Below, piece after piece: positions 1 through 64,000 of a DNA stretch of 64,000 nt. The DNA lies in contig CAMNOK010000002.1 in assembly GCA_946546825.1 (NCBI GenBank), positions 37,668 through 101,667 on the forward strand. The letters run 5' to 3'. The position numbers were made by a program, and so were the translations under genes. The stretch comes from an uncultured bacterium. Lineage in GTDB: Bacteria > Bacteroidota > Bacteroidia > Bacteroidales > Bacteroidaceae. The notes under the pieces were generated by a model. The model saw only the letters and a program-made list of their open reading frames with translations. It was not told the origin of the DNA and made no database searches. Numbering within the stretch: the stretch's first letter is position 1; every line of letters begins with the position of its first letter.

Positions 1-2
1 GT

Positions 3-809
3 ATTCTGCTGGAAGACCACCGAAAGATTACCGGCACCGGATATGACTTGACGTTGGGCCTCATCTACCGTCCTATTGATGCGTCTCCCTTCCGTATCGG
101 CTTGTCTGTCAAGACACCAACCTTCTACGACCTGAAGTCGAAGAACTATACGGCTATGTTTATTGATACAAATGAGGCTAACGATTATTACCAAGGTCCT
201 TCTGGGCTCGACATTGAAAACACTTATGAATATAAGATATACACCCCTTGGCAGTTCGGCCTAAGCGTCGGTCATACCATAGGCAGTGAACTGGCACTCG
301 GTGCTTCGGTCGATTATGCTGACTATCGCTTTACCAACAGCCGCATAGATGATTTTGGCTATGATGATTATTATTATGATGGTGCTGACGACGGCACTCA
401 TTCAGACAGTGAGATGAACCACAACACAAAGGGCGTTATGAAGGGAACTTTTACTTTCAAGCTTGGCGGTGAGTATAAGTTTACGCCAGAGGTGGCCCTC
501 CGGCTGGGTTATAACTATATCACACCGCGCTATAAGAGCAGTGGCTACAAGGACGGCATGCTCTACTCGCCGGGCAACAACTTCATGTCCACATCCGACT
601 ATACCAACTGGAAGTCCACCAATCGTATCACTGCCGGTTTGGGTTATAGTCATAAGAAGCTATCGGTTGATTTGGCTTATCAGTTCAGTCAGACAGACGG
701 CACGTTTCATCCATTCTTTGATGCCCTTGATATAACCAACTGTGCCGAGGCGGTCAAGGTAAGCAACAAACGTCACCAACTGCTAATGACTGTTGGTTGC
801 CGATTTTAA
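3..809 (+). CDS. Outer membrane protein, OmpP1/FadL-like, C-terminal part (5' truncated by window edge)
   Basis: Open frame continues upstream of the track start at 48 (ILLEDHRKITGTGYDLTLGLIYRP...); beta-barrel-like alternation, C-terminal VGCRF. Confidence 0.75.
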   Translation: MLLEDHRKITGTGYDLTLGLIYRPIDASPFRIGLSVKTPTFYDLKSKNYTAMFIDTNEANDYYQGPSGLDIENTYEYKIYTPWQFGLSVGHTIGSELALGASVDYADYRFTNSRIDDFGYDDYYYDGADDGTHSDSEMNHNTKGVMKGTFTFKLGGEYKFTPEVALRLGYNYITPRYKSSGYKDGMLYSPGNNFMSTSDYTNWKSTNRITAGLGYSHKKLSVDLAYQFSQTDGTFHPFFDALDITNCAEAVKVSNKRHQLLMTVGCRF

Positions 810-862
810 GTTAAAAAACAGAAAGAATTCGAAAAACATTTGCGAGAGAGGGGAAAAATGAT

Positions 863-870
863 TATTTTTG
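863..870 (+). promoter_or_regulatory. Orphan Bacteroidetes-type promoter (-33 TTTG 839-842, -7 TATTTTTG 863-870, 20-bp spacer)
   Basis: Matches TTTG-N20-TAnnTTTG; no credible CDS downstream before the terminator at 941-974. Confidence 0.5.
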
Positions 871-940
871 CATACGGTTAATAAAAACAAAATCATAATT
901 ATTTGTTTTTTAGTGGTTAATTTAGTTTTAGTAAGTATGG

Positions 941-974
941 AAAAAAGGATTTGTCGTGAGACAAGTCCTTTTTT
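941..974 (+). terminator. Intrinsic terminator
   Basis: AAAAAAGGATTTGTC-GTGA-GACAAGTCCTTTTTT stem-loop with T tract. Confidence 0.75.
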
Positions 975-1030
975 CTTGTTCGTTCAGCACGAACATATTC
1001 TAATGGGTGAGAGTCCCCAACGCGCCTCGA

Positions 1031-2104
1031 TTACAAGGTTCCTTTTGTAGAAGGTAGCTGAAAGTGTTGGATATCTCGGCGAACTGCCATTCTCAGTGCA
1101 CGGGCCAAAGCCTTGAAGATACCTTCTATCTTGTGATGTTCGTTCTCACCAGTGGCTTGTATGTTCAGGTTCATTCTTGCTGCATCGCTCAAGCTCTTGA
1201 AGAAGTGGAGAAACATCTCCGTGGGCATCTCGCCGATACGCTCACGATGGAACTCAGCATTCCATATCAGCCACGGGCGTCCACCGAAGTCGAGAGCCAC
1301 CTGGCACAGGCAGTCGTCCATGGGCAGCGCAAAACCGTAGCGTTCAATGCCGCGCTTGTCACCCAGAGCTTTGTTCAGACATTCGCCCAAGGCCAGAGCC
1401 GTGTCTTCTATGGTGTGGTGTTCATCCACATGGAGGTCGCCTTTAGCGTGGATTGTCAGATCCATCATGCCGTGACGTCCAATCTGTTCCAGCATGTGGT
1501 CGAAGAATCCGAGACCGGTGTTGATGTCGCAGTGTCCATTACCGTCGAGGTTCAGCTTGACCAGAATGTCGGTTTCATGGGTTGTGCGGTGTACCTCTGC
1601 CGTACGTTCGCCGGCAAACAACAGTTCTGCAATACGGTGCCAATCCATGCCTTCGTTGTCGAGGATAAGGGCTTTGCACCCAAGGTTTTCGGCCAGTTGT
1701 CGGTCGGTGTCACGATCGCCGATGACATAGCTGTTTTCCAGGTCAAACTCCGGGTTGTCGATGTAGTGGCACAGCATGCCCGTTCCCGGCTTTCTCATGG
1801 GTGAGTTGTCTTCGGGGAAGTGCCGGTCAATGAGTTGTTCGTCGAAGGTGATGCCTTCACTCTCCAGTGTCTGGATGATGAAGTTATGAACAGGCCAGAA
1901 GGTATCTTCCGGGAAGGAGTCGGTACCCAGACCGTCTTGGTTGCTCACCATGACGAAGCGAAAGTCGGTGTGTTGGCGAATGAAGGCCAGGCTGTTGAAG
2001 ACGCCGCGTGTGAACTTCAGTTTCTCAAAGCTGTCAATCTGTTCGTCTGCAGGTTCCTCGATGAGTGTACCGTCGCGGTCAATGAAGAGAAGTCGTTGTT
2101 TCAT
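1031..2104 (-). CDS. hisB: Bifunctional histidinol-phosphatase / imidazoleglycerol-phosphate dehydratase
   Basis: [15 protein letters not shown] motif and IGPD motifs [31 protein letters not shown]. Confidence 0.95.
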
Positions 2105-2112
2105 GTTGTCTG

Positions 2113-3012
2113 TCAGATTTCGGGTTGGTTGTTGTCAAGAGTCTTTCGTTCTTGTTCTTCACAGCTCACGGCGCCATAGGTGTAGGCTGCCACGAACCAC
2201 GTCCAGGTGTGAAGGAACATCAGCAACACAGCAGCCACGGCAAAGGTGACAAGAAAGTTCATGCAGGCCATATAAGAAGGAAGGCCTGTCGGGTCACCAT
2301 AGGCTTCCCCTTCAAGGGCCATCACCTGTGCAAAGGTCAAGACGCAGAGGGGTAGGGAGAAGAGCATGCTCACGGCATACCTGATGATGAAGAGGAGCAG
2401 AACCACCAGGAAGAGCTTGCCCCAGTGGTGGAATCCTTCCCGGTAACCGCTTTTGATGGCAGTGCCAAGTGGTGTGTCGGTGAGCATATATTTCATATAT
2501 ACTACGATGCAGGGGATGAGAGCCATCATAAGAAGGATAGCCATCACCGCCACAAGTGCCATATAGCCTAAGACGTTGGCTACCATGGTAGGTGCGGCAA
2601 TATCTTCTGCGCTTTTGCCCATGAACAGGATAGGTGCTGCAAAGAACGGGATGGCTATGACTATGATGGCTATCATGCAGAGTAGCATGGTGAACTCACG
2701 TTTGGCATTGCGTATCGTCGGCAGGTTGTTGACCATTGTTGCCGTGGCTGCACGCAGCCAGAAGACACCTGCCATCAGCAGAATGTCGGCTGCTGCCATC
2801 ACCAGTAGTAATGATATGGGAGGCACACTGAGGTCGAGTGTTGGGCTGATGCTGCTGATGGCGGCCGTGTAGAGTGTGCCCATGGCGGCAGCTGTCGTCA
2901 GCACCGGTGCCCACAACTTGCGCAGTATCTCTTTGAAGTGGCTGGTGAAAAAGTTCGTTGCTGCAGCAATGCAACTTGCTGCAGAGCGACTCTTGTACAA
3001 ATCGTTAATCAT
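2113..3012 (-). CDS. Multi-pass membrane protein of unknown function
   Basis: Long ORF with several hydrophobic helices. Confidence 0.75.
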
Positions 3013-3022
3013 ATCTTTGACT

Positions 3023-3817
3023 TTAATTATTATTTCCTTTCAATCTTCTTCTGAACTCCGCACATGTTACGGCTGTAGCGATGGCCACGTTCAAACTGTC
3101 AGCAGTGGGGCGGCCTGCGGGGAAGTTCGGAATGAGCAGCCGGTGGGTCAGGCGGCGAGCCACCTCTTCGGAGATGCCGTTACCCTCATTACCCATGACG
3201 AGCAGACCATTGGCTGTCAGCTCGCTTGAGTAGAGGTCGTCGCCATTGAGCAGGGTGCCATAGACAGGCGTTCCCGCTGGTAGCCCATCTATCACTTTCT
3301 GCAGATCGGCATAGACCACTTCTACACGGGCCAAGCTGCCCATGGTGGCTTGTATGACCTTCGGATTATAGATATCGGCAGTGTCGTGGCTGCAGATGAT
3401 GAGCTCTATTCCAAACCAGTCGGCAATGCGGATGATGGTGCCGAGGTTTCCGGGATCCTGCACCCCATCGAGGGCGATGACCAACTCTTTCTCAGTTCGA
3501 TGGCACCAATGGGCTGTTGCATGGATGTTGTCGGCTGTCAATGGAATGGGGAAGAGTCCCAGCACATCCTGAGGATGTTGCAGAAAGCTGACCTTCGACA
3601 GCTCTTCGGGACTCACCATGCACAACTCGTCGCACAGCCTTGAAAGCTCTGCGTTGTGCTCGGCCCACTGCTGTGTGGCAACCAGCAGACGGGCACGACC
3701 CCGTTCCAGCAGGTCGGCCACCACCTTCGGACCCTCTGCTACAAATAGCTGGTGTTCTCGTCGTCCCTTCTTCTGACCAAGCGAACGAATGAGCTTTATC
3801 TTTGTCTTACTGAGCAT
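3023..3817 (-). CDS. SpoU/TrmH-family RNA methyltransferase
   Basis: DGVQDPGNLGTIIRIADWFG, LLVMGNEGNGISEEV, LNVAIATAV motifs. Confidence 0.9.
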   Translation of the reverse strand: MLSKTKIKLIRSLGQKKGRREHQLFVAEGPKVVADLLERGRARLLVATQQWAEHNAELSRLCDELCMVSPEELSKVSFLQHPQDVLGLFPIPLTADNIHATAHWCHRTEKELVIALDGVQDPGNLGTIIRIADWFGIELIICSHDTADIYNPKVIQATMGSLARVEVVYADLQKVIDGLPAGTPVYGTLLNGDDLYSSELTANGLLVMGNEGNGISEEVARRLTHRLLIPNFPAGRPTADSLNVAIATAVTCAEFRRRLKGNNN

Positions 3818-3927
3818 ATACTTTCTTTTCTATAACCTCCTTTGCAACTTTCCCTTTAAGATGCAAATATACAACAAAAATCATAGATAAGACTTCTTTC
3901 ACCGAAAAATTTCGTAATTTTGCAGTT

Positions 3928-6168
3928 GTGAAAAGTCTATTGACACTTTTTCGTATAAAGAGTCTGGTTCCGACATCGCTCTCCGCTTTGGCGGTGTGCC
4001 TGCTGATGTCAGCTTGTTCGGCCACAAGGTTTGTGGGCGACGACGGCCTGTTGCTTACCAGTGTGAAGGTAAGCTCAGATACCAAGGATATCAACACGAA
4101 ATTGTTTGAACCGTATGTCAGACAGAAAGCCAACTCTAAATGGTTCTCGCTGTTCAAGATTCCCATGGGTGTCTATGAGCTCTCTGGTCGTGATACTTCA
4201 CGATGGGTGAACAAAGTCCTGCAGCATATCGGTGAACAACCGGTGGTCTATGACTCAGTGGCCGCACAACAGTCTTGCCAGAACCTGACCCGGTTGTTGC
4301 AGAACATGGGCTATATGAATAGCTCTACAACCATCTCGTCGAAGCGTAAGGGTAGGAAGATTCGCCTCAACTACCAGCTACATCCCGGAGAGCCTTATGT
4401 CATCAACCTGCTGGAATATGATATACAGGACGAGGAAATTGGACGGTTGCTGGATGCTAACAACACCAAGAAGACGTCTCGGCTGAAAGAGGGTTCACGC
4501 TTCTCTATAGATGCTCTTGATGCAGAGCGAAAACGCATAACAAGTGTGCTGCTCGACAATGGCTACTACCGTTTCCACAAAGACTTTATCGCCTTTACGG
4601 CCGATTCGTCGGGCGGAGGTAAAGAGGTGAGACTGACGCTCCACCTGCTGCCCTATAAGGCTAACAACAACGCGCCGGAAACAGCCCATCCGCGATACAA
4701 GGTGCGCCATGTGAACTATCTTCCCGGTAACGATGACGGCCACCACCTGCGCCAATCTGTGTTGGAATATAACACCGCCATCCGGCCCGGCGGCTTCTAT
4801 AGCAGCAGCGACTTGCAGAAGACATACAACAACTTTGGACGGCTGCAAGCGGTGAAATACACCAATATCCGCTTTCGTGAAACGGAAGACACGCTCCTCC
4901 TGGATGCGAATATACAGCTGACATACAACAAACCTTCGACCATCTCGTTTCAACCCGAGGGTACCAACACGTCGGGCGACCTTGGCGCGGCAGCCTCTGT
5001 AACCTATGAAAACCGCAACCTCTTCCGCGGCGCGGAAGTTTTCAGCGTGCAGTTGCGTGGAGCCTTCGAGGCCATCACGGGACTTGAAGGGTATCAGAAT
5101 GAGGACTACGAAGAATATTCCATAGAGTCGAAGCTGACGTTCCCGCGCTTTGTGGCTCCGTTTCTGTCATATTCTTTCCGTCGGCGCAGCACGGCCAGGA
5201 GTGAGCTCAGCATTGGCTATAACCTGCAAAACCGGCCAGAGTTCCACCGGAGGGTCTTCTCTACGGCGTGGCGCTACCATTGGTCGGAGCCGAAGCATTA
5301 TCTCAGCTACCGTTTCGACCTCTTCGACCTGAACTACGTCTATATGCCGTGGATCAGTACAACCTTCCGTCATGACTATCTCGACAGCGAACAGAGCCGC
5401 AATGCCATCCTGCGCTATAACTATGAAGACATCTTTATCTTTAAGATTGGTTTTGGCATGGGATATAACGACGGCACACATGTGGCACGACTCAATGTGG
5501 AAACGGCAGGCAATGTTCTGCGTGGACTCTCCAGCCTGATTAAGCCTAAACAGAACAGCGAGGGACAATACACCCTGTTTAATATTGCATACGCGCAATA
5601 TGTGAGACTGGACCTCGATTTCACCAAGCTCTATCGCTTTGACGACCGCAACCTGTTGGCCATGCATGCCGGAATGGGCATTGCCTGTCCCTATGGCAAC
5701 AGCAAGATTCTGCCGTTTGAGAAACGATACTTCTCGGGAGGTGCCAACTCTGTCAGGGGATGGAGCGTCAGAGAACTCGGCCCGGGAAAGTTCAAGGGAA
5801 CGGACGGCCGTATAGACTTCATCAACCAGACAGGTGACATGAAGCTGGACTTGAACCTGGAGTATCGAACCTTCTTGTTCTGGAAATTCTATGGTGCGGC
5901 TTTCATCGATGCAGGTAATATCTGGACCTTGCGTGAATATAAGGACCAGCCTGGCGGGCTCTTCAAGTTTAATGAATTCTACAAACAGATAGCCGTGGGC
6001 TACGGCATGGGGCTCCGCCTGAATTTCGATTACTTCATCATCCGTATGGATGCTGGCATGAAGGCTATCAACCCGGCTTATGAGACTCATCGCCAGCATT
6101 ATCCTATCACCCGTCACAACATGGGGCGCGATTTTTCTTTCCACTTTGCAGTAGGTCTTCCGTTCTGA
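3928..6168 (+). CDS. BamA/TamA-family outer membrane protein (POTRA plus surface-antigen barrel)
   Basis: Lipoprotein-like N-terminus (LLMSACSAT), FSGGANSVRGWSVRELGPG barrel motif, C-terminal F; likely GTG start. Confidence 0.9.
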   Translation: MKSLLTLFRIKSLVPTSLSALAVCLLMSACSATRFVGDDGLLLTSVKVSSDTKDINTKLFEPYVRQKANSKWFSLFKIPMGVYELSGRDTSRWVNKVLQHIGEQPVVYDSVAAQQSCQNLTRLLQNMGYMNSSTTISSKRKGRKIRLNYQLHPGEPYVINLLEYDIQDEEIGRLLDANNTKKTSRLKEGSRFSIDALDAERKRITSVLLDNGYYRFHKDFIAFTADSSGGGKEVRLTLHLLPYKANNNAPETAHPRYKVRHVNYLPGNDDGHHLRQSVLEYNTAIRPGGFYSSSDLQKTYNNFGRLQAVKYTNIRFRETEDTLLLDANIQLTYNKPSTISFQPEGTNTSGDLGAAASVTYENRNLFRGAEVFSVQLRGAFEAITGLEGYQNEDYEEYSIESKLTFPRFVAPFLSYSFRRRSTARSELSIGYNLQNRPEFHRRVFSTAWRYHWSEPKHYLSYRFDLFDLNYVYMPWISTTFRHDYLDSEQSRNAILRYNYEDIFIFKIGFGMGYNDGTHVARLNVETAGNVLRGLSSLIKPKQNSEGQYTLFNIAYAQYVRLDLDFTKLYRFDDRNLLAMHAGMGIACPYGNSKILPFEKRYFSGGANSVRGWSVRELGPGKFKGTDGRIDFINQTGDMKLDLNLEYRTFLFWKFYGAAFIDAGNIWTLREYKDQPGGLFKFNEFYKQIAVGYGMGLRLNFDYFIIRMDAGMKAINPAYETHRQHYPITRHNMGRDFSFHFAVGLPF

Positions 6169-6199
6169 ATACTTCTCCTGGTCTATGGCTTGCTCTGCC

Positions 6200-6540
6200 T
6201 CCCAATGGATATCCTTTCTGTTTCCTAATGGATACTTTCTGCCTCCCAATGGATATCCTTTCTGCCTCCCAATGGATATCCTTTCTGTTTCCTAATGGAT
6301 ATCCTTTCTGCCTCCAAGGGCTTCTCTCTTAGACTCCAACAGGTCGGTCAATGAGATGCCAAGCGGCCATCGTTTGGCCCCCAAGAGGCCATCGTTTGGA
6401 CTCCAAGAGGACAGCTTTTGGGAGGCAAACCGACCGACAACTCATACCCTAACCAATCGACTGATTGTCCTCTAAAAGACCGAGCGTTCAGACGCTAAGA
6501 GATATACCAATGAGACCCCAAGTGGTGGTCACTTGAGGTC
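6200..6540. repeat. Degenerate 21-23 bp intergenic repeat array
   Basis: AATGGATA at 6204, 6227, 6248, 6271, 6294; GGCCATCGTTTGG...CCAAGA at 6365 and 6387 with a degenerate copy at 6409. Confidence 0.8.
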
Positions 6541-6582
6541 TCATCGGTATCTATGTGTCAGTCTTATAGGAGAGCCATCTTG

Positions 6583-8277
6583 TCAGGCTCCACAACAGAA
6601 CAAGACAATCAGTTGGGCTGTGAAAATGCGGAGGAACATGCTCAGCGGATATACCGTAGAGTAGCCGATAGCCGGAGCCTCCTTGGTGCAGGATGCGTTG
6701 GCGTAGGCCAGTGCGGGCGGGTCGGTATAGGTTCCAGCCAACATACCCATAATCGTAAAGTAGTTGAACTTATATTTCAGTCGGGCAATGGTTCCGATAA
6801 TCAGGATGGGGATGATGGTAATGAGGAAACCCGTATAGACATACTTGATGCCGTCTCCGGCAATCACGGTATCCCAGAATCCGGCACCTGCCTTGATGCC
6901 CACGCTGGCCAGGAAGAGCACAAGTCCTATCTCGCGCAGCATCATGTTGGCCGAAGTCGTGGTGTAGGTAACGAGTTTCATGCGGTAGCCAAAGCGTCCG
7001 ATGAGGATGGCTATGATGAGCGGACCGCCTGCTATACCAAGCTTCAGCGGAACAGGCATGCCGGGAATGGCGATGGGCAGGCTTCCAAACAAGATTCCCA
7101 CAATGATGCCGATGAAGATGGTGGCGATGTTGGGAGCATTCAGACGCTTCACCGAGTTGCCCAGCAGCTCGGCCACGCGGTTCACGTTTTCCTCAGCGCC
7201 GACCACCATGATCTTGTCTCCTACATGGAAGTGGTGGTTGCGTGAAGCGAAGAGGTCGATGCCTTGGCGGGTAATACGGGTGATATTTACGCCATAGACA
7301 CTGGAGAAATGCATCTTGCCCAGCGTCTTTCCGTTCATGCGGGGGTTGGTCACAACGACACGCTTCGATATCATGGGCTGCTTTTCTTCCTCAATGCCCC
7401 AGTCTGTTTCGTCTCTGGGCCCGATGAAAGCCTGTATGGCGTCGGCATCAGCTTCAGCGCAGACGATGAGTACCTTGTCGTTGAGTGAGAGCACTGTGTC
7501 GCGATTGGGGACGAGTACCTGACCATCATGGAGAATGCGGGTGCACACAATGTCACGGTTCAGGAACTCTGAAATCTGCATCAGTGTGCGACCTGCTATA
7601 AATTCGTTGGTCACCATCAGGTGTAGCTGGTAGGGCTTGGCGTGAGGATTCTGGGCCTCATCCTCTTGCAGTTGCATCTCCTCTTTCTCCAAGCTGACGC
7701 GGCAGATATAGCGCACTGCGATAGTGGCACCAATGATGCCGACAACTCCCAGTGGGTAGGCACAGGCATAGCCAGAGGCTATCTGTGGCACTTCGCCACT
7801 GGTGAAGACGGAGCTCAGGGCTTCGTTGGCAGCTCCAAGGCCCGGCGTGTTGGTCACGGCGCCATAGAGGGTGCCCACCATCATGGGGAGGTTCACGGGG
7901 TTGGTGGTGTCGAAGAACAGGTAGTAGCATCCAAACATCACGGCGATGTTCAGCAGGATGGCCGACGTAGAGAGCAGGTTCAGCGTGACGCCGCCCTTGC
8001 GAAAGCTCTCAAAGAAGCCCGGTCCCACCTGCAGACCGATGCAGAAAACAAAGAGAATCAATCCGAAGTCCTGTATGAAAGTCAGAATATCGGTTGGTCC
8101 GGTAAATCCTACATGTCCTGCCAAGATACCGGCAAAGAGCACGAAGGTCACACCGAGTGAGATGCCGAAAACCTTGATTTTGCCCAGCAGCACACCGACG
8201 GAGATAACGATGGCGTAGAGCAGAACAATGTGGGCAACCGACTCGTTGTTAGTAAAGAGGTTGATAATCCAATCCAT
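6583..8277 (-). CDS. Putative transporter, AspT/YidE-type with two TrkA-C domains
   Basis: Two membrane halves flanking TrkA_C-like domains ([28 protein letters not shown]). Confidence 0.88.
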
Positions 8278-8353
8278 GTGTTTTTAAAATTAAGAATGTG
8301 CAAAGGTACAAATTATTTATGAATCAGATGGCCTTTACGACAGATTATTTCTG

Positions 8354-11263
8354 TTACAGGCCACATATTTGTCGATAGGGACAGTTCTGGCAGCGCGTGG
8401 TGTCAGCCGTGGGAGTGAAGGGTACTGACTTGTCGAGCATTTCGCTGATGAGGGTTGTCAGTCGTTCCATAAACTCTTTCTCCACAGCGCGTATGTCGCT
8501 CAGAAGCAGACGGTTATTGAATGTTCCTATTGTGAGGATGGGGTTGTAGTCGTCGCCGCCGGCATGTTGGATGAACAGCAGGGCCGGCGCCACGGCCAGC
8601 TCATTGGGGTTCAGCTTGGCAGAGTGGCTCACGATGCTGGCATAGAGCATGGCTTGCAGGTAGTAGTCGGCATGTTTCTGAGTGATGTTTTCGCCACTGA
8701 AGATGTCGGCTACGTCGGCCACGCTTTGTGTGGCAGTCCGTCCGGTCTTGTAGTCGAGCACGCGGATGAGATCGCCTTGGTCTTGTGTGTGCACCAGGTC
8801 GAGACGATCGATGATACCACCGATGGTGAGTTCTCTCTCTCCGCTCTCCTGCAGGGTTGATTCAGCGTTGCTTGTGGGAATCTTCAGCTTGGTGAAGGCT
8901 TTGATTTCAGAACCTATCAGGGTGAAGGGGGCCAGTTGCTCGTCGAGCTTCAGCAACTGCTGCAGAAAGCCAATGATGACTTCGCGGTTGATGAGTTGAA
9001 GCCCATTGTACTCTGGTGAGAATCCTTTGACGGTTGTCTTGAACAATTCTTCTTTAAAAGCCTGATCGACAATGATTTCCAAGTTGTTGTGATGTTTGGA
9101 AAAGTTCTGAATATCTCCCTTCGTGATGATGTTGCTTTTCTCCGACAGACGCAGGTAGATGAGTTCTGCGGAGCGGTGGAAAATGTTTCCAAAGATGCGG
9201 TTGTCGATTTCATCGTCATCGTTTTGGTCGGGTTCCTTCAGGTCGGCCAGCAGGTGGTAGTAGAATTGTAGCTGGCAGCGCAGGTAGCGATTGATGGCTG
9301 TGGGTGACAATGTCTTCATCTCGTTGAGCAAGTTCATGATGTTGTCATCCTTTACTATGGGGCGGCGCCTGATGGCCGAGGCTGCCAGGCGGGTGCTCAG
9401 AATCGACTTTCTGATGGGGTGGTTGCTCTCCACGAGAAGCTGCAGCATGAAGCGGCTCATTTGTCCCGATTGTCCGTCTTCAGTAGCGTTGTTGTAGCAG
9501 AGGGTGACATCCTGCGCCCTTTGCAGTAGTCGGTTGAAGTAGTAGGCATAGACGGCCACCTTGTTGTCGATGGTTGTCAGCCCGTAGGCCTTTCGGATAG
9601 CATAGGGTATGAACGAAACGTCGTTCACACCTTTAGGCATGTTTCCCTCGTTGCACGACAACAACAGAACATGGTCGAAGTCCAGATTGCGGGTCTCCAG
9701 CACACCCATGATCTGGAGTCCTTCTGCCGGTTCGCCGTGGAAAGGAATGGAGGTCGAGCCCACGAGCTGGCTGATGAGCCGTTGCAGCGTGACGAGTTCC
9801 ACCGACAGTTCGCCCGTCCTGACCAGTTCGCAGAGACGGTTCAGCAACGTGTACATCCGGAAGAGCGACTCCTGGAAGAGAGGGTCTGCCTGTTCATGGG
9901 CTGCGTTGGTGCCGATGAGCCGCAGCACCTGAAGCAAATATTCCAGCAGCTGCAGGTTGCCTTTCGCCCCCTGGGGCTCCACTTGGGAGAACAGCAGCGT
10001 GCAGCCCTCGTCCTGAGCCATTAGCGCGCGGGTAGGGAAGAGCAGGTGCTCGGTGCTCAGTTTGGTAATCAAATCATGATAGTGGGGGGTGATGTAGGGT
10101 GCATAAGGGTGGCGCAGGGTGCGCAACACATTGCGCAGTCGGTACTTGTCGGTACCGTTGACATGACCTGTGGTCTGCAGTTCGGTGAGCAGGCTGACCA
10201 GTGAGGCGAAGGGCGACTGTGACAGGGGATATCCCGTCGTGATGTTCACCTTTTCCACCTCGGTGGGCAGACAATGGATGACAACAGGCAGCAGCGACTC
10301 GTCGCAGAGCACGACAGCGGTCTTGCGCCCTGCCTCGATGCGCCCTTCCTGGCGCAGCCACTGGCTGACGAAGCGCGCCTGGGCATTCTCTGTCTGTGCT
10401 GCCAGAAAGGTGATGGCTTGCTTTGGACGGCAGAATTGGCTGAAGATGGGGTCGTCGTCGGCCAGCTCATTGGGAAATTTGGGTAGGTATTCGCGCAGAT
10501 AATGGCCGGCTTCGTTGTCGGGATTGTCTTTGAAATAGTGGTCGTAGTCCCAGTAGAAGACGGCTTTGCCGGCCTTGCGAAGACGGCTGAAGAGTCGTTG
10601 CTCCACCTGTTGTAGCACATTGAATCCTACAAAGACATAGCGTTCGTAGTTGAACTCAATGTTCTCGTCTTCTGCCACGGCCCGATAGAGAGCACCCTCG
10701 TAGGCCAGTCCTTCTTCTTTTAGCGTGGCATTGTAGCGAAGGTATATCTCGTGGAAACGACTCCACAGCGTAAGGAAGCGATGCTTCAATTCGCTCTCGC
10801 TGGCTTCGGTGAAGTTGCCGAAGAAGCGGCGTAGCAGGGCCTTCTGCTCTTCCGTGAGGTAGGATATATCATCCAGTTCGTGCAGGTCGCGCAGGTTGGC
10901 AAAGACACGTTCGGCTTGTGCCATATTCTTGTCCAGATCGTCGAAGTCGGCCAACAGTAGTTGTCCCCATCCGTAGAAATGGTCAAGGGTTTCCTCGGTG
11001 CCTGTTACCTGTGTGAAAATGCGGTGTAGTCGGCAGATGAGCAGTATGGGGTCGGCAACTTGTAGTGACGAATGGCTTCGAAAGAGGTCACTGATCGTGA
11101 CATAGGCAGGACTCCACATGGGTCTGCCTGCCAAGCGGGCAAGGTGCTCATTCATGAAGAGGGCGGCACGCTTGTTGGGAAACACCACGGCTGTTTGCGA
11201 CAGGTCGGTGCTGTATTTGGCCAGAAGGTCTTCGGCCACGCGCTCGAGAAAGGTCTTATTCAT
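8354..11263 (-). CDS. AddB-like PD-(D/E)XK nuclease / inactivated helicase subunit
   Basis: FPNKRAALFMNEHLARL N-terminus; C-terminal RVLDYKTG and 4Fe-4S-type CQNCPYRQIC; likely start MNKTFLERV at 11263, overlapping the upstream stop. Confidence 0.87.
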   Translation of the reverse strand: MNKTFLERVAEDLLAKYSTDLSQTAVVFPNKRAALFMNEHLARLAGRPMWSPAYVTISDLFRSHSSLQVADPILLICRLHRIFTQVTGTEETLDHFYGWGQLLLADFDDLDKNMAQAERVFANLRDLHELDDISYLTEEQKALLRRFFGNFTEASESELKHRFLTLWSRFHEIYLRYNATLKEEGLAYEGALYRAVAEDENIEFNYERYVFVGFNVLQQVEQRLFSRLRKAGKAVFYWDYDHYFKDNPDNEAGHYLREYLPKFPNELADDDPIFSQFCRPKQAITFLAAQTENAQARFVSQWLRQEGRIEAGRKTAVVLCDESLLPVVIHCLPTEVEKVNITTGYPLSQSPFASLVSLLTELQTTGHVNGTDKYRLRNVLRTLRHPYAPYITPHYHDLITKLSTEHLLFPTRALMAQDEGCTLLFSQVEPQGAKGNLQLLEYLLQVLRLIGTNAAHEQADPLFQESLFRMYTLLNRLCELVRTGELSVELVTLQRLISQLVGSTSIPFHGEPAEGLQIMGVLETRNLDFDHVLLLSCNEGNMPKGVNDVSFIPYAIRKAYGLTTIDNKVAVYAYYFNRLLQRAQDVTLCYNNATEDGQSGQMSRFMLQLLVESNHPIRKSILSTRLAASAIRRRPIVKDDNIMNLLNEMKTLSPTAINRYLRCQLQFYYHLLADLKEPDQNDDDEIDNRIFGNIFHRSAELIYLRLSEKSNIITKGDIQNFSKHHNNLEIIVDQAFKEELFKTTVKGFSPEYNGLQLINREVIIGFLQQLLKLDEQLAPFTLIGSEIKAFTKLKIPTSNAESTLQESGERELTIGGIIDRLDLVHTQDQGDLIRVLDYKTGRTATQSVADVADIFSGENITQKHADYYLQAMLYASIVSHSAKLNPNELAVAPALLFIQHAGGDDYNPILTIGTFNNRLLLSDIRAVEKEFMERLTTLISEMLDKSVPFTPTADTTRCQNCPYRQICGL

Positions 11264-14200
11264 GGTTTTCAGTGATGTTGACAGGAATGATTTGGTTGCT
11301 ATAAACAAACCAGAGGTAGCCGCTGACGTTGTTGTAGCCCATATCGGTCAGCAGTGAGATGTAGTCAGATACTTGATGGCTATAGTCTGTAAGGTTAGCT
11401 TGCGTGGGGGCTCCGAACTTGAAATCTACAACGATCATCTCTTGTCCGTTGGTCATCACGCGGTCTGGCCGGCGTTCCTTCACTTTCCCGGTCTCGTCAT
11501 CGACATGCAGGATGGTGCACTCGTTGAACAGTTGCCAGCGGTCGGAGAACCAGTCGGCAACCTTCGGCGACTCCAGTCTGCGACGAATCATGTCGGCCAG
11601 TCGCTGACGTGATAACGTGTCATCGTAGAGCACACCGTCGCTTTCAAGCTGACGAATGGCAGCGGGAATGTCGGTCACAGTGTGCACGGTGGAAAAGATG
11701 TTGTGCAGAACACTGCCCATGCGGATATATTCCTTCTGTTTTTCTTCAGCTTCCGTGCCTTCGACGAAGTCTTTGCTCTTGTTGCTTTGGCGGAATACGG
11801 CTCGCAGTGGGAAGTTCTCCATGGTGAGTGAGATGGAGGTGGGGCTGGTGGTGAAGACATTTTGACTCTTGCCTGTAGCAACGCTCTGCGGTTCTTGCTG
11901 GCTTTCGGTCGCTGGCAACGGGCGGCTCACGGTGTTGTCCAGAGAACCGTAGGTGAAAGTCAAGACATCGTTTTTCTCGGCAGAGTTTCCTTCCAGAAGG
12001 GAGTCTTCTAACAGATGTTTCAACTCAGGCATACTGTCTTCAATGACACGTGAGCGGAGGTTGTTGCCACCTCTTCGGGCCATCACGAAGAGTGATTTCC
12101 TGGCTCGCGTGAAGGCCACATAGAGCAGGTTCAGGTTATCGACAGTGTCTTGGAGGTGCTCTGTCAGATAGTCGGCTTCAAAGATAGAGCCTTTCATCTG
12201 TTTCTCGCTGTAATCGACGGGAATGACAGGAAGTTGGTCGAATGGCGCCTGGCCATGTTCCGGTGTGCACCAGAGAAGTGACCCTTTGTTGAGCGTCCAG
12301 TCGCAGTTAGGTATGATGACGTGGTCGAATTCAAGTCCCTTGCTTTTATGGATGGTGATGAGACGAATACCGTCGGCCTCATCGCTATGAATGGTTTTTT
12401 CGTGCAGTGTATCGTCCCATTCGGCCAGAAAAGCCTCCATATTGGCCACATGCTCGTTGAGCCACTGTGCCATCAGGTCGAAGAATGCGCATAGGTAGGC
12501 ACTCTGCTCCTGAAGTTTCTTGAGCTGGAAGATGTCGAACAACTGTTCTGCCAGGTCGGTCATAGGCATGGCCGCCAGGTCGGCAAAGCTATTGCGGTAG
12601 GCCGGGGGCAACTGCTCGTCAAGGTCAACGGTTCGCAGTAGCAGGCTGCTCTCGGGGGCATCGTTGTGAAGGATGGCGCGTTGGTAGGCTTTGACGAGAG
12701 AAGCCTTGATGAGTCTGTCATCAGGTTGAAGTAGCAGGCGCATGGCATTGACAAGGATGCCGACGGCCAGTGAACTGTCGAGTCGGAAAGCCTCGTCGGA
12801 CACCATCTTGATGTCTGGACGCTCCTGCATATAGTGTTCAGCAATGGCCTGTATGGTCTTGTTGGAGCGTACGAGGATGGCCATGTTGCTGTAGGGCACC
12901 CCACGCGCCGTCAGGGCATCGATATGTTCGGTCATCAGGTGTAGGGCCTCTGTCTGTGCGTCTTTCTGCGGAAGCAGCGTCAGACAAACATAACCTTTGT
13001 CTGTGGGCTTGTTTTCCGGATATTGCTGGGCCACCAGGTCATAGGCCTTTTTCATCTGAAGGGCCTCATCAGGGTTTTCCATATCCAGACGGTTATATTC
13101 CAGTTGTGCTGCTATGGTGAAAAAGGCGTTGTTGAACTCTATGATGTGCACGTCGGAGCGGCGGTTGTAGCGCATGGGTATAACGTCGAGCTGGCGAGTG
13201 TCAAACTCGCTTTCTATCTCGTTGAGCAAGCGCCAGTCACCAGAACGCCAGCGATAGATGCTCTGCTTGACGTCGCCCACAATGATGTCGTGTGACGATT
13301 CGTGACTTAGACATTCCTTCAGCAGTACTTTGAAATTGTCCCACTGAATGGTGCTGGTATCCTGAAACTCATCGATCATGATGTGTTCGATGCGATTACC
13401 AATCTTTTCGAAGATGAAGGGGGAGTCGGTGTCGCGGATGAGTTCGTTCAGCAAATGCTGTGTGTCGGACAGAAGGAAACGGTTGGCTTCGGCATTCAAC
13501 TGTCTTACTTTCTCGTCAATGCTGTTTAAGAGACGTAATTGGCTGAGGTGTTTGAGGGTGATGTCGGCCGACTTGTAAAGCTTCAGATGACGCGGACGCT
13601 CACGCTCGGCGTTCAGCAGCAGTGGAATGAGCGTCTCTACGACCAGTAGGTAGCGTGGATCGGATGCTGTCAGATCGCTCTTCTTCAGCCAGCCTTCAGC
13701 TCCGTTCATGGCGGCTTCTATGCGTTTGCCAATGAGTTTGTCGCTGTCGAAGACCCCTTTGCGTAGTTTTACAAAATAGCCGCAGGCGCCATTGGCTCCG
13801 TTGGAGAAGTCGCTGACGTTGAGTCCATGCTGCTCCAGTATATCAAAGAACTGCTCTGCGGGTTGGAGCAGGTTTTTGTGGGCTTTCTCCTTGATGGCGC
13901 GAAGCTGACTTGAAAATGTCGTGAAGAAATCTTTCGTGGCAAGTTGGCGGCTCACTTCGGCCCCACGTTCCTTGTAGATGTCCTTAAAAATGTTTTCACC
14001 GAAGCGCTTAATCTGACCGATGACGTTCCAACCCTTGTCATCATCAATGTTGTCGCGAATGTAGCTCATGATCCACTTCAACTCCAGACTGCTTGCCTGC
14101 AGGTCTTCAATGAGCTGGTCAACGGCCTGCTGCTCCACCTGTTTGTCGTTGAGCCCGATATGGAGGTTGGCAGTAAGGTCGAGCTCACGGGCAAGGTTGC

Positions 14201-14567
14201 GGAGCACACTTTGGAAGAAGGAGTCGATGGTCTCGACGCGGAAGTAGTTGTAATGGTGAATCAGGTTGGTTAGAGCCAGGCGGGCATTGCGGGAAGCAAG
14301 GCTTCGACTGACATTCAGTTCGCTGGTCACCGTCTCAATATAGCTTTCGGAATCGGGGTCGAGCTTCCAAATGCCGTAGAGCTGGCTAAGTATGCGTGTC
14401 TTCATTTCCTCGGTGGCCTTGTTGGTAAAGGTCACGGCCAGAATGTTGCGGTAGCAGTCAGGATTCTGCACCAATAGCTTGATATACTCTACAGCTAAGC
14501 GGTAGGTTTTGCCTGAACCTGCACCGGCTTTATAGACAGTCAGTTGTTTGTCGGAGGTTTCTCTCAT
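11256..14567 (-). CDS. AddA-like UvrD/Rep-family helicase-nuclease
   Basis: Walker A AGAGSGKTYRLAVEY, IMIDEFQDTSTIQW, LITIHKSKGLEFDHVI, VVDFKFG. Confidence 0.93.
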   Translation of the reverse strand: MRETSDKQLTVYKAGAGSGKTYRLAVEYIKLLVQNPDCYRNILAVTFTNKATEEMKTRILSQLYGIWKLDPDSESYIETVTSELNVSRSLASRNARLALTNLIHHYNYFRVETIDSFFQSVLRNLARELDLTANLHIGLNDKQVEQQAVDQLIEDLQASSLELKWIMSYIRDNIDDDKGWNVIGQIKRFGENIFKDIYKERGAEVSRQLATKDFFTTFSSQLRAIKEKAHKNLLQPAEQFFDILEQHGLNVSDFSNGANGACGYFVKLRKGVFDSDKLIGKRIEAAMNGAEGWLKKSDLTASDPRYLLVVETLIPLLLNAERERPRHLKLYKSADITLKHLSQLRLLNSIDEKVRQLNAEANRFLLSDTQHLLNELIRDTDSPFIFEKIGNRIEHIMIDEFQDTSTIQWDNFKVLLKECLSHESSHDIIVGDVKQSIYRWRSGDWRLLNEIESEFDTRQLDVIPMRYNRRSDVHIIEFNNAFFTIAAQLEYNRLDMENPDEALQMKKAYDLVAQQYPENKPTDKGYVCLTLLPQKDAQTEALHLMTEHIDALTARGVPYSNMAILVRSNKTIQAIAEHYMQERPDIKMVSDEAFRLDSSLAVGILVNAMRLLLQPDDRLIKASLVKAYQRAILHNDAPESSLLLRTVDLDEQLPPAYRNSFADLAAMPMTDLAEQLFDIFQLKKLQEQSAYLCAFFDLMAQWLNEHVANMEAFLAEWDDTLHEKTIHSDEADGIRLITIHKSKGLEFDHVIIPNCDWTLNKGSLLWCTPEHGQAPFDQLPVIPVDYSEKQMKGSIFEADYLTEHLQDTVDNLNLLYVAFTRARKSLFVMARRGGNNLRSRVIEDSMPELKHLLEDSLLEGNSAEKNDVLTFTYGSLDNTVSRPLPATESQQEPQSVATGKSQNVFTTSPTSISLTMENFPLRAVFRQSNKSKDFVEGTEAEEKQKEYIRMGSVLHNIFSTVHTVTDIPAAIRQLESDGVLYDDTLSRQRLADMIRRRLESPKVADWFSDRWQLFNECTILHVDDETGKVKERRPDRVMTNGQEMIVVDFKFGAPTQANLTDYSHQVSDYISLLTDMGYNNVSGYLWFVYSNQIIPVNITENHE

Positions 14568-14592
14568 GAGGGTATATAGTTAAGGTGGGGTG

Positions 14593-16653
14593 CTACCAGT
14601 TGCGAAAGAGTTCCAATTCGAATTTGCAGCCAAAGCCTTCATACTTACCTTTCTTGCAGGCTATAAAGGTTCCTACAGACAGGTAGCGGGTGCTGATGCC
14701 ATAGCCCAGTTCTATATAGGGTGTATAGGCTTTCACCGAGAGTGCGCTGGCATAGATGCGTTCCATCTCGACAAATCTGCCCAATAGCGGAAGTCTGCTT
14801 GCCAGCAGCAGGGGAGACTCGTAGGTGAAGTTTCCCCGCAGGTAGAACTGGGATGAATTGTACCACTCACTGCGGAGGAGTTCAAACTCGCCGGTCCAGT
14901 CGTCTTCCCGTCCAAGGGGAATGTTGTTTTCGTGGAAGTTGGCGAAGCTGATGAAGTAGCGTCCACTTCCACGTTTTGTGTAGAGACCGGACCCCATTCG
15001 TATGAAGTATCGGCGCAGACGGGTGAGACTATGGACATAGTTGGCATCAAGCTCCCAGCGTTCGAATCCCATGTTGGATTGAAACAATCCCTTGATACTT
15101 CGTTCGTATTCGGTCGTAATGTTCAGACCATCTAACCAAATAGGCTTATAGGTGAGAGAGAACATCGGGGCTACAGAGCGGAAGGTGTTGTCTATGTCGT
15201 AATGTATCAGGGCTGCAGAGTGGTGGCTACGTCGGTGCTGAATGTGTAGTCCACCATCAATGCGCCATTCGGGGGTAATGTCGATGCCGGCATGTAGATG
15301 TAGCTGAGTGTTACGAAAGTAGTCGAGTTGTTGACGTTCCCAGTTGACGGTGTCTCCCTGTTCTCTGACAATGTCTTTCAGCAGGTTGGAGTCGTAGAGC
15401 TTGTCTCCGCAGCGGAAGTCTATGCCCACAAAGCCATTACGGTCTCGATCGAAGTCGTAACGCAGTGGCACCTCCATGTAGAGGCGTTTCTGCTTGAAGG
15501 AGTAACTGGCTTTTATCCGGGCGGTCAGGTCGGAGTTGCTGCCAAGAAGATATATGCTCTTGACATCAAACTTGTAGATTATGCCCTTAGAGTGGCTGTA
15601 TCGCAGATAAAGGGGATTGAATATAGGACTTAGCTGCACATAGCCCCGTTTGCCGTGAAAGTCGGTTCTGATTTTGTTAAGCATGTTCTCACTCACCAGG
15701 TCCAAGGTGGTTTCCAATAGGCGGTTGTCTCCCGATGCAACGGTGTCATTGGCGACAACGGCAGAATCAATTGCTGACTCGGATTGCCTATCGGTCAATG
15801 CGAAGTGGCTGTCGAAGAGCTCTTGTTCGAAGGCTGTGAGGGGTTGAGGACGAATGGCTTTCATGCTTTCCAAAGGATGGGCAACGATGCTGTCTTCGCT
15901 GACCTCAATGCCGATATCGAAGAAACTCTTTATCTCTGCTCTCAACACGTTTCCCATGAAGGCAAACCGACAATTTGCATAGCAGTAGTCTGGAAAGAGC
16001 GATTTTGCTCCTTGTTTGTTCATATTGACAAAAAGCGTGAAGCGAATCTGGTCGTACTCTCCTTTGAAGGAAGCCTCTATGAGACGACCGGTGAGTGTGT
16101 CAATTCTGGCTGTTCCATAAACCAGTTGTGTGTTGGAATGTGTCGGCGTAAATGTGATGTCGGCCGTACCGTTGTCGAAAGGTTCAATCTTGTATTTGTA
16201 GAAACTTCGGTTGTGGCGGTTCAGTGGAGAAATGAGGTGATCATCTATGATGGTTTGTGCATAGGGGGTAGGAGTCGTGAATTGACGCAGGGTGCGCATG
16301 GTGCGGTGGGAGTGTGGAATCGTGGTCAGCGAGAGCAGTCGCTGAGTTTTCATGCTCATCTCGCCGTCGTAGGTCAGACAATCAAAAAATTCACCCACGA
16401 AGTGACGTTTCCTGGCTCTTGCAAGGTCGTACATCGTGGGAAGACTTGCCATCAACACATTGCGTTTGTCGGTGTGCAGGGTAAGTTTGTGATAGTTGTA
16501 TGATTTAGTGGGCAGGTTGTTCAACGTGTCTGCCTGTTGTGCATAGGCCCACATGCGTTCAAGCAGATGCGTCTTCAAACGGTCTTTGGCACTGACTTCA
16601 GTAGCCGTCAAGAGCCATGCCGTTGCAAAAAGTATGCAGACACGCCAGACCAC
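14593..16653 (-). CDS. DUF5686-like outer membrane protein
   Basis: Signal peptide, plug-like N-terminal domain, long beta-rich C-terminus. Confidence 0.7.
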   Translation of the reverse strand: MVWRVCILFATAWLLTATEVSAKDRLKTHLLERMWAYAQQADTLNNLPTKSYNYHKLTLHTDKRNVLMASLPTMYDLARARKRHFVGEFFDCLTYDGEMSMKTQRLLSLTTIPHSHRTMRTLRQFTTPTPYAQTIIDDHLISPLNRHNRSFYKYKIEPFDNGTADITFTPTHSNTQLVYGTARIDTLTGRLIEASFKGEYDQIRFTLFVNMNKQGAKSLFPDYCYANCRFAFMGNVLRAEIKSFFDIGIEVSEDSIVAHPLESMKAIRPQPLTAFEQELFDSHFALTDRQSESAIDSAVVANDTVASGDNRLLETTLDLVSENMLNKIRTDFHGKRGYVQLSPIFNPLYLRYSHSKGIIYKFDVKSIYLLGSNSDLTARIKASYSFKQKRLYMEVPLRYDFDRDRNGFVGIDFRCGDKLYDSNLLKDIVREQGDTVNWERQQLDYFRNTQLHLHAGIDITPEWRIDGGLHIQHRRSHHSAALIHYDIDNTFRSVAPMFSLTYKPIWLDGLNITTEYERSIKGLFQSNMGFERWELDANYVHSLTRLRRYFIRMGSGLYTKRGSGRYFISFANFHENNIPLGREDDWTGEFELLRSEWYNSSQFYLRGNFTYESPLLLASRLPLLGRFVEMERIYASALSVKAYTPYIELGYGISTRYLSVGTFIACKKGKYEGFGCKFELELFRNW

Positions 16654-16667
16654 CTGGAAAGAAGTGT

Positions 16668-17540
16668 TTATCCGAGGTACTTCATGAGGATGGAGGCATA
16701 GCCACTTTCGCGAAGCTTTGTGATGCTTTTCTCCCTGATTTGGCGAACACGTTCACGGGTGAGGCCGAGCTGGTCGCCAATTTCTTCCAGTCCCTTCTCA
16801 TGGCAACCGATGCCGAAGCATTCGCGAATGATGGTAATCTCACGATCCTTGAGCACCTTTGAGAGTACGGAATTAAGTTCCTGCGACATTGATTCGTGGT
16901 CCACCTGACGATCGGTGCGGCTATCGTCTCCAGAAGGCATCACGTCGAGCATACAGTTATCTTCACCATCCTGAAATGGTGCGTCAATGCTGACATGATG
17001 ACCATCGGCCATCATGCTCTGGCCAATCTTCTCTTCGTCGAGATTGGTGGCCTCAGAAAGCTCTGAGATAGAGGGGTGACGCTGATTCTCCTGCTCAAAC
17101 TTGTTGATTTCGTGGTTGATTTTGTTCAATGAACCAACCTGATTGAGTGGCAGACGTACGATGCGACTCTGCTCTGCAATGGCTTGCAGAATGCTTTGGC
17201 GAATCCACCAAACAGCATAGGAGATGAACTTGAAGCCACGGGTTTCGTCAAACTTCTGAGCAGCCTTAATCAAGCCAATGTTACCTTCGTCGATAAGGTC
17301 GGTGAGCGTAAGGCCTTGGTGCTGATACTGCTTGGCTACGGATACCACGAAGCGCAGGTTGGCAGTTACCAGCTTGTCTTTTGCACGCTCTCCCTCGGGA
17401 CCGCCCTTTTTAATCTTCTGTGCCAACTCTATTTCCTCGTCAATAGTAATGAGAGGGGCACGTCCAATTTCAACAAGATACTTGTCAAGGGCTTCACTCG
17501 AACGATTGGTGATACTCTTCTGAATTTTTAACTGTCTCAT
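16668..17540 (-). CDS. rpoD: Primary sigma-70 family RNA polymerase sigma factor
   Basis: DLIDEGNIGLIKAAQKFDETRGFKFISYAVWWIRQSI; GLTRERVRQIREKSITKLR. Confidence 0.95.
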   Translation of the reverse strand: MRQLKIQKSITNRSSEALDKYLVEIGRAPLITIDEEIELAQKIKKGGPEGERAKDKLVTANLRFVVSVAKQYQHQGLTLTDLIDEGNIGLIKAAQKFDETRGFKFISYAVWWIRQSILQAIAEQSRIVRLPLNQVGSLNKINHEINKFEQENQRHPSISELSEATNLDEEKIGQSMMADGHHVSIDAPFQDGEDNCMLDVMPSGDDSRTDRQVDHESMSQELNSVLSKVLKDREITIIRECFGIGCHEKGLEEIGDQLGLTRERVRQIREKSITKLRESGYASILMKYLG

Positions 17541-17626
17541 GTTCTGTTTCTCCTAAATGCATCTGCTTGATAATATAAGTGCTTGATTATCAAGTTAATA
17601 AACTACAAATCCTTTATAAAGCGGCG

Positions 17627-17634
17627 CAAAGTTA
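17627..17634 (-). promoter_or_regulatory. Putative -7 element for rpoD (TAACTTTG on minus strand)
   Basis: CAAAGTTA on plus strand upstream of the rpoD start. Confidence 0.45.
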
Positions 17635-17683
17635 CTAAAAATTTAGTATCGTTGTGCTTTTTATTTCATAGCTTTTGCATTAT

Positions 17684-18427
17684 TTAACAATTTCTTTTAA
17701 GAAACTCTTCGGCGGCAGCGAGGTCGGCTGGGGTATCTATGCCCACGGTCTCAATATCGGTAAGACCAACTCGGATGCGGTAGCCGTTTTGTAGCCAGCG
17801 CAGTTGTTCAAGGCTCTCGGCCAGTTCCAGTGACGATTGTGGCAAGCTGGTGATTTCGCGCAGCACCTTTGTGCGGTATGCATACAGGCCAAGATGTTTC
17901 AGAAAGGGATAATGGCTCAGCCACTCGCCCTTTTCTACTCCACGGACGAAGGGAATGATGCTTCTGGAAAAATAAAGTGCAAAGCCACGGTTATCGACAA
18001 CAATCTTCGGTGAGTTGGTGTTCTCAACAGACTCCATGTTGGTAAAGGGCTTGCCAAGAGTGGCAATCTGCGTCTCCGGAATATCAAAACACTTGCAGAC
18101 GGTTTCTATCTGTGTGGCATGGATGAAGGGCTCGTCACCTTGCACATTGATTACGACATCCCAGCTTCCGCCAATCTTTTCAACGGCTTCCTCGATGCGA
18201 TCGGTACCACTCTTGTGGTTGGGCGACGTCATAATAGCTTTGCCACCAAACTGTTCAACGGCCTGGAAGATGCGGTCGTCATCGGTAGCAACGTAGGCAT
18301 CTGGAATGACATTGGTAACTTGTTCGTAAACGCGCTGAATGACAGGCTTGCCACCCAACATGGCTAAAGGCTTGCCTGGAAAACGTGTGGAGGCATAGCG
18401 TGCGGGAATGATAGCGATAAATTTCAT
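17684..18427 (-). CDS. kdsB: 3-deoxy-manno-octulosonate cytidylyltransferase
   Basis: IIPARYASTRFPGKPLAMLGGKPVIQRVYEQ, INVQGDEPFI; start at MKFIAIIPAR. Confidence 0.95.
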   Translation of the reverse strand: MKFIAIIPARYASTRFPGKPLAMLGGKPVIQRVYEQVTNVIPDAYVATDDDRIFQAVEQFGGKAIMTSPNHKSGTDRIEEAVEKIGGSWDVVINVQGDEPFIHATQIETVCKCFDIPETQIATLGKPFTNMESVENTNSPKIVVDNRGFALYFSRSIIPFVRGVEKGEWLSHYPFLKHLGLYAYRTKVLREITSLPQSSLELAESLEQLRWLQNGYRIRVGLTDIETVGIDTPADLAAAEEFLKRNC

Positions 18428-18504
18428 TTGTATATATGGTTGTTTTAATTTCAATTGGATATCTTTCTTCTTTTCTCACTTTTCTGAGTGAAAGTCAACA
18501 ACTT

Positions 18505-20019
18505 TTATCGGGTACTGTGAAGACCTTCCAAAATCTCGTATTTGTGAGCCATCATGCGGTTGTAGATATTGCGCAACCAGAGCGATCTGCTGAAGATAAA
18601 GGTTAAACCTATGGCCATCATCACCAAATAGGCAGCAGTGTTACTCATAATAGACTCAAGCATGGTGACAAGTACGAGGGGCAGACCGAAAGCAGTGAGC
18701 GTGACAATAAACTGGATATAGTTGTTTTCAATGCCGTTGGATGAGATGAGCCTTGAGTTGAGTGGAAGGGTCGTGTGGTTATAGACGGCCATCTGGAAGA
18801 GCACGAAGAACTGGAATCCTGCTGTGAAGAGTCCATAGGAGATGAGCATCAGCAGCGACCACTTACCAGAAAAAACTGGGGGAAGCATGAGCGTGAAGGG
18901 TAGCAGCAGCAATGCAGAATAAAAGATATACTTAGCTTCGAGCATGTGGAGGATATTCTCTTTTCTAATCATCAGACAATCAATATAGTTGCCTTCATAA
19001 CTCATGATTTTCTGTAGCAGAGTTCCTCCGAATATAACATAGTTATAGACACACCAAAAGTTGGTCATGAAGTCGCTGTCATAAACATCTGTGAAAGCGA
19101 TGGCCAGGCTCATGACGACAACGATAGCGGTGGAAAAGATGAAGCTTTTGCGTGGGTTTTTATTGCGCAAGATGCTTTTCACCTCCAGCTTGATATATTG
19201 GCCAATTATGCCGTAGTGGTCCAGAAAACGGAAGGCAGTCAAGCGAACATGATGCGAAGAGGTGGAGTGAGAGAGTTCTTTCCAGATATAATAATGTTGC
19301 ACCTGGCGATTGACGGCCAGCATAACGATGAGTAAGAATAATTCTGCCAAGAGAGGCCATAAACTGCCTTTGAGCAGAGCGTCGGCCACTTGTTCATAGA
19401 AATCAGTGAACTCTACGGCTGGATGGTCGGTCACGAGGTAGGCCAGTAGCGGACTATAGACCAATAGGTAAAAACTCAGTGGTAGCAGCCAATAGATGAG
19501 ACGGTCGTTGATGAGAGTTCGAACGAGTAGATACCATTGGCTGTTTACTAATATCATCAGTAAGTAAAGGAGCAACAAGTTGACGGTGATGCCGATGCCA
19601 TGTGTGAATACTACCGACATCAGGGCATAAGGTACGAGAAAGAAAAACCAGGTCAGATTACTCCAGCTGCACAGCGTTGTTATCAAGAATGATTCGATGC
19701 AGGCATAGCGAGGTATGTTGATGAGCAGATATGGTCGTATGAGCTGAGCGGGGGTCTGCTGGGCAATGAAACGAAACAGGAAGTCGATGGTAAGTAGGAA
19801 GGGTGCAATGAGAAGAGCCATTTCCACGGAGTCGAGACTACGGGAACTGTTGACCATAAAAGCAAACATTACAGCAAAGCCCATTAAATAAATTACTGTA
19901 ATGGTGGCAACAATGGCCATAACCCACTTGGCGGCCTTGTTGCGGGCAAAGTCCAGACTTCGTTTGTCTGCCAGCAGTCGGTGGCGACGCAGTTCCAGAA
20001 AAATCTGTAGCCGATTCAT
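18505..20019 (-). CDS. DUF5687-like multi-pass membrane protein
   Basis: About 12 hydrophobic segments; N-terminus MNRLQIFLELRRHRLLADKR. Confidence 0.75.
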   Translation of the reverse strand: MNRLQIFLELRRHRLLADKRSLDFARNKAAKWVMAIVATITVIYLMGFAVMFAFMVNSSRSLDSVEMALLIAPFLLTIDFLFRFIAQQTPAQLIRPYLLINIPRYACIESFLITTLCSWSNLTWFFFLVPYALMSVVFTHGIGITVNLLLLYLLMILVNSQWYLLVRTLINDRLIYWLLPLSFYLLVYSPLLAYLVTDHPAVEFTDFYEQVADALLKGSLWPLLAELFLLIVMLAVNRQVQHYYIWKELSHSTSSHHVRLTAFRFLDHYGIIGQYIKLEVKSILRNKNPRKSFIFSTAIVVVMSLAIAFTDVYDSDFMTNFWCVYNYVIFGGTLLQKIMSYEGNYIDCLMIRKENILHMLEAKYIFYSALLLLPFTLMLPPVFSGKWSLLMLISYGLFTAGFQFFVLFQMAVYNHTTLPLNSRLISSNGIENNYIQFIVTLTAFGLPLVLVTMLESIMSNTAAYLVMMAIGLTFIFSRSLWLRNIYNRMMAHKYEILEGLHSTR

Positions 20020-20033
20020 CTTGTTCTGTCGAG

Positions 20034-20645
20034 TTATCTCAGGTCGATGACTTCTGCTTTAGGAAAGTCTTTTTGTTGAAACACAAAGACATTGTCCGCC
20101 TGGTTTTTGGCTTGGAAATTGGTGATGTTGATAGTGGTCCAAGTATCTTTTTGCTTCATCTTTACCTGTTGTGGAACATAGCTGGTTTTGTTGATGAGAA
20201 TATAGATCTCCTGTACACTGCGTTTCTTGTTCTGTGCGGTGAGATGAACAAGGTAGTTGCTACCAGAGTTGGTCATTGAAAGATCGAAGCCCTTCTTATA
20301 CATCGTGATAAACAGGTAGGGGTTCATGGCTGCCTGCTGTGACTCGGTGGGGGTGGTTATATTGACTTCTTCCGTCTGCTTGAGGTAGGTCCACTGGGTC
20401 TTACCATTGTACCATACTACGGCCTGTGGGGTAGTGACATGAAATTTATTAGCCTTGATGGCAATAGTTCCAGTAGTCTTGCCGGTCTTAGGATTGCTTA
20501 GTGAAAACGAGGCACTGGCTCCACCTTTACGTCCGATGACGGAGGCTGTCTTGTCGAGGACTTTTCTGACTTTTTGTACATTTTGTGCTTCTATGCCAGT
20601 GACAGCCAGCAATAGCATTGTTAAAAGAATTATAGACTTTTTCAT
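20034..20645 (-). CDS. LolA-like outer-membrane lipoprotein carrier
   Basis: Signal peptide; ASASFSLSNPKTGKTTGTIAIKANKFHV LolA-like region. Confidence 0.8.
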   Translation of the reverse strand: MKKSIILLTMLLLAVTGIEAQNVQKVRKVLDKTASVIGRKGGASASFSLSNPKTGKTTGTIAIKANKFHVTTPQAVVWYNGKTQWTYLKQTEEVNITTPTESQQAAMNPYLFITMYKKGFDLSMTNSGSNYLVHLTAQNKKRSVQEIYILINKTSYVPQQVKMKQKDTWTTINITNFQAKNQADNVFVFQQKDFPKAEVIDLR

Positions 20646-20780
20646 TTTTTCTTCTTTCTATTTATTAATATGTTATCTACAAGTTTGTGTCTTCTAAATG
20701 TTCAAAGTAATGCGGAAAGCGCGATAAGTAGAGGCGTTCTAAGATCATCGAGAATACTGATGATCCATGAATTGTTGACT

Positions 20781-23261
20781 TTATGCTTGTTCTCTAAACT
20801 TGGCCAGAATGTTGTTTAGTGTGTTCTCGTCGGCAACAAGGACATCGCGTGGCTTGGCACCATTCGACTGTCCGACGATACCTGCGGCTTCCAGCTGATC
20901 CATGAGTCGCCCTGCTCGGTTGTAGCCGATAGAGAAACGGCGCTGTATCATACTGGTTGAACCTTGTTGAGTCGTGACAATGGCGTGAGCGGCTTCCTCA
21001 AAGAATGGGTCAAGGGAATGGCTGTCCACGTTACCTGTACCACCTGTACCATTTTCTTCTATTGCGGGTTCGGGTAGTTCCATGGGTTCAACCGGTCCGG
21101 GCTGCTCTTGGATGAACTTGTTGATGCGTTCTACTTCTGGCGTGTCAACAAAAGCACACTGCACACGTACGGGATCATTGCCTACAAGGATGAGCATGTC
21201 ACCACGACCAACCAACTGGTCTGCACCTTTCTGGTCGAGAATGGTGCGAGAGTCTATCTGTGAACTTACGCGGAATGCTATACGTCCTGGGAAGTTTGCC
21301 TTGATGGTTCCAGTGATGATGTTGGTAGTCGGTCGTTGAGTGGCAATAATCATGTGAATACCGACGGCACGGGCCAGCTGCGCAATACGGGCAATCGGCA
21401 ACTCGATTTCCTTGCCTGCTGTCATGATGAGGTCACCAAACTCATCAATGACAACCACGATGTAAGGCATATAGGCGTGACCGTCTGTCAACTTGAGCTT
21501 GCGGTTAATAAACTTCTCGTTATACTCTTTCACATTTCTGGCTCCTGCCAATTTCAACAGATCGTATCGGGTGTCCATAAGCTTGCAGAGAGAATTGAGC
21601 GTGCGTACAACCTTTGTTACGTCTGTGATAATGGGCTCTTCTTCGTTTTCTGGCAATGTCGCCATAAAGTGGTTGACCAAAGGCGAATAGATGCTAAACT
21701 CCACTTTCTTTGGGTCAACAAGCACCAGCTTCAGTTCGTTCGGATGTTTCTTGTAAAGTAGTGAGGTGATAATGGCATTCAAACCGACAGACTTACCTTG
21801 ACCGGTTGCACCTGCCACCAGCAGATGGGGTATCTTAGCCAAGTCAGCCATATACACATCGTTGGTAATGGTCTTTCCCAAGGCGATAGGCAGGTCCATC
21901 TTTGTTTCCTGGAATTTCTTTGAGTTCAGAATACTCTCCATGGAGACAATGTTTGGCTTCTTGTTTGGGACCTCAATACCGATGGTTCCCTTACCAGGCA
22001 TGGGTGCAATGATGCGAATACCTAATGCAGCCAGGTTCAAGGCGATGTCGGCCTCCAGATTCTTTATCCTTGAAATTCGAACACCTTCGGCTGGTGTGAT
22101 TTCGTAAAGTGTGATAGTAGGGCCAACGGTGGCTTTGATTTCGCGGATGGCTACGCCGAAACTATTCAGCACTTCAATGATTCGGTTGTTGTTGGAACGC
22201 ACTTCAACCATATCAACCTCAGGGGTGTCACTGTTATCATATTTTTTCAATAAATCAAGGGTCGGGAACTTGTATTTAAGGAATGGTTCGCGCGGATTGA
22301 TGGGACTCTTAAGCAATTCTTCATCACTGACAGTTTTGCCAGTGGCGGCCTCGTCTGAGGGAGCTATTTCCACGGTTAGTTCTCCTGCGTGAAGATTATT
22401 TGTTATAGTGTTGGGCTTTTTTTCAGTCTTCTTGTTATTTGGCTCAGATTCGGTTTTAAACTCGGTCAAGTCAATGACTGTAGGAGCTTCTTCTTGTTTG
22501 GACTTAGGTGTCGGGTCAAAATCGGAGGAATCATGGGCACCTGTCAATGTGTCATCTGTTATTTCAGCTTCTTCGTTATAGGGCTCTTCTTTTTTTGCCA
22601 TGGCATTGGTGATGGTAAATTTTGTCTTGCTCATGAGATGCCCCAGTGGGTTAAGAGACTTGCGTATATAGGTAATGGTTTCTGCACTGATAAAGGTGAG
22701 AAAACTAAGTGCAATGATAATCAATACAAGCGTGAGTCCTGGGGCGCCGATGAGATTTTCAAGCTGCTGGACACAGAAAAGTCCGTGGTTACCTCCTGCG
22801 TTGAATATCTGTTCACCCATGATGGGTGCGAGAAACTTTGCAAAGGTTACAGAACACCACAGCATGACGACGGCTAAACTAAAAAACCATTTCCATAAAT
22901 TTACCGAATAAACCTTCATGAGTTTCAATCCTACAAGAATGAAGAAGATGGGAATGAAGAAGGCAGCATAGCCGAAGTTTATGGTAATGAGCGAATAGGA
23001 AATGAGTGCTCCGATGGAACCGCAATAGTTGGTAAACTTGCGGTCAGAGTTTAGCCAGTCACCCGGACGCATGTCTTCAAGTATGCTTTGATCGGCCTGG
23101 CCTGTTGTTAGATACGATGACATCGCTATTATCACATAGATGGCCATCAACACCAGTAGTGCTCCTAACAGAAAATCAGTGGTTTCATTGCTAAATATAT
23201 TTTTGAATCCTACGACATCGTTGATACCTTTGGACTTCTGTTTCATATTTTTCTTTACCAT
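20781..23261 (-). CDS. ftsK: DNA translocase FtsK/SpoIIIE
   Basis: TM N-terminus, LLVAGATGQGKSVGLNAII, IDEFGDLIMTAGKEIELPIARIAQLARAVGIHMIIATQRP, gamma domain. Confidence 0.96.
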   Translation of the reverse strand: MVKKNMKQKSKGINDVVGFKNIFSNETTDFLLGALLVLMAIYVIIAMSSYLTTGQADQSILEDMRPGDWLNSDRKFTNYCGSIGALISYSLITINFGYAAFFIPIFFILVGLKLMKVYSVNLWKWFFSLAVVMLWCSVTFAKFLAPIMGEQIFNAGGNHGLFCVQQLENLIGAPGLTLVLIIIALSFLTFISAETITYIRKSLNPLGHLMSKTKFTITNAMAKKEEPYNEEAEITDDTLTGAHDSSDFDPTPKSKQEEAPTVIDLTEFKTESEPNNKKTEKKPNTITNNLHAGELTVEIAPSDEAATGKTVSDEELLKSPINPREPFLKYKFPTLDLLKKYDNSDTPEVDMVEVRSNNNRIIEVLNSFGVAIREIKATVGPTITLYEITPAEGVRISRIKNLEADIALNLAALGIRIIAPMPGKGTIGIEVPNKKPNIVSMESILNSKKFQETKMDLPIALGKTITNDVYMADLAKIPHLLVAGATGQGKSVGLNAIITSLLYKKHPNELKLVLVDPKKVEFSIYSPLVNHFMATLPENEEEPIITDVTKVVRTLNSLCKLMDTRYDLLKLAGARNVKEYNEKFINRKLKLTDGHAYMPYIVVVIDEFGDLIMTAGKEIELPIARIAQLARAVGIHMIIATQRPTTNIITGTIKANFPGRIAFRVSSQIDSRTILDQKGADQLVGRGDMLILVGNDPVRVQCAFVDTPEVERINKFIQEQPGPVEPMELPEPAIEENGTGGTGNVDSHSLDPFFEEAAHAIVTTQQGSTSMIQRRFSIGYNRAGRLMDQLEAAGIVGQSNGAKPRDVLVADENTLNNILAKFREQA

Positions 23262-23372
23262 AAAAAGTACTTGTTGATGATTTTTAGTGCAAAAGTAGTT
23301 GAAAAAACTTATATTCGTTCATCTTTTCATACTTTTTTTCTAATTTTGCACTTTGATTGCAAAAAATCAGTC

Positions 23373-24050
23373 ATGAAGAAAATTCTTTATAGTCAGTTTG
23401 ATAAAGCTAAGATAGCAGAAATGCCCGTTGTATCATTTCCCGGACGTATTGTGGTTATCCAGTCGGTTGGAGAGGCAGAACGGGCTGTCAGCTATCTGCT
23501 CTCGCAACCTATTTTGGGCGTTGATACAGAGACTCGACCATCCTTCCGCCGAGGTGAGAGTCACAAGGTGTCACTATTGCAGGTTTCATCGAAAGAAATT
23601 TGCTTTCTGTTTCGTCTGAACATGATTGGAATCACACCGGCTATCAAACAATTACTTGAAAATACAGAAGTGCCCATGATTGGCATTTCATGGCATGATG
23701 ACATTTTATCCTTGAAACGGCGCGCTGCTTTTGTTCCAGGTAGATTTATCGATTTGCAGAACGTGGTTGGTGATATTGGAATCAAAGACATGAGTCTGCA
23801 GAAAATCTATGCCAACATTTTTCATAAGAAAATAAGTAAGCGCCAGCGGCTAACCAACTGGGATGCCGATGTGCTCAATGATAAACAAAAACAATATGCT
23901 GCCATCGATGCATGGAGCTGTATCCAGCTATATGAGGAGATTGAAAGACTGAAGCAAAATAATGAATTCGAACTTGTAGTGGTTCATATCCCAGAACCTT
24001 TGGTGATGCAAACAGAAACAAAATTGACGAATGAAAGCAATGATATATAA
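23373..24050 (+). CDS. 3'-5' exonuclease, RNase D/WRN-like
   Basis: ILGVDTETRPSF DEDD motif; YAAIDAWSCIQLYE; start refined to MKKILYSQF. Confidence 0.88.
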   Translation: MKKILYSQFDKAKIAEMPVVSFPGRIVVIQSVGEAERAVSYLLSQPILGVDTETRPSFRRGESHKVSLLQVSSKEICFLFRLNMIGITPAIKQLLENTEVPMIGISWHDDILSLKRRAAFVPGRFIDLQNVVGDIGIKDMSLQKIYANIFHKKISKRQRLTNWDADVLNDKQKQYAAIDAWSCIQLYEEIERLKQNNEFELVVVHIPEPLVMQTETKLTNESNDI

Positions 24051-25224
24051 AACTGTTTATTTGAAACATGGAAAGGAAGAATCGCTTAAACGCTTCCATC
24101 CATGGATTTTTTCAGGTGCCATCCATCACACTGACTCTGATATTGAAGAAGGCGAGGTGGTGCGAGTGTTGACGGAAAGTGGCGAATTTATCGCTGTTGG
24201 ACATTACCAAATAGGCTCTATCAGTGTACGTGTTCTGTCTTTTCACGACGTTGTTATCAATGACCAATTTTGGGAGAGCCGTCTGCAGTCCGCACTTAAC
24301 GTACGCCTTTCTCTTGGACTCGCTGATAACGAGAATAATAACACCTATCGCCTGGTGCATGGTGAAGGCGACAACCTTCCTGGACTCGTTATTGACTGTT
24401 ATGGTCCAACTGCCGTTATGCAAGCCCATAGTGTAGGTATGCATGTTGATCGAATGGCTGTCAGCAAGGCTCTGGAGAAGATAATGGGCCAGCGTATCAA
24501 ACATATCTATTACAAGAGTGAAACGACCTTACCATATATGGCAGGGTTAGGACAAGAAAATGCCTTCATCATGGGAGGAACTCAGGAGAATACGGCGATG
24601 GAAAATGGTCTGCGTTTCCATGTTGATTGGTTACGAGGCCAGAAAACTGGGTTCTTTATCGATCAGCGAGAAAACCGTAGTCTGCTCGAAACTTATGCAC
24701 ATGGACGCAGCGTACTGAACATGTTTTGTTACACGGGAGGCTTCTCCGTTTATGCCATGCGAGGTGGGGCAAGACTCGTTCATTCTGTTGATAGCAGTGC
24801 AAAGGCCATCGAGCTGACCAATCGTAACATCGAGATGAATTTCCCCGGCGACAGTCGTCATGAGGCATTCTGCGATGATGCCTTCAAATATCTTGATGCT
24901 AACGACCAAAAATATGACCTTATCATTCTCGATCCACCTGCTTTTGCAAAGCATCGCGGAGCCTTGCACAACGCTCTGAAAGGGTACATTCGCCTAAATG
25001 TCAAAGGCTTTGAACGCATCCGGAAGGGTGGCATCTTGTTTACGTTCAGTTGTTCTCAAGTTGTTACGAAAGACAACTTCCGTAATGCAGTGTTCACTGC
25101 TGCTGCACAAGCTGGCCGCAAGGTTCGCATCCTTCATCAGCTACATCAACCAGCAGACCATCCTATTAATATATATCATCCTGAGGGTGAGTATTTGAAA
25201 GGATTGGTACTGTATGTGGAGTGA
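24040..25224 (+). CDS. Class I SAM-dependent rRNA methyltransferase (PUA domain, RlmI-like)
   Basis: GEGDNLPGLVIDCYG, TGFFIDQRENR, LNMFCYTGGFSVYA, LIILDPPAFAK, FSCSQ. Confidence 0.93.
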   Translation: MIYKTVYLKHGKEESLKRFHPWIFSGAIHHTDSDIEEGEVVRVLTESGEFIAVGHYQIGSISVRVLSFHDVVINDQFWESRLQSALNVRLSLGLADNENNNTYRLVHGEGDNLPGLVIDCYGPTAVMQAHSVGMHVDRMAVSKALEKIMGQRIKHIYYKSETTLPYMAGLGQENAFIMGGTQENTAMENGLRFHVDWLRGQKTGFFIDQRENRSLLETYAHGRSVLNMFCYTGGFSVYAMRGGARLVHSVDSSAKAIELTNRNIEMNFPGDSRHEAFCDDAFKYLDANDQKYDLIILDPPAFAKHRGALHNALKGYIRLNVKGFERIRKGGILFTFSCSQVVTKDNFRNAVFTAAAQAGRKVRILHQLHQPADHPINIYHPEGEYLKGLVLYVE

Positions 25225-25299
25225 ATTTCTAATCCGAGAATACCTTGGAATTAATGGTATTCAGACGTTCTTGACTATAGAGAGATATTGAACTTGTGA

Positions 25300-26691
25300 A
25301 TGATGATTAAGAGAACGGACAACTTCGTCGCAAAAGTTGGTGACTATATTTGTCGTCATAAACTTCTGGAACTTCAGGGCCACTATTTGGTGGGCTTGTC
25401 TGGTGGGGCTGATAGTGTCGCTTTGCTTTTGGTGCTACAACGATTGGGCTATCGGGTAGAGGCTGTTCATTGTAATTTTCATTTGCGTGGCGACGAATCT
25501 AAGCGTGACGAAGAGTTTTGTGCATCATTTTGTGATCGACTCCAAGTTCCGTTTCATCGTGTCCATTTTGATACCCAAGCCTATGCAGAGTTGCACCATG
25601 AGAGTATAGAAACGGCAGCACGTAATCTTAGATATCGTTATTTTAATCGACTATGTGATGATATAGGAGCCGATGCCGTTTGTGTTGCTCATCATCGCGA
25701 TGATCAAGTAGAAACGGTGCTCATGCATCTTGTCCGCGGCTCAGGTCTTGACGGTCTCATCGGGATGCAGCCTCGCAACGGCAAGATTATTCGACCATTG
25801 TTGGGAGTGACTCGGGAAGAAATCGAGAATTTTCTCGCTTCTCTTTGTGATGCGGTGACGGGTAAACGGGGCCAGCATTATGTTATAGATAGTACCAACC
25901 TACTGACAGACGCAGCTTTGCGCAATCGTTTTCGTTTAGAGGTGCTGCCACTGCTGCGTACCCTCAACCCGGGCGTTGATAAAGTTGTTGCCAACATGGC
26001 TGAAAGGTTAAGCGGTGTGAAGAAAATCTATGACGTTGCGATAAAACACGAAACAGAGAATGCGAAGTGCAGTGATGGCTACGACATAGAGACTATCTGT
26101 CACTCGGAGGCACCGGAATGTTTACTTTATGAGATATTGCAGAGATATAATTTCTCCTCTCAGCAGGTTCATCTCGTTTTTCCACAACTTAATGGAGTGT
26201 CTGGAAGACATTGGGAAAGTAGTTCTCATGTGGCAACCGTTAATCGTGGAAAACTGATTGTTTATCCGAAAAACGACCTCATTCAAACCAGCATGCCATC
26301 GATTGTTGTGAAGGAGCCCGGGCGATATGTCTTCGGTGAGACGCAGTTCTTTGTCTTTTTAGAAGAAGAACGTGACCTGCAGGATCAACCGGGACGGAAT
26401 CGTTGGGAAGCAATGCTCGACAGCACGAAAGTCCAGTGGCCGCTGACTGTTCGTCACGTCCGGAAAGGCGACCGTTTTGTTCCCTTTGGCATGACAGGTT
26501 CAAAGTTAGTGAGTGATTATATGACAGACCGTAAGAAGTCGTTGCCCGATAAACAACGTCAGCTCGTTGTGGAAGATGCAAAAGGTAGAATCATCTGGCT
26601 TGTGGACGAACGAACAGACAATCGCTTTCGGGTAGAGAAGGAAACGACTTCTATCCTGAAAATTATTTATGGGGCAAACGAAACTTGCTGA
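25300..26691 (+). CDS. tilS: tRNA(Ile)-lysidine synthase
   Basis: LVGLSGGADSVALLLVLQRLG PP-loop, VAHHRDDQVETVLMHLVRGSG. Confidence 0.96.
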   Translation: MMIKRTDNFVAKVGDYICRHKLLELQGHYLVGLSGGADSVALLLVLQRLGYRVEAVHCNFHLRGDESKRDEEFCASFCDRLQVPFHRVHFDTQAYAELHHESIETAARNLRYRYFNRLCDDIGADAVCVAHHRDDQVETVLMHLVRGSGLDGLIGMQPRNGKIIRPLLGVTREEIENFLASLCDAVTGKRGQHYVIDSTNLLTDAALRNRFRLEVLPLLRTLNPGVDKVVANMAERLSGVKKIYDVAIKHETENAKCSDGYDIETICHSEAPECLLYEILQRYNFSSQQVHLVFPQLNGVSGRHWESSSHVATVNRGKLIVYPKNDLIQTSMPSIVVKEPGRYVFGETQFFVFLEEERDLQDQPGRNRWEAMLDSTKVQWPLTVRHVRKGDRFVPFGMTGSKLVSDYMTDRKKSLPDKQRQLVVEDAKGRIIWLVDERTDNRFRVEKETTSILKIIYGANETC

Positions 26692-28004
26692 TAGCCGACC
26701 AGCAGGTCGGTGCGGCCTCCAATGGCGCGCCAATATACGAGAAACTGATATTGGTTTTCTGTTTGGTAGAATGTGCCTTCAGACTCTAATGGCTCTATGT
26801 TGCCATCGGGACGTTGGAGTAGGTATTGGTAATTGTAATACCCCAGTTTCATGCTTTTTACCAGTGAGTATTCACCCTTTAAGTCATCGTAATCCATCCT
26901 GTATTCGGGTAGTAGCTGATCATGTGTCCAGCGTCCATTTACATAGACGTCACCGTCCAGTCGTGGCGATTTCAGTGTAAAGTGCACCAGGACATAGTCA
27001 GAGAGTCGGTCGTTATCGTAGTTATCGGAATTTCGAATGTAGAAAGCCCCATTGGCATCTTCGTCATAGACATAGTTAGGACGGGGTTCATCGGGCCAAA
27101 GCCAAGCATGATAAGTAGTTCCGTCCCATCGCATTTTTTCGATGCCGAGGGTAGCATGGTCTGGATCGGTCATCTCAAATTTACGGTATTCGTTGCCACC
27201 ATAGAATATCAGTTGGCGACAGTGGTCCCACTTTAGGCCATCGGACATGCGGTATTGTGGGTCAGCATTATAGCGGGCATCATCCCATCTGAAGTTCTGC
27301 AGGGCAACGGTATGGAGCTGAACGTCAGGTCTTGTGACCTTTAGATTGTTGTATCTTACCTGAGCTGAGAGTTGCTGGTAGCGGCTATTCATGCCCAAAT
27401 CAGTGTTGGAGGTAATATTTAACATTACATTAGCTATAGGGTCAACCACCAGGAAGTAGGCGCGGAGCACCTCTTCGTTGTCATTGTTTTCGTCGTAAAT
27501 GGTTACGCGGTAGTTTCCACTTAGTTTCAGCCGACATTCTTCATTAGGAATCTGCAGACGATAGTGGGTAAAAAGAATATTGGTGTTGAGCGATTCTTCC
27601 AGGTCTTCAAGCGCCTTTCCATCGGCAAAGCCCTGTACATATTCACTGGTGAAGAGGTCGCGGCTTGGGCTCCAGTCTGCTTCACAATGTTCCACTCGAT
27701 AGACATAGCGGTGATACTCATGGGTGAGGTCATCGAATGAGATAATAATGGGTTGCCCGCCATGTAGTTGGATAATAGGTGGTTGCAGCCAGTCATCGCC
27801 GGGTGATACCTGCAGGGAGGCAATGCGAGGATTGAGAATCTCATTGCGTTGCGCAGAGATGGAGTGCAACACAAAGAAGATGGCCATTACAAGAAGCAAT
27901 GTTGCCTTCATGTCAGATGTCCATCTCTTATTGTTCTTCTGATTCTCAGGTCTGATGTTTTTGGGGCTCTTTACTTCTATCTTTTCTTTCATGAAATATT
28001 TCAT
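26667..28004 (-). CDS. DUF5103-like protein
   Basis: Long ORF; the track start at 28091 would overlap tRNA-Thr, so start refined to about 28004 or 27992. Confidence 0.78.
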   Translation of the reverse strand: MKYFMKEKIEVKSPKNIRPENQKNNKRWTSDMKATLLLVMAIFFVLHSISAQRNEILNPRIASLQVSPGDDWLQPPIIQLHGGQPIIISFDDLTHEYHRYVYRVEHCEADWSPSRDLFTSEYVQGFADGKALEDLEESLNTNILFTHYRLQIPNEECRLKLSGNYRVTIYDENNDNEEVLRAYFLVVDPIANVMLNITSNTDLGMNSRYQQLSAQVRYNNLKVTRPDVQLHTVALQNFRWDDARYNADPQYRMSDGLKWDHCRQLIFYGGNEYRKFEMTDPDHATLGIEKMRWDGTTYHAWLWPDEPRPNYVYDEDANGAFYIRNSDNYDNDRLSDYVLVHFTLKSPRLDGDVYVNGRWTHDQLLPEYRMDYDDLKGEYSLVKSMKLGYYNYQYLLQRPDGNIEPLESEGTFYQTENQYQFLVYWRAIGGRTDLLVGYQQVSFAP

Positions 28005-28064
28005 AAAAATTATTCTGTTTCTTTTGTTGGTTCCAAAAAATATTGTATCTTTGCACTCGCTTTT

Positions 28065-28137
<73 letters not shown>

Positions 28138-28175
28138 CTTTTTGAGAAGAGAATTTCCCTTGTCTTAATTTATTT

Positions 28176-28248
28176 GCGGTAGTAGCTCAGTTGGTAGAGC
28201 ATCAGCTTCCCAAGCTGAGGGTCGCGGGTTCGAGCCCCGTTTACCGCT
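28176..28248 (+). tRNA. tRNA-Gly (CCC)
   Basis: GCGGTAG...TTACCGC acceptor, TCAGC-TTCCCAA-GCTGA anticodon arm, GGTTCGAGCCC T arm. Confidence 0.96.
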
Positions 28249-28353
28249 CCTCTGAGAAAGTCTTCCGGACAGCATGTCCGCTGTTTTATTTTTATGGTTA
28301 CATTTTTATAATTTATAAAGCAGACGTTTTAAGTGATTTTTTTGGGGGGGGGA

Positions 28354-29229
28354 TTAGAGTTCCGAATCGCTGAGCCCGAAAGTGCTGATAGACATATCGC
28401 CATGTTTAATGCCTAACTTTAGCCACTTGATGCGTTGTGCACTTGTCCCATGGGTAAACGACTCGGGCTGCACATATCCCTTTGCTTTTTTTTGCAGGTA
28501 GTTGTCTCCGATTTTCTCGGCACAGTCAATGGCCTCTTCCACATCGCCAGGTTCAAGTGACTGGTATTTCTCGTCATCATAGTGGGCCCACACTCCGGCA
28601 TAGTAGTCGGCCAGTAGCTCCAGTTTCACACTGATTCGATTGGCAGCAACCTGATCTACTTGGCTCATCTGTTGATGGGCTTGTGAAAGCGTTCCGAGAA
28701 GATATTCCACATGATGACCAACTTCATGTGCAATAACATAGGCATAGGCAAAGTCACCATCAGCTCCCAATTGACTCTTCATCTGAGTAAAGAAAGAGAG
28801 ATCGATATAGAGTTTCTGGTCTGCTGAACAGTAAAATGGGCCAACGGCAGACGAGGCGGTTCCGCAAGCACTGTTCACACGGTTAGTGAAGAGAACCAGG
28901 GTAGGGGGCGTATATTGTCTTCCCATTTGCTGGAACACTTCAGTCCAAATATCTTCCGTTCCAGCCAGAATCTGACGGGAGAATCTTGCTAACTCTTCTT
29001 CTTCGGCGGTAAAATCGCGTTGCCCTTCCATTTGTTCTTCCTGAATGGTTCCCAGTCCGCCTTGTTGCACCACGTTGGTAACCACGTCACCTATGTCACC
29101 ACCACCGATAAATGTCAGCAGTGCAATGATGAGGATACCTCCCAAACCGCCGATGCCAATCTTGGTGCCGCCGGAAAACCCCCGTCGGTCTTCCACGTTA
29201 CTACTCTCTCTTCTTCCTGTCAGTCTCAT
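28354..29229 (-). CDS. Neutral zinc metallopeptidase (YpfJ-like)
   Basis: YVIAHEVGHHVEYLLG HExxH motif; RxxSxNVEDRRG N-terminus. Confidence 0.92.
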   Translation of the reverse strand: MRLTGRRESSNVEDRRGFSGGTKIGIGGLGGILIIALLTFIGGGDIGDVVTNVVQQGGLGTIQEEQMEGQRDFTAEEEELARFSRQILAGTEDIWTEVFQQMGRQYTPPTLVLFTNRVNSACGTASSAVGPFYCSADQKLYIDLSFFTQMKSQLGADGDFAYAYVIAHEVGHHVEYLLGTLSQAHQQMSQVDQVAANRISVKLELLADYYAGVWAHYDDEKYQSLEPGDVEEAIDCAEKIGDNYLQKKAKGYVQPESFTHGTSAQRIKWLKLGIKHGDMSISTFGLSDSEL

Positions 29230-29286
29230 AAAATTCTTTAGTTGTGTATGAATATAGTCTTACCTTCACTTAACTTAATTTTCCAC

Positions 29287-29339
29287 GCAAAGTTACGCAA
29301 AAACGAGAGCAGAACAAAACAAAATCTTTTGTTTTTTAT
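29287..29339 (-). promoter_or_regulatory. Promoter cassette copy A: -7 TAACTTTG plus upstream dyad
   Basis: CAAAGTTA 29288-29295 (minus-strand TAACTTTG) and dyad AAAACAAAA-TC-TTTTGTTTT 29316-29335. Confidence 0.6.
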
Positions 29340-29370
29340 GCAGAGTGCATTGTAAGTTCGCCACTGAGTG

Positions 29371-29423
29371 GCAAAGTTACGAAAAGTCGAGAGAAGAACA
29401 AAACAAACTCGTTTGTTTTTTAT
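29371..29423 (-). promoter_or_regulatory. Promoter cassette copy B: -7 TAACTTTG plus upstream dyad
   Basis: CAAAGTTA 29372-29379 and dyad AAAACAAAC-TC-GTTTGTTTT 29400-29419; near-duplicate of copy A. Confidence 0.6.
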
Positions 29424-29449
29424 TACTGTCCGCTAAACATGTAAGTCTT

Positions 29450-29488
29450 CATCCCAACTCTGTGTAGTTCAAGAGTTGGGATGTTTTT
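29450..29488 (+). terminator. Strong intrinsic terminator hairpin
   Basis: CATCCCAACTCT / AGAGTTGGGATG perfect 12-bp stem followed by TTTTTG. Confidence 0.7.
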
Positions 29489-29521
29489 GTTTTTGAGACA
29501 AGCCCCCTATATGTTTTCATT

Positions 29522-29668
29522 GGTGTCCGATAAACTTTCATGGGGCAGCACACCGAAGGTGTGCACTTTCAGCGTCCGTCAGTTTCTTAGCCCCTCTGTT
29601 GTAATAATCGCCAGAAATATTTGACACCAATGGATTTGTAGTGAGTAGTACAGATTTTTACCGGACCC
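29522..29668. mobile_element. Possible IS/MITE remnant bounded by imperfect terminal inverted repeats
   Basis: GGTGTCCGATAAACTTT... versus ...ATTTTTACCGGACCCC; no intact transposase; internal hairpin GCACACC-GAA-GGTGTGC. Confidence 0.35.
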
Positions 29669-29715
29669 CAATAAAAAGGTACAGGTAAAGTGTTATATTT
29701 ATCAAAAAGATTTTA

Positions 29716-29800
29716 TACCTTTGCACCCAAAAGGGTGCGAGACTCGGCTGCGCCTCGGCAATTGGAGCAAGCTCCATTGCACTCTGCTTGCACGAGCCTT
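29716..29800 (+). repeat. Promoter plus structured leader with nested hairpins
   Basis: -7 TACCTTTG at 29716-29723; GCACCC-AAAA-GGGTGC; GACTCGGCTGCGCCTCGGC; TGGAGC-AA-GCTCCA. Confidence 0.5.
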
Positions 29801-29828
29801 GTGACCGTAATTATCAAAAAAGAGTATC

Positions 29829-30086
29829 ATGCCAGAGATTTGCCATTTCTACGGAATCGTCATTACGATGTATATGCCCGACCACAATCCGCCGCACTTC
29901 CATGTGCGCTACAATGAGTATCGTGCCACCATCGACATTCAGACGGGTAGAGTGACTGGGCAGATGCCACGTCGTGCGTTGCATCTGGTCTTCGAGTGGC
30001 TCGACCAGCATAAGGACGAACTGATGATGAACTGGGAACGCATGGAGAATGGTGAGACTCTGGTAAAAATAAGCCCTCTGGATTAG
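29829..30086 (+). CDS. DUF4160-like protein
   Basis: MPEICHFYGIVITMYMPDHNPPHFHVRYNEYRA motif. Confidence 0.9.
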   Translation: MPEICHFYGIVITMYMPDHNPPHFHVRYNEYRATIDIQTGRVTGQMPRRALHLVFEWLDQHKDELMMNWERMENGETLVKISPLD

Positions 30087-30089
30087 TGT

Positions 30090-30347
30090 ATGGAACAGAC
30101 AAATTCACTAAAATGGGTTACAGCCGCCCGTGCCCTTGATGGCTATAGGCTGCACCTGACCTTCAATGATGGCTGCGAACGCATTTTCGACTGCCTGCCG
30201 CTCATTGAGAAATATAAGCTCTTTGCCCCACTGCGCGACAAAGCTGTATTCGACCATTTCGACCTTGACGGATGGACGGTCTGCTGGCTCGACGGAAGCA
30301 TTGACATTGCCCCCGAACATCTTTACGAGATGGGGCATGTCGCATAG
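30090..30347 (+). CDS. DUF2442-like protein
   Basis: LHLTFNDGCERIFDCLPLIE...WLDGSIDIAPEHLYE motif; 3 nt downstream of the DUF4160 gene. Confidence 0.9.
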   Translation: MEQTNSLKWVTAARALDGYRLHLTFNDGCERIFDCLPLIEKYKLFAPLRDKAVFDHFDLDGWTVCWLDGSIDIAPEHLYEMGHVA

Positions 30348-30514
30348 CCGTGCTTCTATAATATAAGGCGTAACCCTAAAAACAGACATGCCAATGGACA
30401 GATATAAGGACATAAGACTGCACTCGACCTCTGGTTGCTTTGTACAGCAAAAACTGTCCACATTTAATTCTTATTGTTCGATAGTTGGGAATTAGAATTC
30501 TGCAAGAACTGAGC

Positions 30515-31333
30515 ATGAATCCACATTATAATTTATATAACCAAAATGTCTTTGAAGGACTGCCGAAACTTACTTCCGACAGTTTCGACCTTTGTATTGT
30601 AGACCCGCCATACGGAGCGTCGTCGAAGCATAACTGGGACTATGGAAAGAAGGAAAGGCTGGTTGGCTTTGGTGGTGAATGGAATCTTGAAAACGAGGCG
30701 TGGGACTTGCTGACACAAAACGATTCTTTCCTGCAAACCTACCAGTGGCTGAAGGAGTTGAAGAGGATTATCAAGTTGGAAGGGTCAATATGGATTCACT
30801 CTACCTACCACAATTCGGGTTTTGTCAATGTCTGTTGCCAATTACTTGGACTGGAGATTATCAATGAAATAGCCTGGTTCAAACGCAACTCATTTCCCAA
30901 TCTGTCTGGCAGACGGTTGACTGCAAGCCATGAAACTATTCTGTGGGTGCATAAGGGTGGGGAAAAAAATCGAAAGTATTACTTCAACTACGAAGCGTCA
31001 AAGGCTTATGCATCCTCTTCTGATATGCTAAAAGAAGCGGGCAAGCAAATGAGAACCGTTTGGGATATTCCTAACAACAAGTCAAAAGAAGAAATGAAAT
31101 TCGGCTCGCACCCCACACAAAAACCTATCAAGGTGTCGGAAAGGATATTGGCATTGTGTGGTGTGGAGGGTGGCAACTTGCTTGTTCCCTTTGCTGGTTC
31201 TGGAACGGAAATGGTGGCTGGCATTAGGGCCGGCATGAACGTTACAGGGTTTGAGATAGAAGAAGAGTATTACAACATTGCCAAGAAGCGTTTGGAAGAA
31301 GCGCAGAAGGCAAAAGCAACATCTTTATTCTGA
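30515..31333 (+). CDS. DNA adenine methyltransferase, beta class (DpnA/MboII-like)
   Basis: CIVDPPYGA motif IV precedes HPTQKP and FAGSGTEMVAG motif I; start refined to MNPHYNLYN. Confidence 0.92.
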   Translation: MNPHYNLYNQNVFEGLPKLTSDSFDLCIVDPPYGASSKHNWDYGKKERLVGFGGEWNLENEAWDLLTQNDSFLQTYQWLKELKRIIKLEGSIWIHSTYHNSGFVNVCCQLLGLEIINEIAWFKRNSFPNLSGRRLTASHETILWVHKGGEKNRKYYFNYEASKAYASSSDMLKEAGKQMRTVWDIPNNKSKEEMKFGSHPTQKPIKVSERILALCGVEGGNLLVPFAGSGTEMVAGIRAGMNVTGFEIEEEYYNIAKKRLEEAQKAKATSLF

Positions 31334-32157
31334 TGAAACCATTACAACCTGTCATCAAGTGGTCTGGCAGCAAGAGAGTGGTTGCCGAGCAACTGGCCGA
31401 GTTTTTTCAGCCAGCTAGAACTTATTATGAGCCTTTCGTCGGAGGAGGTTCCATGATGCCGTTTTCGAAATCGAACAAGGGCAAAGCCAGCGACATTATT
31501 CCGGAGCTTATATCCCTTTGGAATGAGATAAAGGATAATCCGGAGAAAGTTTCCGTTGCTTATGCTGAACGATGGAAACGATTGCAGACAGATGGCTATC
31601 AAGTATATTATGAGATTCGAGATTCTTTTAATGCCACGAGAGACCCAATGGACTTTCTGTTTCTGACACGCACTTGCCTTAATGGGATGATTCGCTACAA
31701 TAGTGCAGGGGAGTTTAACAATTCATTTCATTTGACAAGACCAGGCATTGACCCCTATCGACTTACCCAAATCATACGTCAGTGGCATCAGTACATCCGC
31801 AAATTTGACTTCTTGAACACTGATTACAGGGAATGTCTTGCAGATGTTAAGGCTGGCGATTTTGTGTTTTTAGACCCTCCGTATGGTGGGACAAAAAGCC
31901 GCTATACGCAGACACCATTCTCTTTGGATGATTTATACAAGACACTCGACTCTCTAAACTCAAAAGGCGTTTACTGGATGCTGACATTTGACGGAACATC
32001 GGGTGAACGCACCTATTCGTATGCGCCACCCGAAGAACTCTATAAGGTAACCTTCAAAATAAAGACGGGAAAGTCTGCTTTCAGAAAAGTCATTGACAAA
32101 GTTCAGGAAGATATTCATGAATCAGTGTACCTTAACTATAAAAGTTCCCTGTTCTGA
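31333..32157 (+). CDS. DNA adenine methyltransferase, D12/Dam class
   Basis: VIKWSGSKRVVAEQL and YYEPFVGGGSM motif I; FVFLDPPYGG motif IV; overlaps upstream stop by 1 nt. Confidence 0.93.
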   Translation: MKPLQPVIKWSGSKRVVAEQLAEFFQPARTYYEPFVGGGSMMPFSKSNKGKASDIIPELISLWNEIKDNPEKVSVAYAERWKRLQTDGYQVYYEIRDSFNATRDPMDFLFLTRTCLNGMIRYNSAGEFNNSFHLTRPGIDPYRLTQIIRQWHQYIRKFDFLNTDYRECLADVKAGDFVFLDPPYGGTKSRYTQTPFSLDDLYKTLDSLNSKGVYWMLTFDGTSGERTYSYAPPEELYKVTFKIKTGKSAFRKVIDKVQEDIHESVYLNYKSSLF

Positions 32158-34188
32158 GGCTATCTGTTTCAAATGGTCTCCAATCAGCGCACCTCTTTCG
32201 TTGGAATAGAAATGCAGGGTAGACACATCGCCGAACTCAAAAGCAAAGATTGCATCCAGATTGCCACGGTCAAGGTGTTGACTTAGTTCCTCGTCGTTCT
32301 TATACAGGAAAGCGCCAACGGCTAAGAGATCGTATCCCACTTGGCCCAATGTGCCATCAAAGAACCTCCATTTCGTGTTTGCTGATGTCCAATAGGCCGT
32401 CGGCTCACTTCGAAACAGGTCTCTGATGTAATCTTTCAGGCGATTCCCAATATTATCCTCCAAATCTTTCCCCAGTCCTTTCGACTCAATGGTAACAAAG
32501 ATCGGCTTGTCCCCAGAGCTGAATTGAAAAATATGGTCAGGGCGTTTGCTTGCTTCCGACACTCTTGGCAGGGAAGTCCATTTATATTCTTCATCGTTCC
32601 TGTAAAATGAGATTCCTGACCAGTCGCCTCCAGGTGGATTGCAGAAACATTCATAGATGCCATCGGCCTCATGGTGAGCAAAAATTTGATGAATGGCGCA
32701 ATCGGTATCATGTTCAAAGTACGAAACTTCGGGTTTCTCAATGTATGGGAACGTAATCTTGTTTTCTCGCGGCAAAACGCTCTCTTTGATACTGATGAAT
32801 ATTTTCTTGCTACATGTCGTACTGTCGACTAACAGATAGTTGCAGCACACAAAGATGGCTTGAAACAGACCGTTGTTGTTGCATAGTTCATCGGGGCTTT
32901 TTGTCAAGAGTTCCCAAGTGTATTTCGTTCCTGGCCCAGAAACGACAGCCATGATGTTTGCGTCTCTGCCTAACAGCATTCGGCATAGAGGTGCCAATCC
33001 TCTGTCTGGTCGTGAATCGTCACCTTTCGGCTTGAAGCCAGTAATCCATACGATTGCAAGTTCTTTCTTTGTATCTACCGCAGGATTCATTCTGCGATAA
33101 GTCTTTTTCAACCAGCTCTTGAAAGTTCTCACGTTTGCCTTAGGAATGATGCAGAATGGCAGTTCTTTGGCCGTGATAGGTTTTGCTGATAATGATTCCA
33201 CCTCCTCTTTCAACAGGTCAAATGTGTCAGTCATGGCGACTTTACTCGCAGATTTCTTTTTCCACTCAATACCATCATAGCGAGCCAACCGCGACGCCCT
33301 GTTTCTTGAGTTTAACAGTGATTTCCATTCATTGCCTCGTAGCGTATCTCGCCGTTGTCGGGTATTGGCAAGAATCTTTACAAGTGAAAGTGCTTTGTTT
33401 GCTAGAGAAGCGACAATTTCACTGGTGTCTTCGCCAAGAAGTATGCCCTTCAAATATCGAAGGCTATCGGCATATCCAAGTGTGTCTTTGTAGTGTTTCA
33501 TGTTTTCCTCCGTCATTGAGGGGTGTGACCGATATACGGGCAGACAAACACACCCCATATCCTTCGATAAGGTGATATAGGAGAAAGGAACGGCAGGATT
33601 AGGATATCGTGGGGCTTTGGGCGTGCGATTCTCGTCAAGTTCTATCCCGCCAATCTCGGCATAATACAAATAAGGCACGTTTGCCATCACACTGGCCAAT
33701 GCTCTGCCGTTTCTCTGCCAAGCATTGTTGCCTGCAGGCAGAGCAGAACAATATTCAATGGCTAACAAAATGTACTCTTCGCCATCCTGAATTTCTGTGA
33801 TGTACGAATCGGCACTTTCACGAAGTCGTCCACCATGTTGGCTCACAATTTTGCCAAGGTCAATGCCGCCCCATCGTCCATGACCCGACAATAGTTCTAT
33901 CTCGAATGCGCAACTTCCCGTTTCTACCCTGTACTTTGGGAAATAAACGGGATGCTTTAGCAAAACACATGAGGCATTGAAAGCCTCAACAATCATGTTA
34001 AGTGTCCTCTCACACTCAACAATGTTGTCTCCGTGAATCCTTATGTGCCGTTCGTTCATACGTATATAAAACAGAAATTCCTCAAAAAAGAGGACGTGGC
34101 AGGATTCAGGTTGCATACCCAGGCATTGCACAGCCCACGCCAGACAACAATCATTCTGTCCACGCCCATAGTCTTTTGGCGCAGACAC
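32122..34188 (-). CDS. Candidate Type II restriction endonuclease (688 aa)
   Basis: Convergent with two DNA methyltransferases; RPDHIFQFSSGDKPIFVTIESKG fits a PD-(D/E)XK core. Confidence 0.65.
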   Translation of the reverse strand: MSAPKDYGRGQNDCCLAWAVQCLGMQPESCHVLFFEEFLFYIRMNERHIRIHGDNIVECERTLNMIVEAFNASCVLLKHPVYFPKYRVETGSCAFEIELLSGHGRWGGIDLGKIVSQHGGRLRESADSYITEIQDGEEYILLAIEYCSALPAGNNAWQRNGRALASVMANVPYLYYAEIGGIELDENRTPKAPRYPNPAVPFSYITLSKDMGCVCLPVYRSHPSMTEENMKHYKDTLGYADSLRYLKGILLGEDTSEIVASLANKALSLVKILANTRQRRDTLRGNEWKSLLNSRNRASRLARYDGIEWKKKSASKVAMTDTFDLLKEEVESLSAKPITAKELPFCIIPKANVRTFKSWLKKTYRRMNPAVDTKKELAIVWITGFKPKGDDSRPDRGLAPLCRMLLGRDANIMAVVSGPGTKYTWELLTKSPDELCNNNGLFQAIFVCCNYLLVDSTTCSKKIFISIKESVLPRENKITFPYIEKPEVSYFEHDTDCAIHQIFAHHEADGIYECFCNPPGGDWSGISFYRNDEEYKWTSLPRVSEASKRPDHIFQFSSGDKPIFVTIESKGLGKDLEDNIGNRLKDYIRDLFRSEPTAYWTSANTKWRFFDGTLGQVGYDLLAVGAFLYKNDEELSQHLDRGNLDAIFAFEFGDVSTLHFYSNERGALIGDHLKQIASEQGTFIVKVH

Positions 34189-34499
34189 CCTTGTTGTCCT
34201 AATAACTAAACTGACGTGGTGGTTTGTGCAAATTCGGGTATTTCAGTATAGTCAAGGATGTCTAAAAACTATTATGTTCTTTCTTCTCTTCTTTGTTGAA
34301 TTAGTTAGTGGTTATTTGTTCTACTTCTCATTGCTATTCTTGCGAATTGCTTTGCAAAAGTACTCATTTTTTTATTATTTGCCCCCTTTTCTCTATAAAA
34401 AAATAAAAAGAGGGGTAATTGTCATGGTTTTACTATTTGTTTTTTTTGCTTTATCGTAAGCAGCGATAACTTATTGCTATGCTATGAGAGGTGGTTTTG

Positions 34500-34543
34500 A
34501 GTTACCCATTAACTCTATTATAGTTACCCACTAACTCTAAAAT
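34500..34543. repeat. Two tandem 22-bp units
   Basis: AGTTACCCATTAACTCTATTAT / AGTTACCCACTAACTCTAAAAT. Confidence 0.8.
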
Positions 34544-34770
34544 GGCTGGTATAGGCACCTTCCGGGCTGCTCGGCTTTGCCGCTTCGCTTGTCGAAGAAT
34601 GATGTCGGAGTAAGAATTTTAGGTATTTTGATAATTTGTCACATGTCACAAAATACCATTTCCGATAGGAATTAAACTTGAAATTAAACATAGAAAGCAA
34701 ATTCTATTGAAGACATAGTTCGTAGCATCAAAAAAATGAGTAATTATTTTTATATGTTCAGAGAAATCGT

Positions 34771-34778
34771 TACCTTTG
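34771..34778 (+). promoter_or_regulatory. -7 element (TACCTTTG) for pheT
   Basis: TAnnTTTG match about 37 nt upstream of the refined pheT start. Confidence 0.55.
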
Positions 34779-34814
34779 CATGGTTTTTCCGATAACAATA
34801 TTTTATTTCACGAT

Positions 34815-37310
34815 ATGAACATATCATATAAATGGCTTCACGAGTATGTGGATTTCAGTCTGACACCTCAGGAAACTGCTGATGCGCTGACTTCCTGTGG
34901 ACTTGAGGTCGATGCTTTGGAAGAAGTACAATCAATCAAAGGAGGGCTAAAAGGGCTCTATGTCGGGAAGGTACTCACATGTGAAGATGTACCCGGTACC
35001 CATCTACACTTAACAACCGTTGACCTTGGCAAGGCAGAGCCACAGCAAATTGTGTGCGGTGCGCCCAATGTGGCTGCAGGCCAGAAAGTCATTGTGGCCG
35101 ATTTGGGGTGTGTGCTCTATGACGGTGATAAAGAGTTCGTCATCAAGAAGGCCAAACTTCGTGGTATAGAGTCGAACGGCATGATATGTGCTGAAGACGA
35201 AATCGGAGTGGGTACCTCTCATGATGGTATTATTGTATTACCTGAGGATGCTCCCATTGGTCAGCCTGCGGCAGAGTATTATCATTTGGAAAGCGACTGG
35301 GTAATAGAAATAGATATTACGGCCAATCGTTCTGACGCTCTCTCTCATTGGGGCGTGGCACGCGACCTCTACGCTTGGTTGCGTCGTAATGGCTATGAGA
35401 CAAGCTTGCATCGACCTTCATGCGACAACTTTAAGATTGACAATGAGGATTTGCCTATAGAGGTAACTATTGATAACACCGAAGCCTGTCGTCGATATGT
35501 TTGCCTGAGCATCACTGGTTGCGAGGTAAAAGAAAGTCCCGATTGGCTGAAGAATAAGCTTAACACAATCGGCCTTCGCCCAATCAACAACATCGTGGAT
35601 ATTACCAACTATGTCATGATGGCATACGGACAGCCTATGCACTGTTTCGATGCAGACATGGTAAAGGGACATCACATTGTGGTTCGCACCCAGCCCGAGG
35701 GAACAAAATTTGTTACTCTCGACGGCGAAGAACATATCCTGGGTGAGCATGACTTGAGTATCTGCAATGCAGAAGAACCCATGTGTATAGCGGGAATCTT
35801 CGGCGGTAAGGGTAGCGGCACCTATGATACTACGCATAATGTGGTGCTTGAGGCAGCCTACTTCCATCCCACCTGGATTCGTAAGAGTGCTCGTCGTCAT
35901 GGTCTCTCCACTGATGCCAGCTACCGCTTTGAGCGAGGTATCGATCCCAACGGAGCTATTTATGCCATGAAACAGGCAGCTATCCTCTGTTGTGAACTGG
36001 CGGGGGGCAAGGTTTCCATGCAGTTGAAAGATGTCTATCCTAATCCCATTCCCGATGCGAAGGTATCTCTTTCGTACAGTTATGTTAACAGCTTGATAGG
36101 TAAGGAAATAGGCATTAATACCATCAAAGATATTGTTACCTCGCTGGACATGGTCATAACTTCTGAGAATGAAGATGGAATAGAATTAACAGTTCCGGCT
36201 TACCGTGTAGATGTGCAGCGCCCATGCGATGTCGTAGAGGATATCCTTAGGATTTATGGTTATAACAATGTGGAGATTCCCACACAATTGAAGAGTTCGT
36301 TGGTGATACCTGCTGAAGCAGACAAGGTACTCCGGCTTCAGAATAAGGTAAGTGAGCAGCTCGTTGGTTGTGGTTTTAATGAAATCTTGAATAATTCTCT
36401 TACCAAGCTTTCATATTATGATCGTGGAGAAAAGCAACTCTCTGATTATCCGCTTGACACCACCGTCAAGGTGATGAATCCACTTTCTGCCGACCTCGGT
36501 GTGATGCGTCAGACGCTATTGTTTGGCGGATTAGAGAGCATTGTACGCAATGCTAATCGTAAGATGCCTAATCTTCGTTTCTTTGAGTTTGGAAACTGTT
36601 ATCACTTTAAGAAAGCTGCCGAGCCTGCCGTTCAGGGAGACCTACAAGAACAAAAGGCGCCCATCAGCCAATATTCAGAAGAGATGCATCTGGGACTGTG
36701 GATAACAGGTAAGCGCGTAGAAGGTAGTTGGATTCATGCCAACGAGTCTTCCACATTCTATGAACTAAGGGCTTATGTCGAGAACATCTTCGCCCGTTTA
36801 GGAGTAAGCACAGGCATGATGGTGGTAGAGAAGAGTCAGAACGACATTTTCTCTCACGGGCTCACGATTAAGAATCGTGGTGGTAAAATCCTTGCAGAGC
36901 TTGGTGTAATCAGTCGCCGATTGCAGAAGGAGGCTCAGATAGACAATGAGGTGTTCTATGCCGATATGCATTGGTCAGCATTGATGAAAGCTATTCGCAA
37001 GAATAAGGTCGAATATAGTGAACTCTCCAAGTTCCCGTCAGTGAGCCGCGACTTAGCTTTGCTTATTGATAAAAAAGTGGAGTTTGCGGAGATAGAGCAA
37101 GTTGCTCGCCAAGCAGAGCGCAAGCTGCTGAAGAGCGTAGAACTCTTCGATGTCTATGAAGGTAAGAACCTACCTGAAGGGAAGAAAAGCTATGCTGTGA
37201 ATTTCATTCTTCAAGACACAGAGAAGACATTGAATGACAAACAGATTGACGCTGTTATGCAGAAAATCATCAACAGCCTCAAGCAGAAGCTCAGTGCTGA
37301 GTTGAGATAA
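34815..37310 (+). CDS. pheT: Phenylalanyl-tRNA synthetase beta subunit
   Basis: MNISYKWLHEYVDFSLTPQETADALTSCGLEVD; tRNA-binding, B3/B4, B5 and FDX-ACB domains. Confidence 0.97.
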   Translation: MNISYKWLHEYVDFSLTPQETADALTSCGLEVDALEEVQSIKGGLKGLYVGKVLTCEDVPGTHLHLTTVDLGKAEPQQIVCGAPNVAAGQKVIVADLGCVLYDGDKEFVIKKAKLRGIESNGMICAEDEIGVGTSHDGIIVLPEDAPIGQPAAEYYHLESDWVIEIDITANRSDALSHWGVARDLYAWLRRNGYETSLHRPSCDNFKIDNEDLPIEVTIDNTEACRRYVCLSITGCEVKESPDWLKNKLNTIGLRPINNIVDITNYVMMAYGQPMHCFDADMVKGHHIVVRTQPEGTKFVTLDGEEHILGEHDLSICNAEEPMCIAGIFGGKGSGTYDTTHNVVLEAAYFHPTWIRKSARRHGLSTDASYRFERGIDPNGAIYAMKQAAILCCELAGGKVSMQLKDVYPNPIPDAKVSLSYSYVNSLIGKEIGINTIKDIVTSLDMVITSENEDGIELTVPAYRVDVQRPCDVVEDILRIYGYNNVEIPTQLKSSLVIPAEADKVLRLQNKVSEQLVGCGFNEILNNSLTKLSYYDRGEKQLSDYPLDTTVKVMNPLSADLGVMRQTLLFGGLESIVRNANRKMPNLRFFEFGNCYHFKKAAEPAVQGDLQEQKAPISQYSEEMHLGLWITGKRVEGSWIHANESSTFYELRAYVENIFARLGVSTGMMVVEKSQNDIFSHGLTIKNRGGKILAELGVISRRLQKEAQIDNEVFYADMHWSALMKAIRKNKVEYSELSKFPSVSRDLALLIDKKVEFAEIEQVARQAERKLLKSVELFDVYEGKNLPEGKKSYAVNFILQDTEKTLNDKQIDAVMQKIINSLKQKLSAELR

Positions 37311-37352
37311 TTATTAATAGTAAATATAATGAATTAAGTAATCAATAATAAT

Positions 37353-38084
37353 ATGGGAAGAGCATTTGAATACCGTAAAGCTGCAAAGCTAAAGAGATGG
37401 GGCCACATGGCCAAGACCTTTACCAAAATTGGCAAACAGATTGCCATTGCTGTGAAGGCTGGCGGTCCGGAGCCCGACATGAACCCGGCATTGCGTGCCA
37501 TCATTGCCAATGCCAAGCGTGAGAACATGCCGAAAGACAACATTGAGCGTGCCATCAAGAACGCTATGGGTAAGGACCAAAGTGACTATAAGGAAGTGAC
37601 CTACGAGGGTTACGGTCCTCATGGCATAGCCATCTTTGTAGATACACTGACCGACAACACCACACGTACTGTCGGCGACGTTCGTTCAGTATTCAACAAG
37701 TTCAATGGAAACCTGGGTACTCAGGGGTCTCTGTCATTCCTTTTTGACCACAAGGCTGTTTTTACCTTCAAGAAAAAAGACGGTCTTGACATGGACGAAT
37801 TGATACTTGACCTCATTGACTATGGTGTGGAAGACGAGTATGACGAAGACGAGGAGACGGGCGAAATTACTATCTACGCAGAGCCGACCAGCTTTGGTGA
37901 CCTACAGAAGCACCTGGAAACAGAGGGCTTTGAAGTGACGGGGGCGGAGTTTACCCGTATTCCCAATGATTTGAAAGATGTGACTGAAGAGGAGCGTGCT
38001 ACCATTGACAAGATGATAGAGAAGCTCGAAGACTTTGATGACGTTCAGACGGTCTATACCAATATGAAGCCTGCCATAGATTAA
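37353..38084 (+). CDS. YebC/PmpR family regulator
   Basis: MGRAFEYRKAAKLKRWGHMAKTFTKIGKQI; RENMPKDNIERAIKNA. Confidence 0.95.
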   Translation: MGRAFEYRKAAKLKRWGHMAKTFTKIGKQIAIAVKAGGPEPDMNPALRAIIANAKRENMPKDNIERAIKNAMGKDQSDYKEVTYEGYGPHGIAIFVDTLTDNTTRTVGDVRSVFNKFNGNLGTQGSLSFLFDHKAVFTFKKKDGLDMDELILDLIDYGVEDEYDEDEETGEITIYAEPTSFGDLQKHLETEGFEVTGAEFTRIPNDLKDVTEEERATIDKMIEKLEDFDDVQTVYTNMKPAID

Positions 38085-38175
38085 TGGCTTTCATGTCATG
38101 ACATATTCTCAGTTGGAAAACTTCTGAATATGATGAAGAAAAGACATGAAGACGCTTCTTTCCCCTTAAAATAGG

Positions 38176-39111
38176 ATGGAGAACGATTTTAAATATTATG
38201 TAAACAAGACAGAGCGGAGATTTATTTTGTTTTCCGTTCTGTCTTTTTTTATCATGGCTCTGATGGCCTATTTCTTCATTGCACCTGTCTATCAAGAGAT
38301 GAATACTTCCTTGGAGAAAGAGAACAACGAGGATTCTCTGGCCAGAACAGTTTTACCTCATGAGGGAAAACGAAGTATCCTACCGCCCAATGAACGCTGG
38401 TATTCCAGTGCAGGACAACAGCAACAGGCAGAGCGCTTTCCGTTCGACCCAAACACAGCAGACAGTACGGAACTTGCAAGACTTGGCTTCAGCTATTGGC
38501 AGATTCACAGTATCTATCGCTACCGTCAGCGTGGAGGAGTTTATAGACTTCCATCGGATATTGCAGACATATACGGAATGACTGTTAAGCAATATCGTGA
38601 ACTGTTGCCCTTTGTGCGTATCTCCAACGACTATAAGCCTGCAGTTGAATTCGTGAAAGCCTCCCAACTAAAACCTGTTGCAGGTTACGACACGTTGCAA
38701 GACATAAGAAAACTTTTGCCAGGTGAAACAGTTGACATCAATCATGCAGACACAACAGAGCTGAAGCGCATACCTGGTGTGGGAAGCTATTACGCCCGCC
38801 GAATCATGGAATACCGTCAACGACTTGGCGGCTTTGTTTCCCCATCTCAGCTGTTGGATATTCAAGGACTTTCGCCGGTTGCTGAGCAATATGCACGAGT
38901 GGAGTCGGGAGTAGCCAAGAAGGTACATATAAACACAATGACCGTTGAACAGCTGGCCCGCCATCCTTATATTCGTTTCCGTCGTGCCCGTGCCATTGTT
39001 GAATATCGAAGGCTCTATGGTGAATTAAACTCAGCAGCAGATTTACAAAAGCTCCATCTTTTCACATCTGAGGAAATACAACAGCTGATGCCCTATCTGG
39101 AATTCAGATAG
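38176..39111 (+). CDS. Helix-hairpin-helix (ComEA-like) protein
   Basis: INHADTTELKRIPGVGSYYARRIMEYRQRLGGF, INTMTVEQLARHPYIRFRRARAIVEYR; N-terminal TM. Confidence 0.88.
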   Translation: MENDFKYYVNKTERRFILFSVLSFFIMALMAYFFIAPVYQEMNTSLEKENNEDSLARTVLPHEGKRSILPPNERWYSSAGQQQQAERFPFDPNTADSTELARLGFSYWQIHSIYRYRQRGGVYRLPSDIADIYGMTVKQYRELLPFVRISNDYKPAVEFVKASQLKPVAGYDTLQDIRKLLPGETVDINHADTTELKRIPGVGSYYARRIMEYRQRLGGFVSPSQLLDIQGLSPVAEQYARVESGVAKKVHINTMTVEQLARHPYIRFRRARAIVEYRRLYGELNSAADLQKLHLFTSEEIQQLMPYLEFR

Positions 39112-39141
39112 AGTTGAAAATGTAAGAGGTAGAAATATTAA

Positions 39142-39175
39142 AAAGGCTCCGTCGCAAGTCAGCGGCGGAGCCTTT
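39142..39175. terminator. Bidirectional terminator between convergent genes
   Basis: AAAGGCTCCGTCGC-AAGTCA-GCGGCGGAGCCTTT. Confidence 0.8.
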
Positions 39176-39229
39176 CTGTAATGTTAGTTAACAGATCTGT
39201 ACAGGGGAGTCAAGAATCTGTATAACCAT

Positions 39230-40831
39230 TCAACTCTTGAATTCTACGGCAGCCTTCTCAATGCCGAGACAAGCTTTGTAGTTTTCAATGTAGCGGTTGA
39301 AGCCTTCAACTTCCTCTTCTGTAGGTGCAATCTCGGTACCTGTGTTTCCGGCGAAGACAACTTCTTCCAGGTAGTCGGCCAGATTCAGTCCCTTGGGGTT
39401 GTTCACCACATAGCCTGCCAGCAGGGCTATACCCCATGCGCCACCCTCGCCAGCTGTTTCCATGACAGAGATGGGAGAGTTCAGGGCAGCAGCCAGCATG
39501 CGCTGACCAACGCCGGCTGTCTTGAAGTAGCCGCCATGACCAGTGATACGATCCACCTTCACATGCTCTTCCTTCAGGAGGATGTCGTTGCCAATCTTTA
39601 GCACACCGATGGCGCCATAGAGGTGACTACGCATGAAGTTGGCAAGATTGAACTTGTCGTTGGCAGAGCGAACGAAGAGGGGACGACCCTCCTGCAGACC
39701 AGTGACGGGTTCTCCCGAAACATAGTTGTAAGCCATCAGTCCACCGCAGTCGGTGTCTCCTTCCAAGGCTTTGTTAAACAACTTGCCATAGAGCTCATTC
39801 ATGTCAACGGGTACTCCGAGCAGCTGCTGGTATTCCTTGAACAGGCCTACCCAAGCATTGATATCGCTGGTACAGTTGTTGCAGTGAACCATGGCAACGA
39901 GAGAACCGTCGGGGGTGGTAACTATATCAATGGGCTCATACGGCTTTGACAGTTCTTTCTCGAGTACAATCATCGAGAACGAAGACGTTCCGGCGGATAC
40001 ATTACCCGTACGCTGCTTGACGGCATTGGTGGCAACCATACCTGTTCCGGCGTCGCCTTCTGGCGGGCATACGGGCACACCGGCCTTCAGGTGTCCAGAC
40101 ACGTCGAGCTTCAGGGCTCCTTCCGGAGTGAGGAAGCCGGCATTTTCGCCAGCGTTGAGCGACTTTGGAAGGATGTCGAGCAACTTCCACTCATAGTTCT
40201 TTGATGCGATGAGTTTGTCGAATTTAGCCACCATCACACCGTCATAGGTCTTTGTGTGTGGATCTACAGGAATCATTCCCGAAGCATCGCCTACACCGAG
40301 GACAAACTGTCCGGTCACTTGCCAGTGTACATATCCTGCCAGGGTGGTTAAGTATTTGATGTGTGGAACATGCTCTTCGTTATCAAGAATAGCCTGATAG
40401 AGGTGAGAAATGCTCCAGCGCAGCGGTATGTTGTAGTGGAACAGTTCGGAAAGTTCTGCAGCAGCCTTACCCGTGTTGGTGTTACGCCAAGTGCGGAAAG
40501 GAACAAGAATTTCCTGCTTCTCGTTGAAAGCCATATAGCCGTGCATCATGGCAGAAAAGCCTATGGCAGCCAGTGATTCAATCTCCGTGTCATACTGACG
40601 TTGCACATCGCGACGCAGGTCGGCATAGCAGTCCTGCAATCCGTACCAGATGGCCTCTGTCGAGTAGGTCCACAAGCCGTCAACCAGCTGGTTTTCCCAC
40701 TCGTGAGAACCCTGTGCGATGGGCTTGTTTTGCTCGTCGATGAGTACAGCTTTGATGCGGGTAGAGCCAAACTCGATACCGAGGATGGCTTTACCGCTTT
40801 CTATTACTTGTTTTGCAGTCATAATTGTCAA
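39230..40831 (-). CDS. araB: Ribulokinase (FGGY family)
   Basis: AILGIEFGSTRIKAVLIDEQNKPIAQGSHEWEN; neighbour of araA/araD. Confidence 0.9.
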   Translation of the reverse strand: MTIMTAKQVIESGKAILGIEFGSTRIKAVLIDEQNKPIAQGSHEWENQLVDGLWTYSTEAIWYGLQDCYADLRRDVQRQYDTEIESLAAIGFSAMMHGYMAFNEKQEILVPFRTWRNTNTGKAAAELSELFHYNIPLRWSISHLYQAILDNEEHVPHIKYLTTLAGYVHWQVTGQFVLGVGDASGMIPVDPHTKTYDGVMVAKFDKLIASKNYEWKLLDILPKSLNAGENAGFLTPEGALKLDVSGHLKAGVPVCPPEGDAGTGMVATNAVKQRTGNVSAGTSSFSMIVLEKELSKPYEPIDIVTTPDGSLVAMVHCNNCTSDINAWVGLFKEYQQLLGVPVDMNELYGKLFNKALEGDTDCGGLMAYNYVSGEPVTGLQEGRPLFVRSANDKFNLANFMRSHLYGAIGVLKIGNDILLKEEHVKVDRITGHGGYFKTAGVGQRMLAAALNSPISVMETAGEGGAWGIALLAGYVVNNPKGLNLADYLEEVVFAGNTGTEIAPTEEEVEGFNRYIENYKACLGIEKAAVEFKS

Positions 40832-40855
40832 TTATCAATTATCAATTGTCAATTA
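40822..40855. repeat. AATTGTCAATTATCAATT-type repeat between araB and araA
   Basis: TAATTGTCAATTATCAATTATCAATTGTCAATTA. Confidence 0.75.
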
Positions 40856-42385
40856 CTTAAGCGCCTTGCTCAGCATGTAGTACATTTCGTTGTTCTGCAG
40901 CTGTTGCTTGAATTCGCTGATCTTCGTGTCCTTGTTGATGCGAACATATTCGATGCCCAGCATCTCGGCGAAGTCTTCCCAGTACTCCTCGGTGATATCG
41001 TAAGAGAAGGCACTGTGGTGAGTACCGCCTGCCAGGATCCATGCACCGGCACCAATCTCGAATGTGGGCTGTGGAACCCAGAGAGCAGATGCCACGGGCA
41101 GGTTGGGCATAGGTTTGGGTTTGATGCACTCTACCTCCTGAGAAATCAGGCGGAAACGGTTGCCCAGGTCAACGACGGTAGCCTTGATGCCACGTCCGAC
41201 TTTAGAGGTAAACACGAGTCGAGCCGTCTGCTGCTTGCGGATGCCGATGCCGAGGAAGTGGACTTCCAGTTTGGGTTTGTCAACAGCGATGAGCGGACAA
41301 ACTTCCAGCATGTGGCTCTGCAGGCAGGAACTGCGGTCGCCGGCGAAGTTGAGAGTGTAGTCCTCGAGGAAGGAACAACCTGTCGGCATGCCCTGCTGGA
41401 TGACCCAGAGTGTGCGGAATAGGCAGGCAGTTTTCCAGTCGCCTTCAGCACCAAAGCCATAGCCTTCTTCCATCAGACGCTGTGAAGCCAGACCAGGAAT
41501 CTGGTCGAAGCCAACGAAGTTCGGGTCGTCGATGTCGGCATCACCGAGGTCGTCGAAGTTGGTAGTAAATGCTGTGGCTCCCTCGTCTTTCAGCACGCGG
41601 CGCAGGGCGATCTCTGCCTTGGCAGCATTTTTCACCTTTTCCCAATATACTTGTTCTCCGCTCTCATCAATCTTGATGGTGTAGAGTTTCTTGTATTCTT
41701 CAACCAGTTCGTCAGCCTCTTTGTCGGTCACTTTTTTGAAGTATTCCATCAGAGAACTTACGGGGTAGTAGTCAACATGGTAACCCATGCGCTGTTCGAA
41801 TTCTACGCGGTCTCCGTCGGTCACAGCCACGTTGTTCATGTTCATACCGAACATCAGACAGCGCACGTTGTGAGCATCAGCCACACCGGCAGCCACGCGT
41901 GCCCATACTGCAATCTGCTTCTGAGCGGCCTCGTCTTTCCAGTAACCGCAAACCACCTTGCGGGGAACGCGCATGCGGGTGCAGATATGTCCGAACTCGA
42001 TATCGCCGTGTGCACTCTGGTTCAAGTTCATGAAGTCCATGTCCATCGTGTCCCAGGGAATCTCTGCGTTATACTGTGTGTGGAAGTGGAGCAGAGGCTT
42101 CTGCAGAGCCTGCAGTCCTTTGATCCACATCTTGGCAGGTGAGAAGGTGTGCATCCAGGTAATGATGCCTACGCACTTATCGTCGTTGTTGGCAGCCTTC
42201 ATGACGTCTTCCACTTCCTTAGAGCTGTTGGCTGTGCCTTTATAGACGACCTTAATGGGTATAATGCCGCTGTCGTTCAGACCGGCAACCATTTCCTTAC
42301 TGTGAGCGTCAACAGCGATGACGGCATCACCTCCGTAGAGCAACTGTGCACCAGTTACCCACCAAACTTCTAAATTTTCAAACAT
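40853..42385 (-). CDS. araA: L-arabinose isomerase
   Basis: WWVTGAQLLYG start; WMHTFSPAKMWI; HTQYNAEIPWDTMDMDFMNLNQSAHGD. Confidence 0.96.
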   Translation of the reverse strand: MFENLEVWWVTGAQLLYGGDAVIAVDAHSKEMVAGLNDSGIIPIKVVYKGTANSSKEVEDVMKAANNDDKCVGIITWMHTFSPAKMWIKGLQALQKPLLHFHTQYNAEIPWDTMDMDFMNLNQSAHGDIEFGHICTRMRVPRKVVCGYWKDEAAQKQIAVWARVAAGVADAHNVRCLMFGMNMNNVAVTDGDRVEFEQRMGYHVDYYPVSSLMEYFKKVTDKEADELVEEYKKLYTIKIDESGEQVYWEKVKNAAKAEIALRRVLKDEGATAFTTNFDDLGDADIDDPNFVGFDQIPGLASQRLMEEGYGFGAEGDWKTACLFRTLWVIQQGMPTGCSFLEDYTLNFAGDRSSCLQSHMLEVCPLIAVDKPKLEVHFLGIGIRKQQTARLVFTSKVGRGIKATVVDLGNRFRLISQEVECIKPKPMPNLPVASALWVPQPTFEIGAGAWILAGGTHHSAFSYDITEEYWEDFAEMLGIEYVRINKDTKISEFKQQLQNNEMYYMLSKALK

Positions 42386-42398
42386 AGTTCTAAAATTT

Positions 42399-42434
42399 TA
42401 ATTGATAATTGATAATTGACAATGGATAATTGGC
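42399..42434. repeat. AT-rich repeat flanking the four-helix-bundle gene (downstream side)
   Basis: TTAATTGATAATTGATAATTGACAATGGATAATTGG; inverted relative to 42844-42880. Confidence 0.75.
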
Positions 42435-42475
42435 TCCGCTTGACAAATATCGCATACCAAGATTAATAATAAGAT

Positions 42476-42835
42476 TTATTCGTTTTTATTTTTTGTTGTT
42501 TTAATAATAGATACCAGCAACTTTGTAATGGCTCGACAATCCGTAATGATACTATCGTATTCGTCCTTTTTCAAGTATTCTGTTCTTTGCAATAGTCTGA
42601 GCCAATAGTCTGACTCATAAGATTCCTTTAGGGCGATACTCATTTTCGACAGAAAGTCCATTAGACTTTGTGCTTGCTGCGCCTCACAGATATTAGCTCC
42701 TACACTCGTAGCTGAACGGAGCAACTGTTTTGACATGACATACTCCTGCTTAGTTGTTGTCAGGTACTTGTAAAGATTAACAATCCGCACAGAGAACTCA
42801 AAACTCTTTTCTTCGACGACGTTATTCTCCTTCAT
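42476..42835 (-). CDS. Four-helix-bundle protein (S23/23S-rRNA-intervening-sequence-like)
   Basis: QLLRSATSVGANICEAQQAQS...FLSKMSIALKESYESDYWLRLL motif. Confidence 0.93.
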   Translation of the reverse strand: MKENNVVEEKSFEFSVRIVNLYKYLTTTKQEYVMSKQLLRSATSVGANICEAQQAQSLMDFLSKMSIALKESYESDYWLRLLQRTEYLKKDEYDSIITDCRAITKLLVSIIKTTKNKNE

Positions 42836-42843
42836 GGCGTAGC

Positions 42844-42880
42844 TTAATTATCAATTATCCATTGTCCATTGTCAATTTAT
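42844..42880. repeat. AT-rich repeat flanking the four-helix-bundle gene (upstream side)
   Basis: CTTAATTATCAATTATCCATTGTCCATTGTCAATTTA. Confidence 0.75.
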
Positions 42881-42883
42881 GGT

Positions 42884-43588
42884 TTAGCGCTTGCGCTGAC
42901 CATAGTAGGCATTAGGTCCGTGCTTACGGTTGTAATGCTTCTCAATGAGCAGCGGGTTCATGGTCAGCTTGGGATTTACCGAGAAGGCAACAAAGGCCAT
43001 CTTGGCGCATTGCTCCATGACTTTAGCGTTATAGACGGCATTGTCGGGAGAGGTTCCCCATGAGAAAGGTCCGTGGTTTTTCACCAGGACGGCCGGAGTG
43101 TGGTCGGGGTTGATTTTTCGGATGTTCAGAATCTCGTCCACGATGACATTGCCCGTTTCCAGCTCATATTGTCCTTCCACTTCTTCCTTGGTCATGTCGC
43201 GTGTGCACGGAATGGCCTGATAGAAGTAGTCGGCATGTGTAGTTCCTATGTTGGGAATGTCACATCCTGCCTGCGCAAAAGCTGTGGCATAGGTGGAGTG
43301 GGTGTGAACGACGCCCTGAATGTTGGGGAATGCTTTATACAGCACAAGGTGTGTGGGTGTGTCACTGGAGGGGTTGAGGTCGCCTTCGACCACTTTCCCG
43401 GTCTGCAGATCCACCACCACCATGTCTTCAGCCTTCATCTCGTCATAACTGACGCCGCTGGGCTTGATGACAACGAGGCCTTTCTCTCTGTCGATGCCTG
43501 AGACGTTACCCCAGGTAAAGATGACCAGTCCCTGTTTCACCAGGTCGAGGTTGGCCTTAAATACTTTCTGTTTGAGTTCTTCTAACAT
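42884..43588 (-). CDS. araD: L-ribulose-5-phosphate 4-epimerase
   Basis: [57 protein letters not shown]. Confidence 0.95.
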
Positions 43589-43592
43589 GATA

Positions 43593-44267
43593 TTACAGTT
43601 TAAAATAAGGGTACTCCTTATATGCTTTTTTGTTGAAGCGATAGAGGGCAGCACCCCGTTTAGAGGTTACTTTGTCAATGAGTTCTGTTTTTTCTATAAA
43701 GTCTATGGCCTTGATGCGTTTGCGGAAATTGCGTTTGTCTATTTCCTCTCCGAGGATGGCTTCATAGACGTTTTGCAGCTGTGTAAGCGTGAAGAGATTG
43801 GGAAGGAGATTAAAACTCAGCGGCTCCGTGCTGATGCGTTGACGCAGCAGGGTAATGGCTTTCTTCACCATCTGTTCGTGGTCAGAGTAGAGTGGTGGCA
43901 TATTCTCCTTGCTAACCCATTCCAGCCCATACTTCTTCCGTAGTTTGTCATCGTAGTCCTTCACGTTGATCAGCGCGCAGTAGGCAATAGAGATGACCCG
44001 TTCTCCCGGGTCGCGGTCAATTTCGCCGAAGGCACCGACCTGCTTCATATAGACTTTTTTCATGCCGGTGAGCTCATAGAGGACGCGGTTGGCCGCGTCG
44101 TCTATGCTCTCATCAGCATTTACAAAGCCTCCGTAGAGTGACCATTCTCCTCGTCCCGGGTCCATCTGTCGCTTGCCGATGAGCAGCTTCAGCTGTCCTT
44201 TCTCGAATCCGAAGATAATACAATCTACGGAGACCCAGACTTTGGAATATTCGCTATAATAGGTCAT
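43593..44267 (-). CDS. NUDIX-domain transcriptional regulator (AraR/NrtR-like)
   Basis: NUDIX fold with degenerate box ([26 protein letters not shown]) plus winged-helix C-terminus; next to ara genes. Confidence 0.85.
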
Positions 44268-44278
44268 TATTAATTATT

Positions 44279-46024
44279 TTACCAGAAGTATGCATAGAAG
44301 CAAGCGCAGAGGCCGATGACAACGAGCGTTCCCACGATGTCCCAGAAGCCCCAGCTTTCGCGGATGCTCTTTTTGAAGTCTGCGCTGAAGGTGATGGCGT
44401 CAACTTGTTCTTTAGAAGGAGCGGGTGTGAAGCAGCTGACGACGATCATCAGCAGGATGATGAACACCAGCAGCCAGCACTCAAAGATGAGCCAGTTAGT
44501 CTGCCAGAACCAGGTGGTGTTTTCCCAGAAGGCGCCGTCCATGGCAGCCTTGCCGGAGTCGGTGAGGACATTGGTGAGCAGGCGTACCATGCCGATGACG
44601 AAGCCACCGATGAGACCCCATTCGCCGGCCTTCGGTGTGATCTTCTTGGAGAAGATACCGAGTGTGAAGACGGCTACCATGGCAGGAGCAATCAGTGACT
44701 GGATGTCTTGCAGATAGCTGTAGAGGTTACCCATGTTCATCATGATGGGCATCCATGCAAGACCCAGCAGCACAACGACGATTGTTGCCATACGACCGAC
44801 GAAGACGTAGTGTGCTTCGCTCATGCCTTTTTTCATGGGCTTGTAGAAGTCCTCTGTGAACAGGGTTGCACAACTGTTGAAGAATGCAGCCAGGGAGGCT
44901 ACGAGAGCGCAGACGAAACCGATGGTCACGATGCCCTTGATACCGGCAGGCAGAATGTTTTTCACCATCATGGCGAAAGCACCGTCAGTTGACTCGTGGT
45001 TGGTGATATCCATTTCGATGCCGCTTCCTGTTTTCAGGGAGAGGGCATAGGCAATCATACCGGGGATGAGGAACATGAAGCAGGGGAGAATCTTGAAGAA
45101 TCCGGCTGCGATGGTGCCGCGGCGTGCGCGTGCTATCACCTTAGCGTTGTCCTCACCTGGAACCTGTCCCAGTACACGCTGAACGATGTGCTGGTCAGTG
45201 CACCAGTACCAGAAGCCAATGATGGAAGCACCGAGGAATACAACGTAGCCTGGGAACTGCGGATACATGGGGTCTGCGGGGTCGGTGTGGAACATGTGGG
45301 TTGTTCCGTAGCCGTTGTGTGCCTGGTTGCAGGCGTCCATCATGGCAGCCCATCCTGCGGTGATGCTGCCGTCACCTAATGTGGCAAGTCCGAGGAACAA
45401 CACCAGGAAAGAACCGATGATGAGGATAGGGGTCTGAATGGTGGAGAGAGTCATCACACCTTTCATGCCACCGAAGACGGTGAACACGGCTGTGATGAAA
45501 ATGAGTCCGATGGCTCCATACCAGAAGGGGATGCCCAGCAGATACTTGAAGAAGATACCTCCGGTGAAGGCCGTTACGCTGACTTTGGTCAGAACGTAGG
45601 CCACGAGGGTGATGATAGAGAGCCAGGAACCTGTGCGCTGTGTGTAGCGGAACTTCAGGAAGTCAGGCATGGTGATAATCTTTCCCATCTTGTTGATGAG
45701 CAGCTGATAGAAAGGAACAAACAGCCAGCCGAGGATGAGGATCATCCAGCCCTGCATCTCCCAGTGAGCCATTCCCACGCCGTCTTTTGCACCAGTACCG
45801 GCCAGACCAACGAGGTGTTCAGAGCCGATGTTGGCAGCGAAGATGGCCATACCGATTACATACCAGGGCTCGCCCTTACCGAAGAGGTAGGCCGACGAGT
45901 CTTCGCCCTGCTGAGCTTTCTTGTCTTTCCAGATGGCATACCATACGGCAGCCACCACTCCACAAAGGCCGACGGCAAGCACTGCCCAGTCGAGCCAGAT
46001 GAATTCATGTGAACTCCAGTTCAT
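44279..46024 (-). CDS. Sodium:solute symporter (SSS family, sugar)
   Basis: GSEHLVGLAGTGAKDG, CTDQHIVQRVLG, about 14 TM segments. Confidence 0.92.
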   Translation of the reverse strand: MNWSSHEFIWLDWAVLAVGLCGVVAAVWYAIWKDKKAQQGEDSSAYLFGKGEPWYVIGMAIFAANIGSEHLVGLAGTGAKDGVGMAHWEMQGWMILILGWLFVPFYQLLINKMGKIITMPDFLKFRYTQRTGSWLSIITLVAYVLTKVSVTAFTGGIFFKYLLGIPFWYGAIGLIFITAVFTVFGGMKGVMTLSTIQTPILIIGSFLVLFLGLATLGDGSITAGWAAMMDACNQAHNGYGTTHMFHTDPADPMYPQFPGYVVFLGASIIGFWYWCTDQHIVQRVLGQVPGEDNAKVIARARRGTIAAGFFKILPCFMFLIPGMIAYALSLKTGSGIEMDITNHESTDGAFAMMVKNILPAGIKGIVTIGFVCALVASLAAFFNSCATLFTEDFYKPMKKGMSEAHYVFVGRMATIVVVLLGLAWMPIMMNMGNLYSYLQDIQSLIAPAMVAVFTLGIFSKKITPKAGEWGLIGGFVIGMVRLLTNVLTDSGKAAMDGAFWENTTWFWQTNWLIFECWLLVFIILLMIVVSCFTPAPSKEQVDAITFSADFKKSIRESWGFWDIVGTLVVIGLCACFYAYFW

Positions 46025-46059
46025 AATGTTATTGTATTTAATTGTTTTAAGTTTCTTGT

Positions 46060-47238
46060 CTATTTGATGCTGAACTTATAGGCAGCGTGGCTGTAATATT
46101 TTTCGCCTGGTTTGAGGGTAGGTTGTACCCAGTCGGCCTTGTTGGGAGAGTCAGGATACTTCTGGCTTTCCAGGCATACGCTGACGTGTTGCGGATAGAC
46201 CAGGCCTTTTTTGTGGTGGATATTCACTTCGTTGCCCACACCCTGGAAGTTACCGCTATAGACCTGTACGCCCGGCTCATTGGTAAACATTTCCATAAGG
46301 ATGCCGCTCTTCGGGCTATAGAGTGAGGCGCAGACCTGTGTGTCGTCGCCTTTGCCGTCCTTAAAGGTGTTCAGACAGAAGTTGTGGTCGTAGCCGCCAG
46401 CGTTCTGAATCTGGTCGAAGGCCGACTTGATGCTGTCGCCAATGGCATGGGCTTTGCGGAAGTCCATGGGCGTTCCCTCTACGGGTTTGATTTCGCCGGT
46501 GGGGATATAGAGCTTGTCGGAGGGTGTGAAGTTATCGGCATTGACATAGAGCACTTGGTCGTAGCCAGGTTGTGTGAAGTCGCCAGACAGGTTGTAGTAG
46601 TTGTGATTGGTCTGGTTGATGATGGTTTCCTTGTCGGTGGTAGCCTCCCAGGTGATATCGAGCACGTTGTCGTCGGTCACTTTGTAGGTTGTCACGGCAA
46701 CCACCTTTCCGGGGAATCCATTCTCGCCGTCCTCGGCGGTGATGGTGAGCTTCAGTGTCTGTTCGTCAGTCATCTCTGCGTCATACACTTGGTTCATCCA
46801 GCCAGTGTTGCCGCCGCCGTGCAGACAGTTGCCGTTGTCGTTGGCTTTCAGTTGATACTCCTGTCCGTTCAGTGTGAACTTGGAGCCCTTGATGCGGTTG
46901 GCATAGCGTCCGACACTTGAGCCATAGTCGGTGGGTGAGTTCAGGGTGTCGGCATACTGGTGAATGTTGTCGAAACCGAGCACGACGTCGGTGGGTTGTC
47001 CGTTCTTGTCGGGCACCACGAGTGAGACGACGCGTCCGCCATAGTTGGTGATGCACACTTCCATGCCGTTGTTGTTTTTCAGCGTGTAGAGTTTCACGGT
47101 TTTCCCGTTGATGATGGTGTCAAAGGCAGCGGGGTCGAGTCCTGACACGGTCAACTTTGTCTCGGTGCCGTTGGCACAGGATGAGAGCAGAAGTGTAGCC
47201 ATTCCTGCTCCAATCATAAAGCTTTTGAAGTTTCTCAT
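46060..47238 (-). CDS. galM: Aldose 1-epimerase, predicted lipoprotein/exported
   Basis: LLLSSCANG lipobox; NYGGRVVSLVVPDKNG; VCLESQKYPDSPN. Confidence 0.92.
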   Translation of the reverse strand: MRNFKSFMIGAGMATLLLSSCANGTETKLTVSGLDPAAFDTIINGKTVKLYTLKNNNGMEVCITNYGGRVVSLVVPDKNGQPTDVVLGFDNIHQYADTLNSPTDYGSSVGRYANRIKGSKFTLNGQEYQLKANDNGNCLHGGGNTGWMNQVYDAEMTDEQTLKLTITAEDGENGFPGKVVAVTTYKVTDDNVLDITWEATTDKETIINQTNHNYYNLSGDFTQPGYDQVLYVNADNFTPSDKLYIPTGEIKPVEGTPMDFRKAHAIGDSIKSAFDQIQNAGGYDHNFCLNTFKDGKGDDTQVCASLYSPKSGILMEMFTNEPGVQVYSGNFQGVGNEVNIHHKKGLVYPQHVSVCLESQKYPDSPNKADWVQPTLKPGEKYYSHAAYKFSIK

Positions 47239-47403
47239 AAAGAGGTTTTTAAGTTAGTAACTAAATTTTGGTGTAAAATTACAACTTTTTCCCGAATGTC
47301 TTATCAGTTTGTGTGTTTCTTTTTTCTCTGCTTTTATGGATTTTGTATTTCTTAACAGTTCATTTGGTGTTGTCGTGGCCTGTAGGTTCGGTTTGTGTAT
47401 GAC

Positions 47404-47434
47404 AAAAAAGAGGAGACCCTTTTGAGGTCTCCTC
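47404..47434 (-). terminator. Intrinsic terminator of the MFS gene
   Basis: Minus strand GAGGAGACC-TCAAAAG-GGTCTCCTC-TTTTTT. Confidence 0.85.
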
Positions 47435-47464
47435 CAGTGATGTTTGTATTCAAGTCGTGGAATA

Positions 47465-48754
47465 TCAATCGACGGGGATGTCGGTGTTGACATTCTTTGA
47501 ACCGACAAGTGCGTAGTACAGGATGTATGCGGCACAGAGCAGCGGCACCCAGTAGGAGATGAGGTAGCTGCCGGTGACGTCGGCCACGAGTCCCTGTATG
47601 CCCACCATGATGGCGAAGCCGCAGACCATGGTCATGAAGGCGCCCGATGCGATGGCGGTATATTTGCCGAGGCCCTCTGTGGCAAGGTTGAAGATGCCGC
47701 CCCACATGACGCTGGCACAGAGGCCCACGAGCAGGAAGCAGAAGATGCCGACGGGTACATCACCCCAGAGGATGGCCATGTTGGTGTAGTCGATGCCGGG
47801 CACGCTGACGGCGGTGGTTGTCGGTAGGTAGATGCCAAGGAGCAACAGGATGATGGCCAGTCCGCTGACGAATGTTATCATGGCTTTGGTGGAAACTTTC
47901 GCTCCCACACTGGCACCGATGAAACGTCCGATGAGCATGAACAGGAAGTAGATGGAGGCCAGAGTGCCTACATATCCAGCGTCCATAGCCAGACCGGGTG
48001 TTGCTGCATCGGGGGCTGCTGTCAGGTATTGGAGTATGAAGCCGGGGATACCCATCTCCACACCGCCGTAGAGACCGATGGCCAGGATGCCGAGGTCAAA
48101 GTGGCGGAAGCGCATGGAAGTCTTGATGTCTTGAAGCAGGTGGCCGCCTTCAGGCTGTGCAGGCTCTTCTATCTTGGTGAAGAGGATGACGACGAAGGCT
48201 ACGGCGAAGATGGCCAGTGCAATCATCAGTGCCGGTGTGGCATCGGAGATCTTAGCCTTGGCAGCATCGCCGATGAGGGCACCCATGATGATATAGACAG
48301 CCACGGCAGCCGAAGAGTTGAACACACCGCCCGTCTGGATGAGCTGGTTACCCTTGTTGCCGCCACCTCCGAGGAGGTTCAGCATCGGATTGACGACGGT
48401 GTTCAGAATGCACATGCAGGCACCTGAGATGAGGGCTCCGATGAGATAGACGGCCATGCCGCCCCAACCGGAGAGCCACTGCACAAGGATGCCGACGATG
48501 CCGACCACGAGTCCGATGAGGGCAGTCTTCTTGTAGCCGAACTTCTGTATGCAGATACCTGCGGGGAAGCCCATGACCAGATAGGCCATGAAGTTGCCGT
48601 AGTTACCAATCATGGCCATGAAGTTGGTGGTGCCGAACTGGTTTTTCACGATGACGCCCATGGGTGAGCAGAGGTTGGTCACAAAGGCAATCATGGCGAA
48701 CAGGGCAATCATCACGATGATGGCAGGCCACTGGGTTTTCTGTTGTGTACTCAT
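47465..48754 (-). CDS. MFS sugar transporter (FHS/GluP-like)
   Basis: 12 TM; FMAYLVMGFPAGICIQKFGYKKTALIGL. Confidence 0.9.
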   Translation of the reverse strand: MSTQQKTQWPAIIVMIALFAMIAFVTNLCSPMGVIVKNQFGTTNFMAMIGNYGNFMAYLVMGFPAGICIQKFGYKKTALIGLVVGIVGILVQWLSGWGGMAVYLIGALISGACMCILNTVVNPMLNLLGGGGNKGNQLIQTGGVFNSSAAVAVYIIMGALIGDAAKAKISDATPALMIALAIFAVAFVVILFTKIEEPAQPEGGHLLQDIKTSMRFRHFDLGILAIGLYGGVEMGIPGFILQYLTAAPDAATPGLAMDAGYVGTLASIYFLFMLIGRFIGASVGAKVSTKAMITFVSGLAIILLLLGIYLPTTTAVSVPGIDYTNMAILWGDVPVGIFCFLLVGLCASVMWGGIFNLATEGLGKYTAIASGAFMTMVCGFAIMVGIQGLVADVTGSYLISYWVPLLCAAYILYYALVGSKNVNTDIPVD

Positions 48755-48772
48755 TTGCTTAATTTTAAGTGA

Positions 48773-49936
48773 TTAGCAGATTTTGCGTGAGCCGTCGCTG
48801 ATGATGACGTCATACACTTTGGGCTCCTTGCCGTACTTAGCCTGGTATTTCTCCTTGGCTGTGGCAATAAAGCTGTCGTAGAGCTCGTCTTTGACGAGGT
48901 TGATGGTGCAGCCGCCGAAGCCACCGCCCATGATACGGCTGCCTGTAACGCCACACTCCTTGGCAATGTCGTTCAGGTAGTCGAGCTCCTCGCAGGAAAC
49001 TTCATACTCCTTGGAGAGACCCTCGTGGGTTTCATACATTTTCTTTCCTACGGTCTCGTAGTCACCGGCAACGAGTGCGTCGCAGACAGCCAGCACACGG
49101 TCTTTCTCACCGAGTACGAAGTGTGCGCGCTTGTAGTCTTCTTCGCCTACCTCGGCGCGAACCTCTTCAAGCTGCTCCCATGTGCAGTCGCGCAGGGTCT
49201 CGAAGGTTGCTTCCGGGTGCTTGGCAGCGATGTGCTTCACGACGTTCTCGCAGCTGTTGCGTCGGTCGTTGTAGGGAGAGCCGGCCAGTTCGTGCTTCAC
49301 GCAGGAGTTGAGCAGTACGAGTTTGTAGCCTTTCGGGTCGAAGGGGAAATACTCGAACTCGCGGCTACGGCAGTCGAGGCGCATCAGTTTGCCGGCCTGT
49401 CCGAAGACGCTGGCAAACTGGTCCATGATACCGCAGTTCACTCCGCAGTAGTTGTGCTCGGTGGCTTGTCCGGCGAGCACCATGTCCCACTTGCTCACTT
49501 TGTTGTCGCCGAAGAGGTCGTTCAGTCCGCAGGCGAAGCAGCTCTCCATGGCTGCTGATGAAGACATGCCGGCTCCGAGGGGAACATCACCGGCGAAGGC
49601 GATATTGAATCCTTTAACGGGAACGCCTAACTTCTCCATTTCCAGGGCGATACCGTAGATGTAGCGTGCCCATGAGGCGCGTGGTCCTTCTCCATCGTGG
49701 AAGTCGAAATCGACGCGGTCTTTCAGGTCGATAGAGTATGCGCGGATCGTGCTCTCCGTTCCGTTGGGTCTCATTTCGGCCATGATGCCTTTATCTACAG
49801 CACCGGGGAATACGAATCCGCCGTTGTAGTCGGTGTGTTCACCAATGAGGTTGATACGGCCTGGAGAGGCATAGATGTTTCCAGTCTTACCATCGAAGTG
49901 CTTGATGAAGCGACTTCTTACAAATTCAATGTCCAT
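48773..49936 (-). CDS. galK: Galactokinase
   Basis: ASPGRINLIGEHTDYNGGFVFPGAVD; VPLGAGMSSSAAMES; GGGFGGCTINLV. Confidence 0.97.
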   Translation of the reverse strand: MDIEFVRSRFIKHFDGKTGNIYASPGRINLIGEHTDYNGGFVFPGAVDKGIMAEMRPNGTESTIRAYSIDLKDRVDFDFHDGEGPRASWARYIYGIALEMEKLGVPVKGFNIAFAGDVPLGAGMSSSAAMESCFACGLNDLFGDNKVSKWDMVLAGQATEHNYCGVNCGIMDQFASVFGQAGKLMRLDCRSREFEYFPFDPKGYKLVLLNSCVKHELAGSPYNDRRNSCENVVKHIAAKHPEATFETLRDCTWEQLEEVRAEVGEEDYKRAHFVLGEKDRVLAVCDALVAGDYETVGKKMYETHEGLSKEYEVSCEELDYLNDIAKECGVTGSRIMGGGFGGCTINLVKDELYDSFIATAKEKYQAKYGKEPKVYDVIISDGSRKIC

Positions 49937-50130
49937 AACGTCGATAAATTAAGAATTATAAATTAAAAATTAAAAATTTCGTGGGTGAGTTATTGTTGCT
50001 GATTGGGCTATAGGTTTTCCTTGCATGCGTCAACTATACGGCATCCGAACAAATAAGATTTGTCTGCTATAGGATTCCCTGCCATTATCAGTAACTTCTC
50101 ATTTTTACTTTTTCATTTTTCATTTTTCAT

Positions 50131-51228
50131 TTATACAAGTTCGACCCCGAACTTATATACTGTCTTCTGTTTGTATTCCTCGCCGGGACGCAGCACGACA
50201 CTGGGGAAGTAGGGATGGTTGGGTGAGTCGGGGAAGTGCTGGCACTCGAAGCAGATGCCCGAGCGGCGGGGGAAGGTGGCACCGTGTTGTCCGGCATAGC
50301 CGTCGGCCCAGTTGTCGGAGTAGAGCTGTACGCCCGGCTCGGTGGTATAGACCTCCATGGTGCGTCCGCTGACGGGTTCGCAGATGCGGGCGGCAAAGCT
50401 GAGCTCGCCTTCTTCCTTTTTGTTCAACACATAGCAGTGGTCATAGCCGGCACCGTTTTTGATCTGCTCGTCATTGGGGTCGTCGATGTCTTGTCCCACG
50501 GGTTTGGGCTTGCGGAAGTCGAAGGGAGTTCCCTCTACGAAGCGTATCTCGCCGGTTGGGATGCTGGTTTCGTCGATGGGCAGGTAGTAGTCGGCATTGA
50601 TCTCACACACCTGGTTCAGGATGTCGGGTGTGGGGTTAGCGATGCCCTGCAGGGAGAAGAATCCGTGGCTTGTGAGGTTGAGAATGGTTTTCTTGTTGGT
50701 GGTGGCCATGTATTCAATGACCAGCTCGTTTTCGTCGGTAAAGGTATAGACAACCGTTACTCTAACCTCGCCGGTGTAACCTTCTTCGCCATAGGGACTT
50801 ACATATTTGAGCACCACCGAACGGTCGTTCATCTGGAGTGCTTCCCACACTTTGGCGTTCCATCCTCTTTTGCCGCCGTGCAGAGAGTTGGGTCCGTTGT
50901 TGATGGCCAGTTCATACTGCTTGCCGTTGAGTTGGAACTTGCCGCGGCAGATGCGGTTGCCATAGCGTCCGATGAGGGTTGACAGGTAGGGTTCCGGACT
51001 GTTGATGACGTCCTGAATGTTGTCGTGTCCCTGTATGACGTTGGCATGTTTGCCGTTTTTGTCGGGCACCATGATGGCTACGATGGCACCGCCGTAGTTG
51101 GTGATGGCCACTTCGTTGCCCTGATTGTTCTTAAGGATGTAGAGGTCGGTCTGTTTGCCGTTGACAGTGGTCTGGAAGTCTTTTCTTTTCAGGCCACAGA
51201 TGTTCACTGTTTCAGTTGTGTTTGACAT
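50131..51228 (-). CDS. galM: Aldose 1-epimerase, cytoplasmic paralog
   Basis: NYGGAIVAIMVPDKNGK; ICFECQHFPDSPNHPYFPS; no signal peptide. Confidence 0.93.
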   Translation of the reverse strand: MSNTTETVNICGLKRKDFQTTVNGKQTDLYILKNNQGNEVAITNYGGAIVAIMVPDKNGKHANVIQGHDNIQDVINSPEPYLSTLIGRYGNRICRGKFQLNGKQYELAINNGPNSLHGGKRGWNAKVWEALQMNDRSVVLKYVSPYGEEGYTGEVRVTVVYTFTDENELVIEYMATTNKKTILNLTSHGFFSLQGIANPTPDILNQVCEINADYYLPIDETSIPTGEIRFVEGTPFDFRKPKPVGQDIDDPNDEQIKNGAGYDHCYVLNKKEEGELSFAARICEPVSGRTMEVYTTEPGVQLYSDNWADGYAGQHGATFPRRSGICFECQHFPDSPNHPYFPSVVLRPGEEYKQKTVYKFGVELV

Positions 51229-51361
51229 AACTTGAAGTTTTTAGTTATTGTAGTTTGTTGCAAAATAACTGAAAAAAAACGATAGCGACAAATAATTGTC
51301 ACAAAAGATTAGTTAAAAACACTTAATTGCGTTTTCAAAAACACCTCTTCCGTTTGTGTTC

Positions 51362-51817
51362 CTATCTTTCCGAGCTCCTGACAGTGATATACACGGCCTC
51401 TCCCTGTTCCTTGGCCTTCACGATGAGCTCCTTGATGTTTCGGAGCCAGATGCGTGAGTTCAGCACCATGCCCTTTCTTTTGTTTTCTCCGGGTAGCAGA
51501 CAGCCTTTGGTTTCAAAGGGGTAGTTTCCTGCGTGAATCCTAATTCCTTGAAACAGAGGCACTCCTATGAGTTGCGGCAACCATTGGTTGAATTTCTTGG
51601 AGTAGTTGATGACTACGGGGTAGCGTCCTTCTGGTATGGCGAAAGGTTTCAGCTGTTGTGCCCTGTCGGGTGTGAGTTTGAGAGGGTCTTTGACGGTGGC
51701 GAGTTTCATGTGCAGGCATGGTGGTTCGAGAATGTCGCACAGGTAGCGGTTTCCCACATAGAGTTGTCCGATGGTGTAGGCCTTCTTGATGGCCTTGCGA
51801 TTGAGAATGAATTCCAT
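51362..51817 (-). CDS. DUF5675-like protein
   Basis: IPEGRYPVVINYSKKF, GIRIHAGNYPFETKGCLLPGENK. Confidence 0.85.
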   Translation of the reverse strand: MEFILNRKAIKKAYTIGQLYVGNRYLCDILEPPCLHMKLATVKDPLKLTPDRAQQLKPFAIPEGRYPVVINYSKKFNQWLPQLIGVPLFQGIRIHAGNYPFETKGCLLPGENKRKGMVLNSRIWLRNIKELIVKAKEQGEAVYITVRSSER

Positions 51818-51829
51818 GTCAAGTGAAAA

Positions 51830-51957
51830 GTTTAAAAGTTTAAAAGTTTAAAAGTTTAAAAGTTTAAGAGTTTAAGAGTTTAAGAGTTTAAGAGTTTAAG
51901 AGTTTAAGAGTTTAAAAGTTTAAGAGTTTAAGAGTTTAAGAGTTTAAAAGTTTAAAA
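51830..51957. repeat. 16 tandem copies of 8-bp GTTTAARA
   Basis: Uninterrupted 8-bp periodicity; R=A in copies 1-4, 11, 15, 16 and R=G otherwise. Confidence 0.97.
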
Positions 51958-51960
51958 GGG

Positions 51961-52743
51961 TCATCGTTGTCGGTAGTTGTTTTCAAGTACCTTGACGAAG
52001 TTGTCGGGCTGCAGGAGCCAGTCGAAGGTGCAGACGAAGTTGTGCTTGTTGCGTCCGTTGAGAAACGGGGAGAGTGCAGCATTGCGCATGGCCCTTACAA
52101 TCTGCTCGTCGGTGAACTGTCGGGCCAGGTTCCGGATGAGTTGCCGTCGGCGGTCGGTGAGATACTCGGTGGTGGGAATCCGGGTGTTTCTGGCACATCG
52201 GTTGAAGTAGCTGAGGAAGTTGGATAGCTGTTCTTCGGAAAGATTTCTCGTGTTTTCGGCTTCTTTTTCCATCGAATCAGCCTTCACCGTCTTTTCTGCA
52301 TCTACCTCCTGGTCATGATCGTTTTCGTTGACGTTTTCGTTGACGTTATCGTTATCGTTGACGTTGTCGTTATCGTTTTCGTTGACGTTATCGTTTTCGT
52401 TATCGTTATCGTTATCGTTTTCGTTATCGTTATCATGTGCGGACTTTTCGGACGCGGCGGACGTTTCTTCCTTTTTCTTCTTTCTGTATTCCTGCTTTCT
52501 GATTCGGTCGGCTTCGAGTCTCATCTCGTAGATTTCCTTGTCTTTTCTGATTTGCAGTTGCAGGAATCCGTATGCGATTTTGAGTTGCGGGTCAAGGTCG
52601 GGTGGTGTTGTCTCCTGTCCGTTGAGTGAACGGAAGAGGGCGTGGAAGAGCTTCCCCATTTGTTCTTCGGAGAGATCTCTGATGGCTTCATACTGGCTTG
52701 CGTAGAGTAGGAAGGAGTCTTTCTTTCTTGATTTCTGTTCCAT
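51961..52743 (-). CDS. DUF6291 N-terminal / phage replisome-organizer-like C-terminal protein
   Basis: KDSFLLYASQYEAIRDLSEEQMGKLFHALFRSLNG; C-terminal FVCTFDWLLQPDNFVKVLENNY typical of phage replication proteins. Confidence 0.8.
   Translation of the reverse strand: MEQKSRKKDSFLLYASQYEAIRDLSEEQMGKLFHALFRSLNGQETTPPDLDPQLKIAYGFLQLQIRKDKEIYEMRLEADRIRKQEYRKKKKEETSAASEKSAHDNDNENDNDNDNENDNVNENDNDNVNDNDNVNENVNENDHDQEVDAEKTVKADSMEKEAENTRNLSEEQLSNFLSYFNRCARNTRIPTTEYLTDRRRQLIRNLARQFTDEQIVRAMRNAALSPFLNGRNKHNFVCTFDWLLQPDNFVKVLENNYRQR
52321..52434. repeat. 19 consecutive coding hexamers (GTTWTC/GTTGAC/GTTGTC on plus strand)
   Basis: Encodes an (E/D/V)-N dipeptide tract; in frame throughout. Confidence 0.97.
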
Positions 52744-52800
52744 TGTGTTTCAGTTTGAGGGTTTAATAAATTTTTACGGCTGCAAATGTAAATACAAAAC

Positions 52801-52834
52801 ACGTCAGCACAAGATAATGACCTTGTGCTGACGT
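52801..52834. promoter_or_regulatory. Perfect 13-bp inverted repeat (operator and/or terminator)
   Basis: ACGTCAGCACAAG-ATAATGAC-CTTGTGCTGACGT. Confidence 0.85.
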
Positions 52835-52840
52835 CCCAGA

Positions 52841-52893
52841 AAGTATATTATCGGCTAAAAAAGTATGTTATCCCGAAAAAACAGTATGTTATC
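52841..52893. repeat. Iteron triplet, left
   Basis: AAGTATATTATC 52841, AAGTATGTTATC 52861, CAGTATGTTATC 52882; 20 and 21 bp spacing. Confidence 0.9.
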
Positions 52894-52901
52894 TTGTAGG
52901 A

Positions 52902-53468
52902 CTATTCCTGCTGGCTGATGGGTGGAAATCCTTCCTTGGTGAGCATCTTGACGAGTTGGGAGGCAATCGTCATGTTTCTTCTGAAGTTACGGTCGTCGTG
53001 TGGTGGAGAAAAGGTCTTCCACTCGTTGAAGCTTTTGCCAATCATATTGTTGGTCAGGGCCTTTTGGATGGTCTGGTAATTGCATTTCCACACTTTTGAT
53101 TCCGGCATGTTGAGTGAGTTGACCCAACTGACGAAGTCGTTGATCTTTTTGGATTTTCCGTAGCAGTCCACCATCACCCTGTAGATGGCGGCCCACTGGG
53201 TTTGCACGGCAAAGAGTTTGGTCAGTTGGCCGATGACCCTTGCTGCGACCTCGTCGGGCGGGTAGGGGGCTCTCGGTTCTTCATTTTCCGTCTGCGGTTC
53301 TTCATTTTCCGTCTGCGGTCCTTCTGTCTCCGCCTGCGTCTGTGGCAGGCCGTCATAGGGTGTCTGTTCCATACTGACGTTGGCCTTGTCGATGTTGAAG
53401 GTGACAAGTTGGTTGCCGGTGACGTTGATATAGTTTCCTTTGATATAGTATTTGTTGTTGGTGCTCAT
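52902..53468 (-). CDS. Hypothetical protein with N-terminal GNYINVTGNQ motif and acidic TENEEPQ repeats
   Basis: Clean 188-aa ORF in a conserved-looking operon. Confidence 0.75.
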   Translation of the reverse strand: MSTNNKYYIKGNYINVTGNQLVTFNIDKANVSMEQTPYDGLPQTQAETEGPQTENEEPQTENEEPRAPYPPDEVAARVIGQLTKLFAVQTQWAAIYRVMVDCYGKSKKINDFVSWVNSLNMPESKVWKCNYQTIQKALTNNMIGKSFNEWKTFSPPHDDRNFRRNMTIASQLVKMLTKEGFPPISQQE

Positions 53469-53552
53469 AGTGCTATATATATAAATAGGTGTATTGAATC
53501 TATGTTTAGAAAATGTTTAGAAAATAAGATGACAGCATAGGAATGATTGGGA

Positions 53553-53924
53553 TTAGTGATGATGTGGTCCGTTGTCATTGAAGTTGAAGGCTTGGTTTCC
53601 GCTGGCGTTGATCATGTTGCCCGAAACTTGCACGACGGTTTTCATCTGTTCCTCCATGAGCTCTGCCTTGTAGGTGCTTTGCAATTCATGCAGCATGTGG
53701 GGCAGGGCGCGCAGTGCCTCCTCGGTCATCAAGGGTATGTCGTCAATGAAGCCCTCAATTCTCATCCTTTTGTGTTCCGGAGAGTGGCGCATGGCATCAT
53801 TGAAGAGCACCTTGAGCTCCTGAAGGCCCAGAGTGTGGGTCTTTTCGCTGGGGGGACGGGCATTGTCGGCTGTCGTTTCCCCTTCCTGCTGAACATTATC
53901 TGTGAGTCTGTTCGGAGGCTTCAT
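53553..53924 (-). CDS. Hypothetical protein with C-terminal GNMINASGNQ motif
   Basis: 123-aa ORF with Bacteroidetes promoter upstream (TACTTTTG, minus strand 53982-53989; TTTG 54010-54013). Confidence 0.75.
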   Translation of the reverse strand: MKPPNRLTDNVQQEGETTADNARPPSEKTHTLGLQELKVLFNDAMRHSPEHKRMRIEGFIDDIPLMTEEALRALPHMLHELQSTYKAELMEEQMKTVVQVSGNMINASGNQAFNFNDNGPHHH

Positions 53925-53981
53925 AGTGGGGTGCTTTATTAAGCTATAAGGTTGAAAAAACTCTCTTTACCTATGTTTTTG

Positions 53982-54013
53982 CAAAAGTACGTTTTTTCTC
54001 CCATATCACCAAA
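53982..54013 (-). promoter_or_regulatory. Promoter of the 53924-52902 operon
   Basis: TTTG-N20-TACTTTTG on minus strand. Confidence 0.65.
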
Positions 54014-54024
54014 TAAATTTTGGA

Positions 54025-54077
54025 GATAATATACATTTTTTTTGAGATAACATACTAATTCCTGAGATAACATACTT
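54025..54077. repeat. Iteron triplet, right (opposite orientation to left)
   Basis: GATAATATACAT 54025, GATAACATACTA 54046, GATAACATACTT 54066; 21 and 20 bp spacing. Confidence 0.9.
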
Positions 54078-54127
54078 TTCTGCCTGTTGGCCCTATTCCA
54101 TTATCTTGCAGGTCGGAATACTATGCT

Positions 54128-54135
54128 TATCTTTG
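54128..54135 (+). promoter_or_regulatory. -7 element TATCTTTG of the HU-like gene
   Basis: TTG at 54106-54108, 19-bp spacer. Confidence 0.65.
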
Positions 54136-54140
54136 CAACG

Positions 54141-54193
54141 TCATCCGGATGATGCCGTCCAGGGGAGACACCCGGGACCTTCCCGCCGACGGC
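54141..54193 (+). promoter_or_regulatory. 12-bp palindrome plus structured 5' leader
   Basis: TCATCCGGATGA 54141-54152; GCCGTC 54154-54159 pairs with GACGGC 54188-54193 with inner GGGA/TCCC. Confidence 0.65.
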
Positions 54194-54241
54194 TTAGAGA
54201 ACCATCAACTTTTATCAAAAACCTTTTAAACATTATTTATT

Positions 54242-54700
54242 ATGAGCGTAAAATATAAGCTTTATCAAGACAACCGAGAGAAGAGTGCATACAAAGGAAA
54301 GTGGTATGCCCGTGCCGTACACAGTGGCGTTTTTGATCTCGACGGCATTGCCATGGAGATCGAGGAAAACGTCAGCGCCAAGGAGAGTGATGTCTATGCC
54401 GTGCTGAAAGAACTGGTGCGTGTCATGAAGCGCCATCTCCAGAATAGCGAGATTGTCGTCATGCCTGGCCTGGGCCGTTTCAAGATTGGCATCTCCACGT
54501 CGCCGGCCCTCACGGCCAAGGCTTTCAACAGCAGCCACAACATCCGTTCCTCTCACATCATCTTCCAGCCTCAGGTGAAGATCGACGTTGCCCATGGCAC
54601 CCGCTTCCGTGCACTGCTTGACGGCTGCACCTTCGAGGAGACCGTGTTTAACGATGTGAAGAAGGATCCCGACGACAGCTCCGACGACCCCCAGCCGTAG
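54242..54700 (+). CDS. HU-family DNA-binding protein (Bacteroidetes HU-like with extended C-terminus)
   Basis: VKYKLYQDNREKSAYKGKWYARAV; VVMPGLGRFKIGISTSPA. Confidence 0.92.
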   Translation: MSVKYKLYQDNREKSAYKGKWYARAVHSGVFDLDGIAMEIEENVSAKESDVYAVLKELVRVMKRHLQNSEIVVMPGLGRFKIGISTSPALTAKAFNSSHNIRSSHIIFQPQVKIDVAHGTRFRALLDGCTFEETVFNDVKKDPDDSSDDPQP

Positions 54701-54785
54701 CCTATAGCCTGTAGAGGTGACCACTGGTTGGTTTCCCATGGCTATACCCTTTGGGAGCCAGCCAGACACCTCTCGGCCTCCAACC

Positions 54786-54930
54786 GGTCACTGTTCGGCC
54801 CCAGAGTGGTCACCGCTTGGCCTCTGAGTGGTCACCGCTCAGGCACTGAACGACCGACCGCTTAGCCCCTGATCGGCCGACCGCTCGGACTCTGAACGGC
54901 CGACCGTTGATACCTCAAAAGATATACCCT
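54786..54930. repeat. Degenerate 22-23 bp intergenic repeat array
   Basis: GGTCAC at 54786, 54808, 54830; ACCGCT/ACCGTT at 54834, 54857, 54880, 54903. Confidence 0.8.
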
Positions 54931-54945
54931 TTAAAACCATTCATT

Positions 54946-55053
54946 ATGAACAAGGAAACCTGGAAATTCATCATTCAGACGGCCATCGCAATCCTGACGG
55001 CCATTGCCACCTCGATAGGTGTAAGCTCTTGCAACTCAGCGAACATCTTTTAG
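54946..55053 (+). CDS. 35-aa smalltalk-like small protein
   Basis: MNKETWKFIIQTAIAILTAIATSIGVSSCNSANIF*; absent from ORF track because of length; downstream of HU gene. Confidence 0.85.
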   Translation: MNKETWKFIIQTAIAILTAIATSIGVSSCNSANIF

Positions 55054-55175
55054 TTAGTTGAACTGTTACTTCTATTCAATTCGGACATGTCATTCATTTT
55101 TTTAACAAAAATGCCATGGCATGTTCGTTTTTTTTATTACTTTTGCATGCAAATCAATTTAAACTAATAACTGAT

Positions 55176-56489
55176 ATGAACTTGAAAATACGTCTGGCCA
55201 TCGTGCTGTTCTTGGAGTTTGCAGTCTGGGGCGCCTATCTTACATGCATGGGCAACTACCTCGGTGTGGCCGGCCTTGGCGAGAAGATCTCCTGGTTCTA
55301 TGCCATCCAAGGTGTTGTGTCGCTCTTCATGCCTACACTCATGGGCATCGTTGCCGACAAGTTTGTACAACCTCAGCGTCTCCTCGGCTTATGCCACCTT
55401 GTGGCAGGTCTGGCCATGATAGGGCTGTGGTGGATAGGTCTTAGCAGCGGTTTCGGCAACGAGATAGCCGACAAGGGCCTCTTCATAGCCGTATATACCA
55501 TCAGCGTGGCATTCTATATGCCTACCGTGGCACTGGCCAATACCACCTCGTTCACCATCTTGAAGAGTCAAGGGCTGGACACTGTCAAAGACTTTCCGCC
55601 CATCCGCACCATGGGAACAATAGGCTTTATCGCCACCATGTGGTTTGTCAACTGCGCAGTCTGGGCCGACGGCAGCCTGACCTTCACGCTCGGCGAGAAC
55701 CTCCATAAGTTCCAATATACCTATATGCAGTTCTTCGTGTCCGGTGTGCTCAGTCTGGTGCTGTTCCTCTATAGCCTGACGTTGCCCGCCTGCCGGCTGG
55801 AGAAACACGAGGGCAAACAGTCGCTCATGGAAATGCTTGGGTTGAACGCCTTCCGCCTCTTCCGCGAGCGCAGGATGGCCCAGTTCTTCCTGTTCTCCAT
55901 GCTGCTCGGCATGATGCTGCAGGTCACCAACGGCTTTGCCGGACCCTTCCTGACAAGTTTCAAAGCATCGGCCGACCCCGTCGTAGCCTCCTCCTTTGCC
56001 GCCAACAATGCCACCATGCTCACCTCCATCTCACAGATTAGCGAGGCCCTCTGCATCCTGGCCATCACCTTCTTCCTGAAGCGCTACGGCATCAAGGTCG
56101 TCATGCTCATGTCTATCTTCGCCTGGGTGTTCCGCTTCGGCTTCTTCGGTCTCGGCTCACCCACCATGCCCGGTGTGGTGCTCTTCGTCCTTTCGTGTAT
56201 CGTCTATGGCGTGGCCTTCGACTTCTTCAACGTCTCGGGAGCCATGTTCGTTGACCAGGAGTGTCAGCCTTCGGTGAAGGCCTCTGCGCAGGGACTGTTC
56301 ATGCTCATGACCAACGGGCTGGGCGCCACCATCGGAACGCTGACCGCGGGAGAGATTGTAAACCATTACTGCCAGTGGGAAGGACAGTTCCTGCTCGGCG
56401 ACTGGCAGACCTGCTGGTTCATCTTCGCAGGCTTCGCCCTCGTCGTAGGCATCCTCTTCGCGCTCATATTCAATCCAAAGAAGGCGTGA
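55176..56489 (+). CDS. MFS nucleoside permease (NupG-like)
   Basis: LAIVLFLEFAVWGAYLTCMGNYL; 12 TM; start refined. Confidence 0.92.
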   Translation: MNLKIRLAIVLFLEFAVWGAYLTCMGNYLGVAGLGEKISWFYAIQGVVSLFMPTLMGIVADKFVQPQRLLGLCHLVAGLAMIGLWWIGLSSGFGNEIADKGLFIAVYTISVAFYMPTVALANTTSFTILKSQGLDTVKDFPPIRTMGTIGFIATMWFVNCAVWADGSLTFTLGENLHKFQYTYMQFFVSGVLSLVLFLYSLTLPACRLEKHEGKQSLMEMLGLNAFRLFRERRMAQFFLFSMLLGMMLQVTNGFAGPFLTSFKASADPVVASSFAANNATMLTSISQISEALCILAITFFLKRYGIKVVMLMSIFAWVFRFGFFGLGSPTMPGVVLFVLSCIVYGVAFDFFNVSGAMFVDQECQPSVKASAQGLFMLMTNGLGATIGTLTAGEIVNHYCQWEGQFLLGDWQTCWFIFAGFALVVGILFALIFNPKKA

Positions 56490-57280
56490 AGGAAACAAGA
56501 TACTTTTATGTGCCCAACGCGCCTCTTCTCTCGGAACTGCCGGCAGAAGAGGCGTCGCACGCTGTGAGAGTGCTTCGCATGAAGGAGGGCGACGAACTCT
56601 TCCTCATGGACGGACAGGGCGTGTTCCATCGGGCCGAGGTCACGTTAGCCACCCAGAAACACTGCCAGTACCACATTCTGGAGTCCGTGCCGCAGCAACG
56701 CTACTGGAACATTCCCATCACCCTCGCCATCGCCCCCACGAAGATGATGGAGCGCATGGAGTGGCTTGCCGAGAAGGCCACAGAGATAGGCTTCGACCGC
56801 CTGCAGTTTCTTGACTGCCGCTTCTCGGAGCGCCGACAGTTGCGCACCGACCGCATCGAGAAAATTGTCATCAGTGCCATGAAGCAGAGCCGCAAGGCCT
56901 GGCTCCCGCAGGTGCTGCCCCTGGAGCCCTTCAAGTCTTTCGTGGATAACAGTCGGCATGGCCTGCGCTGCATTGCACACTGCTACGACGAGGTGCCCCG
57001 ACACGATCTCTATAGTCTGCTGCAGGAATATGCCCAAAGCGACCAGGCGTCACACAACTCCATCGACGCTTCACCTGCTTCGGTTACCATTCTGGTAGGT
57101 CCCGAAGGTGACTTCTCCATAGACGAGGTGCGCTATGCCCTCGACCACGGCTTCCAATCAGTGAGCCTTGGCCAGGCTCGGCTTCGCACAGAGACGGCAG
57201 GCCTCGTCTCTGTCATGACGGCCCAAATGGTTCAACAGCATCCGCTATCTGTAACGCAACCATGTCCCGCTGCTCAGTAA
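56486..57280 (+). CDS. rsmE: 16S rRNA (uracil(1498)-N(3))-methyltransferase
   Basis: TRYFYVPNAPLLSELPAEEASHAVRVLRMKEGDELFLMDG; ILVGPEGDFSIDEV; SLGQARLRTETA; GTG start overlaps upstream TGA. Confidence 0.93.
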   Translation: MKETRYFYVPNAPLLSELPAEEASHAVRVLRMKEGDELFLMDGQGVFHRAEVTLATQKHCQYHILESVPQQRYWNIPITLAIAPTKMMERMEWLAEKATEIGFDRLQFLDCRFSERRQLRTDRIEKIVISAMKQSRKAWLPQVLPLEPFKSFVDNSRHGLRCIAHCYDEVPRHDLYSLLQEYAQSDQASHNSIDASPASVTILVGPEGDFSIDEVRYALDHGFQSVSLGQARLRTETAGLVSVMTAQMVQQHPLSVTQPCPAAQ

Positions 57281-57366
57281 TTCCTTTTATCTTCAAATCA
57301 ATTATCGAAAGAATGAATCATCAATTCCTTTTATCTTCAAATCAGTTATCGAAAGAATGAATCATC
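57279..57366. repeat. 44-bp tandem duplication carrying RBS and start codon
   Basis: AATTCCTTTTATCTTCAAATCARTTATCGAAAGAATGAATCATC x2, one mismatch. Confidence 0.95.
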
Positions 57367-58256
57367 AATATCGATTGAACAGCGTTTTTCCCGCTTGTAT
57401 CTTTGTTGCTGTCATACTCCTGTCATTCTGCTCTTGCAGCGACGAACCAGCCGACTATCGCACGGCCATACCACGCCATGCCACCTCACTCGTGCGTGTT
57501 GACAACACAGAGGCACTGGCCTCCCTGCTGTCGCTGCCAGAGCCTGTCGTGCGCCTGCTGGTCTCCTCACAGTCCGGCCTCGATGTGGGACGCCCCTTCT
57601 ACCTCTTTACCGACGACGACGGCACCTTTGGCTTTTGCGCAGCTGTGGCTGACGGAGAGAAACTCACGCAGCATCTCGACACATTCATTCGGTTGCACCT
57701 TGTTTCCAAACCTGTTGTGCACCAGGGGTGTACCTTCGTAACCATCAGCAAGAAGTGGACAATGGCATACAGTGCCCATGCCCTGCTCCTGCTGGGCCCC
57801 GTGGCACCGGGAGAAAGTGAGCCGTATTATCGCCGCATGAGTCGCCTGCTCTCTGCCGAGAAAGAAGAGAGCATCCTCAAGGCTCCACTGTTCCTGCAAT
57901 TGGAGTCGCTCACCGACAAGATGGCACTCGTAACCCGTGTTGAAACGCTGCCCACACCGCTGCAACGCCATGCTTTAAAGGGAGTGCCTCCACAGACAGT
58001 TCCCTCCGCCGTGTGTGTGGCTGCCCGCCTGTCGCTCAGTCACGGCATATTACAGATTGACGCCACCCCCTTCTCCTTCAGCCGCACGTTGAACGAGGCC
58101 ATTGGCCAGCATCTGCAGAAACTGCAACCCGACACCCTCACGCTACTCTTCCAGAAGGATGAAGAGCTCCCCGTTCTTAGCCGTCTGGCAGGAGTCAGCT
58201 ACCGCCTGCGAACAGAACCCGTGAAGATCTATCAGAAAGAAACAGAGAATCAATGA
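57357..58256 (+). CDS. Predicted lipoprotein, DUF4836-like
   Basis: LLSFCSCSDEPADYRTAIPRHATSLVRVD. Confidence 0.6.
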   Translation: MNHQYRLNSVFPACIFVAVILLSFCSCSDEPADYRTAIPRHATSLVRVDNTEALASLLSLPEPVVRLLVSSQSGLDVGRPFYLFTDDDGTFGFCAAVADGEKLTQHLDTFIRLHLVSKPVVHQGCTFVTISKKWTMAYSAHALLLLGPVAPGESEPYYRRMSRLLSAEKEESILKAPLFLQLESLTDKMALVTRVETLPTPLQRHALKGVPPQTVPSAVCVAARLSLSHGILQIDATPFSFSRTLNEAIGQHLQKLQPDTLTLLFQKDEELPVLSRLAGVSYRLRTEPVKIYQKETENQ

Positions 58257-58897
58257 ACAAGATATTCTTTCAAAACGTCACGCCAGACGTCTTTGCTGCT
58301 GCCGCTCACCTCGACTCCGACATCTGGCAGACATCGCTCTCGCTGGAGCGCGGCCACCTCTACCTGGTGGAGGCCGCCAGCGGTAAGGGTAAGAGCACCT
58401 TTTGCAGCTACATCACCGGCTACCGTCACGACTATACCGGCACCGTGAGCTTCGACGATGAAGACACGCGCCACTTTGCGGCTGCCCGATGGGATGACAT
58501 CCGCCGACGCCATGTCAGCCTGCTCTACCAGGAGTTGCGACTCTTTCCCGAACTCACAGCCCTTGAAAATGTCATCATCAAAAACCGACTGACGAACTAC
58601 AAGACCGAACCTGAAATAAAAGAGTGGTTCGACCGACTCTCACTCACCGACAAACTTCATGCAAGGGTGGGGCGCATGTCCTTCGGTCAGCAGCAGCGAG
58701 TAGCCCTCATGCGGGCACTGGCACAGCCTTTCGACTTCCTGCTCTGTGACGAACCCGTGAGCCACCTCGACGATGAGAATGCTGCTGCCATGGCTGGCAT
58801 CATACTTGAGGAAGCTCGCAGACAGCAGGCTGCTGTCATCGTGACCAGTATCGGCAAACACCTGCCGCTGCCCTACGACCAGGCCCTCAGGTTGTGA
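58253..58897 (+). CDS. ABC transporter ATP-binding protein
   Basis: SGKGKSTF Walker A; RMSFGQQQRVALMRAL signature; FLLCDEPVSHLD. Confidence 0.93.
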   Translation: MNKIFFQNVTPDVFAAAAHLDSDIWQTSLSLERGHLYLVEAASGKGKSTFCSYITGYRHDYTGTVSFDDEDTRHFAAARWDDIRRRHVSLLYQELRLFPELTALENVIIKNRLTNYKTEPEIKEWFDRLSLTDKLHARVGRMSFGQQQRVALMRALAQPFDFLLCDEPVSHLDDENAAAMAGIILEEARRQQAAVIVTSIGKHLPLPYDQALRL

Positions 58898-58976
58898 AGA
58901 GACAGTCTGTCGTATCGATAGTCTCTATCGTGTTGTCTATAGTCCCATTTAACTTCAGAAACAGAAAAAAAAGAAT

Positions 58977-60161
58977 ATGCTTTGGAAACTCCTTAGAAGT
59001 CATGTCAGCCTGCCTCAATTTGCCGGCTTCCTGCTGGCCAATCTCGTTGGCATGGCCATTGTGCTGACTGGCGTGCAGGTCTATCACGACGTGGCTCCGC
59101 TCTTCACTCAGGAAGACAGTTTTATGCGGGCCCAGCATCTCATTGTCAGCAAACGCATCGGCATGGGAAACACGCTCAGCGGGCAGAGCCACGGTTTTTC
59201 TGACGCTGACATTGCAGACCTGACCAACCAGCCGTATGTGAAGAGGGTGGGGGCCTTCACGCCCGCTGAGTATAAGATTGACGCCACGCTGAGCGTTGGC
59301 GGACAGGTCGTTATGAACTCAGAACTGCCCTTGGAGTGCGTACCTGACGAATTTATCGACATCGACGCCGCCGAATGGCAATGGAAGGAGGGCGACCGGG
59401 AAGTGCCCATCATTATGCCGAGAAGCTATATCGCCATGTATAACTTCGGCTTTGCCCAAAATCGCGGACTACCCAAGGTGAGCGAGAGCCTGGTTTCACA
59501 GTTCGACATCGTACTCTATTTACACGGCAATGGAGAGGAAGCCACCATGCGGGGTCGCATCATCGGTTTCTCTGGCCGCATCAACTCTATCCTCGTTCCG
59601 CAGGCTTTCATCAGCTGGAGCAACAGCCAGTTTGCTTCGGGCAAACCGCAACAGCCGTCGCGACTGATGGTTGATCTGAGCAATGCCGCCGCCCCTGAGT
59701 TAACGGCATATCTGGAAGACCATTCTTGCGAGATAGAAGACGAACGGCTGGCTGCCGAAAAGACAACTTGGTTTCTGCGACTGATCGTCAGCGGGGTGAC
59801 GGCCATCGGTGCCCTCATCTCCGTGCTGAGTATCTACATTCTGATGCTCAGTATCTTCCTGTTGGTAGAGAAGAATGTTGAGAAACTGCAGAACCTGCGC
59901 CTCATCGGATATAGCACAGCCCAGACGGCACGACCCTACCAGGTGCTCACAGCCCTGCTCAACCTGGGCGTGCTGGTGGTCGCTGTCTCGGGAGTTGCCT
60001 TGCTCCGAAGCTGGTATATGCCGCTTGTGGCACAACTCTATCCGCAGATGCCCGACACCACACTGCTGCCAACCATCTGTTGCGGAACGGTCATCTGCCT
60101 GTTGGTGACAGCCTTCAACTTCGCGGCTGTCTATCGGAGAGTCAGACACACTTTATCCTGA
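58977..60161 (+). CDS. FtsX-like ABC transporter permease
   Basis: N-terminal TM, periplasmic domain, three C-terminal TMs. Confidence 0.85.
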   Translation: MLWKLLRSHVSLPQFAGFLLANLVGMAIVLTGVQVYHDVAPLFTQEDSFMRAQHLIVSKRIGMGNTLSGQSHGFSDADIADLTNQPYVKRVGAFTPAEYKIDATLSVGGQVVMNSELPLECVPDEFIDIDAAEWQWKEGDREVPIIMPRSYIAMYNFGFAQNRGLPKVSESLVSQFDIVLYLHGNGEEATMRGRIIGFSGRINSILVPQAFISWSNSQFASGKPQQPSRLMVDLSNAAAPELTAYLEDHSCEIEDERLAAEKTTWFLRLIVSGVTAIGALISVLSIYILMLSIFLLVEKNVEKLQNLRLIGYSTAQTARPYQVLTALLNLGVLVVAVSGVALLRSWYMPLVAQLYPQMPDTTLLPTICCGTVICLLVTAFNFAAVYRRVRHTLS

Positions 60162-60262
60162 AAACGCTGCCTGACGGGTTGAAAAACTGCACACTTTGGC
60201 CATCATGTGCAGCGCAGGGCAAAATAAGTTTACTAACGTGCCACAGTTCGGATATTTCTTTG

Positions 60263-60270
60263 TACCTTTG
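60263..60270 (+). promoter_or_regulatory. -7 element TACCTTTG for pflBA
   Basis: TAnnTTTG match 48 nt upstream of pflB. Confidence 0.5.
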
Positions 60271-60317
60271 CAGGCCGAAAAAAGTAATAACATCATTAAT
60301 CAATAACACAATCAATT

Positions 60318-62564
60318 ATGAGACAAGAATGGAGAGGATTCACCGGTCACAAGTGGACGGAGGAAGTGAATCTTCGTGACTTTATTCAGCACAACTATAC
60401 TCAATACGAAGGAAACGAGGATTTCCTTGCCGGTCCAACCGACGCCACAGACAAGCTCTGGGGAAAACTGAAAGAACTCCAAAAAGAGGAACGTGCCAAA
60501 GGTGGCGTGCTCGACATGGAGACAGACATCGTGTCAAGCATGACTGCCTACGGACCCGCCTATATCAGCGAGGAGATGAAGGACTTGGAAAAAGTCGTCG
60601 GACTGCAGACCGATAAGCCACTGAAACGTGCCTTCATGCCTTATGGCGGTATCAAGATGGCAGAACAGGCCTGCACCACTTACGGATACCAGCCTTCGGA
60701 GAAACTTCACGAAATCTTCACCAAGTATTGCAAAACCCACAACGATGGTGTCTTCGATGCATACACCGACGAGATGAAGCGCGTGCGCCACAACCACATC
60801 CTCACCGGACTCCCCGACACTTATGGACGCGGACGCATCGTTGGCGACTACCGTCGTGTGGCCCTTTATGGCATCGACTTCCTCATTGAGCAGAAGGAAA
60901 TAGACAAGTACAACTGTGGAAAACGCCACATGGACGAGGAAATCATTCGACTGCGCGAGGAAATATCCATGCAGATTAAAGCCCTGAAAGAGATGAAGGA
61001 GATGGCCAAGATCTATGGCTTCGACATCTCACAGCCCGCCAACAACGCACGAGAAGCTGTGCAGTGGCTCTACTTCGGTTACCTGGCAGCTGTCAAGACG
61101 CAGAACGGTGCAGCGATGTCGGTGGGCCGCGTCTCCACCTTCCTCGACATCTATATCACGCGTGACCTGCAGGAAGGAACGCTCACCGAGAGCGAAGCAC
61201 AGGAACTCATCGACCACATGGTCATGAAGTTCCGCATGGTGAAGTTCGCACGCATACCGTCCTACAACCAGCTCTTCTCTGGAGACCCCGTATGGGCAAC
61301 GCTCGAGGTTGCCGGAATCGGACAGGACGGACGCCACATGGTGACAAAGAACGACTACCGCTTCTTACACACCCTTGAAAACATGGGACCGAGCCCTGAG
61401 CCCAACCTCACCGTCCTCTACAGCTCGCGTCTGCCGGAGAACTTCAAGCACTACGCTGCCATGATTTCCGTGAAGACAAGTTCCATACAGTATGAAAACG
61501 ATGACGTGATGCGTCCTATCTGGGGCGATGACTACAGCATCTGCTGCTGCGTCAGTGCCACACAGACGGGTAAGGAAATGCAGTTCTTCGGCGCACGTGC
61601 CAACATGGCAAAGACGCTGCTCTACGCCATCAACGGAGGTGTGGATGCCAAAACTCGTGAGCAGTGCGGACCAAAGTTCCGTCCCATCACCAGCGAATAT
61701 CTTACCTGGGAGGAGCTGGAGCCCCGCTTCCGAGACATGCTCGACTGGCTGGCCGACATCTATGTCAATACGCTGAACCTCATACACTACATGCACGATA
61801 AATACTTCTATGAGGCAGCCGAAATGGCGCTCATCGACACCGACGTACGACGCACCTTCGCAACGGGTATCGCTGGCTTCTCTCATGTCGTTGACAGCAT
61901 CTGCGCCGTAAAGTATGCCAAGGTGAAGATTATCCGCGACGAGACTGGATTCAACGTCGATTATGTCACCGAAGGAGACTTCCCACGCTATGGAAACGAT
62001 GACGACCGTGCCGACGAAGTAGCCGTATGGGTTCTGAAGACCTTCCTCGCAAAAGTGAAGCGTCATCAGACCTATCGCAACTCTGAACCTACATGCTCCA
62101 TCCTGACCATTACCTCTAACGTGGTCTATGGAAAATACACCGGCAACCTGCCTGACGGAAGACGTGCCGGAACTCCTCTGGCCCCGGGCGCCAACCCGTC
62201 TTATGGTGCAGAGAAAAACGGACTTCTGGCTTCTCTGAATTCCGTGGCTAAATTGCCCTATGAGTATGCACTCGACGGTATCTCCAACACACAGACCATC
62301 AGCCCCGATACCCTCGGACACAATGATGAAGAGCGCGCCAACACGCTGGTTGGTGTCATGGACGGATACTTCGACAAGGGTGCCCACCATCTGAATGTCA
62401 ACGTCTTCGGCGTAGAGAAACTTCTCGATGCCATGGAGCATCCTGAGAAAGAAGAATACCAGAACTTCACCATCCGTGTCAGCGGTTATGCCGTGAAGTT
62501 CATCGACCTCACCCGCGAGCAGCAGGAAGACGTCATTGCGCGACAGGCTCACCTGAGCATGTAG
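60318..62564 (+). CDS. pflB: Formate C-acetyltransferase (pyruvate formate-lyase)
   Basis: [29 protein letters not shown]; glycyl radical motif [11 protein letters not shown]. Confidence 0.97.
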
Positions 62565-62611
62565 TAGCACACAGTCAATGTTCATTTTAAAAGACAAGTT
62601 GTCAGGAAAAC

Positions 62612-63346
62612 ATGACTAAAGGCTATATCCACTCAACCGAATCCTTTGGCTCCGTTGACGGACCGGGGATTCGGTTTCTTATTTTCATGCAAGGCTGTCA
62701 CATGCGTTGCCAATACTGCCATAACCCGGACACTTGGAAGACAGGAACGCAGGGTTGTGGCACTGTCGCCACTGCCGCAGAACTGCTCGACAGGGCTGAA
62801 CGCTATCGCTCCTACTGGGGAAAACAAGGCGGCATCACCGTCAGTGGAGGAGAGGCTCTGCTACAGATAGACTTCCTCATAGAACTCTTCACGATGGCTC
62901 ACCAGCGAGGCATCAACACTTGTCTCGACACTGCTGCACAACCTTTCTCCCGCAAAGAACCTTTCTTCAAAAAGTTCCAGCAACTCATGGAGGTTACCGA
63001 CCTGCTGCTGCTCGACATCAAACACATCGACAGCGAGCAGCATCGCCGGCTCACTGCACATGGCAACGAAAACATTCTCGACTGTGCACGCTTTCTCTCT
63101 GAGATTGGAAAACCGGTTTGGATCCGTCACGTCCTCGTGCCCGGCATTACTGACAATGAAAAAGACCTTGTCAACCTGCGACAATTTATAGACACCCTTA
63201 CCAACGTACAGCGCGTGGAAGTCTTGCCCTACCATACTCTTGGTACCTTCAAGTGGCAACAACTTGGTATCCCCTATGCTCTCGACAATACCCCCGTTCC
63301 CACTCGGGAACAAGTAGAAAAAGCCCGATCGATCCTCGAACGCTGA
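62612..63346 (+). CDS. pflA: Pyruvate formate-lyase activating enzyme
   Basis: GSVDGPGIRFLIFMQGCHMRCQYCHNPDTW radical SAM motif. Confidence 0.97.
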   Translation: MTKGYIHSTESFGSVDGPGIRFLIFMQGCHMRCQYCHNPDTWKTGTQGCGTVATAAELLDRAERYRSYWGKQGGITVSGGEALLQIDFLIELFTMAHQRGINTCLDTAAQPFSRKEPFFKKFQQLMEVTDLLLLDIKHIDSEQHRRLTAHGNENILDCARFLSEIGKPVWIRHVLVPGITDNEKDLVNLRQFIDTLTNVQRVEVLPYHTLGTFKWQQLGIPYALDNTPVPTREQVEKARSILER

Positions 63347-63446
63347 AAGGTAAAAGAGTAATACGGGCATTGTGACTGCAATTAGCGATTTTCCTGAATC
63401 GATGAAAAAATTTTAAAGATTCTTGCAGTTGTTAAATTATTTTTAC

Positions 63447-63454
63447 TATATTTG
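63447..63454 (+). promoter_or_regulatory. -7 element TATATTTG upstream of the UpxY-like gene
   Basis: TAnnTTTG match with TTG about 21 bp upstream. Confidence 0.5.
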
Positions 63455-63504
63455 CCAAATATTCTGCGTTTTCTGTTGAATGACGAAACGCGAAAAGGGC
63501 AGAT

Positions 63505-64000
63505 ATGAGCACATTGTCTAATGTGGAAACTGGACGAGGCCAGGCAAATCCTCCGAGTGTCAGGGTTACACCTGATACCATCCCCGAAGCAGTAAGTGCA
63601 CTTACCGGGGTGTCGGTAGAATATGTGCCTGCACCAGACAAGCGCTGGTATGTGTTCCGAGCCTCTTACGGCAGAGTAGATAAGGCTTTTGACTACATCG
63701 TAGCCGACGGCACGTTTGCCTACATCGCCAAACGCTACACTCGCAAGTTTGTGAACGGCAAACAACAGAAGGTTCTGGAGTCGTTGATTCCGAATCTTCT
63801 GTTTGTATATACCACGGATGACATGGCCAGTGAGTATATCAAGAATACCCCTCCCATTTCCTACCTCTCCTATTATTATAACCATTTTGAGTCGGGCGTT
63901 GACGGAAAGAACCCACCGCTGACCATTCCTCGCAAGGAAATGGAAAACTTCATCATTGCCACTTGCAACCAGAGTGAGCATCTGAAGTTTGTCACCGAGT
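63505..64000 (+). CDS. NusG/UpxY-like transcription antiterminator (3' truncated by window edge)
   Basis: Open frame MSTLSNVETGRGQANPP...KRWYVFRASYGRVDKAFDYIV...VLESLIPNLLFVYTTDDM; not in ORF track because no stop in window. Confidence 0.75.
   Translation, partial: MSTLSNVETGRGQANPPSVRVTPDTIPEAVSALTGVSVEYVPAPDKRWYVFRASYGRVDKAFDYIVADGTFAYIAKRYTRKFVNGKQQKVLESLIPNLLFVYTTDDMASEYIKNTPPISYLSYYYNHFESGVDGKNPPLTIPRKEMENFIIATCNQSEHLKFVTE

What the first reader, a model, noticed from the sequence alone, without database searches (positions are those of the whole stretch)
51362..55053. Whole-module hypothesis: domesticated phage/plasmid-like replicon between galM and a nucleoside permease
A ~3.7 kb block with peptidoglycan-like (DUF5675), replication-like (DUF6291), paired motif proteins, HU, smalltalk, iterons and several satellites is inserted between core metabolic genes, with no integrase or capsid genes. 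It may be a conserved satellite, a domesticated replicon or a defense/conflict module.
Basis: inference. Interest (0 to 1): 0.7.

Follow-up and report, generated by a model that had tools for sequence, protein, structure and literature searches.

The report
Prevotella chromosomal module with motif-paired proteins
This 3.7-kb block is one small copy of a gene module found in about a third of related gut and rumen bacteria; it combines replication-type and cell-wall genes with two neighbouring proteins that share a matching short motif, as in known amyloid immune-signalling pairs, though none of this has been tested in cells.

Summary
In detail: all six genes, the iteron-like repeats and the satellites are present, with no integrase or capsid gene. 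It is not a one-off relic. A profile of the unnamed 188-aa protein (P188) finds relatives in 134 of 398 genomes of the genus and none in 247 other Bacteroidota. In 63 of 77 such loci a primase-helicase or DnaD-like gene follows P188. Most well-covered loci also have the HU-HIG/smalltalk pair. Other copies carry restriction-modification or abortive-infection cargo; this copy carries none.

The strongest new point is the "paired motif". The C-terminus of the upstream gene matches the N-terminus of P188 within a locus, while the motif differs between loci (permutation test: observed 1286, best of 20,000 shuffles 960). Motif classes hop on the P188 tree, yet the two partners keep role-specific residues. 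This is the layout of bacterial amyloid-signalling pairs, but with no NLR.

The best reading is a chromosomal, satellite-like module run by a motif-coupled two-protein switch. Module and pairing are shown by sequence; amyloid behaviour and a phage-responsive function are inferred. "Domesticated plasmid or phage replicon" is only partly supported: P188 is absent from phage and plasmid collections.

The parts
51362..51817 (-). DUF5675 protein, 151 aa; predicted L,D-carboxypeptidase/transpeptidase-like peptidoglycan enzyme
   Evidence: PF18925 E=8e-30; 141 phage records match, many crAss-like phage genes annotated L,D-carboxypeptidase/transpeptidase, one beside a holin
51829..51955 (.). (AGTTTAAG)x16 satellite just upstream of the DUF5675 start codon
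   Evidence: TRF period 8, 96% matches
51961..52743 (-). DUF6291 / DnaD-like replication protein, 260 aa; takes the place of the primase-helicase of most related modules
   Evidence: PF19808 E=1.5e-14; PHROG 'DnaD-like helicase loader' 1.3e-20; a DUF6291 gene lies in the same frame in L091
52318..52434 (-). coding 6/18-bp array giving the Asp/Asn/Glu-rich linker of the DUF6291 protein
   Evidence: TRF; translation
52801..52834 (-). 13-bp perfect hairpin with a T-rich tail between P188 and the DUF6291 gene; terminator- or attenuator-like
   Evidence: inverted repeat I13; tail read from sequence; role inferred
52842..52893 (-). triplet of GATAACATAC-type sites, spacing 20 and 21, upstream of the DUF6291 gene
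52902..53468 (-). P188: N-terminal beta-motif, disordered linker, helical domain that defines the family
   Evidence: family profile A1/A2; 134 of 398 genus genomes; AF2 model
53394..53444 (-). shared motif, P188 residues 9-25 (IKGNYINVTGNQLVTFN)
   Evidence: local alignment; three predicted strands at residues 8-15, 20-27, 30-37
53553..53924 (-). P123: upstream partner of P188, helical, with the C-terminal motif
   Evidence: no relative in 80 genus genomes
53577..53627 (-). shared motif, P123 residues 100-116 (VSGNMINASGNQAFNFN)
54025..54076 (+). second triplet of GATAACATAC-type sites, spacing 21 and 20, between the divergent P123 and HU genes; same orientation towards HU as the first triplet has towards the DUF6291 gene
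54242..54700 (+). HU-HIG family DNA-binding protein
   Evidence: PF18291 E=1.6e-23
54767..54906 (.). 22/23-bp tandem arrays between HU and smalltalk
   Evidence: TRF
54946..55053 (+). smalltalk, 35 aa: basic start, hydrophobic helix, lipobox-like ..IGVSSC
   Evidence: NF033879 E=1e-11; PF20096/DUF6486; relatives

Best explanation
The block is a minimal copy of a recurrent chromosomal module of Prevotella-type bacteria. The usual frame has three parts. First, HU-HIG plus the small membrane peptide smalltalk. Second, an upstream partner gene, then P188, then a replication gene (DUF3987 or VapE-like primase-helicase, or the DnaD-like DUF6291). Third, often, a peptidoglycan enzyme such as DUF5675. 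Many copies carry exchangeable cargo, largely restriction-modification and abortive-infection genes; this one has none. SHOWN by sequence: the frame recurs; the partner's C-terminus and P188's N-terminus carry matched motifs, specific to the locus and conserved at protein level; motif classes move between P188 lineages. INFERRED: the matched motifs make the two proteins co-assemble by beta-arch templating, as in bacterial amyloid-signalling (BASS) pairs. The pair then acts as a sensor-transducer switch that turns on the module's two transcription units, HU-smalltalk and DUF6291-DUF5675, through the two site triplets in this copy. The likely trigger is foreign replication or DNA damage, because other family members carry an S24 peptidase domain or have HIRAN-like partners. 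The output would be local replication, and envelope action by the peptidoglycan enzyme with smalltalk, so either satellite-style maintenance or altruistic lysis.
For: Frame: 63 of 77 P188 loci with at least 4 kb downstream have a primase-helicase or DnaD-like gene on the same strand within 3.5 kb. Of 33 loci with at least 7 kb on both sides, 22 have HU-HIG, 20 have HU plus smalltalk, and 16 have all three. Pairing: summed within-locus score 1286 against a best of 960 in 20,000 permutations; controls average 20-21 against 39. In 24 of 76 short-form loci the best C-terminal match in the whole locus is the adjacent upstream gene. Selection rather than copying: identical residues share codons 49% of the time against 39% expected if independent. 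P188-side motifs are 85% and 69% identical between loci but only 55% identical to their own partner. Motif hopping: branches with strong support force at least 3 changes for 5 IHDN rows, 7 for 10 GQxN rows, 3 for 5 GDY rows and 4 for 4 INFHxP rows. Motif nature: enriched in N, G, V and H, poor in K, R, P and L; three strands, then a disordered linker, then a helical domain. Cargo: 64 cargo proteins hit 394 PADLOC models against 22 for 64 flanking proteins. S24 fusion E=4e-16.
Against: No experiment. The P188 model is only moderately confident, and the P123 motif is not predicted as strand. About two thirds of short-form loci show no detectable pair; for example the KGDxEE class has none. P123 itself has no relatives in 80 genus genomes, and window P188 sits on a long branch. 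DUF5675 is within 5.5 kb in only 18 of 77 loci. The window copy has no defence cargo. HIRAN and HARE-HTH matches of partners fall below Pfam cut-offs. Nothing shows that the sites are bound by these proteins, and such triplets are not general among relatives. The cargo set was partly hand-picked.
Confidence: 0.5

Rival explanations
1. Integrase-less phage satellite or domesticated replicon: a replication module that is excised or amplified when a helper phage infects, with the peptidoglycan enzyme and smalltalk aiding release.
For: Primase-helicase, VapE-like or DnaD-like gene plus a lysis-type enzyme; up to 8 P188 matches in one genome; presence differs between near relatives: G192 has the module upstream of infC, G109, with 92-94% DNA identity there, does not; defence cargo is typical of satellites.
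Against: No integrase, excisionase, packaging or capsid-remodelling gene; no clean insertion or attachment repeats seen, the copies sit at rearrangement junctions; P188 absent from phage and plasmid records and the one viral-contig relative is a module beside a Mu-like prophage.
Confidence: 0.25
2. Plain transcriptional regulators: P188 and its partner are a repressor pair for the module and the motif is only a dimerisation strand, without amyloid-type templating.
For: An S24 peptidase, the LexA/CI-type domain, is fused to the P188 domain in one clade; HARE-HTH-like hints in partners; two site triplets precede the two operons.
Against: Does not by itself explain many exchangeable motif classes or the Asn/Gly-rich composition, though it does not contradict them.
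Confidence: 0.3
3. Decayed prophage or plasmid debris with chance co-occurrence of small genes.
For: Small genes, satellites, no cargo in this copy.
Against: All frames intact in the window; the frame recurs across the genus with conserved order; the motif is kept under protein-level selection.
Confidence: 0.04
4. The matched motifs arose by local tandem duplication across the gene junction and are kept by gene conversion, with no function of their own.
For: The two copies lie side by side in DNA, so a short tandem duplication is a simple origin.
Against: Codon agreement is only 49% against 39% expected; role-specific residues are conserved between loci; in L022 the matching partner lies 2.1 kb away with RloAB between.
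Confidence: 0.06

Closest known systems
BASS amyloid-signalling pairs of BELL effectors and NLRs (Dyrka et al. 2020, as reported in PMC7889193 and PMC8086366)
   Same: Adjacent genes; motif at the C-terminus of the upstream protein and the N-terminus of the downstream one; about 16-35 residues, beta-prone; many unrelated motif families on homologous domains
   Different: No NLR; downstream domain is the unnamed P188 helical domain; host is a Prevotella-type bacterium, whereas PMC7889193 describes mainly actinobacteria and cyanobacteria; amyloid formation untested
Phage satellites such as PICMI (PMC10803314), PICI and P4
   Same: Compact chromosomal element with replication gene and defence cargo, without capsid genes
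   Different: No integrase, packaging gene or known helper; sits at rearrangement junctions
HU / smalltalk / N-acetylmuramoyl-L-alanine amidase gene sets of Bacteroidales (NCBIfam NF033879 'smalltalk')
   Same: Same HU and smalltalk families; amidase-like genes beside smalltalk in L043, L045 and L048 (by sequence)
   Different: Here the enzyme is DUF5675 at the far end, with P123-P188 and DUF6291 between; function of the known sets is not described in the papers searched
DnaD-like helicase loaders of phages
   Same: C-terminal part of the DUF6291 protein (31-43% identity)
   Different: Chromosomal, with an Asp/Asn-rich repeat linker and a DUF6291 N-terminus

Membership tests
BASS / NLR amyloid signalosome | similar short motif at C-terminus of one protein and N-terminus of the protein of the adjacent gene | tested here: met
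BASS / NLR amyloid signalosome | receptor is an NLR (NACHT or NB-ARC with repeats) | tested here: not met
   P188 is 188 aa with no such Pfam match; relatives S24 fusion or none
BASS / NLR amyloid signalosome | effector is a BELL or other death-type domain | tested here: inconclusive
   P123 and several partners have no Pfam match; no BELL profile was at hand
BASS / NLR amyloid signalosome | motif forms cross-beta amyloid and seeds its partner | not testable with these tools
   only composition and predicted strands
Phage satellite (PICI/P4/PICMI type) | integrase and attachment sites | tested here: not met
   no such gene in the block; comparison with a relative that lacks the module gives no clean insertion
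Phage satellite (PICI/P4/PICMI type) | replication gene | tested here: met
Phage satellite (PICI/P4/PICMI type) | induction and packaging by a helper phage | not testable with these tools
   needs experiment
Iteron plasmid replicon | phased direct repeats near a replication gene | tested here: met
   two triplets
Iteron plasmid replicon | plasmid-type Rep initiator and plasmid relatives | tested here: not met
   only two weak partial plasmid matches; P188 none
Known anti-phage system | match to a known or candidate defence protein | tested here: not met
   none of the six proteins match PADLOC
Prophage | capsid, portal, terminase or tail genes | tested here: not met

The most novel reading that the evidence does not exclude
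A family of amyloid-type signalling pairs that does not depend on NLRs, in Prevotella-type rather than filamentous bacteria, with at least ten motif classes. It would control a cargo-bearing replication/lysis module that protects against phages. P188 would be a new transducer domain that swaps motif and partner as one cassette.
Probability: 0.35. Interest if true: 0.85.

Novelty: new variant of a known kind. Interest (0 to 1): 0.7.

Why it matters
A 2021 review of the field asks whether bacteria have signalling amyloids outside NLR pathways (PMC7889193). This module supplies some two dozen natural, sequence-matched pairs in sequenced gut and rumen bacteria, so the question can be tested directly with purified motifs and motif swaps. 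It also defines a carrier for defence genes, recognisable by P188, a replication gene, HU and smalltalk, and gives a possible setting for the widespread but unexplained smalltalk peptide.

Tried and rejected
Simple insertion between galM and the permease: rejected, the two genes are not neighbours in relatives. Phage or plasmid origin of P188: no match. Viral contigs with P188 and DUF6291: none; one close relative with another P188 member lies beside a Mu-like prophage. Fold matches for P188: none below E=0.97 in the PDB or 0.16 in viral models. Phased repeats as a general feature of the module: not supported, 4 of 124 control regions have them too. Clean empty site upstream of infC: the right edge matches at about 90 bp before infC, but the left side is rearranged. 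Recent gene conversion as cause of the motif match: not supported. The named-genome scan gave only 7 loci, and the alignment A3 was too diverse to use.
Full report
WHAT IS THERE. Between galM (50131-51228, -) and a nucleoside permease lie six intact genes. On the minus strand are DUF5675, DUF6291, P188 and P123; on the plus strand are HU-HIG and smalltalk. The DUF6291 protein ends in a region matching phage DnaD-like helicase loaders. DUF5675 relatives in crAss-like phages are annotated L,D-carboxypeptidase/transpeptidase. Smalltalk is a 35-residue peptide with a basic start, one hydrophobic helix and a lipobox-like Cys near its end; this pattern recurs in most relatives. No integrase, transposase or capsid gene is present. 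The satellites are real. Six GATAACATAC-type sites form two phased triplets. They occur as pairs only here in the genome, and both triplets point the same way towards the genes they precede, HU-smalltalk and DUF6291-DUF5675.

THE MODULE RECURS. P188 has no known family and no structural match. Its relatives led to the rest. A first search gave ten hits, most of them weak, in 80 genomes. Several of their neighbourhoods had the same frame: DUF5675, a DUF3987/BT4734-type primase-helicase, P188, then divergent HU and smalltalk. A family profile then found matches in 134 of 398 genomes of the genus, 8 of 61 sampled across the family, three genera, and none of 247 other Bacteroidota. Over 98 P188 loci the replication gene follows P188 on the same strand in 63 of 77 cases with enough sequence. 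HU-HIG accompanies 22 of 33 well-covered loci, usually with smalltalk. L091 also has DUF6291 in this slot, so the window's DnaD-like gene looks like a substitute for the primase-helicase. P188 was the bait, so its presence is by construction; the association of the other genes is not.

CARGO. In divergent frames the space between HU and the P188 operon is a cargo slot. Cargo includes C5 and N6/N4 methylases, HaeIII, DpnII and XamI endonucleases, type I and III restriction subunits, RloB with an AAA ATPase, YhcG-type nuclease and MutH. Sixty-four cargo proteins hit 394 PADLOC models, 64 flanking proteins hit 22; many models are redundant and the cargo list was partly hand-picked. The window copy has no cargo.

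THE PAIRED MOTIF. The gene just upstream of P188 ends in the motif with which P188 begins, and the motif differs from locus to locus. Examples: window VSGNMINASGNQAFNFN / IKGNYINVTGNQLVTFN; L121 ISGDYVVNKHVDHEVANVAAGGTGI / VAGDFVMEKHVEHEVANVETGGIGI; L152 STFNNYGSYTEVHAGGVNINN / TNFNNYGTYNEVESGATQINN; L154 YKYERGAIHLD / YKYESGAIHLD. With the upstream gene chosen blindly, the summed score is 1286; the best of 20,000 permutations is 960. In 24 of 76 short-form loci the adjacent upstream gene is the best match in the whole locus; in L022 the match is a HIRAN-like protein 2.1 kb away with RloAB in between. The other loci show no clear pair, so pairing is common, not universal.

WHY IT IS NOT COPYING. 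Identical residues use the same codon 49% of the time against 39% expected from independence. P188-side motifs resemble one another (85% and 69% in two classes) more than their own partner (55%), so each side keeps its own residues. On a tree of 98 P188 domains, well-supported branches force repeated changes of motif class, while the S24-peptidase fusion is essentially one clade. Motif and partner therefore appear to move together as a cassette. The motifs are rich in Asn, Gly, Val and His and poor in Lys, Arg, Pro and Leu. The model of P188 shows three strands, a disordered linker (residues 40-64) and a helical domain.

LOCATION. In relatives the permease often follows genes that read as lspA and a DUF4296-type lipoprotein, and galM usually follows a gene that reads as folC (names by eye). 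So galM|block|permease is a junction of this lineage. A second site shows the same: G192 has the module upstream of infC, whereas G109, 92-94% identical in DNA to the right, has none, and the left side is rearranged. Copies may serve as recombination points between chromosomal sites; this is inference.

MECHANISM. I favour a two-protein switch in which the matched motifs nucleate co-assembly of partner and P188, changing expression or activity of the replication gene, the peptidoglycan enzyme and smalltalk. S24 fusion and HIRAN-like partners (below cut-off) suggest that DNA damage or foreign replication is the signal. Output could be protective lysis or satellite-like upkeep; sequence cannot decide. 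The nearest known logic is the BASS pair of BELL effector and NLR receptor (PMC7889193, PMC8086366). The pairing feature is met, the NLR feature is not, and amyloid formation is untested. It may work like a BASS pair but should not be filed as one.

VERDICT. Observation confirmed and much extended. Interpretation partly supported: a real, mobile-looking, defence-associated chromosomal module, but not shown to be a plasmid, phage or satellite. The host is probably a Prevotella-type bacterium: named relatives are mostly Prevotella and Prevotellaceae from rumen and gut.

Noticed in passing
L027:250-1125, L028, L029, L082, L085, L087, L089, L092, L093, L096, L098: P188 domain fused to an S24 peptidase (LexA/CI type) in essentially one clade, with a roughly 300-aa gene upstream in many of them that looks like a WYL-type regulator (by eye only).
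   Followed up: partly
L193:10001-10432, L194:2708-3142, L195:1013-1429, L196:1134-1547, L033:11429-11845: The IHDN-class N-terminal motif is also carried by proteins whose C-terminal domain seems different from P188 but which sit in the same place before the primase-helicase, again with a matching upstream gene.
   Followed up: partly
L197, L201, L202 (G454): A 43.7-kb viral contig is a Mu-like prophage lying beside a P188-primase-DUF5675 module; the module does not look like part of the phage.
   Followed up: partly
L152:60-4333: Proteins matching Zorya type II models occur among the 64 flanking control proteins; from their sizes they probably lie just outside the HU-smalltalk end of L152.
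   Followed up: no
L231:700-1185: In G003 an HU-like gene lies 316 bp upstream of galM, the side on which the block lies in the window genome.
   Followed up: no
L143:5739-5818, L151:3068-3154, L036:11991-12060: Short tandem arrays (units of 7, 7 and 10 bp) upstream of primase or HU genes of related modules; possible length-variable switches like the 8-bp array at 51829-51955.
   Followed up: no
window 52801-52834: Perfect 13-bp hairpin with T-rich tail between P188 and the DUF6291 gene, downstream of the site triplet; could end the P188 transcript or attenuate DUF6291.
   Followed up: no
L017:142-942 (G000 contig 10 start): A second HU-smalltalk pair of the same genome lies at a contig end, so further module copies may be missing from this incomplete assembly.
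   Followed up: no
L045:1533-18942: HU-smalltalk-amidase set sits among genes that read as surface-glycan biosynthesis, suggesting cargo other than restriction systems.
   Followed up: no

Follow-up and report, generated by a model that had tools for sequence, protein, structure and literature searches.

Phased repeat arrays beside the p188 gene as probable operators of an apparently undescribed regulator family in gut bacteria

Introduction

Non-canonical LexA proteins of Bacteroidetes combine an N-terminal CI-type HTH domain (PF01381) with a C-terminal S24 domain, and their sites are palindromes, GGA-N5-TCC and CTAA-N5-TTAG, that differ between groups (PMC8565304). The p188 family considered here resembles them in that S24-peptidase regulators are limited to the phylum and some p188-family members carry S24. 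Unlike in Bacteroidetes LexA, where the Ser-Lys dyad S24 domain sits at the C-terminus, S24 is N-terminal in p188-family proteins when it is present. In addition, no HTH match was found in p188 or the relatives scanned, the other domain has an unassigned, predicted helical fold, and the putative sites are phased direct repeats. Since domain order, proposed DNA-reading domain and site type all differ, the p188 family is not a member of the Bacteroidetes LexA group.

The p188 locus is also similar to a phage CI-type repressor/operator switch, in which a regulator gene is accompanied by operators at its own and neighbouring promoters, with replication genes behind the operator. In some p188 relatives, Bro-N/Ant anti-repressors lie behind the putative operator as well. 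Unlike the phage switch, the locus has direct repeats on one DNA face rather than dyads, and neither an HTH family nor viral relatives of the domain were found in the searches given below.

Helically phased direct repeats beside a gene are typical of iterons. Like iteron plasmid origins, the locus has helically spaced direct repeats at 20–21 bp beside the gene of their putative binder, with replication genes nearby. It differs from them in that no replicon and no plasmid matches were found and in having two arrays at promoters in equal register.

In BASS pairs, neighbouring genes share a short beta-type motif that is C-terminal in the first protein and N-terminal in the second (PMC8086366). 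The tail of p123 and the N-terminus of p188 likewise carry a beta-type motif matched within the locus; unlike in BASS, the second protein of the pair would be a regulator that binds DNA. Neither an NLR nor a Bell domain, both hallmarks of BASS, was found in p123 or p188 with Pfam, NCBIfam and PHROG.

Results and discussion

Two triplets of direct repeats flank the p123–p188 block

The window is the whole 64-kb stretch of DNA that was analysed. The genes around its two arrays are listed below.

51362–51817, minus strand: DUF5675 protein, a recurrent companion of p188-family loci (family match)
51961–52743, minus strand: DUF6291 and DnaD-like replication protein of the helicase-loader type, behind the left array (PF19808, 1.5e-14; phrog_10469, 1.3e-20)
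52902–53468, minus strand: p188, 188 aa, with an N-terminal beta motif and a conserved C-terminal helical domain (residues ~72–178)
53553–53924, minus strand: p123, the upstream partner, whose C-terminal tail resembles the p188 N-terminal motif
54242–54700, plus strand: HU-like protein of the HU-HIG family, behind the right array (Pfam PF18291, 1.6e-23)
54946–55053, plus strand: smalltalk (DUF6486) small protein, after HU (family match)

The window holds further repeats around these genes. An 8-bp unit (AAGTTTAA / AAGAGTTT) is repeated in tandem about 17 times at 51826–51957, between the DUF5675 and DUF6291 genes, and three imperfect 23-bp repeats (ACCGCTCAGGCACTGAACGACCG) lie at 54834–54902, between HU and smalltalk. 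A repeat tract at 52319–52432 encodes an Asn/Asp/Glu-Asn linker of the DUF6291 protein, and similar tracts at other places in this genome (G000:C13, G000:C20) match it.

A motif scan places the six sites of the two arrays as follows.

52842–52852, minus strand: left array site 3, GATAATATACT, promoter-proximal
52862–52872, minus strand: left array site 2, GATAACATACT
52883–52893, minus strand: left array site 1, GATAACATACT, 8 bp past the p188 stop codon
54025–54035, plus strand: right array site 1, GATAATATACA, with one mismatch
54046–54056, plus strand: right array site 2, GATAACATACT
54066–54076, plus strand: right array site 3, GATAACATACT, proximal to the HU promoter

The scan confirms the six sites of the original prediction, and the coordinates agree with its description of triplets that are inverted, flank the block 52902–53924 and lie ~100 bp away from the start codons of minus-strand genes at 52743 and 53924. 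Within each array the sites are direct repeats in a single orientation, spaced start to start at 21 and then 20 bp in the reading direction of both triplets. Exact matches to the site consensus, GATAAYATACT, are confined in the 64 kb to five of the six sites. First-order Markov simulation at window composition yields about one site per 64 kb at one mismatch or fewer, and a pair or triplet at the array spacing arose in 0 of 60 such runs of the window. Dinucleotide shuffles gave p = 0.0005 for each array. The original prediction had named random occurrence throughout the genome as evidence against itself; in the organism's own genome (1.72 Mb, 62% complete), motif pairs are confined to these two arrays. 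The triplets are real, unique in the available genome and not a product of chance.

Both arrays share a promoter register

The two arrays have a common layout, measured start to start: site, 21 bp, site, 20 bp, site, 33 bp, CATTATCTTG, 29 bp, TAnnTTTGC. The elements between the arrays and the genes are listed below.

52783–52790, minus strand: predicted −7 box TACATTTG of the DUF6291 gene promoter (Bacteroides consensus)
52801–52834, no strand assigned: 13-bp perfect inverted repeat with an 8-nt loop, between the left array and the −7 box (repeat scan)
52810–52819, minus strand: predicted CATTATCTTG box spanning the −33 region of the DUF6291 promoter (register; two copies in the window)
53982–53989, minus strand: predicted −7 box TACTTTTG (TACTTTTGC) of the p123–p188 promoter (consensus match)
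54099–54108, plus strand: predicted CATTATCTTG box spanning the −33 region of the HU promoter (register)
54128–54135, plus strand: predicted −7 box TATCTTTG of the HU promoter (consensus match)

The Bacteroides −7 consensus is TAnnTTTG, and CATTATCTTG departs from the −33 consensus, TTTG (PMC7366714). The window contains only two copies of CATTATCTTG, both in equal register. Compared over 112 bp, the two array regions are identical at 47 of 52 motif positions and at 23 of the remaining 60, where composition alone would give ~30% identity. Geometry that is kept while the filler diverges is as expected of functional promoter elements, and the arrays are accordingly read as predicted promoter elements, the left for the DUF6291/DnaD-like gene and the right for the divergent HU and p123–p188 promoters.

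The box layout agrees with the earlier placement of the right triplet upstream of the divergent HU promoter. Matching spacing and promoter register lend indirect support to the proposal that a single factor reads the six sites from one face of the DNA, and the proposed autoregulation gains similar support from the right array, which abuts the divergent p123–p188 promoter in addition to serving HU. This adjacency, the common register and the 13-bp inverted repeat had all been missed in the original prediction. The inverted repeat is likely either a terminator of the p188 transcript or an operator.

Phased repeats recur behind p188-family genes

The nearest homologs of p188 are 39–44% identical to it, and no ortholog above 44% identity was found in ~400 congeneric genomes. 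Eight nearest-homolog loci carry two AAATWTACKAT sites, 20 bp apart and at an equal position past the stop codon, that share the core AATATAC (or AATTTAC) with the window sites. The predicted −7 box in nearest-homolog loci always lies 69 nt after the stop codon, and at five of them (L003, L004, L009, L221 and L222) CATTA lies 29 nt before TAnnTTTGC, as in the window. Searches of the nearest-homolog loci with tblastn returned no HU or DUF6291 homologs. L005 (G050) has one more AAATTTACGAT site, oppositely oriented and ~157 bp ahead of its p188-family gene. This site overlaps a predicted −7 box, which suggests autoregulation there too.

The expectation of a GATAAYATACTN triplet across Bacteroidales was not borne out, and the repeat differs by lineage. 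The exact triplet occurs in 0 of 199 other congeneric genomes, the 44 unrelated loci with paired motifs found in public GTDB genomes include none that encodes a p188 relative, and no viral contig in IMG/VR contains the motif pair. In L076, a GATAACATACTTGTT triplet at 33–35 bp seemed related at first but was rejected, being close to a different gene and not at the array position. Beside an unrelated gene at L076 11161–11241, (GA)TAACATACTTGTT-type repeats occur in three copies at 33–35 bp spacing and are probably a local tandem duplication.

Many family members have a small direct-repeat array directly after the stop codon, with a sequence that differs by lineage and often with a terminator-like hairpin behind it. 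Array units include TACCAAATCG at 11 bp (L014-type), TTCTGAA alternating at 9 and 12 bp (L029-type), CAATAGCAAAA and AAACTCTCAC. Autocorrelation of exact 6-mers over the first 100 bp past the stop codon, across 76 non-redundant p188-family loci, shows recurrence peaks at 11–12, 20–22, 31–33, 42–43 and 52–54 bp. A line fitted through these peaks gives ~10.4 bp per step, close to the DNA helical repeat (period near 10.5 bp).

Lenient counting of repeats, with 7-mers, one mismatch allowed and three or more copies required, failed to tell the family from controls (61/76 versus 132/227), and shuffle-based tests of helical offsets were used instead. In per-locus shuffle tests at p < 0.01, with 227 other gene ends as controls, repeats at helical offsets are significant in 38 of 76 family regions and 27 of 227 controls, and repeats at non-helical offsets in 1 of 76 and 12 of 227. 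The Fisher p value for the helical-offset contrast, 4e-11, is indicative only, as the loci are related. Some control hits come from larger fragments that contain copies of family loci, so the true contrast may be greater still. Half of all family loci fail the array test, among them all 12 loci of the WRYD-type subgroup. Array similarity rises with protein identity, as in part does that of the DNA further downstream. Upstream of the p188-family gene of L068, at 6864–6920, is another 10-bp-phased repeat (CCGTTTCATG, three copies), which is unlike the array behind the gene.

Arrays that directly follow a stop codon, often ahead of a terminator-like hairpin, could in principle act as RNA in the p188 3′ UTR, through attenuation or as an antitoxin-like RNA, rather than as DNA sites. 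We regard this as highly improbable, since the right array is not downstream of p188 but between divergent promoters and in the opposite orientation, and since the spacing tracks the DNA helical repeat.

Among the candidate binders originally named (the DUF6291, 188-aa, 123-aa and HU proteins), p188 is favoured because its homologs are followed by phased repeats. HU lost ground, as the HU genes of a relative (G172), read by eye, have no comparable array in front. Both HU and DUF6291 genes were dropped as array carriers once the homologs' loci had been read. Another protein, whether HU-like, p123 or a host factor, might still read the sites, with p188 associated through linkage only: HU proteins are DNA binders, and binding of the sites by p188 is something we infer. 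Such a reader is improbable given the relative whose HU homologs lack an obvious array. In addition, p123 has no relatives among 199 congeners, yet arrays are widespread, and S24-fused members have arrays and carry their sensor domain within the one protein.

The p188 C-terminal domain

A high-confidence prediction gives the C-terminal part of p188 a six-helix fold (pLDDT 92, pTM 0.87); the domain has a net charge of −2. It belongs to no Pfam, NCBIfam or PHROG family, and no sequence relatives were found in the PDB. Foldseek returned no significant match, the best being the Sap1 DNA-binding domain (E = 0.41), and no HTH family was detected in p188 or the relatives scanned. The domain is present in 51 of 301 genomes sampled from the same family (~17%) and absent from 298 other Bacteroidota genomes of a phylum-wide sample (n = 299). 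The literature searched, in which subscription journals are little covered, contains no description of the domain or its repeats. The p188 family and its repeats apparently form a wider, undescribed group in Prevotella-type gut bacteria.

Some family members have the domain fused to an S24 peptidase (PF00717, 2e-24) and also match UmuD-like and CI-like repressor families. The S24 domain of these fused relatives is N-terminal and contains a lysine downstream of a GDSM-type serine; p188 gave no match to S24. Phage matches to an S24-fused query were rejected as family relatives, as their alignments are confined to the S24 part. A phased array is found at 14 of 18 S24-fused members, so the C-terminal domain is what array-bearing loci share. 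To our knowledge the S24 part is not a DNA binder by itself, which makes the C-terminal domain the likely reader of the repeats. At L131, L135, L144 and L150, the N-terminal region is weakly HIRAN-like and no phased array passes p < 0.01.

A matched partner motif and the gene context

In the window, the tail of p123 (VVQVSGNMINASGNQAFNFND) is similar to the N-terminus of p188 (KYYIKGNYINVTGNQLVTFNID), and p123 itself has no significant family in Pfam, NCBIfam or PHROG. At loci with a nearby upstream gene, the window included, the partner tail best matches its own neighbour's N-terminus in 10 of 16 cases (chance 1/16; binomial p = 5e-9). The beta motif varies between loci and is matched within each. 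In the simplest picture, the partner would be a sensor in trans where S24 is a sensor in cis.

Genes behind the arrays include DnaD-like (in the window), DUF3127/SSB-like and primase-like genes as well as Bro-N anti-repressors. Defence pairs that are AriA/AriB-like (PARIS-type) and AbiL-like lie directly upstream of p188-family genes at L068 7676–9800 and L072 6882–8935. Replication, anti-repressor and defence neighbours together point to an accessory or possibly mobile setting of the p188 family.

The same context bears on whether the arrays are iterons of a replication origin, at which a p188 initiator would recruit a DnaD-like loader or primase and HU would help to melt the DNA. Helically phased direct repeats adjoin a gene, and DnaD-like, primase-like and SSB-like genes lie behind many arrays, both as an origin would have it. 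The neighbouring DnaD-like protein is a loader-type relative, and p188 matches no family in Pfam, NCBIfam or PHROG. However, two arrays stand in equal promoter register at two different promoters, the nearest homologs keep their fixed 69-nt distance to a predicted −7 box, and S24-repressor fusions exist, as do anti-repressors behind arrays. No plasmid relatives of p188 were found, nor any phage or viral match to p188-type proteins without S24; scans of viral contigs with p188 and with the DUF6291 protein, each singly, gave no matches. An origin is therefore unlikely, and origin handling is less likely than promoter control.

A proposed regulatory switch

The arrays, their promoter register, the family-wide repeats after the gene, the matched partner motif and the S24 fusions are all features read from the sequence. 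They make it probable, with appreciable room for doubt, that the triplets are operators of p188 acting as a transcription regulator. Points against this are the domain's net negative charge and its want of a significant fold match, the family loci that fail the array test, and the rise of downstream DNA similarity alongside that of the arrays. The N-terminal beta motif of p188 would pair with the upstream partner p123, and the C-terminal helical domain would read direct repeats spaced by whole turns, so that the copies line up on one DNA face. From the left array p188 would control the DUF6291/DnaD-like gene, and from the right array HU–smalltalk and its own p123–p188 operon, repressing these promoters until p123 receives a signal. 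In fused family members, the S24 (LexA/UmuD-like) peptidase would play the p123-like signal role. Three parts of this scheme we infer: that the domain binds DNA, whether it represses or activates, and what p123 contributes.

Alternatively, p188 could be an activator that polymerises on the array upstream of −33 and recruits RNA polymerase. The arrays do lie upstream of −33 at a fixed distance, not over −10/−33, and CATTATCTTG is unlike the TTTG consensus of Bacteroides. S24-type relatives such as LexA and CI are mostly repressors, however, anti-repressors lie behind some arrays, and in L005 a site overlaps the −7 box predicted ahead of the regulator gene. Activation is thus rather doubtful, and p188 is more likely to be a repressor.

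A broader reading of the family, possible but tentative, is that of a modular switch of Prevotella-type accessory loci. A so far undescribed domain would bind direct-repeat operators with helical phasing, which are placed directly after its gene and differ from lineage to lineage. The switch would be driven by a LexA-like peptidase in fused members or, in trans, by an upstream sensor docking via an amyloid-like beta motif that is matched to the locus. If so, amyloid-type signalling would in effect be coupled to transcription.

Significance

In gut bacteria, the genes of the p188 family seem to control replication and defence-type accessory loci. If the proposal is true, a family of short 'hypothetical' proteins would gain a function and a testable target, the repeats behind each gene, and an unassigned DNA-binding fold would be added. 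Operator and regulator would diverge together, and the operator could be read from the genome for dozens of members. Matched beta motifs would also acquire a possible link to transcription.
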